NCBI GenBank assembly: GCA_016184125.1
Contig: JACPDG010000039.1
Coordinates: 62,001 to 126,000 of the forward strand
Origin: Candidatus Rokuibacteriota bacterium
Lineage (GTDB): Bacteria > Methylomirabilota > Methylomirabilia > Rokubacteriales > CSP1-6
Length of the DNA: 64,000 bases
Direction: 5' to 3'
This document shows, one piece after another, positions 1-64,000 of this stretch. Position numbers and translations under genes: made by a program. Numbering within the stretch: the stretch's first letter is position 1; every line of letters begins with the position of its first letter. Below the pieces are notes generated by a model, which did no database searches, was not told the origin of the DNA, and was given only the letters and a program-made list of their open reading frames with translations.

Positions 1-938
1 AGGGACAGGAGTCGGGCGAGTCGTCCGCGGCCTCGCGTCCAGGACTCGCTCACACCGCCCGCCGCGGCCTCGACGAGCTCGCGGAGCACGGTGAACCGCC
101 GGGTGATCTCGGGCAGCTCGGCGTGGTCGCGGAGCAGGAGCAGGTGAAATCCACCGGCCGCCGGCGCGCGCCAGGCCTCGATCTCGTTGTGGTTCATCTC
201 CGGCAGGCTGCCTGCGATCGCGAACGTCTTGGCGTTCTCCTCGACGTCCGTCTTCCACCGGTACGCGATCGGGCCGGTGTCCTGACCACCGTAGATCGCC
301 GGAATCCGGTTGCCGATGGCGAGCGCCAGCCGTTTGGCCTCGTTCGACCGTGTCGGGCGCTCGGGCACCAGCTCGGCGCCGAGCGCGTCCACCGTCTCGA
401 GGGCTTCGGCGACCTCGGCGTCCGTGGCGACGGAGATCCCGACGCCTGCGAGCACCGAGAGCGCGGGGAAGAACAGGTTGCCGAGCGCCATCCGGGGCAT
501 CAGGCCGCCGGGCAGCGCCACGCGCGGCAGACCGTACTGCGCGGCGAGCTCCGCCAGGCGTCCCCCGGCCGTGATGACCAACGCGGGCACGCCGCGGGCA
601 ATGGCGGCCTCGAGGGCGGAGATCACCTCGGCCGTCTCGCCCGAGTACGACGACGCGATCACGAGCGCCCGCCGGCCCGCGACCGGCGGCAGGCCGTACC
701 CTCGGTGCACGAGGATCGGCACGTCCGCGCGATCCGCGGCACACGCGGCCAGCAGATCGCCGCTCGCGGCCGACCCGCCCATGCCGGCGACGACGACGGC
801 CGACGGGCGGTCGATCGAGGGAGCGGGCCGCGCCACGAGCCCGGTCGCCTCGCGACACTGCGCGGCGAACGCCGCGAGCACGTCCCGCGTGTCGTGGACG
901 TCGATCCGCTTGATGTCTCCGAGGTCGTCGAGGGTCAT
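1..938 (-). CDS. Bifunctional phosphoglucose/phosphomannose isomerase, partial (3' end beyond window)
   Basis: SIS-domain sugar-phosphate isomerase that would interconvert glucose-6-P or mannose-6-P with fructose-6-P in the cytoplasm. It is absent from the ORF track because it runs off the left edge. Read from the ATG at 938, the frame stays open for 312 codons. Visible motifs are GMGGSAASGDLL (first SIS domain), SSYSGETAE (phosphate-binding loop) and NHNEIEAW (the conserved His/Glu block of this family). Only the last few tens of residues are missing. It is last in the minus-strand rpoN-rapZ run and separated from rapZ by a hairpin repeat at 954-1066. The split into PGI and PMI activity is family knowledge, not shown by the sequence. 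Confidence 0.85.
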   Translation of the reverse strand, partial: MTLDDLGDIKRIDVHDTRDVLAAFAAQCREATGLVARPAPSIDRPSAVVVAGMGGSAASGDLLAACAADRADVPILVHRGYGLPPVAGRRALVIASSYSGETAEVISALEAAIARGVPALVITAGGRLAELAAQYGLPRVALPGGLMPRMALGNLFFPALSVLAGVGISVATDAEVAEALETVDALGAELVPERPTRSNEAKRLALAIGNRIPAIYGGQDTGPIAYRWKTDVEENAKTFAIAGSLPEMNHNEIEAWRAPAAGGFHLLLLRDHAELPEITRRFTVLRELVEAAAGGVSESWTRGRGRLARLLS

Positions 939-953
939 CGTGGGACCAGCGAC

Positions 954-1066
954 GTGGGGGGCCCCGAAATGGCCCCCCACACCCCCCAACGCTCGGAGCG
1001 CCGCGGGGGGTGCGAGGACGCACTCGGGGAACCCGCGGCGCTCCTCGATTCGCCGACTCTCCGACA
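954..1066 (-). repeat. Composite double-hairpin repeat, copy R1
   Basis: Hairpin 1 is GTGGGGGGCC/GGCCCCCCAC with loop CCGAAAT. It is followed by the C-rich spacer, the tag CGCTCGGAG and a GCGCCGCGGG/CCCGCGGCGC hairpin 2. It fills the gap between rapZ and the isomerase gene. Confidence 0.85.
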
Positions 1067-1136
1067 CGTTCCTAGGCCGGACACCCGTCGATCGTCCTCG
1101 ACGGAGCCGCGCATGGGGGTCGTGTTCGTCATCGGG

Positions 1137-2009
1137 CTACTCGCGATCCAGGTCGCGGTGGACCACGGTGGGCGACAGGCCGCGCTCCTCCAGGAACGCC
1201 CGCAGCTCCTCCACGAAGGCGACCGACCGGTGGCGGCCGCCGGTGCAGCCGATGGCGACCGTGAGGTACGCCTTGCCCTCGCGCTCGTAGCACGGGATCA
1301 GGAACGCGAGGAGGTCGCGGAGCCGCCGGAGCAGCTCGCGGCTCTCCTCGTGCTCGAAGATGAAGGTCCTCACCGGCGCGTCGCGCCCGTCGTGGGCCCG
1401 GAGCTCGTCGACGAAGTGCGGGTTCGGGAGGAACCGGACGTCGAAGACCAGGTCGGCGTCGTACGGGATGCCGTGCTTGAACCCGAACGAGACGAGCGAC
1501 GGCGCGAGCCCGGGGCGCTGCTTCGGCGTCACGTAGAGCTCGATCAGGAGCGCCTTGAACTGGTGCACCGTCAGGCCCGACGTGTCGAGGATGCGATCGG
1601 CGATCTCGCGCAGGTGGGCCATCGCCTTGCGCTCGGCCCGGATGCCCTCGAGCACGTTGCCGTTGCCGGCGAGCGGATGGCGGCGCCGCGTCTCGTGATA
1701 GCGGCGGACGAGCGTCTCCTCGCTCGCCTCGAGGTAGAGCACCTCCACCGAGTGCCGGCGGCGCCTGAGCTCGGCGATCGCGTCGAGCAGGTGCGAGAGG
1801 TACTCGCCCTCGCGGACGTCCACGCCGAGGGCGATCCGGTGAATGCTCTGGGTCGAGCGGGTCGCGAGGTCGGCAAACGTGGGGATCAGCGTCGTCGGCA
1901 GGTTGTCGACGCAGAAGAACCCCATGTCCTCGAAGCACTTGATGGCGTAGCTCTTCCCGGCCCCCGACATGCCGGTGATGACGACGAAATCGATCGGCGG
2001 ATCCGCCAT
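1137..2009 (-). CDS. rapZ: RNase adapter / nucleotide-binding protein RapZ
   Basis: P-loop protein that in enterobacteria guides RNase E to the GlmZ small RNA and so controls amino-sugar synthesis; in other phyla the role is less clear. Walker A is GMSGAGKS near residue 12, and the C-terminal domain has the family signature GCTGGRHRSV. The 290-aa length from the ATG at 2009 matches the family (about 285-290). The longer track ORF starting at 2960 runs through rpoN in another frame and is rejected. It follows rpoN with a gap of about 20 bases, so the two are probably co-transcribed. No HPr kinase or HPF gene sits between them, unlike the common rpoN-hpf-hprK-rapZ order. Confidence 0.9.
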   Translation of the reverse strand: MADPPIDFVVITGMSGAGKSYAIKCFEDMGFFCVDNLPTTLIPTFADLATRSTQSIHRIALGVDVREGEYLSHLLDAIAELRRRRHSVEVLYLEASEETLVRRYHETRRRHPLAGNGNVLEGIRAERKAMAHLREIADRILDTSGLTVHQFKALLIELYVTPKQRPGLAPSLVSFGFKHGIPYDADLVFDVRFLPNPHFVDELRAHDGRDAPVRTFIFEHEESRELLRRLRDLLAFLIPCYEREGKAYLTVAIGCTGGRHRSVAFVEELRAFLEERGLSPTVVHRDLDRE

Positions 2010-2029
2010 CGTCCCCGGGCGAAGGCCGG

Positions 2030-3487
2030 TCACCGGCGGCGGGGCATCAGGCGACGCTGGTGGGACGGCAGGATCCCGAGCTCCTCGCGGTACTTCGCGA
2101 CGGTCCGCCGGGCGATCGTGAGGCTCCGCCCCTTCAGGATCTGCGCGATCTCCTGGTCGGAGAGCGGCTTCGACGGATCCTCGTTCGCGAGGAGATCCTG
2201 GATCATCTTCTTCACGGAGACGGACGACACCATCTCGCCGTCGCCCGACTGGATGCCGCTGTGGAAGAAGAACTTCAGCTCGAAGAGGCCCTGCGGCGTC
2301 TCGATGTACTTGTTCGTGGTGACGCGGCTCACCGTCGACTCGTGCATGCTGATGTCCTCGCCGACGTCGCGCAGCGACAGCGGGCGAAGGTACGGCAGGC
2401 CCTTGTCGAGGAAGTCCTTCTGGAACTTCACGATCGACTGCGCCACCTTGCGGAGGGTGCGCTGGCGCTGGTCGACGCTCTTGATGAGCCAGACCGCCGA
2501 GCGGAGCTTCTGCTCGACGTACTGCCGCGCCTCGTCGCCGGAGCTCCTGAGCAGCGAGCGGTAGAGATTGTTCACGCGCAGCCGCGGGATCCCGTCCTCG
2601 TTGAGCACGACCGTGTACTCGCCCCCCGTCTTGACGACCGCGACGTCCGGGACGATGTAGCGCGAGTCGTTGCCGCCGAAGCGCCGCCCCGGCTTCGGCT
2701 CGAGCCCCATGATCTCCTCGACCGACTCCATGATCCGGTCGAGCGGCAGCTTGAGCGCTCGCGCGATGTCCGGGTAGCGCCGGCGCGTGAGGTCGTCGAA
2801 GTGCTGCTCGACGATCTCGACCGACACAGGGTCCGGATTCGGATCGGTCTTGAGCTGGAGCAGCAGGCACTCCTGGATGCTGCGCGCCGCCACGCCGGGC
2901 GGGTCGAAGGCCTGCACGATCGCCAGGATCTTCTCGACCTCGGGCACGCTCACGCCGCAACGCTGGGCGATCTCCTCGAGCTCGGCGCGCAGGTACCCGT
3001 CCTCGTCCAGGTTGCCGATGATCTCCGTGCCGATGCGCCGCGCGACGGGATCCTCGAGCTCCGGGCTCAGGCGGAGCTGCTCGTCGAGGTGGTCGTTGAG
3101 CGAGGACGTCGACCGCACGATGTTCTCGAAGGGCAGGTCGTCCCGGTCCTCCTGCGCGACCAGCGAGCGCTCCTCGTGGTCGTCGAACATCACCGCGGTG
3201 AGGTCGAACGGCAGGTCGTCCGTCGGCCGTTCGTCGCGCGGCGGCGGCTCCGTGGTCGCCGGCAATTCGGGAGCCGTCGCCGTCGCCCGCGGATCGTCGG
3301 CTTGCGGCGCCTCCGGGTTCTCCTGCTCGGGGGTCTCCTCGAGCAGCGGGTTCTCGAGGAGCTCCTTCTGGACGACTTCCTGCAGCTCGAGCGTGGACAG
3401 CTGGAGCAGCTGGATCGCCTGCTGCAGCAGCGGCGTCATGACGACCCGCTGGCTCTGCCTGAGTGATAGTCGCGTTTCCATGGCCAT
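2030..3487 (-). CDS. rpoN: RNA polymerase sigma-54 factor
   Basis: Sigma factor for -24/-12 promoters, which need AAA+ activators. The 485-aa protein has the Gln/Leu-rich activator-interacting region at its N terminus (LRQSQRVVMTPLLQQAIQLL), an acidic linker at about residues 50-100, the core-binding region, and the RpoN box ARRTVAKYRE close to the C terminus. The start is MAMETRLSLRQ; a second ATG two codons later is equally possible. It lies directly downstream of lptB, which is the classical neighbourhood in Gram-negative bacteria. Confidence 0.95.
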   Translation of the reverse strand: MAMETRLSLRQSQRVVMTPLLQQAIQLLQLSTLELQEVVQKELLENPLLEETPEQENPEAPQADDPRATATAPELPATTEPPPRDERPTDDLPFDLTAVMFDDHEERSLVAQEDRDDLPFENIVRSTSSLNDHLDEQLRLSPELEDPVARRIGTEIIGNLDEDGYLRAELEEIAQRCGVSVPEVEKILAIVQAFDPPGVAARSIQECLLLQLKTDPNPDPVSVEIVEQHFDDLTRRRYPDIARALKLPLDRIMESVEEIMGLEPKPGRRFGGNDSRYIVPDVAVVKTGGEYTVVLNEDGIPRLRVNNLYRSLLRSSGDEARQYVEQKLRSAVWLIKSVDQRQRTLRKVAQSIVKFQKDFLDKGLPYLRPLSLRDVGEDISMHESTVSRVTTNKYIETPQGLFELKFFFHSGIQSGDGEMVSSVSVKKMIQDLLANEDPSKPLSDQEIAQILKGRSLTIARRTVAKYREELGILPSHQRRLMPRRR

Positions 3488-3507
3488 GGCGAATCTCTCT
3501 TCGACGC

Positions 3508-4230
3508 CTAGAGCGAGAAGCGCTCCCCGAGATAGATCTCCCGGGCCTTCGGGTCGGACGCGATCTCGCTGGCGGTGCCGGAGACCAGGATCTTCCCGTC
3601 GTGCAGGATGTAGGCGCGATCGGTGATCGCGAGGGTCTCGCGGACGTTGTGGTCGGTGATGAGGATGCCGATCCCGCGCTCGGTGAGGCGGGCGACGATC
3701 TCCTGGATGTCCCCGATCGCGATGGGGTCGATTCCCGTGAACGGCTCGTCGAGGAGCAGGTACCGCGGGGACGTGACGAGCGCGCGCGTGATCTCGAGCC
3801 GCCGGCGCTCCCCGCCGGAGAGCGTGTAGGCGGGATACGGCGCGAGCGTTGTCAGGTCCAGCTCCGCCAGGAGCTCGCGCGCGCGCTCGCGGCGCTCCCC
3901 CTGCCCGAGGTCGAGCGTCTCCAGGATCGCGAGCAGGTTCTCCTCGACGGTCAGCTTGCGGAAGATCGACGATTCCTGTGGCAGGTAGCCGACCCCGAGG
4001 CGGCAGCGCTGGTACATCGGCAGGCTCGTGATCTCCTGCCCCTCGAGGAAGATCCGGCCGCCGTCGGCAGGCAACAGACCCACGATCATGTGAAAGGACG
4101 TCGTCTTGCCGGCGCCATTCGGCCCGAGCAGACCCACGACCTCGCCCCGGTGGATGTCGACCGACACGCGGTCGACGACCTTCCGGTGCTTGAAGAACTT
4201 CACGAGGTCCTGGGCGATGAGGCCTTCCAT
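3508..4230 (-). CDS. lptB: LPS export ABC transporter ATPase LptB
   Basis: Cytoplasmic ATPase of the LptB2FGC complex, which extracts LPS from the inner membrane. The 240-aa protein has Walker A GPNGAGKTT, signature LSGGERRR, Walker B YLLLDEPF and the H-loop region ITDHNVRETL typical of LptB. It lies between lptA and rpoN. Its start codon is 8 bases downstream of the end of a GC-rich hairpin repeat, and no good Shine-Dalgarno is visible (CCCCCCCATGATCAGATGG). The repeat may therefore have replaced or hidden the native initiation region. lptF and lptG are not in the window. Confidence 0.93.
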   Translation of the reverse strand: MEGLIAQDLVKFFKHRKVVDRVSVDIHRGEVVGLLGPNGAGKTTSFHMIVGLLPADGGRIFLEGQEITSLPMYQRCRLGVGYLPQESSIFRKLTVEENLLAILETLDLGQGERRERARELLAELDLTTLAPYPAYTLSGGERRRLEITRALVTSPRYLLLDEPFTGIDPIAIGDIQEIVARLTERGIGILITDHNVRETLAITDRAYILHDGKILVSGTASEIASDPKAREIYLGERFSL

Positions 4231-4235
4231 CTGAT

Positions 4236-4415
4236 CATGGGGGGGCTATCGAAGCCCCCCATACCCCCCAGGGTGGCTCGGACACGGCCCGGGGAACCCG
4301 GGCCGCGCCTCGGGCTCGCGCTCGGTCTGCGGGGACAATCGATACCCCCCATGGTGGCTCGGAACCGGCCCGGGGAACCCGGGCCGGTCCTCGGCGACCG
4401 CATCTCGTTCACGAG
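4236..4415 (-). repeat. Composite double-hairpin repeat, two tandem units, copy R2
   Basis: Two head-to-tail units. Each has a TATCGA-type GGGGGG/CCCCCC hairpin followed by CGG(A)-rich spacer and a GGCCCGGGGAACCCGGGCC-type hairpin. On the minus strand the element ends in CCCCCCCATGATC, 8 bases before the lptB start. It separates lptA from lptB. Confidence 0.85.
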
Positions 4416-4418
4416 TTC

Positions 4419-5009
4419 TCAGTTGTCGCAGGGCGCCGCCGTCTTCGCCGGCCGCTTCGTCGTGCCGTCGCCGGCCTTGTCGTCACGCGGATGGAAGACC
4501 GCTTTCACCCGATCCTGCTTGCCGCCCTGCACGACGCTCCGGTCCTGCGCGAGGAAGATGGTGATCGTCTCGCCGCTGACCACGTTGTCATCCTGCCAGA
4601 CACGCGCGCCGCCGGACAGCACGAGGCGCTGCTCGAGGTCGAAGTACTCGGCCCGCTTCGCGGTCCCCGTCCGGCAATCGCGGGTGACGATCCTGACGCT
4701 GCCCGTCGACACCGTACGGAGGATCCGGTCGCCCTTCTCGTCGAAGTAGACCTCCATGCGCTCGGCGTACTGCACGGAGTTGCCCTGTCGGGCGACCACG
4801 TTGCCGGTGAACACCACCAGGCCTTCCCTGCCGTAGCGCTCCATCCGGTCGGCGTCCACCGTGACCGGTTGCGTCTTTCCGTCCTCGTCCTTGGCCGCCG
4901 GACCGCCACCGCGCGGCGGCGTCTGCGCGGCCGCGCCCGAGGGGGGCGCGGCCGCGCCCGGCGTAGCCAGCAGCGCCACGAGACCGATCGCGGCGATCAC
5001 GCGGCGCAT
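4419..5009 (-). CDS. lptA: LPS transport periplasmic protein LptA
   Basis: OstA-fold periplasmic bridge protein that carries LPS between LptC and LptD. A signal peptide (MRRVIAAIGLVALLATPGAAA) is followed by a low-complexity Pro/Gly linker and the OstA domain (VTVDADRMERYGREGLVVFTG, GNSVQYAERMEVYFDE, SGGARVWQDDNVVSGE). The 196-aa length is usual. Its ATG overlaps the lptC stop by one base (TGATG), which indicates translational coupling. The linker DNA carries a GC palindrome (GCGCGGCCGCGCCCG, twice) that resembles the 21-bp repeat seen in kdsD and panE. Confidence 0.9.
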   Translation of the reverse strand: MRRVIAAIGLVALLATPGAAAPPSGAAAQTPPRGGGPAAKDEDGKTQPVTVDADRMERYGREGLVVFTGNVVARQGNSVQYAERMEVYFDEKGDRILRTVSTGSVRIVTRDCRTGTAKRAEYFDLEQRLVLSGGARVWQDDNVVSGETITIFLAQDRSVVQGGKQDRVKAVFHPRDDKAGDGTTKRPAKTAAPCDN

Positions 5010-5647
5010 CAGCGGTCCGTCCCCGTGAACATCGCGCGCACGCGGCGTATCGTCGCCCGCTCCTCACCGGTCAGGAGCTCGAACGTCACCCCCTGGATGT
5101 CGGTCCCCTCGCGCGTGAGCCTCACGGGCGCGTCGGTCCACAGGCGCCGACCTGCTCCGTCCCAGTGGAGCTGATTCGTCTCGAGCCGGTATCCGTCGCT
5201 CGAGGTCACGACGACATTGTGCCGGACCTCGACGTCCCGCACCCGGGACGCGCGCTCCACGGCCGCGGATGCCCCCTCGCGCGCGCGCCGCTCCGGCCCG
5301 GCCGCGGGCCGCTCCGGCCCGCGCTCGTGAACGTCGCCCTCGTCCGCGACGATCGTCCACATCCGGTCACGGTCATGGACGATCACGGAGATCTTGCGGA
5401 GCGAGGTGCGCCGCTCTCGCTCGTAGACCAACGCTTGCTCCGCCTTCAGGCGCCATCGGACGGTTCCGGTCTGCTCCTCGATCTCGACCTCCTTTATGCG
5501 GAGGTCGGCCGTGGAGGCCATGGCCGCCGTCGCTGTCGATTCCACGGCCGTCCGGCTCTTCGCCGTCAGCAAAAGCGCGACGACGAGGAGGACGAACAGC
5601 CCAACGACCACGGGTACGATGCGTGCTAGACGATGCATTGTTTGCAA
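5009..5647 (-). CDS. lptC: LPS export protein LptC
   Basis: Bitopic inner-membrane protein of the Lpt bridge. One N-terminal membrane helix (residues about 8-27, IVPVVVGLFVLLVVALLLTA) precedes a periplasmic beta-jellyroll domain with the family features SVIVHDRDRMWTIVADEGDV and VRHNVVVTSSDGYRLETNQLHWD. An Arg/Ala/Glu-rich insert of about 25 residues (GPERPAAGPERRAREG region) interrupts the domain and looks like low-complexity expansion. It sits between kdsD and lptA as in proteobacteria, but no kdsC precedes it. The start is MQTMHRL; the second Met, three codons in, is possible. Confidence 0.85.
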   Translation of the reverse strand: MQTMHRLARIVPVVVGLFVLLVVALLLTAKSRTAVESTATAAMASTADLRIKEVEIEEQTGTVRWRLKAEQALVYERERRTSLRKISVIVHDRDRMWTIVADEGDVHERGPERPAAGPERRAREGASAAVERASRVRDVEVRHNVVVTSSDGYRLETNQLHWDGAGRRLWTDAPVRLTREGTDIQGVTFELLTGEERATIRRVRAMFTGTDR

Positions 5648-5688
5648 TTTCGGTACCAGCCTATCACACGGTCTATATCGCGGGAAGC

Positions 5689-5707
5689 GAAAACCGCCCG
5701 GGCGGCT
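5689..5707 (-). terminator. Possible weak terminator between kdsD and lptC
   Basis: On the minus strand AGCCGCCCGGGCGG can form a short hairpin followed by TTTTCG. The stem is only 4-6 bp, so termination would be partial at best. The gap from 5648 to 5719 is the only sizeable one inside the Kdo/Lpt run and may also hold an lptC promoter. Confidence 0.3.
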
Positions 5708-5719
5708 CCCAGCGTACGG

Positions 5720-6739
5720 TCAATAGACGATCTTTGCCCGAAGGATGTCGTGCAGGCGAATCAGACCGACGGGCCGCTGCTGGTCGTCGACGATGACCAG
5801 GCTCGTGATCTGGAACGCCTCCATGATTTCGAGCGCTTTTGCGGCAAGCTCCTCCTTCCGGATGAGCTTCGGGTTCCGGGTCGCGATCTGCCCGGCCGCG
5901 ACGCCCGGACGGTCGTGGCCTCCCAGGTGCACGCGCCGCAGGTCGCCGTCCGTGAAGACGCCGATGAGCCGACCGGCAGCGTCGACGACCGTCGTCATGC
6001 CGAAGTTCTTGCGCGTCATCTCCGCGATGACATCCTTCAGCGACGCGCCCTCCGGAACCACGGGGACCGCGTCACCCGTGACCATCAGGTCGGCCACCCG
6101 GAGGAGTGCGCGCCAGCCGAGCGCCCCTCGCGGGTGTAGCGCCGCATAGTCCTCGGGACGTAACCCGCGTCGCTCGAGCAGCGCCATGGCGAGCGCATCG
6201 CCCATCGCCAGTGTCGCGGTGGTCGACGAGGTCGGCGCCAGGTTCATCGGGCACGCCTCCTCCACGACGCTGACGTCGAGCACGACCTCGCACTGCCGCG
6301 ACAGGGTCGAGGCCGGGTTGCCGGTCATCAGGATGATCGGCACGCCGAGCCGCTTGAGCGGCGGCACCACTGCGAGCACCTCGTCCGTCTCGCCCGAGTT
6401 CGACAGGGCGAGCACGACGTCGCCGCGCGCCACCATGCCGATGTCCCCGTGCACGCCCTCCGCCGGGTGCAGGAAGTACGCGGGTGTCCCCGTCGATGCG
6501 AGCGTCGCCGCGATCTTGCGGCCGATGATCCCGGACTTGCCCATGCCGGTCACGATCACGCGGCCCATGCAGCCCCAGAGCACCTCGATCGCCCGATCGA
6601 AGCGCTCGTCGAGCTTCGGGATGAGCGCCAGGATGGCGTCGGCCTCGATCCTCAGCACGCGCGCCGCGAGCGCGGCCGCGCGCCCCTCGGGCGCGGCCGC
6701 GCGCCCCTCGGGCGCGGCCGCGCGCCCCTCGGGGCTCAT
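5720..6739 (-). CDS. kdsD: D-arabinose 5-phosphate isomerase (KdsD/KpsF family)
   Basis: Converts ribulose-5-P to arabinose-5-P, the first step of Kdo synthesis. It has a SIS domain ([30 protein letters not shown]), followed by two CBS domains ([36 protein letters not shown]). The start at 6739 overlaps the kdsA stop (ATGA). The N terminus is odd: directly after Met-Ser come three copies of PEGRAAA, encoded by an exact 21-bp tandem repeat that also occurs in panE. Normal family members lack this stretch. The protein is 339 aa, slightly longer than the usual 320-330. Confidence 0.92.
6671..6733 (-). repeat. 21-bp tandem repeat, 3 units, in frame in kdsD
   Basis: Three units of CGCGGCCGCGCGCCCCTCGGG (plus-strand reading) without mismatch. 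On the minus strand they encode PEGRAAA repeats at the start of KdsD. The same unit, again three times and in the same orientation, is at 50119-50181. Confidence 0.95.
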
Positions 6740-7587
6740 GCGCCCGGGCCCCGGGGTCGAAGCGCCCTCTCGATGCCGAGCACCTCGTCCAGCAGCCGAG
6801 GCAGGTCGTCGATCCTCAGCATGTTGGGCCCGTCCGAGAGCGGACGGCCGTCGGGCAGCGTCCGATCGGGGTCCTCGTGCATCTCCATGAACAGCGCGTC
6901 GACGCCGACGGCGATCGCCGCCCGCGCGAGCGCCGGAACGTACTTCCGCTCGCCGCCCGAGCGATCGCCCGCGCCGCCCGGAAGCTGCACGGCATGCGTC
7001 GCGTCGAAGACGACCGGGTACCCGAGGTCGCGCATGTCCGGCAGCCCCCGCATGTCGACGACCAGGTTGTGATACCCGAACGACGTCCCCCGCTCGGTGA
7101 GCAGGATGCGCTCGTTGCCGGTCGACCGGATCTTCTCGGCGACGTGCTTCATGTCCCGCGGCGTGACGAACTGGCCCTTCTTCACGTTGACCGGCTTTCC
7201 GGTGCGGCCCGCGGCGACCAGGAGATCCGTCTGCCGGCAGAGGAACGCCGGGATCTGGACGACGTCGAGCACCTCGGCGGCCGGCCCGACCTCGGACACC
7301 TGGTGGACGTCGGACAGCACCGGCACGCCGACCGCCTCCCGCACGCGCGCCAGGATGCGCAGCCCCTCGACGAGCCCCGGCCCCCGGTAGCTGGCGATCG
7401 ACGACCGGTTGGCCTTGTCGTACGACGACTTGTAGATGAACGGGACGCGCTTCGCGGCGGCGATCGAGGCGAGTCGCTCGGCTGTCATCAGCGCGTGCTT
7501 CTCGTTCTCGATCGCGCATGGCCCCCCGATGAGGACCAGGGGATGCCCGGCGCCGATCGTGACTGGTCCGACCTCGACTGACTTCAT
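6736..7587 (-). CDS. kdsA: 3-deoxy-8-phosphooctulonate synthase (Kdo-8-P synthase)
   Basis: Condenses arabinose-5-P with phosphoenolpyruvate to Kdo-8-P in the cytoplasm. The 283-aa protein shows the family blocks [48 protein letters not shown] and [12 protein letters not shown]. The start is the ATG at 7587, which is itself the last part of a hairpin repeat (CCCCCCATGAAGT). The longer track ORF through the repeat ([13 protein letters not shown]) is not a real N terminus. pyrG ends 35 bases upstream and kdsD overlaps the stop, giving a pyrG-kdsA-kdsD run. The G-rich arm that would have to act as ribosome binding site is in the hairpin stem. Confidence 0.95.
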
Positions 7588-7622
7588 GGGGGGACTATCG
7601 AAGCCCCCCAAGCCCCCCGCGG
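7585..7622 (-). repeat. Short hairpin repeat overlapping the kdsA start codon, copy R3
   Basis: Only hairpin 1 is present: GGGGGGCTTCGATAGTCCCCCC, preceded by another GGGGGG run. The kdsA ATG follows the C-run without a gap. It fills the whole pyrG-kdsA gap. Confidence 0.85.
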
Positions 7623-9227
7623 TCACGCGCGCTCCGCGTGGCAGAGCGCCGCGTGGACGAAGCCCGCGAACAGCGGGTGCGGCTCCCACGGCCGCGAGCG
7701 GAACTCCGGGTGGAACTGGCCCGCGACGAAGTGGGGATGATCGGGGATCTCGACCACCTCCACGAGCTCCTTCTCGGGCCACACGCCGGCGACCTTGAGG
7801 CCGTTCTTCTCGAGGAGCCGCCGGTAGTCGTTGTTCACCTCGTAGCGGTGCCGGTGACGCTCGCGGATGGTGGTCGTGCCGTAGAGCGCCGCGGAACGCG
7901 TGCCATCGTCGAGCTGCACCGGGTACAGGCCCAGCCGCATGGTGCCGCCCTTGTCGGCGAGGGTCCGCTGCTCGGGCAGCAGATCGATGACCGGATGGCG
8001 CGAGAATGGATCGAACTCCGAGGAGTTCGCGCCGTCGAGCCCGCAGACGTGACGCGCGAACTCGATCACCGCACACTGCATGCCGAGGCAGATGCCGAAG
8101 AACGGGACCCGCCGCTCGCGCGCGAACCGCACGGCCTCGATCTTGCCCTCGATGCCCCGGTCGCCGAACCCACCGGGGACGAGGATACCAGCCGCGCCGC
8201 CGAGATGGGCCTCGGCGCCGTCGCGCTCGATGTGCTCGGCGTCCACCCAGACCAGCTCGACACGCGCGTCGTTGGCGATCCCGCCGTGGACCAGCGCCTC
8301 GCTGAGACTCTTGTACGAGTCCTTCAGCTCGACGTACTTGCCGACGACTGCGATGCGGGTGGTCGTGCGCGGCGCCTTCACGCGGCGGACGATGTCCTCC
8401 CAGCGGACCAGCTCGATGGGACGGTCCGGCAGTCCGAGCAGCCGCACGATCGTGTCGTCGAGCCCCTCCTTGTGGAACACGAGCGGCACTTCGTAAATCG
8501 TGTCGACGTCCTTCGCCGTGATCACCGCGTCCTCGTCGACGTCGCAGAAGAGCGCGATCTTCGACTTGATGCCCTTCGGGAGATAGCGGTCGGTGCGGCA
8601 GAGGAGGATGTCGGGCTGGATCCCGATCGCGCGCAGCTCCTTCACCGAGTGCTGCGTGGCCTTGGTCTTCAGCTCGGCCGCCGCCTTCATGAACGGTACC
8701 AGCGTCAGGTGGACGTAGATGACGTTGTCTTTGCCGACGTCCTTCTTGAGCTGCCGGATCGCCTCGAGGAACGGCAGGCCCTCGATGTCGCCCACGGTGC
8801 CGCCGACCTCGACGATCTGCACGTCGGTGTCCGCCGACACGCGGCGGATCATGCCCTTGATCTCGTCCGTGATGTGCGGGATCACCTGCACCGTCCGGCC
8901 GAGGTAGTCGCCCCGGCGCTCCTTCTGGATGACCGAGAAATACACCTTGCCGGTCGTGATGTTGTGGTCCCGGCTGGCGCGCACGGACGTGAAGCGCTCG
9001 TAGTGGCCGAGATCGAGATCGGTCTCGCCGCCATCGTCCGTGACGAACACCTCGCCGTGCTGGAAGGGGCTCATCGTCCCCGCATCCACGTTGATGTACG
9101 GGTCCATCTTCTGCAGCGTGACGCGGAACCCGCGCGCCTCCAGCAGCGATCCGATCGATGCCGCCGCCAGGCCCTTGCCCAGGGAGCTCACGACGCCGCC
9201 CGTCACGAAGATGTATTTCGGGCCCAC
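7623..9227 (-). CDS. pyrG: CTP synthase
   Basis: Makes CTP from UTP, ATP and glutamine. The 534-aa protein has the N-terminal synthetase domain ([38 protein letters not shown]) and the C-terminal class I glutamine amidotransferase with nucleophile motif [11 protein letters not shown] and the distal HPEF. It lies one base downstream of cca and 35 bases upstream of kdsA. The link with kdsA is common because CTP is also needed to activate Kdo as CMP-Kdo. Confidence 0.96.
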
Positions 9228-9228
9228 T

Positions 9229-10914
9229 TCATCCCTCCTTTCGGGTCACGACCCATCGCCGAACCCACTCGGCTTCCGCGTCCCTGTCCTCGAGCGCCGC
9301 ATCGAGCCGCGCGTCCCGGAGCGCTCGGAGTGCCGCGGCCACCTCGGGACCAGGCGGCACGCCGAGCGCGACCACGTCGTCACCGCGCAGCGCGGGGCGC
9401 AGCGCGCGGCCCGTCGACCGCCACCACTCGACCGCGGCCCGCGTCTCGGCATCGCCCGCCAGCCACATCCAGCCCAGCGCGACGGGCGAGAGCTCGCGGA
9501 GCACGTGCGCCCGGCGACTCGGTGTCCTCGCCGCGCGCAACGCCCCGAGCATCGCGGTGTGCCCGGTGGTCGTGCCGAGGATCCGCTTGCGTGGCTCACC
9601 GGCGTAGCCCAGGCGGTCGAGGGCCGCGGCCACGACTTCGGGACGCTGGTCACCGAGGAGCGTCACGACGATCAGCTCTACGGGGCGGAGGTCCATGTCC
9701 CCCGCGCGGACCCATGCGGGCGCTGCCGGGAGTGCCGCGACCCACGCTCGGGTCTGCTCGGTGAACCGGTATCGGCGATCGAGCAGCCGGTAGACCTGGC
9801 TGTCGCCCAGGTCCGTCAGCGCGACGTCAGGTCGCTCGTCACGAGCGATGGCGTCGAGCTCGGCGAGCAGCCGCGCGCCCGAGAGCGCCGGGTACGGAGC
9901 GAGCGCGATGGCGAGTCGCCGGCACTCCCGGGTCCACGGGTCGATGTCGAAGCCGAGCCGTGCCGCATAGCGGGCCGCGCGGAACATCCGCGTCGGATCC
10001 TCGACGAACGACAGCGGATGCAGGACGCGCAGGCGCCCGGCCGCGAGGTCGGCCCGGCCGCCGAGGGGATCCAGCAGCGCGTGGTCATTCGCCATCAGGT
10101 CGATCGCCATCGCGTTGACGGTGAAGTCGCGGCGCCGCAGGTCGCGCTCGATCCCGGCGGGCATGACACGCGGCAGCGCGCCGGGGACCTCGTACCGTTC
10201 CGAGCGCGCGGTGATCACGTCGATCGTGCCGACGGTCGACGTCTCCACGGAGGCGGTCAGAAACCTGGCGTGGACGACGAGCGAGCCTCCCAGCGCACCG
10301 GCGAGCGCCTCCGCCAGCGCCGGCGCGTCCCCCTCGACGGCGATGTCGAGATCGGGGAGGGTGACGGGGACGTCGCGGAGCGCGACGGGGACGTCGCGAA
10401 GGCAGTCCCTCACGGCGCCGCCGACGAGCCAGGCGCTCGCCGGCGCGGATGTGGCGAGACGACGCACCTCGTGCAGCACGGACCACACGGCGTCGGGCCA
10501 CTGCGCGAGCCGATGACGCATCGACGGCCTCGCCGCCGCCGCAGCCGCTGCCGACGGTGTCGCGATTCCCACGAGGGTGGTCCCGTCCCGCACGAGCGCC
10601 GCCGGCGCGCCGTCGATGAAGTGGCGGCGGACCACGATCTCGGACGCCCGCGCGTCGACCGCCGGCACCGGACGCGCCAGCACGCGCGCGGGGAGCTCCC
10701 CGAGACCGAGGGCGCGGGCACGCGCCAGGTCCTCGCGAAGAATGACCCGTCGCCCGGTCGCGACCATGACCGTCGCGTCACGGCGCCGCGCGAGCGCGAG
10801 CGCAGCGGTCACGGTCGCCTGCGCGTCGAGCCGCACGGGCGCGGCGCTCACGAGGGAGACCGCGCCAGGATCGACCTGCGGATAGACGTGCGCGCGTCTG
10901 GGCATGGGGCTCAC
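9229..10914 (-). CDS. cca: tRNA nucleotidyltransferase (CCA/A-adding enzyme) with N-terminal CBS pair
   Basis: Class II nucleotidyltransferase that adds or repairs 3' CCA (or only A) on tRNA. The catalytic core is [13 protein letters not shown] followed by [10 protein letters not shown] (the DxD metal motif), then [10 protein letters not shown] and [17 protein letters not shown]. Residues about 20-125 look like two CBS modules, as in the DHH-CBS-polymerase A-adding enzymes, but the DHH domain is missing. The GTG at 10914 overlaps the recombinase stop (GTGA); an ATG three codons later is possible. The track ORF to 11625 is a false extension. An 18-base near-duplication (RDVPVAL / RDVPVTL) lies just before the catalytic aspartates. 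Confidence 0.85.
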
Positions 10915-11795
10915 GCTCGCGGGTGAAACCGCTGGTACATCCGCTTGAGCGTCGCGGATGGCAGATGCGTGTAGATCTGCGTCGTCGCGATGTCCGCGTG
11001 GCCGAGCATCACCTGCACCGCGCGAAGGTCGGCCCCGCCTTCCAGCAGGTGGCTCGCGAACGAATGCCGCAGCACGTGCGGCGAGATGCGCCGTGTGATG
11101 CCCGCGGCTCTCGCATTCCTGCGGACGATCGCCCAGAGCGCCTGCCTCGACAGGCGTTGCCCGCGGCCGTTGACGAACAGGTGCCCCGAGTCGCGTCGCC
11201 GCGTGAAGCTCCCCCGTGCGTCGCGAAGCCAGGCGCGCACGCGCGCGAGCGCCTCCGCGCCGACCGGGACGAGCCGCTGCTTCCGTCCCTTTCCCGTGCA
11301 GACGACGTACCCGGCGGACAGGTTGAGGTCGTCGAGCCGGAGCCCCAGACACTCGGAGGCGCGCATGCCCGTCGCGTAGAGCAGCTCGAGCAACGCTCGG
11401 TCCCTCATCCCGAGCGGCCTCGAGACGTCGGGCGCCTCGACCAGCGCCGCCGCCGCCTCGAGCGACAGCGTGCGCGGCAGCGGGCGCGAGGTGCGAGGGC
11501 GATCGACGTGGTCGGTGGGATTCGCGGACAGCGTGCCCTCGCGGACGAGATGGCGGTAGAGGCCTCGCAGCGCCGAGAGCCGTCGTGCGACGCTGGACGG
11601 CTTCAGTCCTCGCTGGCGGAGGCATTCGGCGTAGCGAACGATGTCGTCGGGCCTCACGCCGCCGACCGTGATGCTCGACGGCGCGAGAAATCGCACGAAA
11701 TCGTCGAGATCGCGCCGGTAGGCCGAGAGAGTATTCCGGGACGCCCCCGCTTCAGCTTCGAGGGTCCCGAGATACTCGGCCACCGGGTCCATCAT
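10911..11795 (-). CDS. Tyrosine recombinase XerC/XerD
   Basis: Site-specific recombinase of the chromosome-dimer resolution type. The 294-aa length from MMDPVAEYLG matches XerC/D. It has the N-terminal SAM-like core-binding domain (TLSAYRRDLDDFVRFL) and the catalytic domain with Arg in ATGMRASE, Lys in GKGRKQR, HVLRHSFASHLLEGG (HxxR), LGHADIATTQIY (second His and the Tyr nucleophile). The ORF is open to 11900, but the upstream part is Arg-rich and unlike the family. Whether it is XerC or XerD cannot be told by eye. It is followed by cca with a 4-base overlap. Confidence 0.9.
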   Translation of the reverse strand: MMDPVAEYLGTLEAEAGASRNTLSAYRRDLDDFVRFLAPSSITVGGVRPDDIVRYAECLRQRGLKPSSVARRLSALRGLYRHLVREGTLSANPTDHVDRPRTSRPLPRTLSLEAAAALVEAPDVSRPLGMRDRALLELLYATGMRASECLGLRLDDLNLSAGYVVCTGKGRKQRLVPVGAEALARVRAWLRDARGSFTRRRDSGHLFVNGRGQRLSRQALWAIVRRNARAAGITRRISPHVLRHSFASHLLEGGADLRAVQVMLGHADIATTQIYTHLPSATLKRMYQRFHPRA

Positions 11796-11896
11796 CGGAT
11801 CCGCCGGTCGAACCCCCAGGGATCGCAGCTGGCGAGGAGAAGCACGACGGATTTTAGCACGTGCCTCGCGCGGCGAACAACCGCGCGAGCGTCGCG

Positions 11897-13477
11897 TCAC
11901 GCGTCAACGCGCCGGCGTCGGGACACGATCTGGAGCAGCACGCGCGGCTCGGACGCGCCGAGCGCGAGACTCGTCCCGCAGTAGATCCCGACGCCACCGC
12001 CGATCGCCACCGCGAGCCAGATCACCTCGATGAGGAGACGCGCCCGCACGGGCCAGAGCCACACGAGCGCGGCAGACCAGACCGCGAGCGCCACCGCGGC
12101 GGTGACGGTGCGGGCGACACTCGCCGCGAGCGCGCGACCGCCGATCCGCCCGAAGCGACGCCGCGCCGCGACGGCGAGCGCCATCAGGTTCACGTACGCC
12201 GCGACCGAGGACGCGAGCGCGAGGCCGCCGTGCGCGAGCGGGGTCATCAGGAACACGGCGGCCACGATGTTCGCCGCGACCGAGACGATCCCCATCCGGA
12301 CCGCCGTGGCCGGCTCGCCGATGGCGTAGAACGCCTGCGCGGCGATCCGCGACGCGGAGAACCCGGCGAGGCCGAGCGCGTACCAGGCGAGCGCCACCGC
12401 CGTGGCGTCGGTGTCCGCGGCCGAGAACCGGCCGCGCTCGAACAGCACGCGAGTGATCGGTGTTCTGAGCACGACCAGGCCGACGCTCGCGGGCACGGAG
12501 ATCCAGAACGAGAGCCGCAGCGCGAAGTTCAGCGTGTCCGCGATGCCGCGCGTGTCACCTGCCGCGGCCTGGCGGGACATGGTCGGCAGCGACGCGGAGG
12601 CGAGCGCGATGCCGAACACGCCCAGAGGAAACTCCATCACGCGGTCGGCGTAGTAGAGGAACGAGATCGACCCGGGCGCCAGCAGCGACGCGAGCAGCGT
12701 GTTCACGAAGACGGTCACCTGCACGGCCGCGAGCCCGAAGACCGAGGGCCCGAGGAGTCCCAGGATCCGCGCGAGCGCAGGATGGGCCAGCTCGCGCGAC
12801 GGCGGCACGAGGAGCCCGAGCCGCGCGAGCCCCGGGAGCTGGATGGCGAGTTGCGCGACGCCCCCCACGAGCACGCCGATGGCAAGCGCCAGGATCGGCG
12901 GGTCGAGCCGTCCCGCGAGGGCCAGCACGCTGGTGATCATCCCGACGTTGAGCAGTGCTGGTCCCAGCGCCGGCGCGAAGAAGCGCCCCTCGGCATTGAG
13001 CAGTCCCACGGCGAGCGCGCCGAGCCCGACCAGGACGAGGTAGGGGAACATCACACGCGTCAGCAGGACGGCCAGCGCGTGATGCCCCGCGTCCGCGCTG
13101 AAGCCGGGCGCGATGACGCGGACGATCCACGGTGCGAGCACGATGCCGGCGGCGGTTGTCGCGAGCAGGCCGATGAGCGTGGCCGTCAGCACCGCGCGCA
13201 GCATGCGCAGCAGCTCGGGCCGCGGCCGCTTCACGAGGTACTCGCTGAAGACCGGGATGACCGCGGTCGACAGCGCGCCCTCGGCAAGCAGGCGCCGCAG
13301 CATGTTCGGGATGCGGAACGCGACGAAGAACGCGTCGGTCACCGGACCGGCCCCGAACGCGAGCGCGACGACCATGTCGCGCACGAACCCGAGGATGCGG
13401 CTCGCGAGTGTCGCCGTCCCGATCGATCCGAGCGCCCTGATGATCCGGCGCTCGGCCGCCTCGCGTAGCCCGCTCAT
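11897..13477 (-). CDS. murJ: Lipid II flippase MurJ
   Basis: Inner-membrane flippase of the MOP superfamily that moves the peptidoglycan precursor lipid II outward. The 526-aa protein has about 13-14 hydrophobic segments and the family blocks ASRILGFVRDMVVA, GAGPVTDAFFVAFRIPN, LLAEGALSTAVIPVFSEY and DRVMEFPLGVFGIAL. The start is the ATG at 13477, preceded by no clear Shine-Dalgarno. It is transcribed divergently from rpsT, as in many Gram-negative bacteria where the two are neighbours. Confidence 0.94.
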   Translation of the reverse strand: MSGLREAAERRIIRALGSIGTATLASRILGFVRDMVVALAFGAGPVTDAFFVAFRIPNMLRRLLAEGALSTAVIPVFSEYLVKRPRPELLRMLRAVLTATLIGLLATTAAGIVLAPWIVRVIAPGFSADAGHHALAVLLTRVMFPYLVLVGLGALAVGLLNAEGRFFAPALGPALLNVGMITSVLALAGRLDPPILALAIGVLVGGVAQLAIQLPGLARLGLLVPPSRELAHPALARILGLLGPSVFGLAAVQVTVFVNTLLASLLAPGSISFLYYADRVMEFPLGVFGIALASASLPTMSRQAAAGDTRGIADTLNFALRLSFWISVPASVGLVVLRTPITRVLFERGRFSAADTDATAVALAWYALGLAGFSASRIAAQAFYAIGEPATAVRMGIVSVAANIVAAVFLMTPLAHGGLALASSVAAYVNLMALAVAARRRFGRIGGRALAASVARTVTAAVALAVWSAALVWLWPVRARLLIEVIWLAVAIGGGVGIYCGTSLALGASEPRVLLQIVSRRRRVDA

Positions 13478-13478
13478 C

Positions 13479-13507
13479 TTGCAAAACCCCACGCCGTCCG
13501 GCATGAT
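13479..13507 (+). promoter_or_regulatory. Possible sigma-70 promoter for rpsT
   Basis: TTGCAA (-35), 17-base spacer, CATGAT (-10), in the short divergent murJ-rpsT gap and about 60 bases before the rpsT start. Moderate match only. Confidence 0.35.
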
Positions 13508-13569
13508 GACCGACGGTCTGCCGCACGCTGGCGCAGCCCGTCGCGGACCAGACGAGGAGGACATCCAGG

Positions 13570-13836
13570 GTGGCGAACACCAAGTCGGCTCTCAAACGGA
13601 TGCGCCAGAACGAGAAGCGGCGCCTCCGGAATCGCGCGGTCCGGTCGCGCGTCCGCACCACCGTCAAGAACGCCCGGACGACGCTCGCGACCTCGGGGAC
13701 CGACGCCAGGGCGGCGGTGACCGAGGCGATTCGCGCCCTGGACAAGGCCGTCACGAAGGGCGTGGTGCACCGCAACACGGCCGCGCGCAAGAAGTCCGCG
13801 CTCGCCCGCCGCCTCGCTGCCGCAACGCGCGGCTGA
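13570..13836 (+). CDS. rpsT: 30S ribosomal protein S20
   Basis: Primary 16S rRNA-binding protein of the small subunit. The 88-aa basic helical protein starts ANTKSALKRMRQNEKRR and contains KGVVHRNTAARKKSALARRL, both diagnostic. The start is GTG at 13570 with a strong GAGGAGG about 9 bases upstream. S20 genes often use non-ATG starts as part of autoregulation. It is the only plus-strand gene in the first 32 kb. Two hairpin repeats follow and may end the transcript. Confidence 0.96.
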   Translation: MANTKSALKRMRQNEKRRLRNRAVRSRVRTTVKNARTTLATSGTDARAAVTEAIRALDKAVTKGVVHRNTAARKKSALARRLAAATRG

Positions 13837-13842
13837 ACCGAC

Positions 13843-13945
13843 TACTTCATGGGGGGCCCCGACATGGCCCCCCATACCCCCCCGCCCTCGGCGCCGTCCC
13901 GGGAAACCCGGGCCGGCCCTCGATGACCCGATTCGGTCACGGACC
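13843..13945 (-). repeat. Composite double-hairpin repeat, copy R4
   Basis: Hairpin 1 is GGGGGGCCCCGACATGGCCCCCC, spacer CATACCCCCCCGCCCTCGG, then a CCGTCCCGGGAAACCCGGGCCGG-type hairpin and the end tag GACCCGATTCGGTCACGG. On the minus strand hairpin 1 ends in CCCCCCATGAAGT. It lies just downstream of rpsT. Confidence 0.85.
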
Positions 13946-14051
13946 CCCACTTCATGGGGAGCCCCGACATGGCCCCCGCACCTCTCGGCGCTCGGAACTG
14001 CCCCGGGACACCCGCGGCGTGCCGCGATTCCCCGATAGCCTCCCGGCGCGC
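13946..14051 (-). repeat. Composite double-hairpin repeat, diverged, copy R5
   Basis: Directly behind R4 and in the same orientation. Hairpin 1 is GGGGAGCCCCGACATGGCCCCC, followed by CGGCGCTCGGAACTG and a CCCGGGACACCCGCGG second arm. It ends at the 3' end of the ceramidase-like gene. Confidence 0.7.
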
Positions 14052-14057
14052 GAGACG

Positions 14058-15533
14058 TCACCGTGCGCCTGCTCCCCGGCGTGGGTACGCCGCAGACGGC
14101 GTGCGTGCGGTCGCTGCGCCATCGCCCGTCAACCGGCCGAGCACTCGCGCCGCAGCGTCGGCGAGGCGCTCGCCCGCCTCGGGTCCGTGGACGCTCGCAC
14201 ACGTGACGTAGCTCACCCGGTCCCAGTCCTCCGTTTCCACGAGGTAGCCGAGGTAGTCGTTCGACAGACCAGCCACGAACGGCGCCGCTACCCGTGGACG
14301 GACGCGTTGCTTGATGCGCATGCCCAGCGACGACTGCAGCTCCCCCGGCATCGTGACCCACGCCGTGTCGCCGGCAGCCACGCCGACGAGCATCGCCTCG
14401 CCCGGAAACACGCGCCCGAGGGGAACACGGACGGCGCGCGGCACCCAGCGTCCCACGCAGTTCCGCACGCTGAGCGCGGCACCGGCGAGATCGACGCGCT
14501 CGTGCGCGACCGCCGGCGGCGTCGAATCCCGTGCCTCGGTGCGACGGGCAGCGTCCTCCACCGCTCGCGCGAGCTGCTCCGCCGTCGCCGCCAGCGCACC
14601 GTCGCCGTGGCCCCGGGGGCTCACGTCACCGACCGCGCCGTTCACGAACAGCGCCGGCGCCCCGATGCTCGCCTCGATCCGCGCGGACGCGACGCCCATG
14701 ACATCGCCGGACAGCCGGTGGTTGCGCGGTCCCAGCATGGTTCCGTGAATCGCGAAGTTCCACACGAGCGCGATCACCGGCCCCTCGGGACGGGTGATCT
14801 TCATGACGGTCAGCTCGCGGTCGATCGGATCTCCGAGGCGTGGCCGGGTGACCGGCGGCCCCGGGACGGACAGCGTGCCGATGCGGGCCGGCACGCGCGC
14901 GCGATCCGCCCGGCGCGCCACTTCCACCATCGCGTCGAGAATCGCCTCCCGGACCTCGGTGTTCGAGCGGTCGAGCGCGACGAGGCCCATCACGGCGGAT
15001 TCGATGAAGGCGCCCGGCCCGGAGTGCGTGTGTGACGCCGAGACGATCAACGTGTCCGGGCCCGACGGGTCGAGGCCGAGGCGGCGCTCGAGCTCACGCG
15101 TGAAGCCGCGGTCGACGCCGATCAGGTCCGCGGTGAGCCAGACCACGCGACGCCCGTCGCCCTCGAGCACGAGCGCGCGCGCCGCCAGCCGATCGCGCTC
15201 GCCGACGCTCGGCCGGAACCAGAACGCGTACGGATGACGGCCGAGGACGTCCGGGACGTAGAGACGGCGCGAGAGCGAACCATAGCCGGCGAGCGGCGTG
15301 CCCGTCGGCACGACGAGATCCACCCGGGCCGCGCCCGCGCTGAGAGTTCGCGCAACAATCGCGCGCCGGGGCGGGCGATTGTCGCTCGAACTGAGTCGTG
15401 CGGCGCCGCGCCCCTCTCCCCGCAGCCGCCCCGGAGTCGGCGCGCCGGGCGAGGGCGCCGGACCGGCAGCGGTCGCACGCGACGCGACCAAGAACAGCGC
15501 CGCAAGCGCAAAGCACGCAACCACAAGTGGCAT
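14058..15533 (-). CDS. Neutral/alkaline non-lysosomal ceramidase-family secreted protein
   Basis: Predicted exported amidohydrolase. A signal peptide (PLVVACFALAALFLVASRATA) leads into a domain with SASHTHSGPGAF (metal-binding HxH), VWNFAIHGTMLGPRNHRLSGD and NGAVGDVSPRGHG, all typical of the neutral ceramidase N-terminal family. The 491 aa are shorter than classical ceramidases, which have an additional C-terminal Ig-like domain. Substrate is unknown; many bacterial members probably act on other lipids. Between signal peptide and domain lies SSSDNRPPRRAIVART, encoded by a 48-bp palindrome also found in the ABC exporter at 46516-48351. The start is the ATG at 15533; the longer track ORF is rejected. 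Confidence 0.75.
   Translation of the reverse strand: MPLVVACFALAALFLVASRATAAGPAPSPGAPTPGRLRGEGRGAARLSSSDNRPPRRAIVARTLSAGAARVDLVVPTGTPLAGYGSLSRRLYVPDVLGRHPYAFWFRPSVGERDRLAARALVLEGDGRRVVWLTADLIGVDRGFTRELERRLGLDPSGPDTLIVSASHTHSGPGAFIESAVMGLVALDRSNTEVREAILDAMVEVARRADRARVPARIGTLSVPGPPVTRPRLGDPIDRELTVMKITRPEGPVIALVWNFAIHGTMLGPRNHRLSGDVMGVASARIEASIGAPALFVNGAVGDVSPRGHGDGALAATAEQLARAVEDAARRTEARDSTPPAVAHERVDLAGAALSVRNCVGRWVPRAVRVPLGRVFPGEAMLVGVAAGDTAWVTMPGELQSSLGMRIKQRVRPRVAAPFVAGLSNDYLGYLVETEDWDRVSYVTCASVHGPEAGERLADAAARVLGRLTGDGAATARTPSAAYPRRGAGAR
15345..15392 (-). repeat. 48-bp palindrome inside the ceramidase-like gene, coding copy A
   Basis: Near-perfect inverted repeat running from AGTTCGCGCAACAATCG to CGATTGTCGCTCGAACT around a GC centre. 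It is read in frame as NRPPRRAIVART. A second copy at 48292-48339 is read in the same frame in an unrelated protein. Confidence 0.9.
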
Positions 15534-15634
15534 GCACGACCGCGCGCAGTGCCCGGCGCGACCGACGCGGCGGGTCGTGGGCAGAGACCCTGCCCCGCTC
15601 CGCCACGTCCCGCCGCCCGCGTCCGCCGCGCCCG

Positions 15635-16663
15635 TCAGCGGCGCCCCGACGAAAGCTCCGCGACGAGCGCCGCGAGCTCCGCCTTGACCTGTCCGCCGGA
15701 CTTCAACCGGCGCTCGACCTCCCAGCAGCGTTGGAGCTTCGCGCGCAGCGTCGCGGCAGATGCGCCGCCGAGCGCGGCGAGCCGCGCGGAGATCACGCCA
15801 GCGGGTCGCCGAAGGGTGCGTGCGATCTGCTCCGCCGGCTGGCCGCGTCGCGTCAGCTCGTGGACCAGCCACGCCATGCGCGTCTCGGACGTCAGCAGCG
15901 CCAGCAGACGCATCGGCTCCTCGCTCACGAGCAGCCGCTCGAGCGTCCTGAGTGCGAGCCCGACGTCGCGACGCTCGATCGCGCGCGTGAGGTCGAACAC
16001 GCCGGCGAGACGATGCTCTCCGACGACCGCCTCGACCTCCCGCTTGCCGACCTGTCGGTTCGCACCGGCGGTGCCGACCGCCGCACCGGCGAGCGCGGCC
16101 TTCCGGACCTCGCCCAGCAGTGCGGCGGTGTCGTCGCCGACCCACTCCACGAGCAATCGCGCGGCGTCCTCGCTCACGGTGATGCCGTCGGCCGCAGCAC
16201 GCTGTCGCAGCCACTCCTCCAGTGCGCGTCCCCGTCGGGCCGGCAGCGTGACCACTCCACTCGCCGGCACCGCGCGCAGCAGCCAGTGCGGCTTGCCGTC
16301 GCGCCCGCCCGCGAGCAGCTCGTCGGCGAGCAACAGCAGGCACGTCGACGGATTCGGGTTCGCGGTGTACTCACCGATCACCGTCGCCGCCTTGGCGGCG
16401 AGCTCCTGGGCGTGCCGCACCACGACGAGCCGCACGGCGGTCATCAGCGGCAGCGTCATGGCGGACCGGACGATGTCCTCCGCCGGCACGTCACGGGCGT
16501 CGACCACCTCGCGCCCGAACGCGACGAGCGTCGGGTCCGCAAAGAGTCCACGCGTCGCGGCGGCGAGCGCGTCGTCGACGAGCTGCGCGTCGCCGCCGTG
16601 CACGAGCACCAGCGGGGGCAGCTGAGCCCGCTCGGCGCTGCGAACGAACGCGGCGTAGTCCAA
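15635..16663 (-). CDS. holA: DNA polymerase III subunit delta
   Basis: Clamp-loader subunit that opens the beta clamp. From the TTG at 16663 (LDYAAFVRSAERAQLPPLVLVHGGD) the protein has about 342 aa, the usual size. The order of blocks fits HolA: LVHGGDAQLVDDAL, the VVDARDVPAEDIV region, NPNPSTCLLLLADE, and the C-terminal helical domain with LAGVFDLTRAIERRDVGLALRTL. The track ORF extends to 16864 through a repeat ([10 protein letters not shown]) that I consider non-coding. A GCGAGGG lies a few bases before the TTG. It follows lptE, matching the conserved leuS-lptE-holA order. Confidence 0.85.
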   Translation of the reverse strand: MDYAAFVRSAERAQLPPLVLVHGGDAQLVDDALAAATRGLFADPTLVAFGREVVDARDVPAEDIVRSAMTLPLMTAVRLVVVRHAQELAAKAATVIGEYTANPNPSTCLLLLADELLAGGRDGKPHWLLRAVPASGVVTLPARRGRALEEWLRQRAAADGITVSEDAARLLVEWVGDDTAALLGEVRKAALAGAAVGTAGANRQVGKREVEAVVGEHRLAGVFDLTRAIERRDVGLALRTLERLLVSEEPMRLLALLTSETRMAWLVHELTRRGQPAEQIARTLRRPAGVISARLAALGGASAATLRAKLQRCWEVERRLKSGGQVKAELAALVAELSSGRR

Positions 16664-16691
16664 CGGCCCTCGCTCGCCGTCCCGGGTCAGC

Positions 16692-16883
16692 GCCCGTGAA
16701 CGAGTCCCATGCTCGAGCCGCGCCCCGGGTCCCATGGGGCGCCCGCGAGCGCGAGGGGCTGAGCGCGAGCCCGAGGCGCGGCCCGGGTCCCACGGGTGCG
16801 TCCGCGCACCCCCCGGGCCGCGTCCGAGCGCGAGGGGTTTGGGGGGCATCGATAGTCCCCCCATTTCGATAGTCCCCCCATGA
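16692..16883 (+). repeat. Composite double-hairpin repeat, two units, opposite orientation, copy R6
   Basis: Reads on the plus strand from GCCCGTGAACGAGTCC through two GGCGC/GCGCC-type arms to GGGGGGCATCGATAGTCCCCCC, then a second TCGATAGTCCCCCCATGA. It lies between lptE and holA, running against the genes and touching the lptE stop. Confidence 0.85.
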
Positions 16884-16885
16884 TC

Positions 16886-17416
16886 TCAGAACTGCTCGAT
16901 CGCCGCGTTGATCACCGCGCGCGCGATGTCGACGGCCGCCGTGCGGAGCGCCGTCTCCTCGAGCGAGATCGTGTCTGCCGCCGAGGCGGCGACACGGAAG
17001 TCGGCGCGCTCCTCGAGCCCGGCCGCCTCGAACAGGACACGGTTCTGGCGGACATCCCGGAACCGCACGTTGAGTCTCACGACCAGCCGATACTGCTGGA
17101 CGTTGGCGCGAGGATCGAAGGCGATCGACACGAGCTGGTGGGCGACGACCTCGCCTTCGAGCACGCTGTCCGCGTCCGCGGGCGGCACGACCTGGAGCCG
17201 ACCGTTCGTCGAGAACGCCTCCACGATGGCCCGGGTGATGAGCGCCTCCACGCCCGGCTCGGACGTCTGGTTGCCGAAGATCGGAACGCCGACCGTCCGG
17301 ATGTGCGAGGGCAGGCTTCCGCCGACCGTGTAGCCGCACCCGGATACGGCGGCGACGACGACGGCAGCAAGCAGGACCGAGCCGGCGATGCGCGCGAGAC
17401 GGGACGACGTGATCAC
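16886..17416 (-). CDS. lptE: LPS assembly lipoprotein LptE
   Basis: Outer-membrane lipoprotein that plugs the LptD barrel in LPS insertion. It is 176 aa from the GTG at 17416, which overlaps the leuS stop (GTGA). The signal peptide SVLLAAVVVAAVSGC ends in a lipobox cysteine followed by GYTVGG, the family's CGYxxxG start. The mature part (IRTVGVPIFGNQTSEPGVEALITRAIVEAF) is the LptE-like domain of non-enteric bacteria. With lptA, lptB and lptC it shows a functional LPS export route. Confidence 0.88.
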   Translation of the reverse strand: MITSSRLARIAGSVLLAAVVVAAVSGCGYTVGGSLPSHIRTVGVPIFGNQTSEPGVEALITRAIVEAFSTNGRLQVVPPADADSVLEGEVVAHQLVSIAFDPRANVQQYRLVVRLNVRFRDVRQNRVLFEAAGLEERADFRVAASAADTISLEETALRTAAVDIARAVINAAIEQF

Positions 17417-19914
17417 GCGCGGGTGACGACGTTGACCAGCCGGCGCGGCACGACGACGACCTTGTCGATGCGGCGGGATCCGACCCACGGTTTCACCTTG
17501 TCGTCGGCGAGCGCGAGCCGCTCGACGTCCGCGTCGCTCGCGTTGACGTCCACGGACAGGCGGCTGCGGATCTTGCCGTCCACCTGCACGACGACGGTCA
17601 CCTCCTCGCGCGCGAGCGCCGTGCCGTCGGCCTCCGGCCAGCGCTGCTTGAAGACGCTCTCCGTGTGGCCGAGACGCTGCCACAGCTCCTCCGTGACGTG
17701 CGGGCAGAAGGGTCCCAGCAGGAGCAGCACCGCCTCGACGGCCTCGCGCAGGAGCGCCGCGCGCTCCGTGGCCGGCATGGCGTCGGCGGAGGCAGCCTCG
17801 AAGGCGTGCAGCGCGTTCACCAGCTCCATCACGGCGGCGATGGCGGTGTTGAAGTGGAAGTCGCGCTCGATGTCGCCGGTGACGCGCTGGATCGTCTCGT
17901 GGATCGTCCGCCGGAACTGCCGTCCGGCATCGGTCGATGGCGTCTCGCAGCGCCGCGCGGCCGCCCGCAGGACGTCCGCATGGCCGACGGCGAAGCGCCA
18001 GATCCGGTTCAGGAACCTGGCCCCGCCCTCGACGCCGCGGTCGTTCCAGTCGAGATCCTTCTCGGGCGGCGCCGCGAAGAGCGAGAACAGGCGGGCGGTG
18101 TCTGCGCCGAGCGTCCGGATGAGGTCATCCGGATCGACGACGTTGCCCTTCGACTTCGACATCTTCGCGCCGTCCTTGATGACCATGCCCTGCGAGAGGA
18201 GCGCCATGAACGGCTCGTCGACCTTCACGAGGGCGAGGTCACGGAGCACCTTCGTGTAGAAGCGCGCGTAGAGCAGGTGCAGCACCGCGTGCTCGATGCC
18301 GCCGATGTACTGATCCACCGGCATCCAGTACTCCGCCGCGGCCCGGTCGAACATCCCGGTCTCGTGGCGCGGGGAGCAGTACCGCAGGAAGTACCACGAC
18401 GACTCGACGAACGTGTCCATCGTGTCGGTGTCGCGGCGCGCGCGCCCGCCGCACCGGGGGCACGGCGCGTTCACGAACGAAGGCGCGCTCGCGAGCGGCG
18501 CGCCCCCCTTGCCGCTGATCTGGACGTCGCGCGGCAGGACGACGGGAAGGTTCTCCTCCTTCTCGGCGACCATGCCGCAGCGCTCGCAGTAGAGCACGGG
18601 AATCGGCGCGCCCCAGTACCGCTGGCGGCTGATGCCCCAGTCGCGGAGCCGGTAGTTGATCGTCGCCTCGCCGAGGCCCTGCGCGACGAGCCAGTCGATC
18701 GCCTGGCGCTTGGCTTCCGCGATCGTCAGGCCGTCGAGAAACCCCGAGTTGATCTTCACGCCGTCGCCGGTGTACGCCTCGCCGGTCCATCCCTCGGGAC
18801 GCTTCACCGTCTCGATGATCTGGAGGTCGTGGCGCTTCGCGAAGTCCCAGTCGCGCTGGTCCTCGCCGGGCACCGCCATGATCGCGCCGGTGCCGTACGT
18901 CATCAGCACGTAGTCGGCGATGAACAGCGGGATCTCGGCGCCGTTGAACGGGTTGACGACCTTCGCGGACAGCCGCAGCCCCCGCTTCGGCCGGTCCTCG
19001 GCGAGCCGCTCGATCTCCGACTGGCGCAGCACCTCCGCACGGAACCGCTCGACCTCCGCACGCTCGGCGGGCATGGTGACCAGCTGATCGACGAGCGGAT
19101 GCTCGGGCGCGAGCACCGCGTACGTCATGCCGAACGCGGTGTCGGGGCGCGTCGTGAACACGCGGATCCTGAGCTCCGGCCGGCCGGCGACGGGCAGGTC
19201 GAACGCCGCGCCCTCGCTGCGTCCGATCCAGTTCTTCTGCATGGTGATCACGCGTTCCGGCCAGCCGGTCAACCGGTCGCACCACGCGAGGAGCTCCTCG
19301 GCATACGCGGTGATCTTGAAGAACCAGCCCTCGATGTCGCGCGGCGTGACCTCGGAGTCGCAGCGCCAGCAGCGGCCGCCCTCCACCTGCTCGTTCGCGA
19401 GGATCGTCTGGCAGGACGGACACCAGTTCACCGTCGAGCGCTTGCGGTACGCGAGGCCGCGCTCCAGCATCTTGACGAAGACCAGCTGCTCCCAGCGGTA
19501 GTACGCCGGATCGCACGTCGTCACCTCGCGGTCCCAGTCGTACGAGAGCCCCATCGTCTTGAGCTGCGACCGCATGTAGTCGATGTTCTCGTACGTCCAG
19601 ATCGCCGGGTGGACGCCGTTGTCGATGGCCGCGTTCTCGGCGGGCAGACCGAACGCGTCCCACCCCATCGGGTGGATCACGTTGTAGCCGCGCATCCACT
19701 TGTAGCGCGCGAGCACGTCGCCGATCGCGTAGACGCGCACGTGGCCCATGTGGATGCGCCCCGAGGGGTACGGAAACATCTCGAGGCAGTAGAACTTCGG
19801 TCGGGCAGGATCCTCGGTGGCGCGGAACTGCTTGCCGTCCTCCCAGATCCGCTGCCACTTCGCCTCGATCGCGCGAAACGGATAGCGATCGCCCGCGGGC
19901 CGGTCGATGGACAT
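17413..19914 (-). CDS. leuS: Leucine-tRNA ligase
   Basis: Class Ia aminoacyl-tRNA synthetase, 833 aa. It has the HIGH-type motif HMGHVRVY, KMSKSKGN, the zinc-binding CPSC...CWRC knuckle near residue 155, the CP1 editing domain (TTRPDTAFGMTY), and a second cysteine pair near residue 450. It is full length and heads the leuS-lptE-holA run. Confidence 0.97.
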   Translation of the reverse strand: MSIDRPAGDRYPFRAIEAKWQRIWEDGKQFRATEDPARPKFYCLEMFPYPSGRIHMGHVRVYAIGDVLARYKWMRGYNVIHPMGWDAFGLPAENAAIDNGVHPAIWTYENIDYMRSQLKTMGLSYDWDREVTTCDPAYYRWEQLVFVKMLERGLAYRKRSTVNWCPSCQTILANEQVEGGRCWRCDSEVTPRDIEGWFFKITAYAEELLAWCDRLTGWPERVITMQKNWIGRSEGAAFDLPVAGRPELRIRVFTTRPDTAFGMTYAVLAPEHPLVDQLVTMPAERAEVERFRAEVLRQSEIERLAEDRPKRGLRLSAKVVNPFNGAEIPLFIADYVLMTYGTGAIMAVPGEDQRDWDFAKRHDLQIIETVKRPEGWTGEAYTGDGVKINSGFLDGLTIAEAKRQAIDWLVAQGLGEATINYRLRDWGISRQRYWGAPIPVLYCERCGMVAEKEENLPVVLPRDVQISGKGGAPLASAPSFVNAPCPRCGGRARRDTDTMDTFVESSWYFLRYCSPRHETGMFDRAAAEYWMPVDQYIGGIEHAVLHLLYARFYTKVLRDLALVKVDEPFMALLSQGMVIKDGAKMSKSKGNVVDPDDLIRTLGADTARLFSLFAAPPEKDLDWNDRGVEGGARFLNRIWRFAVGHADVLRAAARRCETPSTDAGRQFRRTIHETIQRVTGDIERDFHFNTAIAAVMELVNALHAFEAASADAMPATERAALLREAVEAVLLLLGPFCPHVTEELWQRLGHTESVFKQRWPEADGTALAREEVTVVVQVDGKIRSRLSVDVNASDADVERLALADDKVKPWVGSRRIDKVVVVPRRLVNVVTRA

Positions 19915-19995
19915 GTCTTTGGATATTTACCCGATCGGGAGGGCCGAGGCAAGGGACCGGGCCTCTCGGCGCTGGCCGAGAGGCCGCGGAGAGCA

Positions 19996-20253
19996 CTACT
20001 TCTTCTTCGTCAGCGTGATGCCGCCGGCCTTCGCCGCCTCGTCGCACTTCGCGACGGAGTCGGCGTGCTTGCCCGCCTTGTGCAGCTGCTCGCACTCGTC
20101 GGTCAGCTTCTTGACCCCGGCGGCCTTGCTCGCGTCGGCCACCGTCGCCTCGCGCAGCTGCTTCACCAGCAGCGGGCACTGGGCGGCGTCGACCGTCGCG
20201 ACACCGAACGCCACGGCGGAGCCGAGCGCCAGGATGGACAGGAACGTCTTCAT
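19996..20253 (-). CDS. Small secreted cysteine-containing protein, unknown function
   Basis: 85-aa protein with a clear signal peptide (TFLSILALGSAVAFGVATVDAA) and a short, Lys/Ala-rich helical mature part with three cysteines and a TLTKKK tail. The ATG at 20253 has a strong AAGGGGG Shine-Dalgarno; the upstream extension in the track is not needed. It stands alone between uvrC and leuS. I do not recognise a family. The spaced cysteines and charged helices would suit a small periplasmic helical protein, but no role can be assigned. Confidence 0.75.
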   Translation of the reverse strand: MKTFLSILALGSAVAFGVATVDAAQCPLLVKQLREATVADASKAAGVKKLTDECEQLHKAGKHADSVAKCDEAAKAGGITLTKKK

Positions 20254-20281
20254 GCAGTCACCCCCTTGTCGAGCGCGATGT

Positions 20282-22141
20282 TCAACACTCGCCGTCAAAA
20301 CGCTCCGCAACCGCCTCCGGTTCCCGCGGGCTGTCGGAGGAGCCTGGGGCGGGATGGAAGTGGTCGTGGATCCGCTGGGCGAGCTTCGGGGTCACCTTGG
20401 GCACGGCGGCGAGCTCCGCGACCGATGCTTCGCGAACACGACGAGCGGAGCCGAGCGTCTTCAGGAGCTCCGTCCGGATCGTCGGGCCGACGCCGGGGAT
20501 CGCGTCGAGCACGGACTGGATCGTGCGCCGGGTCCTGAGCTTCTTGTGGTACGTGACGGCGAAGCGATGCGCCTCGTCCCGGATCTTCTGGAGCGTCTGG
20601 AGCGCGGGCGAGGTCGGGTCGAACAGGAGCGGCTCGACGTCGTCCGGGCGGTAGACCTCCTCGCGCTGCTTCGCGAGCGCGACCACGGGCAGCCAGTCGA
20701 GGCCCAGGTCCGCGAGCGCCTTCAACCCCGCGGTGAGCTGCCCGCGCCCACCGTCGATCATGACGAGGTCCGGGAGCACGCCCGACTCCTCGAGCGCGCG
20801 CGAGAACCGCCGGCGGAGCACCTCGGCGAGCGCCGCAAAGTCGTCGCTCCCCACGACCGTCTTGATCCGGAAGCGCTTGTAGTCGTCCTTCTTCATCTCG
20901 CCGTTCTCCCAGACGACGAGCGCGCCGACCTGCTCGGAGCCCTGCACGTGCGAGATGTCGTACCCCTCGATGCGATTCGGTGGCCCGGGAAGCCCGAGCG
21001 CCGTTCTCAGGTCTTCCTGCACGACCTGCTGCCGGTTGCCGCGCGCGAGTAGACGGTTTTGCAGGGCGATCGCGGCGTTCTGCTCGGCCATCGCGACGAA
21101 CTCGCGCTTGCCGCCGCGCTGCGGCGCGGCGAGCAGCACGCGACGGCCGGCGAGCCCCGAGAGCCACTCGGTGACGAGGTCGCCGTCCGGAACGTCCTCG
21201 GAGACGAGGATCTCCGGCGCCGGACGCACGTCCTTGCCGTAGAACTGGCGGAGGAACGCCGACAGGATCTCGCCGTCGCTCGCGCCCGCCACCTTGTCGA
21301 AAAAGAAGGCCTCCTGACCGACGAGCCGCCCCTTGCGCACGAAGAAGAGCTCGACGCACGCCTCGCTGCCCTGCCGGACGACGCCGACGACGTCCTGGTC
21401 GATCTCGTCCGTCGAGATGATCTTCTGCCGCTCCCGCACTTTCTTGAGCGACTGGATCTGGTCGCGCAGCACCCCGGCACGCTCGAACTTCAGCTCGGCG
21501 GCAGCCTCCTCCATCCGGCGCGTCAGCTCCAGCACGAGGTCCTCGTCCTTCCCCTCCAGGAACCGCTGCACGTCGCGCACGGTGCGCGCGTAGCCCGCCT
21601 CGGTCTCCCACCCCGTGCACGGCGCGTTGCACCGGCCGATCGCGTACTGGATGCAGGGCCGCTCGAGCCGTCCGTCGATCGTGATCGAGCACGTCCGGAG
21701 CGGGAACAGCTGCCGCGTGAGCCGGAGCGTCTCGCGCATCGCGGTGGCCGGGTAGAACGGGCCGTAGTAGGTGGCGCCGTCGTTCTTCACCCGGCGCGCG
21801 ACGAGCAGCCGAGGGAAGGGCTCGTTGGTGGTCAACCGGAGGAACGGGTAGTGCTTGTCGTCGCGAAGGATGATGTTGTAGCGGGGCCGGTGCCGGCGAA
21901 CGAGGTTCGCCTCCAGCATCAGCGCCTCGAGCTCGTTGTCCGTCACGACGTACTCGAGGTCCCGTACCTGCCGCACGAGGGCGTCCGTCTTGGCGTCGCG
22001 GGCGCGCGAGTCCTGGAAATAGGACCTCACCCGGCTCCGGAGCGAGGACGCCTTGCCCACGTAGATGATCTGGCCCTTGGCGTCCTTGTAGAGGTAGACG
22101 CCGGGTCGGTCGGGCAGCCGGGCGAGCTGGTCGTCGAGCAT
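20282..22141 (-). CDS. uvrC: Excinuclease ABC subunit C
   Basis: Dual-incision nuclease of nucleotide excision repair. The 619-aa protein has the N-terminal GIY-YIG nuclease (GVYLYKDAKGQIIYVGKASSL), a cysteine cluster (RPCIQYAIGRCNAPC), the UVR helix pair that contacts UvrB (LKFERAGVLRDQIQSL), the RNase H-like 5' nuclease (IEGYDISHVQG, MIDGGRGQL) and C-terminal helix-hairpin-helix motifs (AIPGVGPTIR). It starts 4 bases after the uvrB stop, so the two are co-expressed, which is less common than dispersed uvr genes. Confidence 0.96.
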   Translation of the reverse strand: MLDDQLARLPDRPGVYLYKDAKGQIIYVGKASSLRSRVRSYFQDSRARDAKTDALVRQVRDLEYVVTDNELEALMLEANLVRRHRPRYNIILRDDKHYPFLRLTTNEPFPRLLVARRVKNDGATYYGPFYPATAMRETLRLTRQLFPLRTCSITIDGRLERPCIQYAIGRCNAPCTGWETEAGYARTVRDVQRFLEGKDEDLVLELTRRMEEAAAELKFERAGVLRDQIQSLKKVRERQKIISTDEIDQDVVGVVRQGSEACVELFFVRKGRLVGQEAFFFDKVAGASDGEILSAFLRQFYGKDVRPAPEILVSEDVPDGDLVTEWLSGLAGRRVLLAAPQRGGKREFVAMAEQNAAIALQNRLLARGNRQQVVQEDLRTALGLPGPPNRIEGYDISHVQGSEQVGALVVWENGEMKKDDYKRFRIKTVVGSDDFAALAEVLRRRFSRALEESGVLPDLVMIDGGRGQLTAGLKALADLGLDWLPVVALAKQREEVYRPDDVEPLLFDPTSPALQTLQKIRDEAHRFAVTYHKKLRTRRTIQSVLDAIPGVGPTIRTELLKTLGSARRVREASVAELAAVPKVTPKLAQRIHDHFHPAPGSSDSPREPEAVAERFDGEC

Positions 22142-22145
22142 GGGG

Positions 22146-24134
22146 TTACGTCACCGTCTGCTTGCGCAGGGCCTTCACCCGGTCGCGCAGCTCCGCGGCG
22201 CGCTCGAAGTCCAGGCGGCGCGCTGCCTCACGCATCTCGGTTTCCAGCTCCGCGATCCTCTTCTCGAGCGCCGCCGGCGACTCGAACGTCTGCGGCGCCG
22301 GCGCCTCGACGTCGACCGTGTAGTAGTCGCGCTCGTAGATCGTCTGCAGCAGCTCGCGGATCGAGGAGCGGATCGACTCGGGCGTGATGCCGTGCTCGGC
22401 GTTGTACGCCGCCTGGATCTCGCGCCGCCGCTCGGTCTCCTGGATCGCGGCGCGCATCGACCCGGTGATGCGGTCGGCGTACATGATCACCTCGCCATGG
22501 ACGTTCCGCGCCGCGCGCCCGGCCGTCTGGATGAGCGACGTCGCCGACCGGAGATACCCTTCCTTGTCCGCGTCCAGGATCGCGACCAGCGAGACCTCGG
22601 GGATGTCGAGCCCCTCGCGGAGCAGGTTGATGCCGATCAGACAGTCGAACTTGCCGAGCCTCAGATCCCGGATGATCGCCACGCGGTCGAGCGTGTCGAC
22701 GTCCGAGTGCAGGTACCGCACACGCAACCCGGTCTGCTGGTAGTACTCCGTCAGGTCCTCGGCCATGCGCTTCGTCAGCGTCGTGACGAGCACCCGCTCG
22801 TCGCGCTCGGCGCGCAGGCGGACCTCGTGCAGCAGGTCGTCCACCTGGTCGGCCGCAGGACGGACGGTGATCTTCGGGTCCATGAGACCCGTCGGGCGGA
22901 TGATCTGCTCGGCCACCGCGTCGCCGGCGAGCTCGAGCTCGTACTCTCCCGGCGTCGCGGAGACGTACACGGTCTGGCCCGTGAGCCGCGTGAACTCGTC
23001 GAACGTCAGCGGACGGTTGTCGAAGGCCGACGGCAGCCGGAACCCGTACTCGACGAGCGCTTCCTTCCGCGAGCGGTCCCCGTAGTACATCCCCCGGATC
23101 TGGGGCACCGCGACGTGGCTCTCGTCGATGATGACGAGCGCGTCCTTCGGCAGGTAATCGATCAGGACCGGCGGCGGCTCCCCGGCCCGGCGGCCGGTCA
23201 GGTGGCGCGAGTAGTTCTCGATGCCGTGGCAGTACCCGAGCTCGCGGAGCATTTCCATGTCGAAGAGCGTCCGCTGCTCGAGCCGCTGGGCCTCCAGCAG
23301 GCGATTGCGCTGGCGGAGGAACGCCAGGCGCTCGCCGAGCTCCTCCGTGATCGTCTCCAGCGCACGCTCGAGCTGTCCGGCCTCGGTCACGTAGTGGCTC
23401 GCGGGATAGACGTGCGCGGCGTCGTAGCGCTCGAGGAGCGCCCCCTTGAGCGGATCGATCTTCCAGATCGCCTCCACCTCGTCGCCGAAGAGCTCGACAC
23501 GCATCGCGTGCGACTCCTCGTTCGCGGGAAAGATCTCGACGACGTCGCCGCGCACCCGGAACGTGCCGCGATGGAAGTCGTAGTCGTTGCGCTCGTACTG
23601 CACCGCGATCAGCCGCCGGATGATCTCGTCGCGGTCGATCCGGTCGCCCACGCGGAGCGACAGGTGCAGCCCGCGGTACGTCTCCGGCGCGCCGATGCCG
23701 TAGATGCAGGAGACGGACGCCACGACGACGACGTCGCGCCGCTCGAGCAGCGAGCGGGTCGCGGAGTGTCGCATCCGGTCGATCTCGTCGTTGATGAGCG
23801 CGTCCTTCTCGATGTACGTGTCCGACTGCGGGATGTACGCCTCGGGCTGGTAGTAGTCGTAGTACGACACGAAGTACTCGACGGCGTTCTCCGGGAAGAA
23901 CGCCTTGAACTCGCTGAAGAGCTGCGCCGCGAGCGTCTTGTTGGGCGACATGACGAGCGCGGGCCGGTTCAGGTTCGCGATGAGGTTCGCGATCGTGTAC
24001 GTCTTGCCCGATCCGGTCACGCCGCGGAGCACGGCGTGGTCGCGCCCGCTCGCGACGGCGCGCGTGAGGTCCGCGATGGCGGTCGGCTGGTCGCCGCGCG
24101 GGGCGTACTCCGAGGTCAGCTCGAACATCGTCAC
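22146..24134 (-). CDS. uvrB: Excinuclease ABC subunit B
   Basis: Damage-verifying helicase of nucleotide excision repair. The 662-aa protein has Walker [11 protein letters not shown], the beta-hairpin region [25 protein letters not shown] that probes damaged DNA, the DEAD-like helicase motifs ([14 protein letters not shown]), and a C-terminal UVR domain ([16 protein letters not shown]) for UvrC. The start could be either Met of MTMFEL. A perfect 36-bp inverted repeat lies about 50-200 bases upstream. Confidence 0.97.
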
Positions 24135-24182
24135 ACGTTGTGGCCTTACGTCGGGTCGCTCGTGAAGCGATCACGCGCGAGG

Positions 24183-24331
24183 CGGCTCGGGGGTGGCGCC
24201 GGGGGGTCCGCGCGCCCGCCGCGCTCCGTCACCCACTCGACCCACACGCAGTGCTTCGCACTGCGAGGGTACGAGGGGGTCCCACTCACGCGCGCCGGGC
24301 GCGCGGACCCCCCGGCGCCACCCCCGAGCCG
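24183..24331. repeat. Long perfect inverted repeat (36-bp arms) between the HNH gene and uvrB
   Basis: Arms at 24183-24218 and 24296-24331 are exact reverse complements (each begins or ends CGGCTCGGGGGTGGCGCC). The 77-base interior holds a second hairpin, CGCAGTGC-TTC-GCACTGCG. It fills about half of the 310-base gap between the HNH gene and uvrB. Its sequence is unrelated to the R1-R20 family; no other copy is in the window. Confidence 0.95.
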
Positions 24332-24444
24332 GTCACGCGTAGCCGCTCCCCGAATAACCTCCATAGGGTACCGCAGCGTGGCGGTGTCGTTCCGCGCCTG
24401 GCCGCAGGGCGATCGGAGCCCGCCCGCTGGAGAACGCTCCCGGA

Positions 24445-24975
24445 TCAGCCGGGGAGCGGGACGGCCACGAGGTACTTCCGCCACGAGTCGAGCAGCGAGT
24501 GCGCGTGCGGGTGCCTCAGCAAGTGCGTGGAGAAGAGGAACTTCGGGTGCACGGGGTCGCGCAGCAGCCGCATCCCCGCCTCGTGCGGGAGGCGGTTCCC
24601 CTTCTTCAGGTTGCAGCGCAGGCAGGCGGCCACGACGTTCGTCCACGTCGTGTCACCGCCGCGCGAGCGCGGGATGACGTGATCGACGGTCAGCCGCTCG
24701 CCACGCCGGCTGCAGTACTGGCACGAGTAGCCGTCGCGCCGGAGGATGTTCTTCTTGTTGAAGGCCACGCGATCGATGAACGGCTTGCGGATGTACACCG
24801 CGAGCCGGATCACCGCCGGCAGCGAGAACACCGTGGACGGCGACCGGATGACGCGCGGCGAGGCTTCGACGGGCACAGCCTTGCCGTTCAGGAGGAGCGT
24901 GACGGCGCGCCGGGCGTTGGTGAAATGCAGGGGCTCGTACGAGTAGTTGAGCACGAGTACTGCGATTTCATCCAT
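24445..24975 (-). CDS. HNH endonuclease family protein
   Basis: 176-aa stand-alone HNH protein of a widespread chromosomal family of unknown role. The nuclease core is CQYCSRRGERLTVDHVIPRSRGGDTTWTNVVAACLRCNLKKGNRL, with a CxxC...CxxC zinc site, the catalytic DH and the Asn. The N-terminal part (VLNYSYEPLHFTNARRAVTLLLNGKA) is the conserved lead domain of this family. No intron, prophage or restriction partner is nearby, so a housekeeping or repair role is as likely as defence. Its promoter is near consensus and ends about 5 bases before the ATG, so the mRNA would be nearly leaderless. Confidence 0.85.
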   Translation of the reverse strand: MDEIAVLVLNYSYEPLHFTNARRAVTLLLNGKAVPVEASPRVIRSPSTVFSLPAVIRLAVYIRKPFIDRVAFNKKNILRRDGYSCQYCSRRGERLTVDHVIPRSRGGDTTWTNVVAACLRCNLKKGNRLPHEAGMRLLRDPVHPKFLFSTHLLRHPHAHSLLDSWRKYLVAVPLPG

Positions 24976-24986
24976 CTTGCCCGCTT

Positions 24987-25015
24987 AGCATAGAGGCCGG
25001 GCGCGGGAGTGTCAA
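24987..25015 (-). promoter_or_regulatory. Strong sigma-70 type promoter for the HNH gene
   Basis: TTGACA (25015-25010), exact 17-base spacer, TATGCT (24992-24987). The expected start of transcription near 24980 leaves only about 5 bases before the ATG at 24975. Confidence 0.75.
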
Positions 25016-25040
25016 ACCGCCATGCGCACCAAAGGGCCGT

Positions 25041-25970
25041 TCAGGCGTACTTCTCGGCCGCCTCGGCCATCATTCCCTCGCGGAGCCCGGCGTCGCTGAC
25101 GACGAGACTCGCGACACCGAGGAGGTCCAGCGTCTCCTCGACGATCGCGAGCCCCGGCAGGACGAGGTCGGCGCGTCCCGGTTCGAGGCACGGCAGCGCC
25201 GCACGCTCCTCGACGGTCAGTGCGGACAGGCGCGCGCCCTGGCGTGCGAGCGCATCGCGCGAGAGCCGATGTCCCTGAACCCGACCCCGGTCGTACGTTT
25301 CGAGGCCGAGATCGAGCGCGGCCAGCGTCGTCACCGTGCCCGCCGTGCCGACGAGCTCGTCCACGTCAGTGGCCTGGATCGACGCCGGCAGCTCGCGGCG
25401 CAGCCGACGGCCGACGTCGTCGGCCATCGCGCGGTAGCGCCCGGCCTCGGCCGGCCGGGGAAACGGAAACTGCTCCGCGAGCGGCACCACGCCGAGTCTG
25501 AGGCTCGTGGCCGCGACGATGGCTCCGTCACGGATGCGGATGTATTCCGTGCTGCCGCCGCCGATGTCGAACACGATGAGCGTCCCCCGCGGCCGCCCCA
25601 GCCCGTCCAGCACACCGCGCACGGCGAGCCGTGCCTCGTCCTCGCCGCTCACGACGTCCACCGGCGCGCCGGTGTCGCGCTCCAGCGTCGCCGCGAACCA
25701 GCGACCGTTGCGCGCGTCACGGATGGCGCTCGTGCCCACGATGCGGATCCGGCTTGCACCGAGCGTGCGCGCGCGCTCGACGTACTCGCGGACCGTCGCG
25801 GCGGTCCTCGCCATCGGTGCCCCGCCGAGCTCGCCGCCCGCGGCCAGACCTTCCCCGAGCCGCGTCACCCGTTGTTCCTCGTGCACCGGCGTCCACGAAC
25901 CGCGGCGTACGACCTCGGCGACGAGGAGCCGAACCGTGTTGCTTCCGAGATCGATGGTGGCCAGGCGCAT
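25041..25970 (-). CDS. Ppx/GppA family phosphatase
   Basis: Exopolyphosphatase or guanosine pentaphosphatase of the actin-like ATPase fold. The 309-aa protein has DLGSNTVRLLVAEV (phosphate 1), IVGTSAIRDARN, FDIGGGSTEYI (phosphate 2) and GTAGTVTTLAALDL. It lacks the C-terminal HD-like domain of long Ppx, so it is the short form. polyP and (p)ppGpp activities cannot be told apart by eye. It lies downstream of the cytochrome c gene, separated by a 12-bp-stem hairpin. Confidence 0.88.
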   Translation of the reverse strand: MRLATIDLGSNTVRLLVAEVVRRGSWTPVHEEQRVTRLGEGLAAGGELGGAPMARTAATVREYVERARTLGASRIRIVGTSAIRDARNGRWFAATLERDTGAPVDVVSGEDEARLAVRGVLDGLGRPRGTLIVFDIGGGSTEYIRIRDGAIVAATSLRLGVVPLAEQFPFPRPAEAGRYRAMADDVGRRLRRELPASIQATDVDELVGTAGTVTTLAALDLGLETYDRGRVQGHRLSRDALARQGARLSALTVEERAALPCLEPGRADLVLPGLAIVEETLDLLGVASLVVSDAGLREGMMAEAAEKYA

Positions 25971-25978
25971 GAGACGGC

Positions 25979-26007
25979 GACGCCCCGCCGGTGAGCGGCG
26001 GGGCGTC
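25979..26007 (-). terminator. 12-bp perfect stem-loop between cytochrome c and ppx
   Basis: GACGCCCCGCCG pairs exactly with CGGCGGGGCGTC around a 5-base loop. No T-run follows on either strand, so it may be a processing or partial termination site rather than a classical intrinsic terminator. Confidence 0.5.
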
Positions 26008-26030
26008 CTCAGCGTCGGGAGGCGGAGAGT

Positions 26031-26429
26031 CTAGCCGCCCTTCTGGAGCTGGCGGATGTAGTTGACGATCTGCCAGCGCTCCTTCTCGGGCAGGTGCTTC
26101 CACGGCGGCATCGCGCCGCGCCCGTTCGTGATCTTCCAGAAGAGCTCTCCGTCGGTCTCCTTCTTCACCTTGTCCGACGTCCAGTTCCCCGGCTTCGGGT
26201 TCAGCGCGGCGGCCGCCGGGCCGTCACCCTTGCCCTTCGGACCGTGGCACGCCGCGCAGTTGGTCTCGACGGACTTCTTGCCGAGATCGGTCGCCTTCTC
26301 GGGGTTCTTCGTCTTCTTCGCGTCGGCCGGCGCCTTCCACTCGGTCTGCGCCCACACCGCTGCGCCCGTGCCCACGGCAAACATCGCCGCGGTCGCGGCC
26401 ACCACTGCCACGGATCTGAATGCGCCCAT
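26031..26429 (-). CDS. Class I c-type cytochrome, periplasmic
   Basis: Small monohaem electron carrier. The 132-aa precursor has a signal peptide (VAVVAATAAMFAVGTGAAVWA), one haem site CAACH near residue 58, a distal Met in RGAMPPW and a C-terminal helix (WQIVNYIRQLQKG) typical of cytochrome c6/cbb3-like domains. The ATG at 26429 has GGGAGG 5 bases upstream. Partner oxidase or dehydrogenase genes are not adjacent, so the electron-transfer role is open. A good promoter lies at 26492-26520, and the leader contains a perfect 7-bp hairpin (CTCGTGA/TCACGAG, 26461-26480). Confidence 0.9.
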   Translation of the reverse strand: MGAFRSVAVVAATAAMFAVGTGAAVWAQTEWKAPADAKKTKNPEKATDLGKKSVETNCAACHGPKGKGDGPAAAALNPKPGNWTSDKVKKETDGELFWKITNGRGAMPPWKHLPEKERWQIVNYIRQLQKGG

Positions 26430-26491
26430 GCAACCTCCCTCGTCGCGCGGTCTGGAGATGCTCGTGATGGACTTCACGAGGAAACCGGCTC

Positions 26492-26520
26492 ATTACACCG
26501 CGTCAGACGGACGGGGTCAA
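26492..26520 (-). promoter_or_regulatory. Sigma-70 type promoter for the cytochrome c gene
   Basis: TTGACC (26520-26515), 17-base spacer, TGTAAT (26497-26492). The predicted leader of about 55 bases includes a 7-bp hairpin at 26461-26480 and the GGGAGG ribosome binding site. Confidence 0.75.
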
Positions 26521-26536
26521 GGCGCTATTCCGATGG

Positions 26537-26618
26537 AATGGGGGGCCCCGACATGGCCCCCCATCCCCCCCCGCGTTCGCAACCGCCCCGGCGCAGCCGG
26601 GGCGGTGCTCGGGTACAC
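26537..26618 (-). repeat. Composite double-hairpin repeat, copy R7
   Basis: Hairpin 1 is TGGGGGGCCCCGACATGGCCCCCCA, then CGCGTTCGCAACC and an exact CCGCCCCGGC/GCCGGGGCGG hairpin 2. It lies in the 299-base gap between fpr and the cytochrome c gene. Confidence 0.85.
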
Positions 26619-26625
26619 GCGTGCC

Positions 26626-26702
26626 CCCCGGGGCCCCGACATGGCCCCCCATCCCTCTGAACGCTCGACGGGACCGGGGTGAACCCGGGCCCGTCTCTAC
26701 CA
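26626..26702 (-). repeat. Composite double-hairpin repeat, diverged, copy R8
   Basis: Same orientation as R7 and next to it. CCCCGGGGCCCCGACATGGCCCCCC is followed by ACGCTCGACGGG and a weak ACCGGGGTGAACCCGGG arm pair. Confidence 0.75.
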
Positions 26703-26728
26703 CACGCCCCGTTCGCGCTCGCGTCAGA

Positions 26729-28138
26729 TCACCGCCCGACGGCGCCGAGCATGTCCTCGACGCTCGTCAGCTTGATGCGCGGGCGTCCAGCGGGCCCGCC
26801 CTTCGAGACCTCGATCTCGTTGAGCCTGAGCCAGTCCGCGTACGAGAAGAAGCGAGGCTGCCGCTCGGTCACGAGCCGCTCCACGGCCTCGCGCGACGGC
26901 GCGGGCGCCGGCCGCACGCGTCCCTCGGCCACGTCCTCGAGCATGCACTGCACGGTCTCCGCGGCGTCCGGCTTGTTCGTCCCGATCACGCCACTCGGCC
27001 CGCGCTTGATCCAGCCCGCCGTGTACTCGCCCGTGATCGGCTGCTTCGTCTCGGGATCGAGCACGCGCCCCGTGTCGTTCAGGATCACGCCCCACGCGTC
27101 GTGGAACGGCACGCCGGGCACGGGCACGCCGCGGTAGCCGACGGACCGGAACACCAGGCCCACGGGGAGAATCTCCATCTGGTCGGTTGCCTTGGCCTGC
27201 ACCGCGCCGCTCGGCGTGGCATACAGCACGTTGCGCACGAGTTTGATCGCCGACACGTGTCCCGTCGGGTCACCGAGGATCTCGACCGGTGACATGAGAA
27301 ACCGCAGCACGAGCCGCCGCGACTTCCCGGTGGCCGGCCGTCCCGCATAGCTCTTGATGATGTCGACCTTCTTCATGGTCGCGCGGTCGTGGGTCTTCTC
27401 GAGCGACTCGCGGCTCACGGGGTCGAGCTCCGCCTCGTCCCCGGGCACGGTGATCTCCGCGTCCGCCAGCTCGCCGAGCTCCTTGATCTCCGGGTTCGTG
27501 AAGGCCGCCTGCGCCGGCCCGCGGCGACCGATCAGGTAGACCTCGCGAATGCGGCTCTTGCGCAGCGCTTCGAGCGCGTGGTCCGCGATGTCCGTCTGAA
27601 GCAGCTCGTCCGCGGTCCGGCACAGGATGCGGGCGACGTCGACGGCCACGTTCCCGACGCCGATGACGGCGACCCGCTCGACGGAGAGGTCGAACGGCTT
27701 GTCGCGGTAGTCCGGGTGCCCGTTGTACCAGGCGACGAACTCGGTCGCCGGGTGGCTGCCCACGAGGTCCTCGCCCGGGATGCCCATGCGCCGGTCGGTC
27801 TGCGCACCCGTGCAGTAGACGACCTGGTGATAGTGCCGTCGCAGATCCTCGACCGACAGCTCCCGGCCGATCTCGACGTTGCCGAAGAACCTCAAGCGCG
27901 GATGCGCGGCGACCTTGTCGAACGAGGCCGTCACCGCCTTGATCTTCTGGTGGTCGGGCGCGACGCCACCGCGCACGAGCCCGAAGGGCGTCGGCAGGCG
28001 GTCGTAGAGATCCACCTCGACGACGACGTTCCGGGCACGCAGGAGATGATCCGCTGCGTAGAAGCCGGTGGGACCGGCGCCGATGATGGCGACGCGGAGC
28101 GGATGCTCCGCCGTTCCGATACCTGTCGCGGGTGTCAT
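26729..28138 (-). CDS. Ferredoxin-NADP reductase, adrenodoxin reductase (FprA) type
   Basis: FAD flavoprotein that moves electrons between NADPH and a ferredoxin. The 469-aa protein has the FAD-binding GAGPTGFYAADHLL at residue about 20, the family block PTPFGLVRGGVAPDHQ, the NADPH motif GVGNVAVDVARIL near residue 180, and the C-terminal TAGWIKRGPSGVIGTNK. This is the mycobacterial/mitochondrial adrenodoxin reductase family, not plant-type FNR. It overlaps the CBS gene by one base. No ferredoxin gene is adjacent. Confidence 0.9.
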   Translation of the reverse strand: MTPATGIGTAEHPLRVAIIGAGPTGFYAADHLLRARNVVVEVDLYDRLPTPFGLVRGGVAPDHQKIKAVTASFDKVAAHPRLRFFGNVEIGRELSVEDLRRHYHQVVYCTGAQTDRRMGIPGEDLVGSHPATEFVAWYNGHPDYRDKPFDLSVERVAVIGVGNVAVDVARILCRTADELLQTDIADHALEALRKSRIREVYLIGRRGPAQAAFTNPEIKELGELADAEITVPGDEAELDPVSRESLEKTHDRATMKKVDIIKSYAGRPATGKSRRLVLRFLMSPVEILGDPTGHVSAIKLVRNVLYATPSGAVQAKATDQMEILPVGLVFRSVGYRGVPVPGVPFHDAWGVILNDTGRVLDPETKQPITGEYTAGWIKRGPSGVIGTNKPDAAETVQCMLEDVAEGRVRPAPAPSREAVERLVTERQPRFFSYADWLRLNEIEVSKGGPAGRPRIKLTSVEDMLGAVGR

Positions 28139-28593
28139 CAGTGCTTGAACACCTTGCCTTCCCGTTGGGATTCGATCAGCTGGACCTGCAGCGTGTCGAC
28201 CTCACCCTCGAGCTGGTCGCGCTGGGCCTTCACGATGTCGCCGATCGACACGATGCCGATCAGCTTGCCCCGGTCGACGATCGGAAGATGGCGGATCCGC
28301 CGCTCGACCATCGTGTACCCCACCGACACCAGGTCGTCCTGGGACGAGCCGACGATCACGTCGCGCGTCATGATCGAAGCCACGGGCTCCGAGAGCAGCT
28401 TCTCGTTGCGCGCGAGGTGCCGGACGATGTCGCGCTCGCTCACGATGCCGACCGGCTGGCCGTCGCCGTCGATGGTCACGAGGGCCCCGACGTTGTGCTC
28501 GGCCAGCACGCCGAGCGCGTGCCGCACCGTCTGCTCCGGTCGCACAGTGAACACCTGTCCGCCCTTGGTCGCGAGGATGCTCGCGATGTTCAT
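28138..28593 (-). CDS. CBS-domain protein (two CBS modules)
   Basis: 151-aa cytoplasmic protein made of a CBS pair: FTVRPEQTVRHALGVLAEHNVGALVTID with GIVSERDIVRHLA, then MTRDVIVGSSQDDLVSVGYTMVERRIRHLPIVD with GIVSIGDIVKA. Such stand-alone pairs bind adenine nucleotides and act as energy sensors. The GxxSERDxxRxxA pattern fits that group. The ATG at 28593 has GGAAGGAGAG upstream. The stop overlaps the fpr start (TGATG), so it may tune the reductase, but that is inference. Confidence 0.85.
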   Translation of the reverse strand: MNIASILATKGGQVFTVRPEQTVRHALGVLAEHNVGALVTIDGDGQPVGIVSERDIVRHLARNEKLLSEPVASIMTRDVIVGSSQDDLVSVGYTMVERRIRHLPIVDRGKLIGIVSIGDIVKAQRDQLEGEVDTLQVQLIESQREGKVFKH

Positions 28594-28697
28594 GTCCGGT
28601 GCTCTCCTTCCGGCGTCGTTTCCGTGCTCGCGGAAGCGCGCCCGAGACCTGAATGATGGTACCGACCCCGCCGGCGGGGCGGAATAGGGTGAACGTA

Positions 28698-28925
28698 TCA
28701 AACTGCTCGCGCCGAGGCCCGCCGAGCGGCGAGCCAGCAGAGCGCCGCGAGCACGCCACAGGCGCCGGCGAGCTTCGGCGTGATCGCCGAGGGCGCGGCC
28801 CACGGCCAGAAGAGCGCTCCGTTCGGCACGAGGCCGATGATGACGAGGTTGGTGGTGTTGTCGAGCGCGAGGCCGAGGAACCCGTTCAGGTCCCCCGGCC
28901 GGATCCAGGACGGCGCCGTGGGGCG
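28698..28925 (-). pseudogene. Decayed permease fragment
   Basis: Open frame without any ATG, GTG or TTG start, not in the ORF track. It reads IRPGDLNGFLGLALDNTTN, then a hydrophobic segment, then APSAITPKLAGACGVLAALCW and stops with TGA at 28700-28698. The first part resembles the N terminus of large NCS2-like permeases (RGDxxGFFGLxxDN). The rest would be a later membrane helix joined by an internal deletion. The family call is tentative. Confidence 0.4.
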
Positions 28926-28930
28926 GGTCG

Positions 28931-29233
28931 CTATTGTGGCGCGGCGGACGCGGTCTGGAGGAGATGCTCCCGGACGAAGGCGCGCGTGCGGTCCGCCAGC
29001 GTCTTGCCCCAGGCCAGGCTCCCGCGGTTGTCCGCGACGTCCTTGTAGTCGAACTCCATCACGGGCGACACGTCGGCGCCGAGCCTGAACCGCACGCCAT
29101 ACGAGGTCCCGTGCCGCTCGTCACCCGCATCGAGCAGGACCTCGATCCGCGGGTGGGCGCGCTTGGCGTGCGAGGTCAGGAAGTTCCAGAGCCACCGGGC
29201 GACTTCGTCGTAGCTTCCGCCTGAGAATGCCAT
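28931..29233 (-). CDS. Conserved small protein, unknown function
   Basis: 100-aa soluble protein with no signal peptide or membrane segment. It has a normal-looking globular composition (WLWNFLTSHAKRAHPRIEVL, GTSYGVRFRLGADV, MEFDYKDVADNRGSLAWGK). The Gly/Asp-rich EVLLDAGDERHGTSYG and the compact alpha/beta pattern suggest a real gene. No family recognised. It lies between nrdJ with its repeat and the decayed permease fragment. Confidence 0.65.
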   Translation of the reverse strand: MAFSGGSYDEVARWLWNFLTSHAKRAHPRIEVLLDAGDERHGTSYGVRFRLGADVSPVMEFDYKDVADNRGSLAWGKTLADRTRAFVREHLLQTASAAPQ

Positions 29234-29265
29234 GGCGCTCGGATTCTAGCATCCGGACTTGCCGT

Positions 29266-29391
29266 CGAGCCCCCGGGAGCCCGAGAACGAATCGAGAACG
29301 AATCGGGTCCCCGAGGGCCGTCCCGGGTTTTCCCGGGACGGCTCCGAGCGTGTGGGGGGCTTGGGGGGCTTCGGTAGTCCCCCCATGAAGT
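29266..29391 (+). repeat. Composite double-hairpin repeat, opposite orientation, copy R9
   Basis: Plus-strand reading: GAGAACGAATCGGGTCC, then CCGTCCCGGGTTTTCCCGGGACGG (near-perfect hairpin 2), CTCCGAGCGTGTGGGG and GGGGGGCTTCGGTAGTCCCCCCATGAAGT. It lies between nrdJ and the small gene 28931-29233, 5 bases from the nrdJ stop. Confidence 0.9.
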
Positions 29392-29396
29392 CGATC

Positions 29397-31790
29397 TCAA
29401 CACTCGTTGAAGCCGCAGGAGAGGCACTTCTTGCACCCCTCCTCGTATACGAACGTCGCCTGACCGCACTCCTTGCAGAGGTCGCCGATCCGCTTCTGCG
29501 CGGCCGGCGCGGCTGGCGCGGCCGGCGGCGATGCCGTCGCCGCCGCAGCCGCGCCACCGTTCATCCCCGTCACCTGCCCGACGTGCTCGGCCAGCGTGCG
29601 CGCCAGCGCGTCCGGCAGCGAGAGCACCTTCTGCGCACCGAATCCCATCGGCTGGCCTCCGCCGATGCGGGAGAGCTGGCTGATGACCTCCTCGAGCCGG
29701 CGCCGGGGCGTCATCGGCGACGGCAGCCTCAGCACGAGCGAGATCAGCCGCCCGATCGCCTCGGCCACCGCCATCGTGTCCGACCCGGCCTTGCCCACCT
29801 GGACGAACACCTCGAAGGGCTCGCCGTCCTGCGTCTCGTTGACCGTGATGAACGCGGTCCCGATCGGCGTCTCCATCCGGTACGTCGCGCCCTTGAGGCT
29901 GTGCGGGCGCGGCTTGATGACGGCGACGCTCGGTGCCGCCGCGACCGCCGCGGCGTCCTTCTTGATGCCGACGTTCAGCACCTGCTCGCCCTTGCAGCCA
30001 TCGCGAAACACGGTGATGCCGAGGCAGCCGAGCTGCCAGGCGAACTCGTAGGCGCCGGCCACGTCCTCCTCCGACGCCTCGTTCGGGAGGTTGATCGTCT
30101 TCGACACCCCGTTGTCGGTGTAGCGCTGGAACGCCGCCTGGTGCCTCACGTGCCACTCGTAGGGGATCTCGTGCGCCGTCTTGAGGACGCGCTCGGCCCA
30201 CTCCGGCACCCCCGGGATGCCGTGCAGCGATCCGCGCCGCGCGATCTCGTCCTTGAGCGCCTGCGAGTAGAAGCCCTCGTCCCTGACGATCTCCTCGAAC
30301 GTCTCGTTCATGAACGTGAGCACGCGCTCGCCGTCCGGCTGCTTCACGCGGTGCTGGAACGCGAGCGCGAAGATCGGCTCGATGCCCGACGAGCAGCCCG
30401 CGATCATCGAGATCGTTCCCGTGGGCGCGATCGTCGTCACCGTCGAGTTCCGCATGGGCCGGCCGTGCCGGTAGATCGACTGCGCCCAGTTCGGGAACGG
30501 GCCGCGCTCCTCGGCGAGCTTGGCGGACTGGTCGTGCCCCGTCTCCTTCACGAACGCCATGATCTGCTCGGCGAGGTCGAGGGCCTCCTGGCTGTCGTAC
30601 GGGATGCGCATCTTGAAGAGCAGGTCCGCCCAGCCCATGATCCCGAGGCCGATCCGGCGGTTGGCCTTCACCATCGCGTCGATCTCGGGCAGCGGGTACG
30701 GGTTCATCTCGATGACGTCGTCGAGGAACCGCACGGCGAGCCGCACGACCCGCTCCATCTCGTCCCAGTCGATCGACCACTCGCCCGCCTCGTTGCGCCG
30801 GGCGAACCTCGACACGTTCAGCGAGCCCAGATTGCACGCCTCGTTGGGCAGGAGGGGCTGCTCACCGCACGGATTGGTCGCCTCGACGACGCCGAGGTCC
30901 GGCGTCGGGTTGGCCGGGCTCGCATTGATCCGGTCGATGAAGACCATGCCGGGGTCGCCGGTCCGCCACGCGGCGCGCACCATGCGGTCGAAGACTTCCC
31001 TCGCGGAGAGCCGGCCGACCGACACCTTCGTGTGCGGATTGATGAGGTCGTACTCGTCGCCCTTGAAGAGCGCCTCCATGAACCGGTCGGTGACCGCGAC
31101 GGAGATGTTGAAGTTCGTGATCCCGCCATCCAGCTTGCACTCGATGAACTCCAGGATGTCGGGATGGTCGACGCGCAGGATGCCCATGTTCGCGCCGCGA
31201 CGCGTGCCGCCCTGCTTGACCGCTTCGGTCGCGCTGTTGAACACCTTGAGGAACGACACGGGCCCGGACGCGCGACCACCGGTCGACGCGACGATGTCGT
31301 CCTTCGGGCGCAGCCGCGAGAACGCGAAGCCCGTGCCGCCACCGCTCTTGTGGATGATCGCCGCGGCCTTGACCGAGTCGAAGATCTCCTCCATCGAGTC
31401 GCCCACCGGGAGCACGTAGCAGGCGGAGTACTGGAGGCCGTTGCTCTTTCCGGCGTTCATGAGGGTCGGCGAGTTCGGGACGAAATCCCCGTCCACGATA
31501 ATGTCGTAGAAGGCCGCGGCCACCTCGCGGCCGGCGGCAGGGCTGCGCCCGTAGCGCGCCTCGCCCTCGGCGATCGAGGTCGCCACCCGCCAGCACATCT
31601 CCTCGGGCGTCTCGACCACCTCGCCGCCGCGCCGCGTGAGGTAGCGTTCGCGCAGGACGCGTAACGCCGCGTCCGTCCACTTCCCGACCTTGGACGGCCG
31701 ATGGACGATCTCGGGCGACGGCCCGGTATCGTGAGACGTCCCCGCCCGCGTGTCCGTGTTCCGTCGGCCCGCAGTCGCGTCCGCCTGCAT
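29397..31790 (-). CDS. nrdJ: Adenosylcobalamin-dependent ribonucleotide reductase (class II)
   Basis: Reduces ribonucleotides to deoxyribonucleotides using coenzyme B12, with or without oxygen. The 797-aa protein has PNSPTLMNAG, LQYSACYVLPVGDSM (active-site Cys), ATNPCGEQPLLPNEACNLGSLN (Cys, Asn, Glu of the radical site), STVTTIAPTGTIS, and a C-terminal CKECG...CKKCLSCGFNEC cluster that reloads the active-site disulfide. Around residues 560-740 lies the usual vitamin B12-dependent family linker region. The ATG at 31790 has GAGGAGG upstream. No class I or III genes are in the window. Confidence 0.96.
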   Translation of the reverse strand: MQADATAGRRNTDTRAGTSHDTGPSPEIVHRPSKVGKWTDAALRVLRERYLTRRGGEVVETPEEMCWRVATSIAEGEARYGRSPAAGREVAAAFYDIIVDGDFVPNSPTLMNAGKSNGLQYSACYVLPVGDSMEEIFDSVKAAAIIHKSGGGTGFAFSRLRPKDDIVASTGGRASGPVSFLKVFNSATEAVKQGGTRRGANMGILRVDHPDILEFIECKLDGGITNFNISVAVTDRFMEALFKGDEYDLINPHTKVSVGRLSAREVFDRMVRAAWRTGDPGMVFIDRINASPANPTPDLGVVEATNPCGEQPLLPNEACNLGSLNVSRFARRNEAGEWSIDWDEMERVVRLAVRFLDDVIEMNPYPLPEIDAMVKANRRIGLGIMGWADLLFKMRIPYDSQEALDLAEQIMAFVKETGHDQSAKLAEERGPFPNWAQSIYRHGRPMRNSTVTTIAPTGTISMIAGCSSGIEPIFALAFQHRVKQPDGERVLTFMNETFEEIVRDEGFYSQALKDEIARRGSLHGIPGVPEWAERVLKTAHEIPYEWHVRHQAAFQRYTDNGVSKTINLPNEASEEDVAGAYEFAWQLGCLGITVFRDGCKGEQVLNVGIKKDAAAVAAAPSVAVIKPRPHSLKGATYRMETPIGTAFITVNETQDGEPFEVFVQVGKAGSDTMAVAEAIGRLISLVLRLPSPMTPRRRLEEVISQLSRIGGGQPMGFGAQKVLSLPDALARTLAEHVGQVTGMNGGAAAAATASPPAAPAAPAAQKRIGDLCKECGQATFVYEEGCKKCLSCGFNEC

Positions 31791-32108
31791 CTCAGGACCT
31801 CCTCAACAGGGTTGGTTCGTGAACGATGGAGAGTGCCTGATCGCCGAAACCAGCATCCTCAACGAGAAACGCGTCCCTGCTCATCGTCTTGTGTCTTTCT
31901 GGCTGCCGGCGCTGACGCTACATCTTGTGGTGGCGCAGCATCTAACACCCATCATCTCGCGCGGGTCAAGGGAAAACGTATCCGCCGATATCCACCGCCG
32001 ATCCACGGTCATCGGCGTCGGGGTTGTCCTGAACGTCGGCGGGCTCGTGCTATCTTCGAGCGTCGGACATCCCACTGCCCGCCGTTTCCGAGGGCGAAGG
32101 AGACCTGC
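31791..32108. other. 318-base divergent intergenic region, nrdJ / outer-membrane efflux gene
   Basis: Holds the control regions of nrdJ (minus) and the TolC-like gene (plus). It is less GC-rich than the surroundings around 31920-31990. Two CCACAAGATGTAGCG / GACACAAGACGATGAG words on the minus strand faintly resemble NrdR boxes (about 36 bases apart), but the match is weak. I looked for a cobalamin riboswitch and saw no convincing B12 box. Confidence 0.4.
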
Positions 32109-33407
32109 ATGAGGTTCGTGCTCGCCGCGCTCGGGCTCCTCTGCGCGGCGCTCCCCGCATTGGCCCAGACGCCGTCGCCGCCGCAGGTCGCCGGCCGTGT
32201 CATCACGCTCGAGGAGGCGATCGCGATCTCGCTCGAGATCCAGCCGCAGATCCAGGCCCGTCTCGGCGACTACGAGGCGGCGCGGTTCCGCGTGGACCAG
32301 GTCTTTGCGACCCTGCTGCCGCAGCTGACCGGGTCGTGGACCGCGGCGCGCACGCAGAGCGTGACCGGCTCCACCTCGGTAGCGGCGGGCGGGGCCAGGA
32401 CCGTGACGTTCTTTACGACCACGACGGTCGCCCGCGTCGCCCTCTCGCAGTTGCTCTTCGACTTCGGCAAGAGCTTCGCGAGCGTCGAGGTCGCCCGGAA
32501 GGGCGCCGAGATCGCATTCGAGGACGTCGAGCTCCAGCGGCAGGCGCTCACGCTTGCCGTGAAGGAAGCCTACACGAACCTGCTCTTCGCGCAGCGGCTG
32601 ATCCGCGTGAACCGGCAGGCCCTCGAGCGGGCCGGGCTCAACCTGCGCTCGGCGCGTGGCTTCTTCGACGTCGGGACGAGGCCGAAGTCCGACGTCACGC
32701 GGGCCGAGGTCGACGTGGCCAACGCCCGCGTCGACGTCATCCGGGCGTCGAACGCCGAGCGGCTGGCGCGCGTGGCGCTCAACACGGCCATGGGCATCCC
32801 GAGCGACACGCCGACGCAGGTCGTCGACAACCTCGCCTACGAGCCGGTGAAGTTCGACCGCGCGCAGCTGCAGACCAATGCGCTGCGGCAGCGTCCCGAG
32901 TACCGCCAGACCAAGCTGCGAGCGGACGCCGCGGAGGCGGACCTGAAGCGGCGCTTCCTCGACTTCCTCCCCGACATCACCGGCGGCGGCTTCTACGGCG
33001 CCGCACGCGCGGACATGAACGAGATCTGGGAGCTGAACCTCAACCTCACGTGGCAGCTCTTCGACGGCGGCAACCGGATCGCCCGGTACCGCGAGTCGCG
33101 CGCCCTCGTGGACGCGTCGCGGGCGCGCGTCAAGGCGCTGGAGCTCGACATCGCCCGCGAGGTCGAGCAGTCCCAGATCGGCGTCGAGGAGGCCGACGAG
33201 CGTATCCAGGCCGCGCAGGTCGCCGTCACGTCCGCGCAGGAGAACTTCCGGCTGGCCCAGGGCCGTTTCGACGCCGGCGTCGGCACGATCCTCGAGCTGA
33301 CCGACGCGCAGCTCGAGCTGACACGAGCGCAGAACCAGGAGGCGCAGGCGCTGGCGGACTACCGGATCGCTCTCGCGCGCCTGGACCGGTCCGTCGGCCG
33401 AAGGTAG
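32109..33407 (+). CDS. TolC-family outer membrane efflux protein
   Basis: Outer-membrane channel for a tripartite efflux pump. A signal peptide (RFVLAALGLLCAALPALAQT) is followed by two OEP repeats. Each has a long coiled coil (ALTLAVKEAYTNLLFAQRLIRVNRQALERA; DIAREVEQSQIGVEEADERIQAAQ) and barrel strands such as WELNLNLTWQLFDGG. The 432 aa are typical of the smaller TolC-like proteins. The ATG at 32109 has AAGGAG upstream; the track ORF from 31701 is too long. It is the first gene of the macAB-like operon, separated from the adaptor gene by a hairpin repeat. Confidence 0.92.
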   Translation: MRFVLAALGLLCAALPALAQTPSPPQVAGRVITLEEAIAISLEIQPQIQARLGDYEAARFRVDQVFATLLPQLTGSWTAARTQSVTGSTSVAAGGARTVTFFTTTTVARVALSQLLFDFGKSFASVEVARKGAEIAFEDVELQRQALTLAVKEAYTNLLFAQRLIRVNRQALERAGLNLRSARGFFDVGTRPKSDVTRAEVDVANARVDVIRASNAERLARVALNTAMGIPSDTPTQVVDNLAYEPVKFDRAQLQTNALRQRPEYRQTKLRADAAEADLKRRFLDFLPDITGGGFYGAARADMNEIWELNLNLTWQLFDGGNRIARYRESRALVDASRARVKALELDIAREVEQSQIGVEEADERIQAAQVAVTSAQENFRLAQGRFDAGVGTILELTDAQLELTRAQNQEAQALADYRIALARLDRSVGRR

Positions 33408-33408
33408 G

Positions 33409-33486
33409 AGTGGGGGCCCGAGATGGCCCCCGGCTCGGTGACCCGCTCGCCCCTCCGCGGGGCCCGACGTGGCGTCCGGACCCCGT
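33409..33486 (+). repeat. Hairpin repeat, diverged, copy R10
   Basis: GTGGGGGCCCGAGATGGCCCCCGG followed by CTCGGTGACCCGCTC and a CCCCTCCGCGGGGCC arm. It separates the TolC-like gene from the macA-like gene. A possible -10 (TACAAT) lies just beyond it at about 33500. Confidence 0.7.
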
Positions 33487-33544
33487 CGAGCGCCAGCGCG
33501 TACAATAAAGTCCGGTCGTCCCGCGTCGAATCTTCGAATTCTCC

Positions 33545-35251
33545 GTGATCGGACCTCATTTGAAACGACTCGTCGTGCTCGCCCTGATCGTGCTGACCGT
33601 GGGCGGCGGTGTCTGGGCCTACTTCGCGACCCAGAGCCGCGGCAACGCGGCGCGGTACCGCCTCGCCCGCGTCGAGCGCGGGCCCTTGACCGCGGCGGTG
33701 TCGGCGAGCGGCAACCTGGCCGCGGTGACGACGGTCCTCGTCGGCAGTCAGGTCTCGGGCCAGATCACGGAGCTCTTCGCCGACTTCAACTCCCTGGTCG
33801 AGCGCGGTCAGGTCATTGCCCGGATCGACCCCGAGATCTTCGAGGCGAAGGTCAACCAGGCACGCGCGGAGCTCGACTCGGCGGGGGCGTCCGTGCTGAA
33901 CCAGCAGGCGCAGGTCGAACGCGCGCGCGCCGACGTCGAGAACGCCCGGTCCGCGCACGCCGAGTCCCGCGCGCAGACGGCCAAGGCGCAGGTCGCCCTG
34001 CTCGACGCGCGCCGCGACCTCGAGCGGAAGGACGAGCTGTTCCGGCGCCAGCTCATCGCGAAGAGCGAGCGCGACAGCGCGCAGGCGGCGCACGACTCCG
34101 CCGCGGCGCAGCTCGACTCCGTCAAGGCCAAGGAGGCGGCGCTCGCCGCGGCCATCGGCTCGGCGGCCGCGCAGCTCCGCGTCGCGGAGGCGCAGCTCGT
34201 CGCGGCACGCGCGCAAGTCAAGCAGAAGGAGGCGTCGCTCCAGCAAGCGCAGGTCGACCTCGAGCACACGACGATCCGCGCGCCCGTCAACGGCGTGGTC
34301 GTCTCGCGCCAGGTGGACGTCGGCCAGACGGTCGCCGCCAGCCTCCAGGCGCCGACCCTGTTCACGATCGCGCAGGACCTCACCAAGATGCAGGTCGAGA
34401 CGAGCGTGGACGAGGCCGACATCGGCCGCGTCAAGCTCGCCGACCGCGCGACGTTCACCGTCGACGCGTTCCCCGGCGAGACGTTCGCCGGAGGCGTCAC
34501 CCAGATCCGGAAGGCCGCTCAGATCGTGCAGAACGTCGTCACGTACACGGTCGTGGTCGCGGTCGACAACCCGGGCGGCAAGCTGCTGCCGGGGATGACG
34601 GCGAACGTCAAGCTCGTCGTCGCCGAAAAGCCGAGCGTGCTCAAGGTCCCGAACGCCGCGCTGCGCTTCAGGCCGAGCGGAGCCGCTGGCGGGGCCTCCG
34701 TGGCCGCCGGCGGCGCGCCCGCGCGACGGGCCGCGGGTGGCAGCGACGCGGGCGCCGGTGCTGCCGGCGGGGGCGGTCAGCGGCCGAGCATGGAGCAGAT
34801 CCGTGAGCGGCTCGTGAAGGGCCTCGGGCTGACCGAGGAGCAGCAGAAGACGCTCGACCCGATTCTCGCGGACAGCCGGCAGCAGATGATAGCCCTCCGC
34901 GGCGCTCAGCTGTCGGACGCCGAGCGGCAGGGACGCATGCAGAAGATCCGGGAGGCGACACGGACGCGGGTGCGGCAGATCCTCACCGCCGAGCAGCAGC
35001 GCCGGTACGACGAGATGTCGCCGCCGAGCCGCGCCGACGCCGGCGCTGCGACCGGCCTGCCGGGACGCGTGTGGATCGTCGGGCCGGACGGCAAGCCGGC
35101 GCCGGTGTCGATCACGCTCGGTCTGAGCGACGGGACCGCGACCGAGGTGCTGCGCGGCGACCTGAAGGAGGGCCAGGACGTGATCATCGGGACGGTGAGC
35201 GGCGCCGGCGGCCAGTCGCGGCCGTCGGGCGGCCCGAGACTTCGGCTGTGA
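33545..35251 (+). CDS. MacA/HlyD-type efflux adaptor with C-terminal Spy/LTxxQ-like insertion
   Basis: Periplasmic adaptor linking the MacB pump to the TolC-like channel. One N-terminal membrane helix ([21 protein letters not shown]), lipoyl half-motifs ([28 protein letters not shown] ... [20 protein letters not shown]), a long Ala-rich coiled-coil hairpin (residues about 100-240), and the beta-barrel domain. Residues about 385-495 are unusual: a Gly/Ala linker and then [15 protein letters not shown] ... [13 protein letters not shown], which looks like a Spy/CpxP LTxxQ helical unit, before the membrane-proximal domain resumes. The GTG at 33545 is the start. The stop overlaps the ATPase start (GTGA). 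568 aa against about 400 in normal MacA. Confidence 0.9.
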
Positions 35252-36021
35252 CGGCCCCGAGCGCGCCCGGCCGCCCGAGCGGGCTGATCCTGACCGACGG
35301 GCTCACGAAGGACTACCGCCTCGGCCCGCACGTCGTCCACGCGCTCCGCGGCGTGAGCGTGACGATCGCTCGCGGCGAGTTCGTCGCGGTGATGGGTCCG
35401 TCCGGCTCCGGCAAGTCGACGTTCATGAACATCCTCGGCTGCCTGGACACGCCGACCGCGGGGCGCTACGTGCTCGACGGCGAGGAGATCGGGCGGCTCC
35501 GCCGGGACGCGCTCGCACGGATCCGCAACCGCAAGGTCGGCTTCGTCTTCCAGCAGTTCAACCTGCTGCCGCGCGTCTCCGCGCTGGAGAACGTCGAGCT
35601 TCCCCTGCTCTACGCCGGTCTCGGCGCCCGTGAGCGACACGAGCGCGCGAGAGCACGACTCGCGGAGGTCGGCCTCGCCGACCGGATGGACCACCATCCG
35701 AGCCAGCTCTCGGGCGGGGAGCAGCAGCGCGTGGCGATCGCGCGCGCGCTCGTGAACGACCCCGCCGTCGTCCTGGCCGACGAGCCGACGGGCAACCTCG
35801 ACACGCGCACGAGCGCCGAGATCCTGGCCGTCATGCAGCGGCTCAACCGGGCGGGACTCACGATCGTCATCGTGACCCACGAGCTGGACGTCGCGCAGTG
35901 CGCCCAGCGGGTGCTCACCTTCCGCGACGGGCGTCTCCGGAACGACGAGGCGGTCACCGCGCCGGTCGACGCCGCGACGCTCCTCGCGGGGCTCGAGGAG
36001 GAGCAGGAGGTCACGGCGTGA
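35248..36021 (+). CDS. MacB/LolD-type ABC transporter ATP-binding protein
   Basis: Cytoplasmic ATPase for the adjacent permease. 257 aa with Walker [10 protein letters not shown], the Q-loop [11 protein letters not shown], signature LSGGEQQR, Walker [13 protein letters not shown] and His switch VTHELD. All are typical of the MacB/LolD/FtsE group. Both ends overlap the neighbours by 4 bases (GTGA), which indicates coupled translation. The ATPase and permease are separate genes here, unlike E. coli MacB, which is one polypeptide. Confidence 0.94.
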
Positions 36022-37250
36022 CGGCCTGGCAGTCGATGCGGATCGCCATCGGCGCGCTGCGCGTGAACAAGCTGCGCAGCATGCTCACGATGCTCGGGAT
36101 CATCATCGGGGTCGGCGCGGTGATCGCGATGATCGCCGTGGGCGCCGGCGCGCAGGCGCGGGTCGCCGAGCAGATCCAGAGCCTCGGGTCGAACCTGATC
36201 CTCATTCTCTCGGGCAGTGTCACGTCGGGCGGCATCCGGATGGGCCACGGCAGCCAGCAGACCATCACGGAGGACGACGCGGCGGCGATCCAGCGCGAGA
36301 TCCCCGCCGTCCAGGTAGCCGCGCCGGTGACGCGCGGGACGGCGCAGGTGGTCTACGGCAACCTGAACTGGTCCACGGTCATCCTGGGCGTCACGCCGGA
36401 GTACCTCGAAGCGCGCGACTGGCCGCTCGCCGCCGGCCGCGCCATCAACCCGGAGGAGGTCGACGGCGCCATGAAGGTCGCGTTGATGGGCCAGACGACG
36501 GCGGAGAACCTCTTCGGCGACAGCGATCCCCTCGGCCAGATCATCCGCATCCGGAAGGTCCCCTTCACCGCCGTCGGCGTGCTCGGCCGCAAGGGCCAGA
36601 ACACCTGGGGCCAGGACCAGGACGACGTGATCATGATCCCGCTCTCGACGGCGAAGAAGAAGGTGCTCGGGTCGAGCCAGGCCAACCCGCGCGCGGTCGG
36701 CGCCATCTCCGTGAAGGTCCGCGCCGGCGAGAACATGGTGGAGGCCGAGGGTCAGATCCGGGCGCTGATGCGCCAGCGCCACAAGCTGCAGCCGTACCAG
36801 GACGACGACTTCTTCCTGCGGAACCTCTCCGAGGTGCTGCAGGCGCAGGAGGAGTCCTCCCGGGTGATGACCTACCTGCTCGGCGCGATCGCGTCGATCT
36901 CGCTGCTCGTGGGCGGCATCGGGATCATGAACATCATGCTCGTCAGCGTGACGGAGCGAACGCGCGAGATCGGGCTTCGGATGGCCGTCGGCGCTCGCGG
37001 CCGCGACATCCTCTCCCAGTTCCTCGTCGAGGCCGTCACGCTGTCGCTGATCGGCGGCGCGATCGGCATCGCGCTCGGGCTCGGCGCATCCGCGGCGATC
37101 AGCTACTACTTCGAGTGGCGGACGCTGGTCGCGCCGGAGGCCATCGCGCTCGCGTTCGGCTTCGCGGCCACCGTCGGCGTCTTCTTCGGGTTCTACCCGG
37201 CGAGGAAGGCCGCACGGCTCGACCCGATCGAAGCCCTCCGGTACGAGTAG
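36018..37250 (+). CDS. MacB-type ABC transporter permease
   Basis: Mechanotransmission permease of type VII ABC systems. 410 aa with one N-terminal membrane helix ([20 protein letters not shown]), a large periplasmic domain of about 220 residues (MacB_PCD), and three C-terminal helices ([64 protein letters not shown]). [15 protein letters not shown] and [17 protein letters not shown] are hallmark motifs. The GTG start overlaps the ATPase stop. With the TolC-like and MacA-like proteins it forms a complete pump that exports substrates from the periplasm; substrate unknown. Confidence 0.94.
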
Positions 37251-37329
37251 CCCGCCCCCCGGCTCGGTGCGCGACCCCGAGAGCCTCGCCAATCCGCGCT
37301 CGTCGCGTTCCTGCGGTTCGCGGGCGAGC

Positions 37330-37356
37330 CCGCTCAGAGCCCGTGAACGAATCCGG
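37330..37356 (+). repeat. Remnant of the composite repeat (end tag only), copy R11
   Basis: GAGCCCGTGAACGAATCCGGTGGTCGAGG is almost identical to the end tag of copy R15. The hairpins before it (37251-37330) are decayed to CCCCCCGGCTCGGTG. Confidence 0.55.
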
Positions 37357-37434
37357 TGGTCGAGGCAGCGCGGAGGCCGCCGCTGGCGGTCGGAGGGCAC
37401 CTGCGGCCACTGGCGACTCTGCTAAGGTCGGAAC

Positions 37435-38022
37435 GTGATGGCGCGATCGAAGGAGCGGCAGCAATCGCGCGAGCCGAAGGGCCTTCCGCACGCCGCGGTA
37501 GCGCAAGCCGCGGCGTCCGCGGCGCGTGCACTGATCGGACCGACCGACGGCGCGGCGGAGCCCGCGCCACCGGCCGCGCCGCCCCGCGGTCTCGCAGGAA
37601 CAGGACCGCGCGCTCCGCGAGCGAACGAGGTGACGGAGCGCGCGCTCCTCGCGATGGCGCGCGAGGTCGCGACGCTCGCGACGCGCGGCGGCTCGCTTCG
37701 CGAGGCGCTCGCCCACATCGCGCGAACGTCCAGCGAGCGCGAGCTACGCCGGGCGCGGCTCGACGCGTTGCTCGACGAGGACGAGACGCGCGCCCTGTCG
37801 CTCGCGTGGGCGCGCGAGCAGCTCAGGCTCGCGCTCGAGGAGCTGATCGCCGTCCTCGGCAAGACCGGCGCCGTGCGGACCGACATCCCCGCGCCGACGC
37901 TCGCCTGGGTCCTCCTCGCGGCGTGCGAGGCGATCGCCCTCGAGCCGCCGGGCGACACCGACGACCGGGTCGATGCCCTGCTGCGCGTCAGCGGTCCGAG
38001 ATCATGGGGGGCCCCGACATGA
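37435..38022 (+). CDS. Hypothetical protein, helical, possibly TetR-like C-terminal domain without HTH
   Basis: 195 aa. Residues 1-65 are low-complexity Ala/Pro. Residues 66-185 are all-helical (NEVTERALLAMAREVATLATRGG, LALEELIAVLGKTGAVRTDIPAPTLAWVLLAACEAIAL). The last part resembles the ligand-binding half of TetR regulators, but no helix-turn-helix is visible. The start is GTG 37435 or ATG 37438, with AAGGTCGG upstream. The 3' end runs into a truncated hairpin repeat, which supplies the last residues (SWGAPT) and the stop. Downstream of the pump genes, so it could be a decayed regulator. Confidence 0.5.
   Translation: MMARSKERQQSREPKGLPHAAVAQAAASAARALIGPTDGAAEPAPPAAPPRGLAGTGPRAPRANEVTERALLAMAREVATLATRGGSLREALAHIARTSSERELRRARLDALLDEDETRALSLAWAREQLRLALEELIAVLGKTGAVRTDIPAPTLAWVLLAACEAIALEPPGDTDDRVDALLRVSGPRSWGAPT
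38003..38022 (+). repeat. Truncated hairpin repeat, copy R12
   Basis: CATGGGGGGCCCCGACATGA is hairpin 1 broken off after its loop. It provides the stop codon of the gene at 37435. The TPR gene begins 14 bases later. Confidence 0.75.
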
Positions 38023-38035
38023 TAAAGTCCTGCCG

Positions 38036-38773
38036 ATGCTCATCCGGGCGGCCGCCATCGCCGTCGTGCTCCTTGCGTTCGTGGTCCCGGCCCATGCCCA
38101 GACCGCCGTCGAGACGGCGACGAAACTGATCGCGTCCTATCACGAGGACGTCGCTCGCATCGATCGCGCGCGGGAGATCCTCGAGGACACGCTCAAGACG
38201 GAGCAGCGGGTCGAGACGATGGTCCTCCTCGCCCGCGTCTGCCTGCTCCAGGGCGAGATCCGCGCCACGACGAACGACGCCAAGCTCGCCGCGTACGGGC
38301 GCGGGCGCGAGATCGCGCAGCGCGCGGTCGAGCTTGCCCCGAAGAGCGAGGACGCGCACTTCTGGTACGCCGCGAACACGGGCCGATGGGGTCAGACCAA
38401 GGGCGTGTTGCGCTCGCTGTTTCTCCTCCCGGCGATGCGCGAGGAGATCGACACGCTCCTCGCGCTGAACCCGCGCTCCGCACGGATTCACAGCGTCGCC
38501 GGCAACTTCCTGGCCGAGGTCCCCGGGCTCTTCGGCGGCGACAAGAAGAAGGCCGAGGAGCACTTCAGGAAGGCGCGCGACATCGACCCGCACTACACGA
38601 TCGCGCGCGTCGACTTCGCCCGGTTCCTGATCGACACCGGGCGGCACACCGAGGCCCGGCGAGAGCTCGAGCGCGTCCTCGCCGAGAAGCAGCCGGCGAA
38701 CCTCGCCGACTGGACCGTCCGCGACGTGCCGCGTGCGCGACAGCTGCTCGAGTCGATCAAGGACGCGAAGTAG
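38036..38773 (+). CDS. Exported TPR-like protein (possible TRAP-T / TatT-like)
   Basis: 245-aa protein with a signal peptide (IRAAAIAVVLLAFVVPAHAQT) and helical TPR-like repeats (RAREILEDTL, LAAYGRGREIAQRAVELAPKSEDAHFWYAANTGRWGQ, AEEHFRKARDIDPHYTIARVDFARFLIDTGRHTEARRELERVL). The HFWYAANTGRWGQTKG block resembles periplasmic TPR proteins near TRAP transporters, but no such transporter is adjacent. The start is the ATG at 38036; the longer ORF crosses the repeat. The stop is 10 bases before nth. Confidence 0.75.
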   Translation: MLIRAAAIAVVLLAFVVPAHAQTAVETATKLIASYHEDVARIDRAREILEDTLKTEQRVETMVLLARVCLLQGEIRATTNDAKLAAYGRGREIAQRAVELAPKSEDAHFWYAANTGRWGQTKGVLRSLFLLPAMREEIDTLLALNPRSARIHSVAGNFLAEVPGLFGGDKKKAEEHFRKARDIDPHYTIARVDFARFLIDTGRHTEARRELERVLAEKQPANLADWTVRDVPRARQLLESIKDAK

Positions 38774-38783
38774 GCGGTCGTCC

Positions 38784-39443
38784 ATGAAACGGGTCGTCCC
38801 CATCGATACCATCATTCGCCGGTTGCGCGAAACCGCCCCCGCGTGGAACCCGACGGCCGTCACGGTCGTCGCCGAAGAGAAGCACACGCCGTTCCGGGTG
38901 CTGATCGCCTGCATCCTCTCGCTGCGCACGCAGGACACCACGACCGGGCCGGCCGCGGCGCGATTGTTCGCGCTCGCCGACACTCCGGAGGCGATGCTGC
39001 GGCTCACACCCGCGGCGATCGAGCGCGCCATCTACCCCGTGGGCTTCTATCGCACCAAGGCGCGCGTCATCCTCGATATCTGCCGGGATCTGATCGCGCG
39101 CTTCGGCGGGCGCGTGCCGCACGACATCGACCGACTCCTCACGCTGAAGGGCGTGGGCCGCAAGACCGCGAACCTGGTGGTGACGATCGGCTATGCGAAG
39201 CTCGGCATCTGCGTCGACACGCACGTCCATCGCATCTCGAACCGCCTCGGCTACGTGAAGACGAAGACTCCGGAGCAGACGGAGATGGCGCTGCGCCAGC
39301 GCCTGCCAAAGAAGCACTGGATCGGCTACAACGACCTGCTCGTCACGTTCGGGCAGAACGTCTGCACGCCGCTCTCGCCGAAGTGCTCGCTCTGTCCGGT
39401 GCGAGCCCTCTGTCGCCGGGTCGGCGTGACGCGCGCCCGCTAG
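38784..39443 (+). CDS. nth: Endonuclease III (DNA glycosylase/AP lyase)
   Basis: Removes oxidised pyrimidines in base excision repair. The 219-aa protein has the helix-hairpin-helix LKGVGRKTANLVV with the catalytic Lys, the catalytic Asp in VDTHVHRISNRLG, and a C-terminal [4Fe-4S] cluster CTPLSPKCSLCPVRALC (C-x6-C-x2-C-x5-C). Full length. It converges on the broken endonuclease IV gene with a 4-base overlap of stop codons, so two BER genes share this spot. Confidence 0.95.
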   Translation: MKRVVPIDTIIRRLRETAPAWNPTAVTVVAEEKHTPFRVLIACILSLRTQDTTTGPAAARLFALADTPEAMLRLTPAAIERAIYPVGFYRTKARVILDICRDLIARFGGRVPHDIDRLLTLKGVGRKTANLVVTIGYAKLGICVDTHVHRISNRLGYVKTKTPEQTEMALRQRLPKKHWIGYNDLLVTFGQNVCTPLSPKCSLCPVRALCRRVGVTRAR

Positions 39444-39947
39444 GCTGACGGTGTGGGGGCCCCGAAATGGCCCCCCACGGGGTGCCCGGCGCCGGCGATG
39501 TTCTCGAGCGCGATCTTCACGCGGCAGCCGGACGTCCGGGCGATGGCCTCGTCGAGCGCCGCGGCGATGCGCCGGACCCCGGCATCGACGCCCTCGCCGA
39601 GGTGCGAGCCGGGGTGGATCACGACCGACGCCAGTGCGAGCGCCTCGGCGCGCCCGAGCTCGTCGGCGGACGCGTCCACCGCCTGACGCCACTGCCCGGC
39701 CGCGGGCGCCCCGAGGTTCACCAGCGAACTGTCGTGCGCGAGCACCCGACGGAGACCCGTCGTGCGGCGCGCCGCCGTGAACGCCCGGACGTCGTCGGCA
39801 TCCAGCGGCCGGCACGCCCACTGCCGGTGGCTTTTGAGGAAGATCTGGACGGCGCCGCATCCGAGGGCCTCGCCGCGCTCGAGCGCGCGCCAGAGCCCCG
39901 CCGGCGATCGACATGTGCGCCCCGATCGTGTCGGAAGGTATGGCCAC
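39440..39947 (-). pseudogene. nfo: Endonuclease IV (nfo), frameshifted and truncated at a repeat
   Basis: AP endonuclease remnant. The GTG at 39947 begins TIGAHMSIAGG, the family N terminus, but the frame changes at a GGGG run (39896-39899) and the protein continues in the next frame as LWRALERGEALGCGAVQIFLKSHRQW. HDSSLVNLG, HPGSHLGEG and IALENIAGAGH are further family blocks with the first zinc ligands. At that point a hairpin repeat begins (VGGHFGAPTPSA) and a stop follows. About 110 C-terminal residues with the remaining zinc ligands are gone. One more or one fewer G would restore the start frame, but not the truncation. Confidence 0.85.
39451..39482 (-). repeat. Hairpin repeat at the break of nfo, copy R13
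   Basis: GTGGGGGCCCCGAAATGGCCCCCCACGGGG, hairpin 1 only. On the minus strand it follows directly after the last recognisable endonuclease IV codons. Confidence 0.85.
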
Positions 39948-39984
39948 GGTGACAAGTCCAGCAGCGTTGCGCGTGGTGCAAGCC

Positions 39985-40013
39985 TTGACCGCCTCGGTCG
40001 TCGATGTTACAGA
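39985..40013 (+). promoter_or_regulatory. Possible sigma-70 promoter for the diiron-protein gene
   Basis: TTGACC (39985-39990), 17-base spacer, TACAGA (40008-40013); good -35, weak -10. About 50 bases before the ATG at 40067. Confidence 0.4.
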
Positions 40014-40066
40014 GAAGACACCGTCCGGCGCCCTCCGCGCCGGTCACCCTCTTCGCGGGAGTCGGC

Positions 40067-41044
40067 ATGCACGCGCGCACGATCACCTCGCCGCTCGCGA
40101 CGACGTTCGAGCTCGACTACTCGACCGCGGAGCCGGAGGTCCGCCGGCTCTACGAGAACGCCAAGCGGGACCAGTGGAACGCGTCGCGGGACATCCCGTG
40201 GTCGACGCCCCAGCCCGACGATGGGCGCGTGCTCGCCGATGAGCTGGTCGACATCCACGGCAGCCCCATGTGGGCCACGCTGGGCGAGCAGGACCGGGTG
40301 ACGCTCAACCGTCGCATCGCGGCGTGGCGGCTCGGCGTGCTCATGTACGGCGAGCAGGGCGCGCTGCTCGCGTGCAGCCAGCTCGTCGACATCGTCCACG
40401 GCACGGACCTGAAGTTCTTCCAGGCGACCCAGGTGATGGACGAGGCCCGGCACAACGAGGTCCTCGACCGCTACATCCGCGAGCGGCTCGACGACGTCCG
40501 CTACGAGATGCCCGTGAACGAGCGCGATCTGTTCGATGCCATCCTGTCGGAGAGCCGCTGGTACCTCAAGACGATCGCGCTTCAGCTCGTCGCCGAGACG
40601 TTCGCCGTATCGCTCTTCCGCATGATGGCCGAGAGCGCGCGCGATCCGGTGCTCGGCGAGCTGTGCCGGCGCGTGCTCGGCGACGAGGCGCGGCACATGG
40701 GGTTCGGGATGCTGTCGCTGCCCGAGGTGGTGCGCGAGGCGTCCGAGCAGGAGCGGCGCGAGATGGAGGACTACACCGTGTGGGCGCTCGAGAAGACGCT
40801 CCTCGGGTTCTTCCCGCTCGAGGCGTACCAGGATCTCGGGCTGTCGCCGACGGAGATCGAGGAGGTCCGGCGGTACCGTCGCGACACGGCCGCGAGGAAC
40901 GACTACGCGCCGTTCAGGAAGTACTTCAAGCGCGACATGCACGGCTCGATGGTGCAGAACCTCGCGCGCATCGGGCTCGTCACCGAGCGCGTCCGTCCGC
41001 GGCTCGAGGCGCTCGGCCTCAGCCTGCCGGCGGGGATCGTCTGA
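40067..41044 (+). CDS. Ferritin-like diiron protein (AurF / R2-like)
   Basis: 325-aa all-helical protein. Glu in MYGEQGALLA and LVAETFAVSL, and two ExxH motifs (MDEARHNEV, GDEARHMGF), give the four-Glu/two-His diiron site of ferritin-like oxygenases and R2 proteins. The length and spacing fit the p-aminobenzoate N-oxygenase/AurF-like or related superfamily; substrate is unknown. The start is ATG 40067 with GGGAG upstream. It converges on the SRPBCC gene with a 26-base overlap of coding ends. Confidence 0.8.
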   Translation: MHARTITSPLATTFELDYSTAEPEVRRLYENAKRDQWNASRDIPWSTPQPDDGRVLADELVDIHGSPMWATLGEQDRVTLNRRIAAWRLGVLMYGEQGALLACSQLVDIVHGTDLKFFQATQVMDEARHNEVLDRYIRERLDDVRYEMPVNERDLFDAILSESRWYLKTIALQLVAETFAVSLFRMMAESARDPVLGELCRRVLGDEARHMGFGMLSLPEVVREASEQERREMEDYTVWALEKTLLGFFPLEAYQDLGLSPTEIEEVRRYRRDTAARNDYAPFRKYFKRDMHGSMVQNLARIGLVTERVRPRLEALGLSLPAGIV

Positions 41045-41495
41045 CCGGCCCCACGAGCTCGCCGATCCGCCGCTCGCGATAGCGCCAGATCGCGTCCAGC
41101 TGCCGCCGGACGACGACCGCGTGCGCGAGCCGTCCGACCGGTCCGAACGGCAGGCGATACGTCACCAGGTCCTCCACCCACGTCCCGCCGCTGTCCTCGA
41201 GGAACAGGTGCCGGTGCTCCCAGCGCGCGTACGGGCCGCGGATCTGCACGTCGACGAAGCGCACCGGCGGGTCCCACTCGCGGATGAACGTGCGCCAGCG
41301 GAGCGGGACGCCGAGCCACCGGATGCGAGCGTCGATCACCGTCCCGGCCGCCATCGCGGGCGCATCGCCGACCATCTCGAGCCCGAGCCAGCCGGGAGTG
41401 ATGTGCGCGAGGTTGCCGGGGTCGGCGAAGAACGCGAAGACCGCATCGCGCGGCCGGGCGATCCAGACGCGCGACTCGTGGTGGTCATCGGCCAT
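41019..41495 (-). CDS. SRPBCC (START-like) domain protein
   Basis: 158-aa protein of the polyketide cyclase/START superfamily that usually binds hydrophobic ligands. Typical blocks are SRVWIARPRDAVFAFFADPGNLAHITPGWLGLEMV, GTVIDARIRWLGVPLRWRTFI, FVDVQIRGPYARWEHRHLF and VEDLVTYRLPFGPVGRLAH. This close match is to the cyclase/dehydrase-like group near photolyase or lipid genes, but no such neighbour exists here. It lies between the diiron gene and EamA. No signal peptide. Confidence 0.85.
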   Translation of the reverse strand: MADDHHESRVWIARPRDAVFAFFADPGNLAHITPGWLGLEMVGDAPAMAAGTVIDARIRWLGVPLRWRTFIREWDPPVRFVDVQIRGPYARWEHRHLFLEDSGGTWVEDLVTYRLPFGPVGRLAHAVVVRRQLDAIWRYRERRIGELVGPVRRSPPAG

Positions 41496-41568
41496 CGGTG
41501 TCTCTGGCTGGGCGCGCGGCGCGATCGCCGCGCATCTCGGCCGGCCACGCGGGCGCTACTATAGGCGG

Positions 41569-42480
41569 GTGCCCCCGCTCGGTCAAACGCGTGCCTACCT
41601 CCTGCTCGTCCTCATCGTCTCGATCTGGGCCAGCTATCCGGCGGTCGCGAAGGTGGCGCTCCGGGACTTCCCGCCGTTTTTCATGGCCGCCGTCCGCTGC
41701 ACCCTCGCGTCGGCATTCCTGGTCGCGCTCTTGCTGCGAGCGCCCGGTGACCCGCTGAGGGGGCTCGGCGCGAAGGCGCTCGGGCCGTTCCTGTTCCTCG
41801 GCGTGACGGGCTACTGGCTGGCGACGCAGTTCAGCTACCTCGGCTACTACTACACGACGGCGACGAACGCGGTCATCCTCCAGGCCGCGACCCCGGTGAT
41901 GGTCGCGCTCGGCGCGCGGCTCTACCTCGGTGAGCGCCTCGCACGGCTCCAGCAGGTCGGCGCGGCCGTCTCGGTCGTCGGTGTGCTCTGCATCATCACG
42001 AACGGACGGCTGGCGATGATCCGTCCCGAGGAGATGCGCGCCGGGGACTTCATCACGCTGGCCGCGCTGACCGGATGGGCGGCCTACACCGTGTACGGCA
42101 AGCGGCTCCTCGGACAGTACTCGCCCGGGCTGGCGACGACGGCCGCCTACGTGCTCGGCACGCTCCTGATGATCCCGACCGCGATCGTGACGGCGCCGCA
42201 CTTCCCCGAGCCACGGCTCGGCTCCGTCTTCGCGTGGAGCGTGGTCGTGTACCAGGCGATCATCGGCGCGCTCGCACACGTGTGGTGGTACCGCGCGATC
42301 CAGGTCGTGGGGCCGAGCGTCTCGGCGATGTTCGTCAACCTGCAACCCGTCGTCGGCGTGCTGCTCGCGTGGCTCCTCGTGGGCGAGACGATCGGCCTCT
42401 GGCAGATCGTGGGAGGCGCGCTGGTGGTGGGCGGCGTGGGCTTGACGGCGTGGGCCGGCCCGCCACCGCCCCCCCGGTGA
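41569..42480 (+). CDS. EamA-family (DMT superfamily) transporter
   Basis: 303-aa membrane protein with about ten helices arranged as two EamA repeats, first WASYPAVAKVALRDFPPFFMAAVRC, second WAAYTVYGKRLLGQYSP. Conserved ends are ATNAVILQAATPVMVALGARLYLGERL and VSAMFVNLQPVVGVLLAWLLVGETIGLWQIVGGALVVGGV. Likely exports amino acids or metabolites; substrate cannot be predicted. The GTG at 41569 (GCGGGTGCCC) is the best start. The gene ends 5 bases from the convergent peroxiredoxin gene. Confidence 0.9.
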   Translation: MPPLGQTRAYLLLVLIVSIWASYPAVAKVALRDFPPFFMAAVRCTLASAFLVALLLRAPGDPLRGLGAKALGPFLFLGVTGYWLATQFSYLGYYYTTATNAVILQAATPVMVALGARLYLGERLARLQQVGAAVSVVGVLCIITNGRLAMIRPEEMRAGDFITLAALTGWAAYTVYGKRLLGQYSPGLATTAAYVLGTLLMIPTAIVTAPHFPEPRLGSVFAWSVVVYQAIIGALAHVWWYRAIQVVGPSVSAMFVNLQPVVGVLLAWLLVGETIGLWQIVGGALVVGGVGLTAWAGPPPPPR

Positions 42481-42485
42481 CGCGG

Positions 42486-42962
42486 TCAGCCGAGCTTCTT
42501 CACCTCGGCCAAGATCTTGTCGGGCTCGGGCAGCTCGCCCTTGCCGTACCGCTCGACGAAGCGGATCGTGCCCTGCGCGCCGACGATGAAGGTAGCGCGC
42601 TGGTTCGCGTTCCACTCGGGCCAGTAGACCCCGTAGTCCTTTGCGGCCGTCCGGTGCACGTCCGAAAGCAGCGGGTAGTTCTTGATGTCGTACTTCTCCG
42701 CCCAGTTCTGGTGGCTGAAGGGGCTGTCCGTGGAGATACCCAGCACCTGGGTATTGGCCGCCTCGAAGTCGCTCACGCGCTTGTCGAAGGCGGGCATGCA
42801 CTTGCTTCAGCCGGGTGTCCAGTCGAGCGGATAGAACAGCAGCACGACGTTCTTGCCCCGGTAGTCGTGCAGGCTGACCTCCTTGAGCCCGATCGACTTC
42901 AGCGTGAAGTCGGGGGCCGGGTCGCCTGCCTTCAAGGTCTTCTGCTCGGCGACGGTGCTCAC
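42486..42962 (-). CDS. Peroxiredoxin with in-frame UGA, probable selenocysteine (PrxU-type)
   Basis: Thiol peroxidase. The ORF track splits it at a TGA (42809-42807), but both halves are one protein of 158 aa from GTG 42962 (AAGGAGG upstream, GTGA overlap with the MBL gene). LLFYPLDWTPG precedes the TGA and SKCMPAFDKRV follows; in homologues this position is the peroxidatic cysteine (TPxC). So residue 52 would be selenocysteine with a possible resolving Cys at 55 (UxxC). The rest (VLGISTDSPFSHQNW, YPLLSD, RATFIVGAQGTIRFV) is a normal AhpC/TSA fold. A hairpin with GUGA loop lies 25-41 bases after the UGA. A point mutation or sequencing error is the alternative, but the exact position argues for Sec. 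Confidence 0.85.
42766..42782 (-). promoter_or_regulatory. Candidate bacterial SECIS hairpin
   Basis: AAGCGC-GUGA-GCG(A)CUU: 6 base pairs with one bulged A and a GUGA loop. The loop begins 31 bases after the UGA, within the 16-37 range reported for bacterial SECIS, and starts with G. Confidence 0.5.
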
Positions 42963-43909
42963 CAGAGTCGCCCTCCTTGCCTGCGCGTGGTGGGGACGCG
43001 CGTGGTCGTGTTGCGCGGGACGCGGGCCATGGTACCAGACACCGCTCCCGCCTTCGCGGGGGGCTTCCGCGCCTCGCTCCAGAGCTCCCGGCGGCGGCGC
43101 TCGAGCGACGCGTCGGCGAGACCGCAGTAGCGAGCCGCGGTCACGACCTTGCCCGTGTCCCAGAGCCGCGCGAAGCGCGACTCGTACCGCGCGTCGCGCA
43201 CGGCGTGGTGGTCCATGATGACCTGGCATCCGGTGCGCTCGACGAGCCGCAGCAGGTTGTCGATGGCGCGGTCGATCGCCGGGGCGCCGAGCTCGTGCTC
43301 GATGTACGAGGGCGGTCCGGACAGGTACGCGAGCGTCGGCCGCTCCTGCACGAGCCACGCCGCCGCCACGGCGGACAGCGGCCCCTGGACGTCGGAGGCG
43401 AAGACGAACCGCTGGCGCTCGGCGTGGTCCACGATGGTCAGCGCGACGACGTACCCCAACGTGGTGCCTTCGATGCCGTGAGGCAGCGGAGACGAGACGC
43501 GCAGCTCCACGTCGCCGTCGCGCTCGATGAGGCTGTCCGCGCGCTCCACGCGGGCATGCGCCTCGAGCGTCTTCCACAGTTCCGCCCCACGCTTCGCCTG
43601 GACGCCCGCGACCATCCGCAGCGGGTCCTTCGCGAGCACGCGCCGCCCGGCGTACGTGACCGGCTCCGACCGGAAGTGGTCGTCGTGGTAGTGGCTCACG
43701 AACACGACGGTCGCGCGCGCGGCGTAGGCCGAGATGCGGTCGTTCGCCCGGCGCAGCGCCTCCCACTCGGCGTCGCTCGGCGGCATGGTGAACCGTGACG
43801 GCGCCAGGGTCGCGCCGGGATCGATCAGCACGCGGAGACGGCCCGCCTCCACGTACGTCGCCATCGAGCGGACGCCGAGGGAATCGGCCGCGAGCGGCAG
43901 CACTCTCAT
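42959..43909 (-). CDS. MBL-fold metallo-hydrolase, UPF0282-like
   Basis: 316-aa metallo-beta-lactamase-fold protein. The metal motif is FVSHYHDDH near residue 75, with VFASDVQGP and MDHHAVRD as further ligands. The start SLGVRSMATYVEAGRLRVLIDPGATLAPSRF is close to the largely archaeal UPF0282 family. Activity is unknown. A basic C-terminal tail (PRNTTTRVPTTRRQ) looks non-conserved. It overlaps the peroxiredoxin by GTGA and follows the SDR gene after 4 bases, making one transcription unit. Confidence 0.75.
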   Translation of the reverse strand: MRVLPLAADSLGVRSMATYVEAGRLRVLIDPGATLAPSRFTMPPSDAEWEALRRANDRISAYAARATVVFVSHYHDDHFRSEPVTYAGRRVLAKDPLRMVAGVQAKRGAELWKTLEAHARVERADSLIERDGDVELRVSSPLPHGIEGTTLGYVVALTIVDHAERQRFVFASDVQGPLSAVAAAWLVQERPTLAYLSGPPSYIEHELGAPAIDRAIDNLLRLVERTGCQVIMDHHAVRDARYESRFARLWDTGKVVTAARYCGLADASLERRRRELWSEARKPPAKAGAVSGTMARVPRNTTTRVPTTRRQGGRLW

Positions 43910-43913
43910 GGCG

Positions 43914-44675
43914 TCAGATGCAGCGGCCGCCGTCCACCTCGACCGTGGAGCCGGTGATCATGGCGGCGTCGTCGGACGCGAGGAAGACGGCCACGCGCGC
44001 CACGTCCTCGGGCTGGTTCAGCCGCCCGAGCGGCACGGTCGCCTCGTACCGCTTGAGGCCTTCGTCGTCCACCTGGACCTTGTTCATGAACGTCGGCAGC
44101 ATCGGCGTGTGCGTCGCGACCGGGCAGATGGCGACGACGCGCACGCCGAACGGGGCGACCTCGAGCGCGAGCGCCTTGGCCAGCGTCACGACGGCGCCCT
44201 TCGACGCCGCATAGATCTGGCCGCCCGGCCGTGGCCGGATCGCCGCCGTCGACGCGGTGATGAGGAACACGCCGCGCCTGTCCCGCTTCATCACGGGCAG
44301 CGCGGCCTTCGCGCCGAGCCAGACGCCCTTGACGTTCACGTTCATGATCCGCTCGAACGTCGCCTCGTCGACCTCCTCGACGTCGGTCTTCCATTGCGGC
44401 ACGCCCGCGTTCGCGAAGAACACGTCGAGCCGGCCCCACTGCGCGACCGCGCGATCGACGGCTGCCTGGTTGTCGGCGGCCCGCGTCACGTCGGCGGCGA
44501 TCGCGATCGCCTGACCGCCGTGCTTGTCGATCCGGTCCGCGACGTCCTTCGCGCCGGCCTCGTTCACGTCGACGATCACGATGCGCGCGCCCTCGGCCGC
44601 CAGCGCGAACGCCGACGCCGCGCCGATGCCCGACCCCGCCCCGGTGATCACGGCGACCTTGTCTCTGAGCTTCAT
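43914..44675 (-). CDS. SDR-family oxidoreductase
   Basis: 253-aa classical short-chain dehydrogenase. NAD(P) motif TGAGSGIG at residues 12-19, VDVNEAGA (Asp at the ribose site suggests NAD), NAG motif FFANAGVP, catalytic Ser in ITASTAAI, YAASK for Tyr and Lys, and the C-terminal ITGSTVEVDGG. Substrate unknown. The ATG at 44675 is 12 bases after a variant hairpin repeat; AAAGAG is the ribosome binding site. First gene of the SDR-MBL-peroxiredoxin unit. Confidence 0.92.
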   Translation of the reverse strand: MKLRDKVAVITGAGSGIGAASAFALAAEGARIVIVDVNEAGAKDVADRIDKHGGQAIAIAADVTRAADNQAAVDRAVAQWGRLDVFFANAGVPQWKTDVEEVDEATFERIMNVNVKGVWLGAKAALPVMKRDRRGVFLITASTAAIRPRPGGQIYAASKGAVVTLAKALALEVAPFGVRVVAICPVATHTPMLPTFMNKVQVDDEGLKRYEATVPLGRLNQPEDVARVAVFLASDDAAMITGSTVEVDGGRCI

Positions 44676-44683
44676 CTCTTTGT

Positions 44684-44785
44684 CATGGGGGGGAGCGAGC
44701 AGCCGCTCCTCCCCCAAGCCCCCCCACCGCATTGTTCGGTGACGCGCGTGAGACCGGCCGCTACCCCGGCGACAGGCCCCGGCCG
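44684..44785 (-). repeat. Variant composite repeat with different hairpin-1 sequence, copy R14
   Basis: Hairpin 1 has GGGGGGGAGCG / CGCTCCTCCCCC arms (11 bp, one bulge) and a new loop, followed by AAGCCCCCCC and a CGGCCGCTACCCCGGCGACAGGCCCCGGCCG second hairpin. On the minus strand it ends CCCCCCCATGAC, just upstream of the SDR start. Confidence 0.7.
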
Positions 44786-44818
44786 CCTCACGTGTCCTCG
44801 CTTCATGAGCAGTCGCGG

Positions 44819-45835
44819 CTAGAGTGCCAGTTCAGCCACGGTGCGCATCGCGGTCGCGTCGCCGCCGATCATGAGGGTCGTGACGCCCGCGTCCTTCCAC
44901 GCGGCGAGCTGCTCGCGGATGCGCTCGCGGGGACCGCAGAGCGCGACCTCGTCCACGAGCGCGTCCGGCACCGCGGCCTCGGCCTCCTTCTTCCTGCCCG
45001 ACAGGTAGAGATCCTGGATGCGGCGCGCGGCGTCCTCGTAGCCGTACCGCTGCGCGAGCTGGTTGTAGAAGTTCCGGCCGCGCGCGCCCATCCCGCCCAC
45101 GTACAGCGCCAGGCGCGGCTTGATGACCGCGCGACACGCGTCCACGTCGTTCCCGACGACGACCGCGGCCGACGGCATGATGTCGAACCGCGGCTTCGGC
45201 CCTGACGTCCGGAAGCCCTCGTTGAGCCATTCGCGGTACATCGTCATCCGGTGTGGCGAGAAGAAGATCGGGATCCAGCCGTCGGCGATCTCGGCGGCCA
45301 GCGCCACGTTCTTCGGGCCGATCGCGGCGAGATAGAGGGGCAGGTCGGCGCGCCCGTGCACGATCGACTTGAGCGGCTTGCCGAGACCGGTGGCGTCAGG
45401 GCCCGCATACGGGATCTGGTAGTACTGCCCCCGGTACTCGACCGGCTTCTCGCGCCTGAGCACGGCCCGCACGATGTCGACGTACTCGCGCGTCTTCGCG
45501 ATCGGCTTGCCGAACGGCTGGCCGTGCCATCCCTCGACGACCTGGGGGCCCGACACGCCGAGCCCCATCCGGAAGCGACCGCCGGAGAGCGCGTCCAGCG
45601 TCATCGCGGTCATCGCCGCCATGGCGGGCGTGCGTCCCGGGATCTGCATGATCGCCGTGCCGACGTGGATGCGGCCGGTGCGCGCCGCGATCCACGAGGC
45701 GGGAACGACGGCGTCAGACCCGTAGGCCTCGGCGGTCCAGATCGAATCGAACCCGAGGCGCTCGGCCTCGAGCACGCGCTCCATGTCGATCGCCACCTGC
45801 GCGCCCGAGTAGCTCAGATGCAGCGCCAGCTTCAT
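44819..45835 (-). CDS. LLM-class F420-dependent oxidoreductase
   Basis: 338-aa luciferase-like TIM-barrel protein. It begins [42 protein letters not shown], and continues with the glycine-rich [21 protein letters not shown] and [23 protein letters not shown]. This pattern fits the F420 (not FMN) group. Substrate unknown; genomes of this type carry many paralogues. The ATG at 45835 has GGAGGCAGGGACG upstream. The ORF of the alkyltransferase-like gene runs into its first 120 bases in another frame. Confidence 0.9.
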
Positions 45836-46301
45836 CGTCCCTGCCTCCTGATGTCATGGGGGGACTATCGATGCCCCCGACACTCGTACGAAGGGGGCTC
45901 ACGCCCCCCTCGTACTCCCCCGGCCCCGCGCTCGGAGCGCCCCGGCAGGGCCGTGGCGCTCCTCGACCACCGGATTCGTTCACGGGCTCAGGCTGCCACC
46001 GGTATCGTGAGAGGCTCACGCGTCCCCGACGGACGGCGACGCCTTCCTGCTCGAGCAAGATCTCCTGCGTCAGCATCGACGCGACGCGCGCGCGCCGGCT
46101 GATGCGGCCCGCCGCGTTCACCACCCGATGCCACGGCAGCCCCTTCGGACAGCGCCGCATCGCCGTCCCGACGGCGCGCGCCGCACGCGGACGGTCCAGG
46201 ACGACCGCCACCTGCCCGTACGTGACGACACGCCCCGGCGGCACGCGCGCCACGAATCGGTACACCTGCTCCGCGAACAACGGTGTGGGGGGCCCCGACA
46301 T
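45714..46301 (-). CDS. Alkyltransferase-like (ATL/MGMT-family) protein with repeat-derived ends
   Basis: DNA-binding protein of the O6-methylguanine-DNA methyltransferase family. The core is [53 protein letters not shown], with PWHRV in place of the catalytic PCHRV, so it can bind but not transfer alkyl groups. Normal ATLs are about 105 aa and end near YRWQP. Here the frame runs on through a hairpin repeat ([12 protein letters not shown] ... SPPM) and into the LLM gene, to 195 aa. The first residues (MSGPPTP) are also repeat sequence; a GTG a few codons in (VYRFVARV) is an alternative start. The true stop may have been lost. Confidence 0.7.
45855..45990 (-). repeat. Composite repeat, copy R15, forms the tail of the ATL ORF
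   Basis: Minus-strand reading: GAGCCCGTGAACGAATCCGG, GAGCGCCACGGCCCTGCCGGGGCGCTC, GGGGGAGTACGAGGGGGGCG with GCCCCCTTCGTAC, then GGGGGCATCGATAGTCCCCCCATGAC. Very similar to R18. Confidence 0.9.
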
Positions 46302-46380
46302 GGCCCCCCACGCCCCCCCAACGCTCGCAACCGGCCCGGGAAACCCGGGCCGGTGCTCGACCCTGGGCTCGGTCAGGGGA
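46284..46380 (-). repeat. Composite double-hairpin repeat, copy R16
   Basis: GTGGGGGGCCCCGACATGGCCCCCCAC, CAACGCTCGCAACC, then the perfect hairpin CCGGCCCGGG/CCCGGGCCGG with AAA loop. It contains the ATG used for the ATL gene. Confidence 0.9.
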
Positions 46381-46384
46381 CGCG

Positions 46385-46511
46385 GTGTGGGGGGCCCCGA
46401 AATGGCCCCCGACCATCGCACGAAGGGGGCTGACGCCCCCCTCGGACTCCCCCGGCCCCGACGCTCGGAGCGCCCCGGGAGACCCGTGGCGCTCCTCGAC
46501 TCCTCCGACAT
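46385..46511 (-). repeat. Composite repeat, hybrid of both subtypes, copy R17
   Basis: Starts with GTGGGGGGCCCCGAAATGGCCCCC, followed by the CGAAGGGGGCTGACGCCCCCCTCG block of the R15/R18 type and GCGCCCCGGGAGACCCGTGGCGC. It lies between the ABC exporter gene and R16. Confidence 0.9.
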
Positions 46512-46515
46512 GCTC

Positions 46516-48351
46516 CTATGCCGTTCGCGCGCCCATCGAGAGCTCGTACAGCTTGGCGTAGAGGCCACCGGCGCGGAGCAAGGTCTGGTGCGTGCCTTCC
46601 TCGTGCACGCGGCCACGGTGCAGCACGAGCATGCGATCGGCGCCCTGAATCGTCGCCAGCCGGTGCGCGATCGTGACCGTCGTGCGCCCGGCGACGAGCT
46701 CCCGCATGGCCTCCTGGATCAGTCGCTCCGATCCGGGATCGACGCTCGACGTCGCCTCGTCCAGGATCAGGACGGCGGGATTGTACACAAGCGCTCGCGC
46801 GATCGCCAGAAGCTGGCGCTGTCCCTGCGAGACGTTGTGCCCGCGCTCGCCGAGCTCCTCCCCGAGGCCGCGCGGCAGCGACTCGATGAACGTCCGTGCG
46901 TTCGCGAGCTTCACGGCCCGATCGAGGTCGGCGCTCGACACCGTGCCGTCGGCGCCGAGCCGGAGGTTCGCCTCGACCGTCCCCGTGAACAGCAGCGTGT
47001 CCTGGAACACGATGCCGACGTGCCGGCGCAGCCGCTCGAGGTCCCACTCGCGGACGTCGACGCCGTCGACGAGCACCTGGCCCCGCACGACGTCGTACGA
47101 GCGGTTCAGCAACCGCGCGCACGTCGTCTTCCCCTCGCCGGTCGCGCCGACGATCGCCACGTGCTCGCCGCGCGCCACCTGGAACGAGCAGTCGCGGAGC
47201 ACCCAGTCCTCGCCCTCGTACGCGAACCAGACCCCGCGGAACTCGAGCGCCGGCGTCCCGGCCGTCGGCCGCGCGATGGAGGGCGACGCCGGCGAGACGA
47301 TCGCGGGCCGCACCTCGAGCAGGCCGAAGATCCGCTCCGAGGAAGCCATCGCCGCCTGCATGACCGCGTACTTGGCGCCGAGGTCGCGGATCGGCAGGAA
47401 GAAGCGATGGGTGTACTGCATGAACGCGACCAGCGCGCCGAAGGTCAGGCCGCCGGACGCGATCTGTGACCCGCCGTACCAGACGAGCAGCGCGAGCGCG
47501 ACGGACCCCAGCGCCTCGACCGAGGCGTAGAGCGACGCCTCGAACATCGTCGAGCCGAACAGCGCGCGCCGGTAGTCGCCGTTCAGACGGCGAAACGATG
47601 CGTGCTCGTGGCGCTCCCGGGCGAAGAGCTGGATCACGCTCATGCCCTGGAGCGACTCCTGGAGGAACCCGTTCAGGCGCGCGAGGCGGCGCCGCACCTC
47701 GCGGTACGCGTCCCGGGAGCGCACGCGGAAGTACGCGGCGGCGACGAGGAGCGCCGGCACGATCGAGAACGTGACCAGCGCCAGCCGCCAGTCCATCCAG
47801 AGCATGATCGCGACGACGCCGGCGAGCGTCACGACGTCGGCGACGACGGCGAAGAGGCCCCCGGTGAAGGCGTCGTTCACGGCCTCGACGTCGTTCAGCA
47901 CGCGCGTCATCAGCCGGCCCACCGGGTTCCGGTCGAAGAACCGCGCGTCGAGCGCCAGGAGGCGCTCGAAGAGCGCCGCTCGCAGGTCGTGCATCACCCG
48001 CTGCCCCGTGAGGTGCATCAGGTACGACTCCACGGTGTGGAGCGCGTAGAGCGCGGCGAGCGTCGCGAGGTAGAACCCGGCGATCGTGGCGAGGCCCGCC
48101 CAGTCGGCGCGCAGGATGTGCTCGTCGATCGCGACCTTCACGAGCCACGGCTGCAGGAGCTCGACGGCCGCGACGACCGGGAACAGGAGCATGCCCGCTA
48201 CGACCAGCCGCCGGTGCGGGCGGGTGGTCTGCCAGAGCCGCGCGATCAGTCGCCGGTCGAACGCGCGTCCCAGGACCTCGTCGTCGGCGTCAGTTCGAGC
48301 AACAATCGACCGCCGCGGCGGTCGATTGGTGCGCGATCTCTCACGGCGCAT
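46516..48351 (-). CDS. ABC transporter, fused membrane and ATPase domains (half-exporter 2)
   Basis: 611-aa type IV ABC half-exporter, probable heterodimer partner of the next gene. Six membrane helices (residues about 50-350), then Walker A GATGEGKTT, signature NVSQGQRQLLAIARAL, Walker B VLILDEATSSVD, and H-loop IAHRLAT. Walker A has Glu where Ser is usual (GATGEGKT), as in some heterodimers. The start at ATG 48351 overlaps the previous gene by 11 bases. The first 20 residues (RRERSRTNRPPRRSIVART) come from a 48-bp palindrome also found in the ceramidase-like gene. Substrate unknown (multidrug or lipid). Confidence 0.9.
   Translation of the reverse strand: MRRERSRTNRPPRRSIVARTDADDEVLGRAFDRRLIARLWQTTRPHRRLVVAGMLLFPVVAAVELLQPWLVKVAIDEHILRADWAGLATIAGFYLATLAALYALHTVESYLMHLTGQRVMHDLRAALFERLLALDARFFDRNPVGRLMTRVLNDVEAVNDAFTGGLFAVVADVVTLAGVVAIMLWMDWRLALVTFSIVPALLVAAAYFRVRSRDAYREVRRRLARLNGFLQESLQGMSVIQLFARERHEHASFRRLNGDYRRALFGSTMFEASLYASVEALGSVALALLVWYGGSQIASGGLTFGALVAFMQYTHRFFLPIRDLGAKYAVMQAAMASSERIFGLLEVRPAIVSPASPSIARPTAGTPALEFRGVWFAYEGEDWVLRDCSFQVARGEHVAIVGATGEGKTTCARLLNRSYDVVRGQVLVDGVDVREWDLERLRRHVGIVFQDTLLFTGTVEANLRLGADGTVSSADLDRAVKLANARTFIESLPRGLGEELGERGHNVSQGQRQLLAIARALVYNPAVLILDEATSSVDPGSERLIQEAMRELVAGRTTVTIAHRLATIQGADRMLVLHRGRVHEEGTHQTLLRAGGLYAKLYELSMGARTA
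48292..48339 (-). repeat. 48-bp palindrome in the ABC exporter gene, coding copy B
   Basis: Arms AGTTCGAGCAACAATCGACCGCC / GGCGGTCGATTGGTGCGCGATCT; the outer right arm has diverged. Read in frame as NRPPRRSIVART near the N terminus. Same frame and orientation to the gene as copy A (15345-15392). Confidence 0.9.
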
Positions 48352-50101
48352 GCGCGATCTCTTCCTCGAGCTGCTGGATGCGCCAGAGCCGTGCGTAGAG
48401 GCCGCCCCGCTCGATGAGCGCGTCGTGTGTCCCGGTCTCGACGACACGGCCGGCGTCGAGCACGACGATGCGGTCCGCGGCGCGCGCCGCCCGCAGCCGG
48501 TGGGTCGTCAGCAGCACCGTGCGGCCGTGCAGCGCGCCCGCGAGGTTCCCGAGGATCTCCTCCTCCTTCGCCGCGTCGACGTTCGCGAAGACGTCGTCGA
48601 GGACGAGGATGGGCGCCTCGCCCGCGAGCGCGCGGGCGAGCGCGACGCGCTGCCGCTGCCCGCCCGACAGCGTCAGGCCGCGCTCGCCGACGACCGTGTC
48701 GAGGCCTCGCGGAAGCCCCTCGATCTCTTCGGCGACGCCGGCCAGCACGATGGCCTGCTTGGCCTCGACCTGATCGACGTCCGGCCGCGCGAGCGTCACG
48801 TTGTCCTGGATCGAGCGCGAGAACAGGAACGACTCCTGCGGCACGTACGCGACGTCCCCGCGCAGCGTCGCAAGGTCCATCGCCGTGACGTCCTGCCCCC
48901 CGACGAAGACGGTGCCGATCGGCGGATCCCACAGGCGTACCAGGAGCAGCCCGAGCGTGGACTTCCCGCTGCCTGTCGGCCCGACCACGGCCACCACCTC
49001 GCCCTCGCCGACCTCGAAGGTCACGTCGACCAGCGCCGGCGCGCGGTCGCCGTACGTGAACGCCAGACCGCGGAACGCGAGGGCGCGGGAGCGCGGCGCG
49101 GGACCTCCGCGCGGCACGCGTCGTGACGCCTCGGTCCGCTCGACGTCAGGTACCGCCTCGACGACCTCCTGGATGCGCCCCATCGACGTGAGGCCGCGGC
49201 GGACCATGGACAGCGTCCACCCGAGCGCCAGCGTCGGCCACGCGAGGTACGCGAGGTACCCGTTGAACGCGACGAGCGAGCCGAGCGTGATCCGGCCTTC
49301 GACGACCGCGAGGCCTCCGGCCCAGAGGACGACGAGCGTCCCGACGCCGGCGATCAGGCTCATCAGCGGCGTGAACTGCGCCTGGATCCGCGAGAGCGCC
49401 AGCGCGTGCCGCAGGTATGCCGCGCTCGCCTGGCCGAACGTCTCCCGCGCCTGGCCCTCCATCGCATACGCGCGAACGACGCTCATCCCGGCGAGATGCT
49501 CCTGCACCCGCCCCGACAGCACGCCGAGCTGGCCCTGCATCGCCTCCGTCCGCTCGTGCACGAGCGAGGTGAAGCGACGCGCCAGCAAGATCATCGCGGG
49601 AAACGGCAGCATCGCCCAGAGCGTGAGCCACGGGTCCACGACGACCATCGCGGCGATCGCGCCGACGAAGGCGAACGTCGTCTGGATCATGCTCACGCCA
49701 CCGAACCCGACGACGGTCTTCACGCCGGACACGTCGCTCGTTGCGCGGGCCATCAGGTCTCCCGTCGGGTAGCGAGTGAACAGCGCCGGGGGAAAGCGCG
49801 TCAGGCTCGCGTACAGGTCGTCCCGGATGTCCGCCTCCACGCGCTGGGCCGCCCCGATCATCGCCAGGCGTGACCCGAGACGCGCGGCGGCGTTGATCGC
49901 CGCGAGCCCCAGGATGGATCCCACGAACACACCGAGCGCCGCGTTCGCGGCGTCGGTCTCGAGCGCTTCCACCGCGCGCTTCACGGTCCACGGGATCCCG
50001 AGGCTCGCGAGCGTGGCGATGGCGAGACAGAGGACGCCCCCCACGTAGCGAGCCCGGTAGCGCGAGGCGTAGCGCCAGAGCGCCCGAGCGGAAGCGCTCA
50101 G
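48341..50101 (-). CDS. ABC transporter, fused membrane and ATPase domains (half-exporter 1), probable CTG start
   Basis: 586-aa half-exporter of the MdlA/YheI type. Membrane helices, EAA-like loop, then Walker A GPTGSGKST, signature LTLSGGQRQRVALARAL, Walker B ILVLDDVFANVD (Asp in place of the catalytic Glu, so a degenerate site is likely) and LTTHRLRA. The track starts at a GTG (50044), but that would cut off the first helix lead (ALWRYASRYRARYV). In frame upstream, CTG at 50101 forms a CTGA overlap with the panE stop and has GGGGAGG 5 bases before it. No ATG, GTG or TTG exists in between. I therefore propose a CTG start. Confidence 0.85.
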   Translation of the reverse strand: MSASARALWRYASRYRARYVGGVLCLAIATLASLGIPWTVKRAVEALETDAANAALGVFVGSILGLAAINAAARLGSRLAMIGAAQRVEADIRDDLYASLTRFPPALFTRYPTGDLMARATSDVSGVKTVVGFGGVSMIQTTFAFVGAIAAMVVVDPWLTLWAMLPFPAMILLARRFTSLVHERTEAMQGQLGVLSGRVQEHLAGMSVVRAYAMEGQARETFGQASAAYLRHALALSRIQAQFTPLMSLIAGVGTLVVLWAGGLAVVEGRITLGSLVAFNGYLAYLAWPTLALGWTLSMVRRGLTSMGRIQEVVEAVPDVERTEASRRVPRGGPAPRSRALAFRGLAFTYGDRAPALVDVTFEVGEGEVVAVVGPTGSGKSTLGLLLVRLWDPPIGTVFVGGQDVTAMDLATLRGDVAYVPQESFLFSRSIQDNVTLARPDVDQVEAKQAIVLAGVAEEIEGLPRGLDTVVGERGLTLSGGQRQRVALARALAGEAPILVLDDVFANVDAAKEEEILGNLAGALHGRTVLLTTHRLRAARAADRIVVLDAGRVVETGTHDALIERGGLYARLWRIQQLEEEIAHAP

Positions 50102-51096
50102 CCCTGCCTCCCCTCGGGCGCGGCCGCGCGCCCCTCGGGCGCGGCCGCGCGCCCCTCGGGCGCGGCCGCGCGCCCCTCGGCGACCTGGCCTGCCGCGTGG
50201 GGCTTGAGCGCCGCGTAGACGGCGAACAGCATCGGTGTCGGCACCCCGAGGCGCTCACCGAGGCGCACGGCGTGGCCGTGCAGCGTCTCGAGCTCCAGGC
50301 GCTTGCCCTGGAGCAGGTCGTGGTGGAGGGACGACGTCGTCTCCGGCCCGAGCGCCGCGGCGGTCTTCATGATCGTCTCGACCACGTCGGCGGCCATGCC
50401 TGCCCCCGCACGCGCGCCGAGCGCGGCGAGCTCCTCGAGCATCATCCGGTACATCCGCCACGTCTCGGGCACCGGACGAATCACCCCGGTGCTGGCGCGC
50501 GTGAGCGCGGTCATGCCCGCCTGCGCGCAGATGAACAGGTACTTCTCCCAGAGCACGCGACGGATCTCCGTCGAGACCTCCACCGGGACCCCGGCGTTCG
50601 CGAGCGCGTCGCGCAGGCGCTCGACGCGCGGCGTGAGACGCCCGTCCATCTCGCCGAGCACGATCCGCCCCAGGAACCGGTGCGCGACGACGCCGGGCGA
50701 CTCGATCGTCGCGAAGACGTACGCGGCGCCGCCGAGCGCGTGGCCGGCGCCGAGCGCCGCGTCGATCTTCTCCGGCCCGTCGACGCCGTTCTGCAGCGTC
50801 AGGACCGGCGTGTCGCGACCGACGACCGGCCGGATCGTCTCGAGCGCCCGGGCGGTGTCGAATCCCTTCACGGAGAGGACCACGGCGTCGGCCCGTGGCC
50901 GGCCCTCGAGCGACGTCGCGACCTCCGGCTTCGCGAGCCACTCGCCCTCGATCATCGACCGCACGCGAAGCCCCCGGTACCGGATCGCGTCCGCGTGCGC
51001 ACCGCGCGCGACCATCGTGACCGCCTCGCCCGCGCGCGCGAGCTTGCCCCCGAAGTATCCGCCCACACCACCTGCGCCCATGACGACGATGTGCAT
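50098..51096 (-). CDS. panE: 2-dehydropantoate 2-reductase (ketopantoate reductase family)
   Basis: NADPH-dependent reductase of pantothenate synthesis, or a paralogue acting on another 2-oxo acid. 332 aa with the Rossmann motif GAGGVGGYFGGKLARAGE, NGVDGPEKI, the Lys in LWEKYLF and the C-terminal ELETLHGHAVRLGERLGVPTPM. ATG 51096. The C terminus carries three extra PEGRAAA units from the same 21-bp tandem repeat found in kdsD, and the native end is probably near LKPHAAG. Next to two ABC exporter genes, which is not a pantothenate context. Confidence 0.85.
   Translation of the reverse strand: MHIVVMGAGGVGGYFGGKLARAGEAVTMVARGAHADAIRYRGLRVRSMIEGEWLAKPEVATSLEGRPRADAVVLSVKGFDTARALETIRPVVGRDTPVLTLQNGVDGPEKIDAALGAGHALGGAAYVFATIESPGVVAHRFLGRIVLGEMDGRLTPRVERLRDALANAGVPVEVSTEIRRVLWEKYLFICAQAGMTALTRASTGVIRPVPETWRMYRMMLEELAALGARAGAGMAADVVETIMKTAAALGPETTSSLHHDLLQGKRLELETLHGHAVRLGERLGVPTPMLFAVYAALKPHAAGQVAEGRAAAPEGRAAAPEGRAAAPEGRQG
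50119..50181 (-). repeat. 21-bp tandem repeat, 3 units, in frame at the 3' end of panE
   Basis: CGCGGCCGCGCGCCCCTCGGG three times (last base differs in the third unit). Encodes [21 protein letters not shown]. Identical in unit and copy number to 6671-6733. Confidence 0.95.
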
Positions 51097-51125
51097 GCTC
51101 TCGATGCTCCGAGAGCGGTCGGGTC

Positions 51126-51153
51126 TTGTCAAGCCGGCGTCGCCGTGTGATAC
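51126..51153 (+). promoter_or_regulatory. Promoter for the inositol monophosphatase gene
   Basis: TTGTCA (51126-51131), 16-base spacer, TGATAC (51148-51153). Transcription would begin near 51160, only about 8 bases before the ATG at 51168, and no Shine-Dalgarno fits in between. Confidence 0.6.
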
Positions 51154-51167
51154 AGTCAGCACTCGTC

Positions 51168-51959
51168 ATGTCGTCGCTCGAACGCCGCGTGGCGGTCGAC
51201 GCCGCGCGCGCGGCCGGCCAGTTGCTCCGTGCCGAGCTGTGGGGTCCGCGGCGCATCGCCTTCAAGGGCACCCCGACCAATCTCGTCACCGAGATGGATG
51301 CGCGCGCCGAAGCCCTCATCACCGCGCGCCTGCGCGAGAGCTTCCCACACGACGCGATCCTCGCCGAGGAAGGCGGCGCCACGAGTGGCGAATCGGGGCG
51401 GCGCTGGATCGTCGACCCGCTCGACGGCACCACGAACTACGCGCACGGGCTGCCGATCTTCGCGGTCTCCATCGGTCTCGAGGTCGCGGGCCGCGTCGCG
51501 CTCGGCGTCGTCCACGACCCGAACATGGACGAGCTCTTCGTCGCCGAGCGTGGCGCGGGTGCGTGGCTCGGCGGAGAGCGTCTTGTCGTCTCCGCGACGG
51601 CGACGCTGAACGAGAGCCTGCTCGCGACGGGACTGCCGTACAACGTGCGCGAGACGCCGGACAACAACCTCGCCGAGTTCTCCGCGTTCACCGTGCGCGC
51701 GCAGGGTGTGCGCCGGATCGGCTCCGCGGTGCTCTACCTCGCGTACGTGGCGGCAGGACGCCTCGACGGCTACTGGGAGCTGAGGCTCGGATCGTGGGAC
51801 GTCGCCGCGGGCGCGCTGCTCGTCGAGGAGGCCGGCGGCCGCGTCACGGATCTCGAGGGCGGTCGCCTCGACCTCGACGCCCCGCGCGTCGTCGCATCGA
51901 ACGGGAGGATCCACGAGGAGATGCTGAACGTGCTGAAGGACGTGAGGGCGGCCCGGTGA
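51168..51959 (+). CDS. Inositol monophosphatase family protein
   Basis: Mg-dependent sugar-phosphate phosphatase (SuhB-like). 263 aa with the metal site ILAEEGG, DPLDGTTNYAHGLPIFAVSIGLE, and the C-terminal GYWELRLGSWDVAAGALLVEEAGG. Real substrate may be inositol-1-P, histidinol-P or fructose-1,6-bisphosphate. The ATG at 51168 is close to its promoter (short leader). The stop overlaps DUF2889 (GTGA), so both belong together. Confidence 0.92.
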   Translation: MSSLERRVAVDAARAAGQLLRAELWGPRRIAFKGTPTNLVTEMDARAEALITARLRESFPHDAILAEEGGATSGESGRRWIVDPLDGTTNYAHGLPIFAVSIGLEVAGRVALGVVHDPNMDELFVAERGAGAWLGGERLVVSATATLNESLLATGLPYNVRETPDNNLAEFSAFTVRAQGVRRIGSAVLYLAYVAAGRLDGYWELRLGSWDVAAGALLVEEAGGRVTDLEGGRLDLDAPRVVASNGRIHEEMLNVLKDVRAAR

Positions 51960-52522
51960 GCGAGCAGACGCGCCGCCCGGTGCACACGCGAACGATCACG
52001 ATCGACGTCTTCCGGGCCGGCGACGACGAGCTCGAGGTCACGGGCCGGCTCGTCGACTCCCGGCCCGACGCGCAGCCGAGCTGGTTCGACGTCCCGCAGG
52101 GCTCGACCATCCATGACATGTCGGTCACGCTGCGCGTGCGCTACCCCGATCTCACCATCACCGCCGCGTCGTCGAGCATGACCGAGCACCCCTACACGAT
52201 CTGCCCGGACGCGATCCCGGCGCTGGGGCGCCTGGTTGGGCTGTCGGTGGCGCAGGGCTTCACGCGTGCCGTGAACGAGCGCCTGGGCCGCCAGCAGGGC
52301 TGCTCGCACATGACGGCGCTCGTGCACGCCATGGCCCCCGCGATCAAGCAGGGCGCCGGGGCCGCGTTCTTCGACGAGAACGGCTTCCCGCCGCCGGACG
52401 CCGATCTCTGGTTCATCAACACGTGCCAGGCCTGGCGTGACGGCGGCCCGCTGGTGAAGGGTCTGCGCGCGGGCGACACGGAGGGGTTGAAGGCGCTCCG
52501 GGCGCGCGGCGAGACGGCGTAG
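51956..52522 (+). CDS. DUF2889 family protein
   Basis: 188-aa soluble protein with the DUF2889 pattern: RTITIDVFRAGDDELEVTGRLVDSRP, a HDMSVTLRVRYPDLTITAA strand block, and SVAQGFTRAVNERLGRQQGCSHMTALVHAMAP containing the conserved GCSHM. The function of the family is unknown; it is common in soil proteobacteria. GTG start with a 4-base overlap to the phosphatase gene. Convergent with the ThDP enzyme gene, 3 bases apart. Confidence 0.8.
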   Translation: MSEQTRRPVHTRTITIDVFRAGDDELEVTGRLVDSRPDAQPSWFDVPQGSTIHDMSVTLRVRYPDLTITAASSSMTEHPYTICPDAIPALGRLVGLSVAQGFTRAVNERLGRQQGCSHMTALVHAMAPAIKQGAGAAFFDENGFPPPDADLWFINTCQAWRDGGPLVKGLRAGDTEGLKALRARGETA

Positions 52523-52524
52523 CG

Positions 52525-54144
52525 CTACATCTCCCAGGGTGGCTCGACTTCCATCCGGAGCTCGAGCACCGTCGGGCCGTCGGCCGCGAATGCCGCGCGG
52601 AGCGCGTCGGGCAACGCCGCCACCGCCGCCACGCGCTCGCCACGCGCGCCGAACGCGCGCGCCAGCGCGATGAAGTCGGGGTTCGCCAGATCGGCCTCGC
52701 CCCACCGGCCCTCGAACATCTGCTCCTGGAGCCACTTGATCGCGCCGTACCGGTCGTCGTTCATGACGAGGAACGCGATCGGCAGCCGGTACTTCACCGC
52801 GGTCGCGAGCTCGTTCACCGAGAACATGAAGCCGCCGTCGCCGACGACCGCGACGACCGGCGTCCCCGGGCGCGCGATCTGCGCGCCGATCGCCGCCGGA
52901 ACGGCGTAGCCGAGCACCGCCGAGCCCACGGGATAGAGGAACGTCCGGGGCGCCAGCACCGGGTATCGCCACTCGGCCCAGTAGTTGATGCCGGTCTGGT
53001 CGTTGACGAGAATGCCGTCAGGCGGCAGCGCGGATCTGAGCGCTTGGAGCAGCCCGTCCACCTCGGGCGTGTAGCGCTCGCTCGCCGCGGTCTTGAGCGC
53101 GGCGAGACGCTCGCGGTTCCACCGGCTGTTCGGCGCGCCGGCGTCGAGCACGGCCGCCAGTCCCCCGAGGCCGTTCTTCGCGTCGCCGACGATCCCGAGC
53201 TGGGGCTTGAACATGCGCCCGATCACGGTCGCGTCGAGATCCATGTGGATGAGGGTCTGGTGCGGCGCGAAGGCGAGGTTCAGCAGCAGCCCCTTCGTCG
53301 AGCGCGCGGCGAACCGGCATCCGGCGGCGAGCACGACGTCGGCGTCGCGGAAGACCTCCTCGGTCGCGCGCTTGTTCGGAAGCACGGCGTGCCACAGCGG
53401 ATCGGCTTCGCTGATCGCGCCACGCCCCATGACGGTGGTGATGACCGGGGCGCCCAGACGACGCGCGACCTCGAGGAGCTCGGCGCTGGCGCCCGCGCTC
53501 ACGACTCCGCCGCCCGCCACGATGAGTGGCCGCGCCGCCGCCGCGAGCCGGCGCGCGGCCTCGGCGATCTCGTTGACGTGGCACGGAGGCCGGCGCCCGG
53601 CCCGCTCGCTTCGCACGACGCCCTCGCTCGTGCCGAAGAGCAGGTCATTCGGGATCGAGAGCGCCACCGGTCCCGGGCGCCCCGTGCGCAGCAGGTCGAA
53701 CGCGCCGGCGATCGACGTCGCGATCGAGCGCCCGTCGGCGACGAGCTCCGCCCAGCGCGTGACCGGGCGGAAGCACGCGATCTGGTTCGGCACCTCGTGG
53801 AGGGCGCCCAGGTCGCGGCCGACGAGGTCCGACGCGATGTCGGACATGAGACAGAGCACGGGGACCGACCCGGAGTACGACTCCGCGAGCGGCGTCAGCG
53901 TGTTGGTCGCGCCCGGCCCCGTCGTCACGACGACGACGCCCGGCTCGCCACACGCGCGCGCGTACCCGTCGGCCATGAACGCGGCGCCGGACTCGTGCCG
54001 CGCGAGCACGTGCACGATGTCGCGCTGCCGGAGCAGCGCGTCGTAAACGGCGAGGTTGTGCACGCCGGGAATGCCGAACACGTGCCTCACGCCCTCGGCG
54101 CGGAGCGCCTCGACGACCCACTCCCCTCCGGTCCGCGTCGTCAT
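52525..54144 (-). CDS. Thiamine diphosphate-dependent enzyme (acetolactate synthase-like)
   Basis: 539 aa with the three-domain ThDP layout. PYR domain: VVEALRAEGVRHVFGIPGVHNLAVYDAL and the catalytic Glu in RHESGAAFMADGYAR. Central domain: RPLIVAGGGVVSAGASAELLEVARRLGAPVITTVMGRG. PP domain: VVGDGGFMFSVNELATAVKYRLPIAFLVMNDDRYG (GDG...ND metal site). Likely reaction is decarboxylation or carboligation of a 2-oxo acid; no regulatory subunit is nearby, so it is probably not anabolic acetolactate synthase. The ATG at 54144 overlaps the stop of a 43-aa ORF that resembles its own N terminus. Confidence 0.9.
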   Translation of the reverse strand: MTTRTGGEWVVEALRAEGVRHVFGIPGVHNLAVYDALLRQRDIVHVLARHESGAAFMADGYARACGEPGVVVVTTGPGATNTLTPLAESYSGSVPVLCLMSDIASDLVGRDLGALHEVPNQIACFRPVTRWAELVADGRSIATSIAGAFDLLRTGRPGPVALSIPNDLLFGTSEGVVRSERAGRRPPCHVNEIAEAARRLAAAARPLIVAGGGVVSAGASAELLEVARRLGAPVITTVMGRGAISEADPLWHAVLPNKRATEEVFRDADVVLAAGCRFAARSTKGLLLNLAFAPHQTLIHMDLDATVIGRMFKPQLGIVGDAKNGLGGLAAVLDAGAPNSRWNRERLAALKTAASERYTPEVDGLLQALRSALPPDGILVNDQTGINYWAEWRYPVLAPRTFLYPVGSAVLGYAVPAAIGAQIARPGTPVVAVVGDGGFMFSVNELATAVKYRLPIAFLVMNDDRYGAIKWLQEQMFEGRWGEADLANPDFIALARAFGARGERVAAVAALPDALRAAFAADGPTVLELRMEVEPPWEM

Positions 54145-54272
54145 GGATCCTCTCCGCTGGATGGCCGCGCGATCGTCGCGTCGACGAGCCGCGGCCGGTT
54201 CACGCGAGTGCCGAAGAGGTACCTCACCCCCGCCGCGGCGAGGATCTCCATGAGGACGGACGCGAGCTTCAT
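54141..54272 (-). pseudogene. 43-codon fragment of a ThDP-enzyme N terminus
   Basis: Too short for the ORF track. It reads MKLASVLMEILAAAGVRYLFG and then VNRPRLVDATIARPSSGEDP and stops. The first 21 residues align with the start of the downstream enzyme (WVVEALRAEGVRHVFG). ATGA overlaps link it both to DUF1285 upstream and the ThDP gene downstream. It may be the remains of a tandem paralogue or a translated leader ORF. Confidence 0.55.
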
Positions 54273-54889
54273 GATTCATTCATGGGGGGACTATCGATGC
54301 CCCCGACACTCGTACGAGGGGGGCTCACGCCCCCCTCGTGCTCCCCCGGTCCCGCGCCCGGAGCGCCGCGGGGGGTGCGCGGACGCACCCGACAAAGCCG
54401 TGGCGCTCCGCGACCCCCTGATTCGTTCATGGTGGGCCGCCTGAGCGGCCATGCGCGCTCCCCGAGCCGCAGCACTTCGCCGGTCGCGCCATCTTCTTCC
54501 GCGAGCGCGAGGAGCTGGAACGTCGCGGGACGCGACAAGCGCGCCTCGAATCGGCCCTCTTTCACGGTCGCGTACGGGATGTTGCCCGGGCCGATCCGGA
54601 GCGTCGCCGGATCGATCGCCGCCTCGGTGCCGTCGTTGAGGATCGCGTGGAGTGTCTGCCCGCGCCGCTCGAGCCGGACCACCACCCACGGGACATCGGC
54701 GACCGCCACCGGGATGCGCACGCGCGTCTGGATGAAGTAGCCGTGGTCGTCACGACGCAGGTTCCCGCGGAGGTTCGCGACGATCCCCGGGTGGGTGATC
54801 TGCACACCGTCGTCGTACCACTCGCCGTCCGCGTCGATCGAGAGGTCCGGCAGCTTCCAGTCCCCGGTCGACCGCTCGGGCGCGCTCAC
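54269..54889 (-). CDS. DUF1285 family protein with repeat-derived C-terminal tail
   Basis: 206 aa. The first about 150 residues have the DUF1285 pattern (DLSIDADGEWYDDGVQITHPGIVANLRGNLRRDDHGYFIQTRVRIPVAVADVPWVVVRLE). Function of the family is unknown. Normal members end at about this length. Here the frame continues into hairpin repeat R18, adding [13 protein letters not shown] ... [17 protein letters not shown], nearly the same peptide as the tail of the ATL protein. GTG start overlapping the MEMO stop; TGA overlapping the ThDP fragment start. Confidence 0.8.
   Translation of the reverse strand: MSAPERSTGDWKLPDLSIDADGEWYDDGVQITHPGIVANLRGNLRRDDHGYFIQTRVRIPVAVADVPWVVVRLERRGQTLHAILNDGTEAAIDPATLRIGPGNIPYATVKEGRFEARLSRPATFQLLALAEEDGATGEVLRLGERAWPLRRPTMNESGGRGAPRLCRVRPRTPRGAPGAGPGEHEGGVSPPRTSVGGIDSPPMNES
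54281..54432 (-). repeat. Composite repeat, copy R18, forms the tail of DUF1285
   Basis: Minus-strand reading: CATGAACGAATC, GGAGCGCCACGG, GTGCGTCCGCGCAC, GAGCACGAGGGGGGCG with CGCCCCCCTCGTGC, GGGGGCATCGATAGTCCCCCCATGAA. Closest relative is R15. Confidence 0.9.
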
Positions 54890-56121
54890 GGGAACACCAC
54901 GCTGGCGAACGTGACCACGCAGCTCGGATCCGGTGTCTGGCCGTAGTGCCGCACGGTGCCGCGGCGACCGCCGAGGGCGTAGAGCACGCTCCAGATCGGC
55001 GACAGGCCGCAGATGCGGCGCCGATCACCGTCGGCCGCGACCGACGCGAAGAACGCCTTCGGGTCTCCCTCCTCCACCGCCCGCAGCATCTCACGATCCT
55101 CGTCAGCCACCTGCGCCATGTCCGCCGGCGTCAGCGGCCTCGGATCTCCGAACCGCGGGCCGACGTGCGCGAGGTCCGCGCCGGCGACGAACGCCACACG
55201 CCGCCCGCACGCCGACGCCGTCTCGACGACGGCGTCGAGCACGCCGAGGACTCTCGAGTCGTGCTCGGGCACCGACCCGTGCAACATCGCTTCGTGGGCG
55301 AAGCTCGCGAGGATCGGCACGATCGTGAACGGCCGGCGGTCATCGAAGAGGTAGCGCAGGCACACGGCCTGGAACTCGATCGAGTGCTCCGACCGGTGCG
55401 CCAGCTCGGAGGCGAACAGGTCGATCGGCGAGCGAGCGACCAGGTGCTCGACGAAGTCCTGGTCGACGGGCGCCGGCCCGAGAGGCGTGTCGTAGTCCTT
55501 GCGGGTGATCGCGAACGCGTCCGGCATGCCCGCGTGGCAGCTCCCGAACACGACGAAGACGTCGGCGGGGCACCGCTCGGCCACGTCCCGGTACGCCCAC
55601 GCGTACGCCGGGCCTCCGCGGTGGAAGTCGATGTGCGGGGCGACGACGGCCTCGAGGATCTCGCCGGGCGTGAGTGCGGACGACGACGCGATCGCGCCCG
55701 GTCCGGCCGGCGGCTCGAAGAACCGGTCGAATGCGGCGCGCAGCGCGTCAGGGTCTCCGGGGTACGCTCCACCCGCGTGCGCGGCGAGCCGGCACGCCGC
55801 ATCGTGGAACTCCTGCTCGACGCCGCGCTTGCGTTCGGCGAACCTCGCGCTGTCCAGAAACCCGTGCTCGTCGAGCATCTCGATGACGCGGTCGATCGTG
55901 TCTCGATACACGAGTTCGCCGGTCCGGCGGGTCAGCATCGCCTGGATGTCCCTGACCGAGTGCTGGCCGTCGAACCGGCTCACGACCTCGATCGCCTCGA
56001 CGGGCAGGAGCAGGACCGAGGCGGTGTACCCGGCGGGATCCCTCAGGCCCACGAACCTCCGGCCCTCGTGCTCGACGGGAAACGCCTCGACGGCGCGGAG
56101 CTTCGGGTAGTCGTCGCTCAT
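54886..56121 (-). CDS. AmmeMemoRadiSam system protein B (MEMO1 family)
   Basis: 411-aa protein with a dioxygenase-like fold. C-terminal MEMO domain with VVAPHIDFHRGGPAYAWAY, VFGSCHAG, EHSIEFQAVCLRYLF and FVAGADLAHVGPRFGD. The N-terminal 110 residues (RRFVGLRDPAGYTASVLLLPVEAIEVVSRFDGQHSVRDI) form an extra winged-helix-like module. The other members of the system, protein A (AMMECR1) and the radical SAM enzyme, are not in the window. 4-base overlaps with M20 and DUF1285. Confidence 0.9.
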   Translation of the reverse strand: MSDDYPKLRAVEAFPVEHEGRRFVGLRDPAGYTASVLLLPVEAIEVVSRFDGQHSVRDIQAMLTRRTGELVYRDTIDRVIEMLDEHGFLDSARFAERKRGVEQEFHDAACRLAAHAGGAYPGDPDALRAAFDRFFEPPAGPGAIASSSALTPGEILEAVVAPHIDFHRGGPAYAWAYRDVAERCPADVFVVFGSCHAGMPDAFAITRKDYDTPLGPAPVDQDFVEHLVARSPIDLFASELAHRSEHSIEFQAVCLRYLFDDRRPFTIVPILASFAHEAMLHGSVPEHDSRVLGVLDAVVETASACGRRVAFVAGADLAHVGPRFGDPRPLTPADMAQVADEDREMLRAVEEGDPKAFFASVAADGDRRRICGLSPIWSVLYALGGRRGTVRHYGQTPDPSCVVTFASVVFP

Positions 56122-57332
56122 TGGAGGAAGTTCAGAGCCGAGGCGACGTAGATACGCGCCGCTTCGAGCAATTCACGGACTTTCACGTGCTCGTTCACCT
56201 GGTGTGGGATGAAGCGGTTCCCGGGACCGCACGTGACGATCGGGATGCCGAGCGTCGTCCTGAGGATCGTCCCGTCGGTGGAACCCGGCACGCCGCCGAA
56301 CCGCGGCGCGCGCCCCGTGGCCTGCCGCGTGCCCTTCACCATCGCCTGGACCAGCGACTCGTTGCGGTCCACCTCGGTCGCGAGCCGGAAGCCGTTCACC
56401 GGCTTCCACTCGATGGTCGCCCCCGGGAACCTGGCCGCGACCGTGCGGCACGCCGCGTCGATCGCATCCTGGATCGCCTGCTCGTCGGGACCCGGGGTGA
56501 GCCGGATGTCGAGCGTGGCTTCCGCGACGGACGGGATCACGTTCGACTGCGGAACACCGTGCGCCGGCGCGTGCAGGATGGTCGGGGTGACGGTCGGCGG
56601 CCTCAGGTAGCGACTCCGCCGGCACAGGGCGCGAAGCTGACGCTCCAGCACGCGTGACTGGCGGATGAGCTCGGCGAGCGCGCTGATCGGATTCACACCC
56701 GCCTCGGGCATCGCGCCGTGCGCCATGCGCCCGCGCACGCTCACGCGCGCCCAGACGACCCCGCGCTGCTCCAGGCACAGCTCGTTCTGCTCCGGCTCGC
56801 AGATGATGGCGGCGTCGAGCTCGCGCCCGATCGCGGTCGTCGCGAGATGGCGTGCGCCGATCATGTCGGCTTCCTCGTCGACCAGCGCGCCGACGATGAG
56901 CCGCCCGCGCAACGCCGCACCGCTGCGCTTGATCGCGGCCGCCGCGACCATCGCCGCGGCCAGGCCCGACTTCATGTCCGCGGACCCGCGGCCGTAGATC
57001 TTGCCGTCGACGACGTCCGCGGAGAACGGGCCGCGGCTCCACTCGGCCGCGTCGCCCTCGGTCACGACGTCGGTGTGCCCTTCGAGCAGCAGCGTCCGCC
57101 CCTCGCCCTTCTCGCCGATCCATCCGAGCACGTTCGGCCGCCCGGGTGCGACCTCCTGGACGTCGACCGTGAACCCTTCCTTCGCGAGCCAGGCCCGCAC
57201 TCGCTCGGCCACGGCAGCCTCGGTGGCCGTCGGGTCGCCGGGGCGCACCACGCTCGGGATGCGGACGAGCTCCCGCGTCAGCGAGATCAGCTCGTCGTCG
57301 TCGATGGCGGCGAACACGTCCTCGAGGGACAC
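56118..57332 (-). CDS. M20-family peptidase/deacylase (ArgE/DapE type)
   Basis: 404-aa zinc amidohydrolase. Metal site EGHTDVV with Asp, YGRGSADMKSGLAAAM, the catalytic GALVDEEADMIGA, and dimerisation domain RMAHGAMPEAGVNPISALAEL. Could be acetylornithine deacetylase, succinyl-diaminopimelate desuccinylase or a peptide deacylase; the ArgE/DapE family label is safest. Start GTG 57332; the longer ORF in the track is rejected. ATGA overlap with MEMO. Confidence 0.88.
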   Translation of the reverse strand: MSLEDVFAAIDDDELISLTRELVRIPSVVRPGDPTATEAAVAERVRAWLAKEGFTVDVQEVAPGRPNVLGWIGEKGEGRTLLLEGHTDVVTEGDAAEWSRGPFSADVVDGKIYGRGSADMKSGLAAAMVAAAAIKRSGAALRGRLIVGALVDEEADMIGARHLATTAIGRELDAAIICEPEQNELCLEQRGVVWARVSVRGRMAHGAMPEAGVNPISALAELIRQSRVLERQLRALCRRSRYLRPPTVTPTILHAPAHGVPQSNVIPSVAEATLDIRLTPGPDEQAIQDAIDAACRTVAARFPGATIEWKPVNGFRLATEVDRNESLVQAMVKGTRQATGRAPRFGGVPGSTDGTILRTTLGIPIVTCGPGNRFIPHQVNEHVKVRELLEAARIYVASALNFLQ

Positions 57333-57355
57333 CCTCGGTCCCCGGGAACGCGGCG

Positions 57356-57658
57356 TTACTCGGTGGGGAACGACAGGATGACGCAGTCGAGGCGGATGAC
57401 GCGGAACTCTTCCCCGCCGACGCGGAAGTAGTGCCCCTCCACCTCCTCGGCGCCCTCCTCGAAGGCGACGATCGTCCCGATTCCAGGCATCTCGCGGAAG
57501 GCGTTGGCGCCCTCGTCGAAGCCGTCGCCGCGCGCCACGACCTGTCCGTAGAGGATCGGCGAGCCCTTCGGGCAATGGACGCGGACGTCCGCAGGCGCTT
57601 CGGCCATCAAGCGAATCAGCAGGTTGATGCCGTAAACCTGGATCGGGATGTGCGTCAT
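57356..57658 (-). CDS. GroES-like (Cpn10-fold) small protein
   Basis: 100 aa. The sequence pattern VQVYGINLLIRL, KGSPILYGQVVARGDGFDEG, MPGIGTIVAFEEGAEEVEGHYFRVGGEEFRVIRLDCVILSF resembles the co-chaperonin fold: the YGQVVARG strand, a mobile-loop-like stretch and the terminal beta strands. A GroEL gene is not adjacent, so it may be a divergent or viral-type homologue. ATG 57658 with GAGGAGG upstream. Between the symporter and M20 genes. Confidence 0.7.
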   Translation of the reverse strand: MTHIPIQVYGINLLIRLMAEAPADVRVHCPKGSPILYGQVVARGDGFDEGANAFREMPGIGTIVAFEEGAEEVEGHYFRVGGEEFRVIRLDCVILSFPTE

Positions 57659-57708
57659 CGGCCTCCTCAGCGACATGGCGCGATCTCGGCGTATGATACC
57701 ACGCTGAT

Positions 57709-59430
57709 TCAGGCGGTCCGGGCGGCGGTGGCACGCACGAGCCACGCGATCAGGGCCGCCGCCACGCCGATCGTGATCACACCCTGTTCCGGTCGGCCGA
57801 GCACGACCGCGCCGATCCCGAAGAGCCCCAGGTACACCACCACGCAGCCGAGGAGCCACTGCCCGACGCCCGCCCCGAGGCTCGCGTCCTCCCCGGCGCG
57901 CGGCACGATCGCGGTCCATCCCGGTCCGCCGGGGCGCACCCGCTCGTAGAACGCGACGAGCCGCTCGCGTGGCTCCGCGGGCGTCGACCACGTCACCGCG
58001 AGCCACACGACGGTCGTCAGCGCCGTGGTCACCAGCAGGAGCCACGCGAAGCCCCGCGGGTCGTCGGGCGACAGGCCCCACGCCTGCGCCGCGAGCGACA
58101 CGACGAGCGCAGCCGTCATCGCGCTGACCTCCGACCAGGCGTTGACGCGCCACCAGTACCAGCGGAGCAGGTACACGAGCCCGGTCCCCGCGCCGATCGC
58201 GAGCAGGAACTTCCAGGCGCCCGCGACGGTCGAGATGTACATCGTGACGATCCCGGAGATGACCATCATCACGACGGTGGCCACGCGCCCGATCGCCGCG
58301 TAGTGGCGCTCGCCACGCGACGGCGCCCAGAAGCGCCGGTAGACGTCGTTGACGAGGTACGACGCGCCCCAGTTGAGCTGCGTGGCGATCGTGGACATGT
58401 ACGCCGCGAAGAACGCCGCGAGCAGGAACCCCCGCCAGAACGGCGGCAAGTGGTCGACCATCACCTTCACGAAGCCCGACTCGGGATCGTCCAGCCCGGG
58501 GTAGAGGACCATCGACACGAGCGCGACGACGATCCACGGCCACGGTCGGAGCGCGTAGTGCGCGACGTTGAACCAGAGCGCGGCGAGCAGCGCGTGGCGC
58601 TCGTTCTTCGTCGCCATGATCCGCTGCGCGACGTAGCCGCCGCCTCCTGGCTCCGCGCCCGGGTACCACGACGCCCACCAGTTCACCGCGATGTACACGA
58701 AGAACGTGATCGCCGGCATCCACGGCGAATCGAGCGACGGGACCAGCGCAAGCGGTGCGCCGTCGGGGTACTTGGTGTTCAGCGCGCTCATCAGGCCCGC
58801 CATGCCACCGACGGCGCCGAGCGCGAAGAGGGCGAGCGCGATGCATCCCGTCATCGCGAGGATGAACTGGAAGAAGTCGGTGACGAGCACCCCCCACAGG
58901 CCGGAGAGCGCGGAGTAGGCGCCGGTGATCACGAAGAGCCCGACGGTCGCCTGCCACTTGCCGACGCCGAGCGTCATGCCGACGATCTTCGCCATCGCTG
59001 CCGTGACCCACCCGATGATGATGGAGTTGACGGCGAGCGCCAGGTAGCACGCGCGGAATCCGCGCAGGAACGCGGCCGGGCGGCCCGAGTACCGGATCTC
59101 GGCGAACTCCGCATCCGTCATGACGCCGGCGCGCCGCCAGAGCCGCGCGTAGAAGACGACCGTGAGCATGCCGCTCATGACCATCGACCACCAGATCCAG
59201 TTGCCCGCGATGCCGTTCTTCACGGTGAGCCCGGTCACGGCGAGCGGCGTGTCGGCGGCGAACGTCGTCGCGACCATCGACGTCCCGGCGAGCCACCACG
59301 GAATCGTCCGGCCCGAGAGGAAGAACTCCTCGGCCGACCGCGACGCGCGCCTGGAATACCAGACACCGACGATCGCGGAGACGACGAAGTAGAGCGCGAC
59401 GACGACCCAGTCGACGGCGGTGAGCGTCAC
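57709..59430 (-). CDS. Sodium:solute symporter family protein
   Basis: 573-aa SSS-family membrane protein with about 13 helices. Family blocks are YSRRASRSAEEFFLSGRTIPWWLAGTSMVATTFAADTPLAVTG and FFAAYMSTIATQLNWGASYLVND (sodium-site helix). Substrate unknown; such SSS members often accompany decarboxylases or deacylases. GTG start overlaps the rmuC stop. The C-terminal 110 residues are extra helices. Confidence 0.9.
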   Translation of the reverse strand: MTLTAVDWVVVALYFVVSAIVGVWYSRRASRSAEEFFLSGRTIPWWLAGTSMVATTFAADTPLAVTGLTVKNGIAGNWIWWSMVMSGMLTVVFYARLWRRAGVMTDAEFAEIRYSGRPAAFLRGFRACYLALAVNSIIIGWVTAAMAKIVGMTLGVGKWQATVGLFVITGAYSALSGLWGVLVTDFFQFILAMTGCIALALFALGAVGGMAGLMSALNTKYPDGAPLALVPSLDSPWMPAITFFVYIAVNWWASWYPGAEPGGGGYVAQRIMATKNERHALLAALWFNVAHYALRPWPWIVVALVSMVLYPGLDDPESGFVKVMVDHLPPFWRGFLLAAFFAAYMSTIATQLNWGASYLVNDVYRRFWAPSRGERHYAAIGRVATVVMMVISGIVTMYISTVAGAWKFLLAIGAGTGLVYLLRWYWWRVNAWSEVSAMTAALVVSLAAQAWGLSPDDPRGFAWLLLVTTALTTVVWLAVTWSTPAEPRERLVAFYERVRPGGPGWTAIVPRAGEDASLGAGVGQWLLGCVVVYLGLFGIGAVVLGRPEQGVITIGVAAALIAWLVRATAARTA

Positions 59431-60899
59431 GGCGTCGCGTCCTCGCTCCGATCGACGTCCGCCGTCCTCGCCGCACGGCGCCGCGGCCGCGCACCCGCAT
59501 CACTCGCTTCCGGCGCCAGCTCGAGCTGCTCCGCGAACTCCGGCGCCGTCAGCCGTCGCAGGCCCTGGTCGATCGCCTCGAGCGGGGGGATGTCGTCCCG
59601 GGTGCCGGCGCCGAGGTCCCGGAATCGACGTGCCGCGGGCAACACCCGGCGCTCGATGGAGCCGACGGCGTCGTTGTACGCCTCGACGGCCTTCTCCAGC
59701 GACTGCCCGATCCCTCGAACGTGGCCGCCGAGCGTCGCGAGCCGCTCGTAGAGCTCCTGTCCGAGCCGGCGCACGTCCTCCGCGCTCTTCGCGACGAGCT
59801 GCTGCTGCCAGCCGTGCGCGACCGCGGCCAGGAGCGTGAAGAGGATCATCGGGGTGGCGATCACGACGCGCCTGGCCATCGCGTCGGTCGGCAGGTCGGG
59901 GTCCGCCTCGACGGCGGCGGTCACGAACGACTCGCCCGGGATGAACATGACCACGAGGTCCGCGCTCTGCGCGAACTGCTTCCAGTACGCGCGGTTCGCC
60001 AGCTGGGTCATGTGCGCGCGCAGCTCGCGCGCGTGCCGGGCGAGCGCCTCGCGCCGCGCGTCCGGGGTGGTGGCGGCGACGGCGTCGAGGTACGCCGCGA
60101 GCGGCACCTTGGAATCGACGACCACCTCGCGTGCGGCGGGCAGACGCACGACCATGTCCGGGCGCAGCCGCCCGCTGTCGCCCTCCACGGTCACCTGCTC
60201 CACGAAGTCGCAGTGCTCGGTCATCCCCGCGAGCTCGACGACGCGCCGGAGCGCCACCTCGCCCCATCGCCCGCGCGCCTGGGACGAGCGGAGCGCCGTC
60301 GCGAGCGTCGACGTCTCGCGCTGAAGGTGGCGGCTCTGCTCGGCCAGGCTCCGGAGCTGCTCCTCGAGCCCGCCGTAGGCCTGCTGCCGCGTCTTCTCGA
60401 GCTCCCTCACCTGCTCCTCGGCCCGGCGGAGCGCGTCCTGGAGCGGTCGGAGCAGTGCCTCCACCGCCTGCTCGCGGTGCCTGAGCTGCGCGTCGATCGT
60501 CTCGCGCGCGCGCTCGAGGAACGTGCCGCTCGTCTGGCTCAGCGCATCCGCGCTCAGCGCGCGGAACGTGTCGGCGAGCTGCGCCCGCGCGTGGTCGAGC
60601 AGGCGCCGCTGGTCCTCGACGTTGCGCCGCTCGGCCGCCGCGCGTTCCTCGGCGCGCGCACGCTCCGTGCGCTCGCCGTCGAGCGCCGCGCGCAGGTCGC
60701 CCAGGTCGAGCTGCCGCTCGGTCAGCTGCTTGCCGAGCTCCTTCTCGACCGTCTCGAGCGCGGCGAGGCGCTGCTCGAGCCGGCCGCGCTCGGCCGCGTG
60801 CGCGGCGGTCAGCCGCGACCGTCCGATCAGCCAGGCCCCGATCCCACCGATGGCGGCGCCGAGGACGAGACCCGTGACGACGAGCACGGCTTCAAGCAT
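59427..60899 (-). CDS. rmuC: DNA recombination protein RmuC
   Basis: 490-aa protein that limits inversions and repeat-mediated rearrangements in E. coli. N-terminal membrane helix (AVLVVTGLVLGAAIGGIGAWLIG), a long coiled coil (residues about 35-200), then the RmuC nuclease-like domain: GRWGEVALRRVVELAGM, RLRPDMVVRLPAAREVVVDSKVPL, WKQFAQSADLVVMFIPGE. It starts 8 bases before the end of the previous gene. Its repeat-stabilising role is of interest in a genome this rich in inverted repeats. Confidence 0.93.
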   Translation of the reverse strand: MLEAVLVVTGLVLGAAIGGIGAWLIGRSRLTAAHAAERGRLEQRLAALETVEKELGKQLTERQLDLGDLRAALDGERTERARAEERAAAERRNVEDQRRLLDHARAQLADTFRALSADALSQTSGTFLERARETIDAQLRHREQAVEALLRPLQDALRRAEEQVRELEKTRQQAYGGLEEQLRSLAEQSRHLQRETSTLATALRSSQARGRWGEVALRRVVELAGMTEHCDFVEQVTVEGDSGRLRPDMVVRLPAAREVVVDSKVPLAAYLDAVAATTPDARREALARHARELRAHMTQLANRAYWKQFAQSADLVVMFIPGESFVTAAVEADPDLPTDAMARRVVIATPMILFTLLAAVAHGWQQQLVAKSAEDVRRLGQELYERLATLGGHVRGIGQSLEKAVEAYNDAVGSIERRVLPAARRFRDLGAGTRDDIPPLEAIDQGLRRLTAPEFAEQLELAPEASDAGARPRRRAARTADVDRSEDATP

Positions 60900-61824
60900 G
60901 GCTCCTCCCCTCGTCTCGGCGGCCCGCCCAGTGGCGGCACACGACGCGGAGGCCGCACGGCTCGCAGACCTCCGGATCTCGCCGGTCGCGGCAGTCCCCC
61001 GACATCCGCTTGTGGCAGAGCGCGAAGTCGTACTTCACCGGGTCTCGGGAATCGATCAGGCCGAGGCGGCCCGTGATCTCCTCGGCCATGCGCCAGCTCC
61101 GCGACTTCCGCCTGGTGAGGCCGATGGCGCGCGACATGTTCTCGACGTGCGTGTCGACGGGGATCACGAGCCGCGCCGGCGAGACCGCGGTCCAGAGCCC
61201 GAAGTCGGGCGGCTCGCGGCGCACCATCCACCTGAGGAACAGGAGCAGTCGCTTGCACGGTCCGCCGGCCGATGGCAGCGGAAAGAGGTGGCGATAGCCG
61301 CGCGACAGCCGGCGGCCGCGAAACACGTCCCCGAGCTCGGCCTCGAGGAAGGCGCGTGCGAAGCCCTCGAGCGCCGGAGCGATCGGACCCCGAGGATCGG
61401 GATCGCCGTGCACGAAGCACGTCTCGAGGGTGCCGTGGCGTCCGAGGATCTGCCGGGCTGCGACGAAGAACGCGACGAGATCGCGCGGGCGGTTGAACCG
61501 GTAGATGAAGTCCCGGAACGTGTCGCCGTCGCGCCGCGCGTCGAACCGCATCGTGAAGTCGTACGGCGCGCCGATGCGCGCCAGCACGGCGTCGAGCTGC
61601 GCGCCGAAGAGGTCGACCCGCCCGTACGCGAGGCACGCGGTCAGGAGCGCGGCGATCTCGCGGTCGCGCGGATCGTCGTAGCGCAGCGGAAAGCGGATCG
61701 CGTCGCGCTCGATCCGCTCGGCGTACGCGAAGTCGCGGTAGAGCCGCTCCAGCGGCTCGCGCAGCCGCTCGGGGGCAGTCATCCTACCGCCGCGGCGGCG
61801 GTCGGGGCGTTTCTTCATGCTCAC
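60892..61824 (-). CDS. DUF2400 / TIGR02757 family protein
   Basis: 310 aa, related to helix-hairpin-helix DNA glycosylases. It has the family start FPLRYDDPRDREIAALLTACLAYGRVD, RFNRPRDLVAFF, LFLRWMVRREPPDFGLW, the catalytic-like VIPVDTHVENMSRAIGL and the cysteine cluster CRDRRDPEVCEPCGLRVVC (C-x8-C-x2-C-x5-C), which may bind [4Fe-4S]. Function unproven. The start could be 61824 or the ATG at 61782 (MTAPERL); the first 14 residues are Arg-rich. First gene of the long minus string. Confidence 0.85.
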   Translation of the reverse strand: MSMKKRPDRRRGGRMTAPERLREPLERLYRDFAYAERIERDAIRFPLRYDDPRDREIAALLTACLAYGRVDLFGAQLDAVLARIGAPYDFTMRFDARRDGDTFRDFIYRFNRPRDLVAFFVAARQILGRHGTLETCFVHGDPDPRGPIAPALEGFARAFLEAELGDVFRGRRLSRGYRHLFPLPSAGGPCKRLLLFLRWMVRREPPDFGLWTAVSPARLVIPVDTHVENMSRAIGLTRRKSRSWRMAEEITGRLGLIDSRDPVKYDFALCHKRMSGDCRDRRDPEVCEPCGLRVVCRHWAGRRDEGRSHA

Positions 61825-61898
61825 GTCGTTCGCCGATTATGCAGGATGTGGGCCCTCCGCGACAACCGACCCCAACATTTCGTGCCCGGCGCCCGTAC

Positions 61899-61904
61899 TA
61901 CAAT
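61899..61904 (+). promoter_or_regulatory. Possible -10 element of a leaderless transcript
   Basis: TACAAT, 8 bases before the ATG at 61912. If used, RNA would start at or next to that ATG. No clear -35. Confidence 0.3.
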
Positions 61905-61911
61905 GACCCGC

Positions 61912-62019
61912 ATGGATCCGACGCTGGAGCCGCCGTACCTGATCATCAAGCCGTTCACCACCGAGGACGACTTCTACCGGCTGGCAGCGCTCGCCTGCCT
62001 GAAGGGGATCCTGGGATGA
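61912..62019 (+). CDS. 35-aa small ORF coupled to aspartate dehydrogenase
   Basis: Not in the ORF track as a separate gene. It reads MDPTLEPPYLIIKPFTTEDD, then FYRLAALACLKGILG; an ATG three codons upstream (MTRMDP) is possible. The stop overlaps the nadX start (ATGA). Hydrophobic and aromatic residues are balanced and the composition is protein-like. No family recognised. Could be a translated leader or a true small protein. Confidence 0.5.
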   Translation: MDPTLEPPYLIIKPFTTEDDFYRLAALACLKGILG

Positions 62020-62816
62020 AGCGCGTCGGCATCGTCGGACTGGGCGCCATCGGGCGGCAGGTGTGCCGCGCCCTCGACGAGGGCATCGGTGGCCTCACGC
62101 TCTGCGGCGCGACCGCGCGTGACCGCGACAAGGGCGAGGCGTTCCTCCGCACGCTCGCCTCGAAGCCGCCGTTCCTCACGCTCGACGAGCTCATCGAGGC
62201 GTCGGACCTGGTCGTCGAGGCGTCCACGCAGGCGCACCTCGAGGAGATCGCGCCGAGGACGCTCGCCCGCGGCCGTGATCTGGTCGTGCTCTCGTGCGGT
62301 GGCCTGCTCGGCCGCGGGGACTGGGTCACGCTCGCCGGGAAGCATGGCGCGCGGATCCTCGTCCCCTCCGGCGCGATCGCCGGCCTGGACGCCGTGAAGG
62401 GCGCGCGCGTCGGCGCCATCACGTCGGTGACCATGGAGACGCGCAAGCCGCCCCGCGGGCTGGCAGGTGCGCCCTGGATCGTCGAGCGCGAGATCGACCT
62501 CGACGCGATCAAGGAGGAAACGCTGATCTTCGAGGGGCCGGCGACCGAGGCGTGCCGGGCCTTTCCCGCGAACGTCAACGTGCTCGCGGCGCTGTCGCTC
62601 GCCGGCGTCGGTCCGGAGCGCACCCGCATTCGGATCCACGCGGTGCCCGGGCTGACGCGCAACCAGCACCGCATCACCGTCGAGGGCGAGTTCGGGTCGC
62701 TCCGCGTCGAGATCGAGAACGTGCCGTCGGAGAACCCGCGCACGGGCAAGCTCTCCTATCTCTCGACGATCGCCCTGCTGCGCGACCTCGGCGCGCCACT
62801 GCGCGTCGGGACCTAG
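62016..62816 (+). CDS. nadX: Aspartate dehydrogenase
   Basis: Oxidises L-aspartate to iminoaspartate with NAD(P), feeding NAD synthesis in place of NadB. 266 aa. Rossmann motif VGLGAIGRQVCRALDEG; ASTQAHLEEIAP; VPSGAIAGLDAVKGARVGAITSVTMETRKPPRGLAGAP; ANVNVLAALSLAGVGPERTRIRI; and NQHRITVEGEFGSLRVEIEN, all characteristic. nadA and nadC are not adjacent. A hairpin repeat follows the stop. Confidence 0.9.
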   Translation: MKRVGIVGLGAIGRQVCRALDEGIGGLTLCGATARDRDKGEAFLRTLASKPPFLTLDELIEASDLVVEASTQAHLEEIAPRTLARGRDLVVLSCGGLLGRGDWVTLAGKHGARILVPSGAIAGLDAVKGARVGAITSVTMETRKPPRGLAGAPWIVEREIDLDAIKEETLIFEGPATEACRAFPANVNVLAALSLAGVGPERTRIRIHAVPGLTRNQHRITVEGEFGSLRVEIENVPSENPRTGKLSYLSTIALLRDLGAPLRVGT

Positions 62817-62819
62817 GGA

Positions 62820-62898
62820 TGTGGGGGCCCCGAAATGGCCCCCACGCCCCCCGCGCTCGGCAGCGCCCCGGGAAAACCCGGGGCGCTCCTCGAGAGCG
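62820..62898 (-). repeat. Composite double-hairpin repeat, copy R19
   Basis: GTGGGGGCCCCGAAATGGCCCCCAC, CGCGCTCGGC and the perfect hairpin AGCGCCCCGGG/CCCGGGGCGCT with an AAAA loop. Between nadX and the damaged 3' end of trxB. Confidence 0.9.
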
Positions 62899-62907
62899 CG
62901 CCGCCAG

Positions 62908-63810
62908 CTACACGCTACCCGGCGTGCGTCGCCTCGAGATACCGCCCGTGACCGCCTGGCGCCACACCGAATCCTGCACGTCGCCGGCCGCGAACACGCC
63001 CGTCACCGACGTCTGCGTCGTGCCCGGGATGACCTTCACGTAGCCGTTCGGCAGCAGCTCGATCTGCCCTGCGAACACCGTCGTGTTCGGCTCGTGCCCG
63101 ATCGCCACGAACAGGCCGTCCACGGGCCGCTCGGTGATCTCGCCCGTCTTCGTGTTGCGCAGCCTCACCGCCGTGACCCGCGCGGCCTCGACATCGTCGA
63201 GGTCGTGGACGACGCTGTTCCAGATGAAGCTGATCTTGGGATTCTTCCGCGCGCGTTCCTGCATGATCTTCGACGCGCGCAGCTCCTCGCGCCGGTGAAC
63301 GACCTCGACCTGGCGGCCGAGGCGCGCGAGATAGAGCGCCTCCTCGATCGCCGAGTCGCCGCCACCGACCACCATGATGTTCTGATCACGGAAGAAGAAG
63401 CCATCGCACGTGGCGCACGTCGACACGCCGCGGCCCATCAGCTTCGCCTCGGCGGGCAAGCCGAGCAGCTTGGCGGAGGCGCCCGTGGCGATGATCACCG
63501 TGTGGCTCTCGTACTCGACGTCGCCGGCGCGCACGACGAAGGGCCGGCGCGAGAAGTCGACGGCGGTCACGTCCTCGGCGACCATCTCGGCGCCGAAGCG
63601 CTCCGCCTGCTTGCGCATCGCTTCCATCAGCTCGGGTCCCATCACGCCGTCCACGAAACCCGGGTAGTTCTCGACGAGCGTCGTCAGCATGAGCTGACCG
63701 CCGGACTGGACGCCGGTGAGCAGGAGCGGCGTGAGGTTCGCGCGCGACGCGTAGATGGCGGCCGTGTAGCCAGCCGGCCCGGAGCCGATGATCGTGACCT
63801 TGCGAACCAT
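62908..63810 (-). CDS. trxB: Thioredoxin reductase with damaged C terminus
   Basis: NADPH:thioredoxin reductase. 300 aa: FAD motif IIGSGPAGYTAAIYASRA, redox CATCDG, NADPH motif VGGGDSAIEEALYL, and GVFAAGDVQDSVWRQAVT. Intact family members continue with AAGxGCMAAxxAERYLE. Here the frame after AVT becomes GGISRRRTPGSV and stops. In the next frame the DNA reads RYLEATHAG and stop, the normal ending. So about 40 bases between AVT and RYLE appear deleted, shifting the frame. The lost GCMAA helix contacts FAD, so activity is doubtful. A hairpin repeat lies right behind. Confidence 0.88.
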   Translation of the reverse strand: MVRKVTIIGSGPAGYTAAIYASRANLTPLLLTGVQSGGQLMLTTLVENYPGFVDGVMGPELMEAMRKQAERFGAEMVAEDVTAVDFSRRPFVVRAGDVEYESHTVIIATGASAKLLGLPAEAKLMGRGVSTCATCDGFFFRDQNIMVVGGGDSAIEEALYLARLGRQVEVVHRREELRASKIMQERARKNPKISFIWNSVVHDLDDVEAARVTAVRLRNTKTGEITERPVDGLFVAIGHEPNTTVFAGQIELLPNGYVKVIPGTTQTSVTGVFAAGDVQDSVWRQAVTGGISRRRTPGSV

Positions 63811-64000
63811 TGTCTCCCTCCCCTACGAACTAGGATGCACCAGGCAGCCGCGCGGATGCGGGAGAAATGGCCGCGCGAACCAGTGATTGAGCGAGAATCG
63901 GGCGCGCGCCGGCGCGAGCGAGAGACTCATGTCTGCACGCCAGGCGAGCGCGTTACCGAGGAGCGCCGCGGGTTCCGCGGGTGCGTTCGCGCACCCCCCG
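63811..64000. other. Intergenic region at the right edge
   Basis: Upstream region of trxB. 63840-63958 shows no gene or RNA I can identify. The last 42 bases are the beginning of another composite repeat. Confidence 0.5.
63959..64000 (-). repeat. Composite repeat cut by the window edge, copy R20
   Basis: GAGCGCCGCGGGTTCCGCGGGTGCG...GCGCACCCCCCG matches the second-hairpin half of R1, including the CGCGCACCCCCCG block also seen in R6 and R18. Confidence 0.7.

Follow-up and report, generated by a model that had tools for sequence, protein, structure and literature searches.

The perfect inverted repeat that lies between uvrB and a small HNH nuclease gene in the window, a stretch of 64,000 nucleotides from a Candidatus Rokuibacteriota genome, very probably belongs to a MITE: a copy of a non-autonomous transposon of ~210 bp that carries IS1380-type ends, was likely moved in trans and appears to have had its arms maintained by template switching. 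The first-pass annotation, which offered a MITE as one possibility, delimited the hairpin alone; comparison with relatives extends the element to ~214 bp (24150–24363), with ends inferred from alignment with better-preserved copies. The element is short, non-coding, multicopy and dispersed, and its family displays terminal repeats, target duplications and empty sites. Its ends are common to IS1380 elements in four related genomes (G019, G086, G002 and G083), whose transposases may be able to act on it in trans.

The arms of the hairpin (24183–24218 on the plus strand and 24296–24331 on the minus strand) are exact reverse complements over 36 bp and are separated by a gap of 77 bp (24219–24295). 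Past one mismatch the pairing extends to 42 nt at 98% (24183–24224 and 24290–24331). The gap holds a conserved structured core, GCTCCGTCACCCACTCGACC...GGTACGAGGGGGTCCCACTCACG (24223–24289, plus strand), in which GTCACCC and CCCACT are invariant in the aligned copies, and an apical stem with a short loop (24247–24265, plus strand), formed by CGCAGTGC (24247–24254) and GCACTGCG (24258–24265). The arm length, spacing and inner hairpin first described are thus confirmed in position and pairing, and they lie far beyond chance. The hairpin is by far the best inverted repeat of the window, the runner-up in length being 40 nt at only 70%, and the folding energy of the region as single-stranded RNA is -158.7 kcal/mol, as compared with -98.0 ± 4.8 kcal/mol for dinucleotide shuffles (z = -12.5, 0 of 200). 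A search against Rfam returned no match in the window at the gathering score and only sub-threshold miRNA-type matches in relatives.

Outside the arms, the left terminal region (24150–24182, plus strand) contains the decayed terminal inverted repeat TCGTGAAGCGATCACGCGCGAGGCGG, which closely resembles the left end of another copy in this genome, one lacking the core (TCGTGAAGGCATCACACGCGAGGCGG, locus L266). The right terminal region (24332–24363, minus strand) contains a second decayed repeat, with GTTATTCGGGGAGCGGC in place of the ATTATTCACGAACGGC of other copies, and its right end, GAATAACCTCCA, aligns with GAATAATGCGCG. These terminal inverted repeats are decayed but alignable, and the boundaries, set by flank alignment to copies with clear CTAG and CCTGCATTATTCACGAACG ends, are approximate because of that decay. 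Bordering the element are what appear to be decayed target-site remnants, TTAC (24146–24149) and TAGG (24364–24367); a recognisable target duplication is not found at the window copy itself.

Both neighbouring genes lie outside the element on the minus strand: uvrB (22146–24134; NCBIfam TIGR00631 and NF003673) downstream and the HNH nuclease gene (24445–24975; PF01844 and PF14279) upstream. The gap between them is 315 bp in the window and 10–116 bp by alignment in 21 relatives, lengths that indicate an empty site elsewhere rather than exact boundaries, uvrB being only ~80% identical in the relatives. The core is absent from the uvrB–HNH site of every relative examined. As read from these alignments, the element entered the window by insertion between the two genes. 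The HNH gene adjoins uvrB in ~20 relatives that lack the element, and it follows that this gene does not travel with it; other copies adjoin unrelated genes. The earlier suggestion of a link to the HNH nuclease therefore falls, and an HNH-linked mobile element is rejected. As for the recent origin proposed on the strength of the perfect arms, absence from all examined relatives speaks for it and the decay of the ends and of the target duplication speaks against it, leaving it doubtful. Direct adjacency of the small HNH gene to uvrB is itself conserved among Rokubacterial relatives; the gene's HNH domain gives a weak match to IscB/Cas9d models, and HNH and uvrB are possibly a repair-linked pair.

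Other copies were readily found. In the same genome, DNA search located a second copy (G000:C69:30490–30611) at 88%, and the core-less relative (G000:C38, ~3290–3420) lies directly after a stop codon, giving two core-bearing copies and one without a core in total. DNA matches to the element are present in 14 of 60 relatives. Of 95 genomes in the class, 27 are positive when the core is searched for as a covariance model; the highest copy number in one of them is at least 41, and presence is patchy even inside genera. An exact-pattern scan of GTDB genomes returned at least 118 stretches, and among the matches listed all named hosts are Candidatus Rokubacterium or Rokuibacteriota. The hairpin is therefore not a single copy at one locus but a member of a multicopy family found across genomes. 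Viral, phage and plasmid collections yielded no match, and an origin from any of these is rejected. Two genomes each contain one inverted pair of elements ~280 bp apart (L067, G030:C47:42218–42601; L063, G079:C147:116523–116902), and at L063 an apparent degenerate third core lies between the paired elements. The same gene junction is occupied in two genera (L296 in G030 and L325 in G002), with an identity of 73–81% in the flanks and ~78% in the core; this shared junction is either a very old copy or repeated insertion at one place.

The window contains further repeats. Nine 21-bp palindromic repeats, GGGGGCCCCGAcATGGCCCCC, lie on the plus strand at 957, 13852, 13957, 26541, 26629, 39455, 46288, 46390 and 62823, as compared with zero expected, and several are paired ~90–105 bp apart; the same-genus genome G001 carries this repeat in its uvrB–HNH gap. 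Two identical 54-bp palindromic blocks, GCGCGGCCGCGCGCCCCTCGGGCGCGG..., occupy 6670–6723 and 50118–50171. The palindrome CGGCCCGGGGAACCCGGGCCG occurs twice, ~60 bp apart, at 4285–4386, and a similar CGGGGAACCCGGGG stretch lies in the uvrB–HNH gap of G001. In that gap of G001 lies GGGGGCCCCGACATGGCCCCC, a repeat different from the element, which is present in the window too. The hairpin had been set apart from a repeat family called R, and this separation looks right if R is the GGGGGCCCCGACATGGCCCCC repeat of the window (nine copies).

The ends of the family point to IS1380. Well-preserved copies are ~210 bp long and end in CTAG-CCTGCATTATTCACGAACG terminal repeats. Among the 66 well-ended copies, ~30 have CTAG/CTAG pairs; eight flank pairs other than CTAG (CTAA or TTAG) show the identical 4-mer in direct orientation, and no pair of this kind agrees in reverse complement. 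The flanking 4-mers are thereby identified as target duplications lying outside the inverted repeat. The family thus has the target-site duplications that were to be looked for, as 4-bp direct repeats of CTAG, CTAA or TTAG. PF13701 (IS1380-type) transposases are present in several relatives, and the transposase loci of G019, G086, G002 and G083 have the same kind of ends with CTAG, 1532–1696 bp apart. By a stricter end test, CTAG is found on both sides of the G019 and G002 copies, and these searches bring out insertion sequences 1692 and 1696 bp in length whose CCTGGATTATTC-type ends are flanked by CTAG. The G019 transposase matches NF033539, the NCBI IS1380 model, with E = 3e-108 and PF13701 with E = 2e-126. 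At a PF13701 locus of the same-genus genome G002 (L071), the reading frame is split in two matches.

Similar to the element, the IS1380-family insertion sequences (NF033539, PF13701) of Rokubacteria have the terminal sequence CCTGGATTATTC..GAACG and a CTAG duplication. The main differences are that the element has no transposase gene and that its hairpin core is absent from the insertion sequence. The common part is limited to the terminal ~18 bp, and the idea that the IS1380 copies found gave rise to the element by internal deletion is rejected on this ground. The PF13701 search detected no IS1380 transposase in the window's own genome or in the high-copy genomes G091, G023, G015 and G030, all incomplete MAGs; this may reflect real loss or MAG incompleteness, repeated insertion sequences often being lost. 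Most likely, IS1380-family transposases related to those in other Rokubacteria moved the element in trans. A eukaryotic relative of IS1380 is piggyBac, for which IS1380 has been used as an outgroup (PMC10813416).

Across the aligned copies the invariant core reads GCTsCGTCACCC-rCTCG ... CGCaGC-loop-GCtGCG ... CGAGGGGGnCCCACT, and each copy is predicted to form one long hairpin around it. The stem is supported by covariation, with a score of 0.416 as compared with 0.136 ± 0.015 for shuffled and at most 0.113 for slid alignments; double changes occur in 29 of the 42 predicted pairs, and five of the eight apical pairs have double compensatory changes. Covariation alone is no proof of a functional RNA. 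In genus g9, many copies have near-perfect arms with little likeness of the arms between copies: non-orthologous copies have a core identity of 94% and an arm identity of 69% (63% for shuffled arms), and within a copy the arms are 84% self-complementary, as compared with 64% when shuffled.

The outer motifs of the hairpin reveal how the arms of the window copy may have become perfect. In most copies these motifs are asymmetric, the left one reading GGGTCCTGTCGCCGG and the right one CCGGCGCCACCC; the outer motif has T on the left and G on the right in 77 of 125 copies, G on both sides in only five, including the window copy, and T on both sides in one. The left arm of the window copy has GGGTGGCGCCGG, the complement of the right arm with its conserved GCGCCACCC motif, where most other copies have GGGTCCTGTCGCCGG. 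The gene conversion that had been suspected between the arms is borne out in this respect, the usual motif of the left arm having been replaced by the complement of the right. At orthologous sites between species the core is mostly kept, and the arms diverge yet remain largely self-complementary. At two such sites (L281/L306 and L289/L303) the flanks are collinear and the interior is inverted, the alternative being that separate insertions hit one place in opposite orientations.

Template switching at inverted repeats is known to homogenise arms and to invert spacers (PMC8604942), and hairpins can be maintained by it (PMC8794818). Homogenised arms and inverted spacers of the kind seen here fit such DNA-level template switching. 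Similar to the element, the quasipalindromes corrected in this way (PMC8604942, PMC8794818) undergo arm homogenisation and spacer inversion; the difference is that in the element these events are inferred over many dispersed bacterial copies of one mobile element. G-U and A-C mismatches are nearly equal in number, both over all copies (337 and 322) and when oriented by the transcript (194:172, p = 0.27). This balance speaks against selection on RNA from one strand, and RNA-level selection on the arms is rejected. Taken together, the equal mismatch types, the replacement of one arm and the inversion in place favour DNA-level template switching over RNA selection. The terminal repeats would decay after insertion, and the arms would correct each other by snap-back synthesis, staying complementary despite drift; the same process would sometimes flip the core in place, and in the window copy mutual correction would have produced the perfect 36-bp arms.

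The positions of the copies relative to genes, which were called with a model trained on the known window genes, follow the target sites. A neighbouring gene's stop codon is overlapped by 42 of the 66 well-ended copies. CTAG is rare inside genes and common at stop codons, and copies accordingly settle at gene 3' ends. Only three copies lie in divergent gaps as compared with 32 in convergent gaps, but CTAG sites are spread over the gaps in the same way (p = 0.24); a preference for convergent gaps beyond that distribution is rejected. Orientation with respect to genes is 41:30 overall (p = 0.24), and the apparent bias in g9 (19:5) is gone after orthologous sites are collapsed (15:10).

An observation that fits a plain MITE less well is that copies with decayed ends are common to several g9 species at orthologous sites, with a core identity of 93–97% at one of them, a livG/livF-like site; this exceeds the decay expected of a MITE unless the core is homogenised or selected. 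We regard it as possible, at rather long odds, that the Rokubacterial hosts took over the core of a selfish MITE for use at gene ends, as a DNA or RNA hairpin that is recognised by its sequence in either orientation, perhaps through binding of a dedicated protein. Individual copies would then have been retained long at orthologous sites, with the core kept and the arms renewed by template switching after mobility was lost. It is somewhat less probable, and on balance unlikely, that the family as a whole is a domesticated hairpin, in which the host keeps the core as a functional 3'-end or intergenic structure, acting in transcript processing, stability or termination or as a DNA hairpin bound by protein, with transposition responsible for no more than its spread. 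The long-kept core at decayed copies, the high core identity and arm self-complementarity in g9 and the scarcity of copies in divergent, promoter-bearing gaps would all agree with domestication. Against it, the copies have neither a strand signature nor an orientation bias, the CTAG sites account for the avoidance of divergent gaps, the covariance-model search finds 68 of the 95 genomes without the element, and conservation of the core could stem from gene conversion between copies. That the core is conserved across families, and at orthologous sites with decayed ends as well, may reflect selection for transposition, gene conversion or domestication. There is no positive evidence for a host role of the copies.

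For this locus a structured leader or terminator of the uvrBC transcript or the HNH gene had also been suggested; such a locus-specific RNA element, an attenuator included, is very improbable. The hairpin is extremely stable and lies ~16 nt upstream of uvrB on a presumed HNH–uvrB transcript; the uvrB–HNH gap of ~20 relatives contains no such structure, however, and these empty sites argue strongly against a conserved uvrB-specific role. Other copies have unrelated genes as neighbours, livG/livF-like and his genes among them. Neither a T-tract terminator nor a sigma-70-like promoter was found at the window hairpin, nor was an Rfam family, and an intrinsic terminator is rejected in the absence of a T-tract. 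For the MITE, the effect on the host would be weak or none beyond that of a very stable hairpin placed so close to uvrB, whose expression the hairpin might influence. Least credible of all is an identity as a REP/REPIN-type element that a Y1 (RAYT) transposase has moved: the known REP/REPIN elements (PMC3116915) are, like this one, extragenic, palindromic, multicopy and dispersed at gene 3' ends, but the element has terminal repeats and 4-bp target duplications, and a search for Y1_Tnp found none in the high-copy genomes G079, G030, G023, G015 and G090, on which ground a RAYT origin is rejected.

The closest parallels are the bacterial MITEs, including Correia elements (CREE), ERIC and TIMEs (PMC4133298), which are likewise short, non-coding and multicopy, have inverted-repeat ends resembling those of an insertion sequence family, generate a target duplication, can fold into one hairpin and often adjoin genes. 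Short stretches of conserved core are a further feature of TIMEs (PMC4133298). In contrast to these elements, the present one has IS1380-type ends and a CTAG-like duplication rather than Tn3 or TA-type features, and its near-invariant, covarying core is kept across families of one class as the arms and ends turn over.

The family is apparently an undescribed MITE family in an uncultivated phylum; a literature search found no paper joining Rokubacteria and MITEs, or IS1380, MITE and CTAG. It ties transposition of the IS1380 type to CTAG as a target, and this accounts for copies landing at stop codons. Its many copies, some at shared sites, provide a natural experiment on the upkeep of arm complementarity. 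If the core were under host selection, it would represent a new class of domesticated hairpin.
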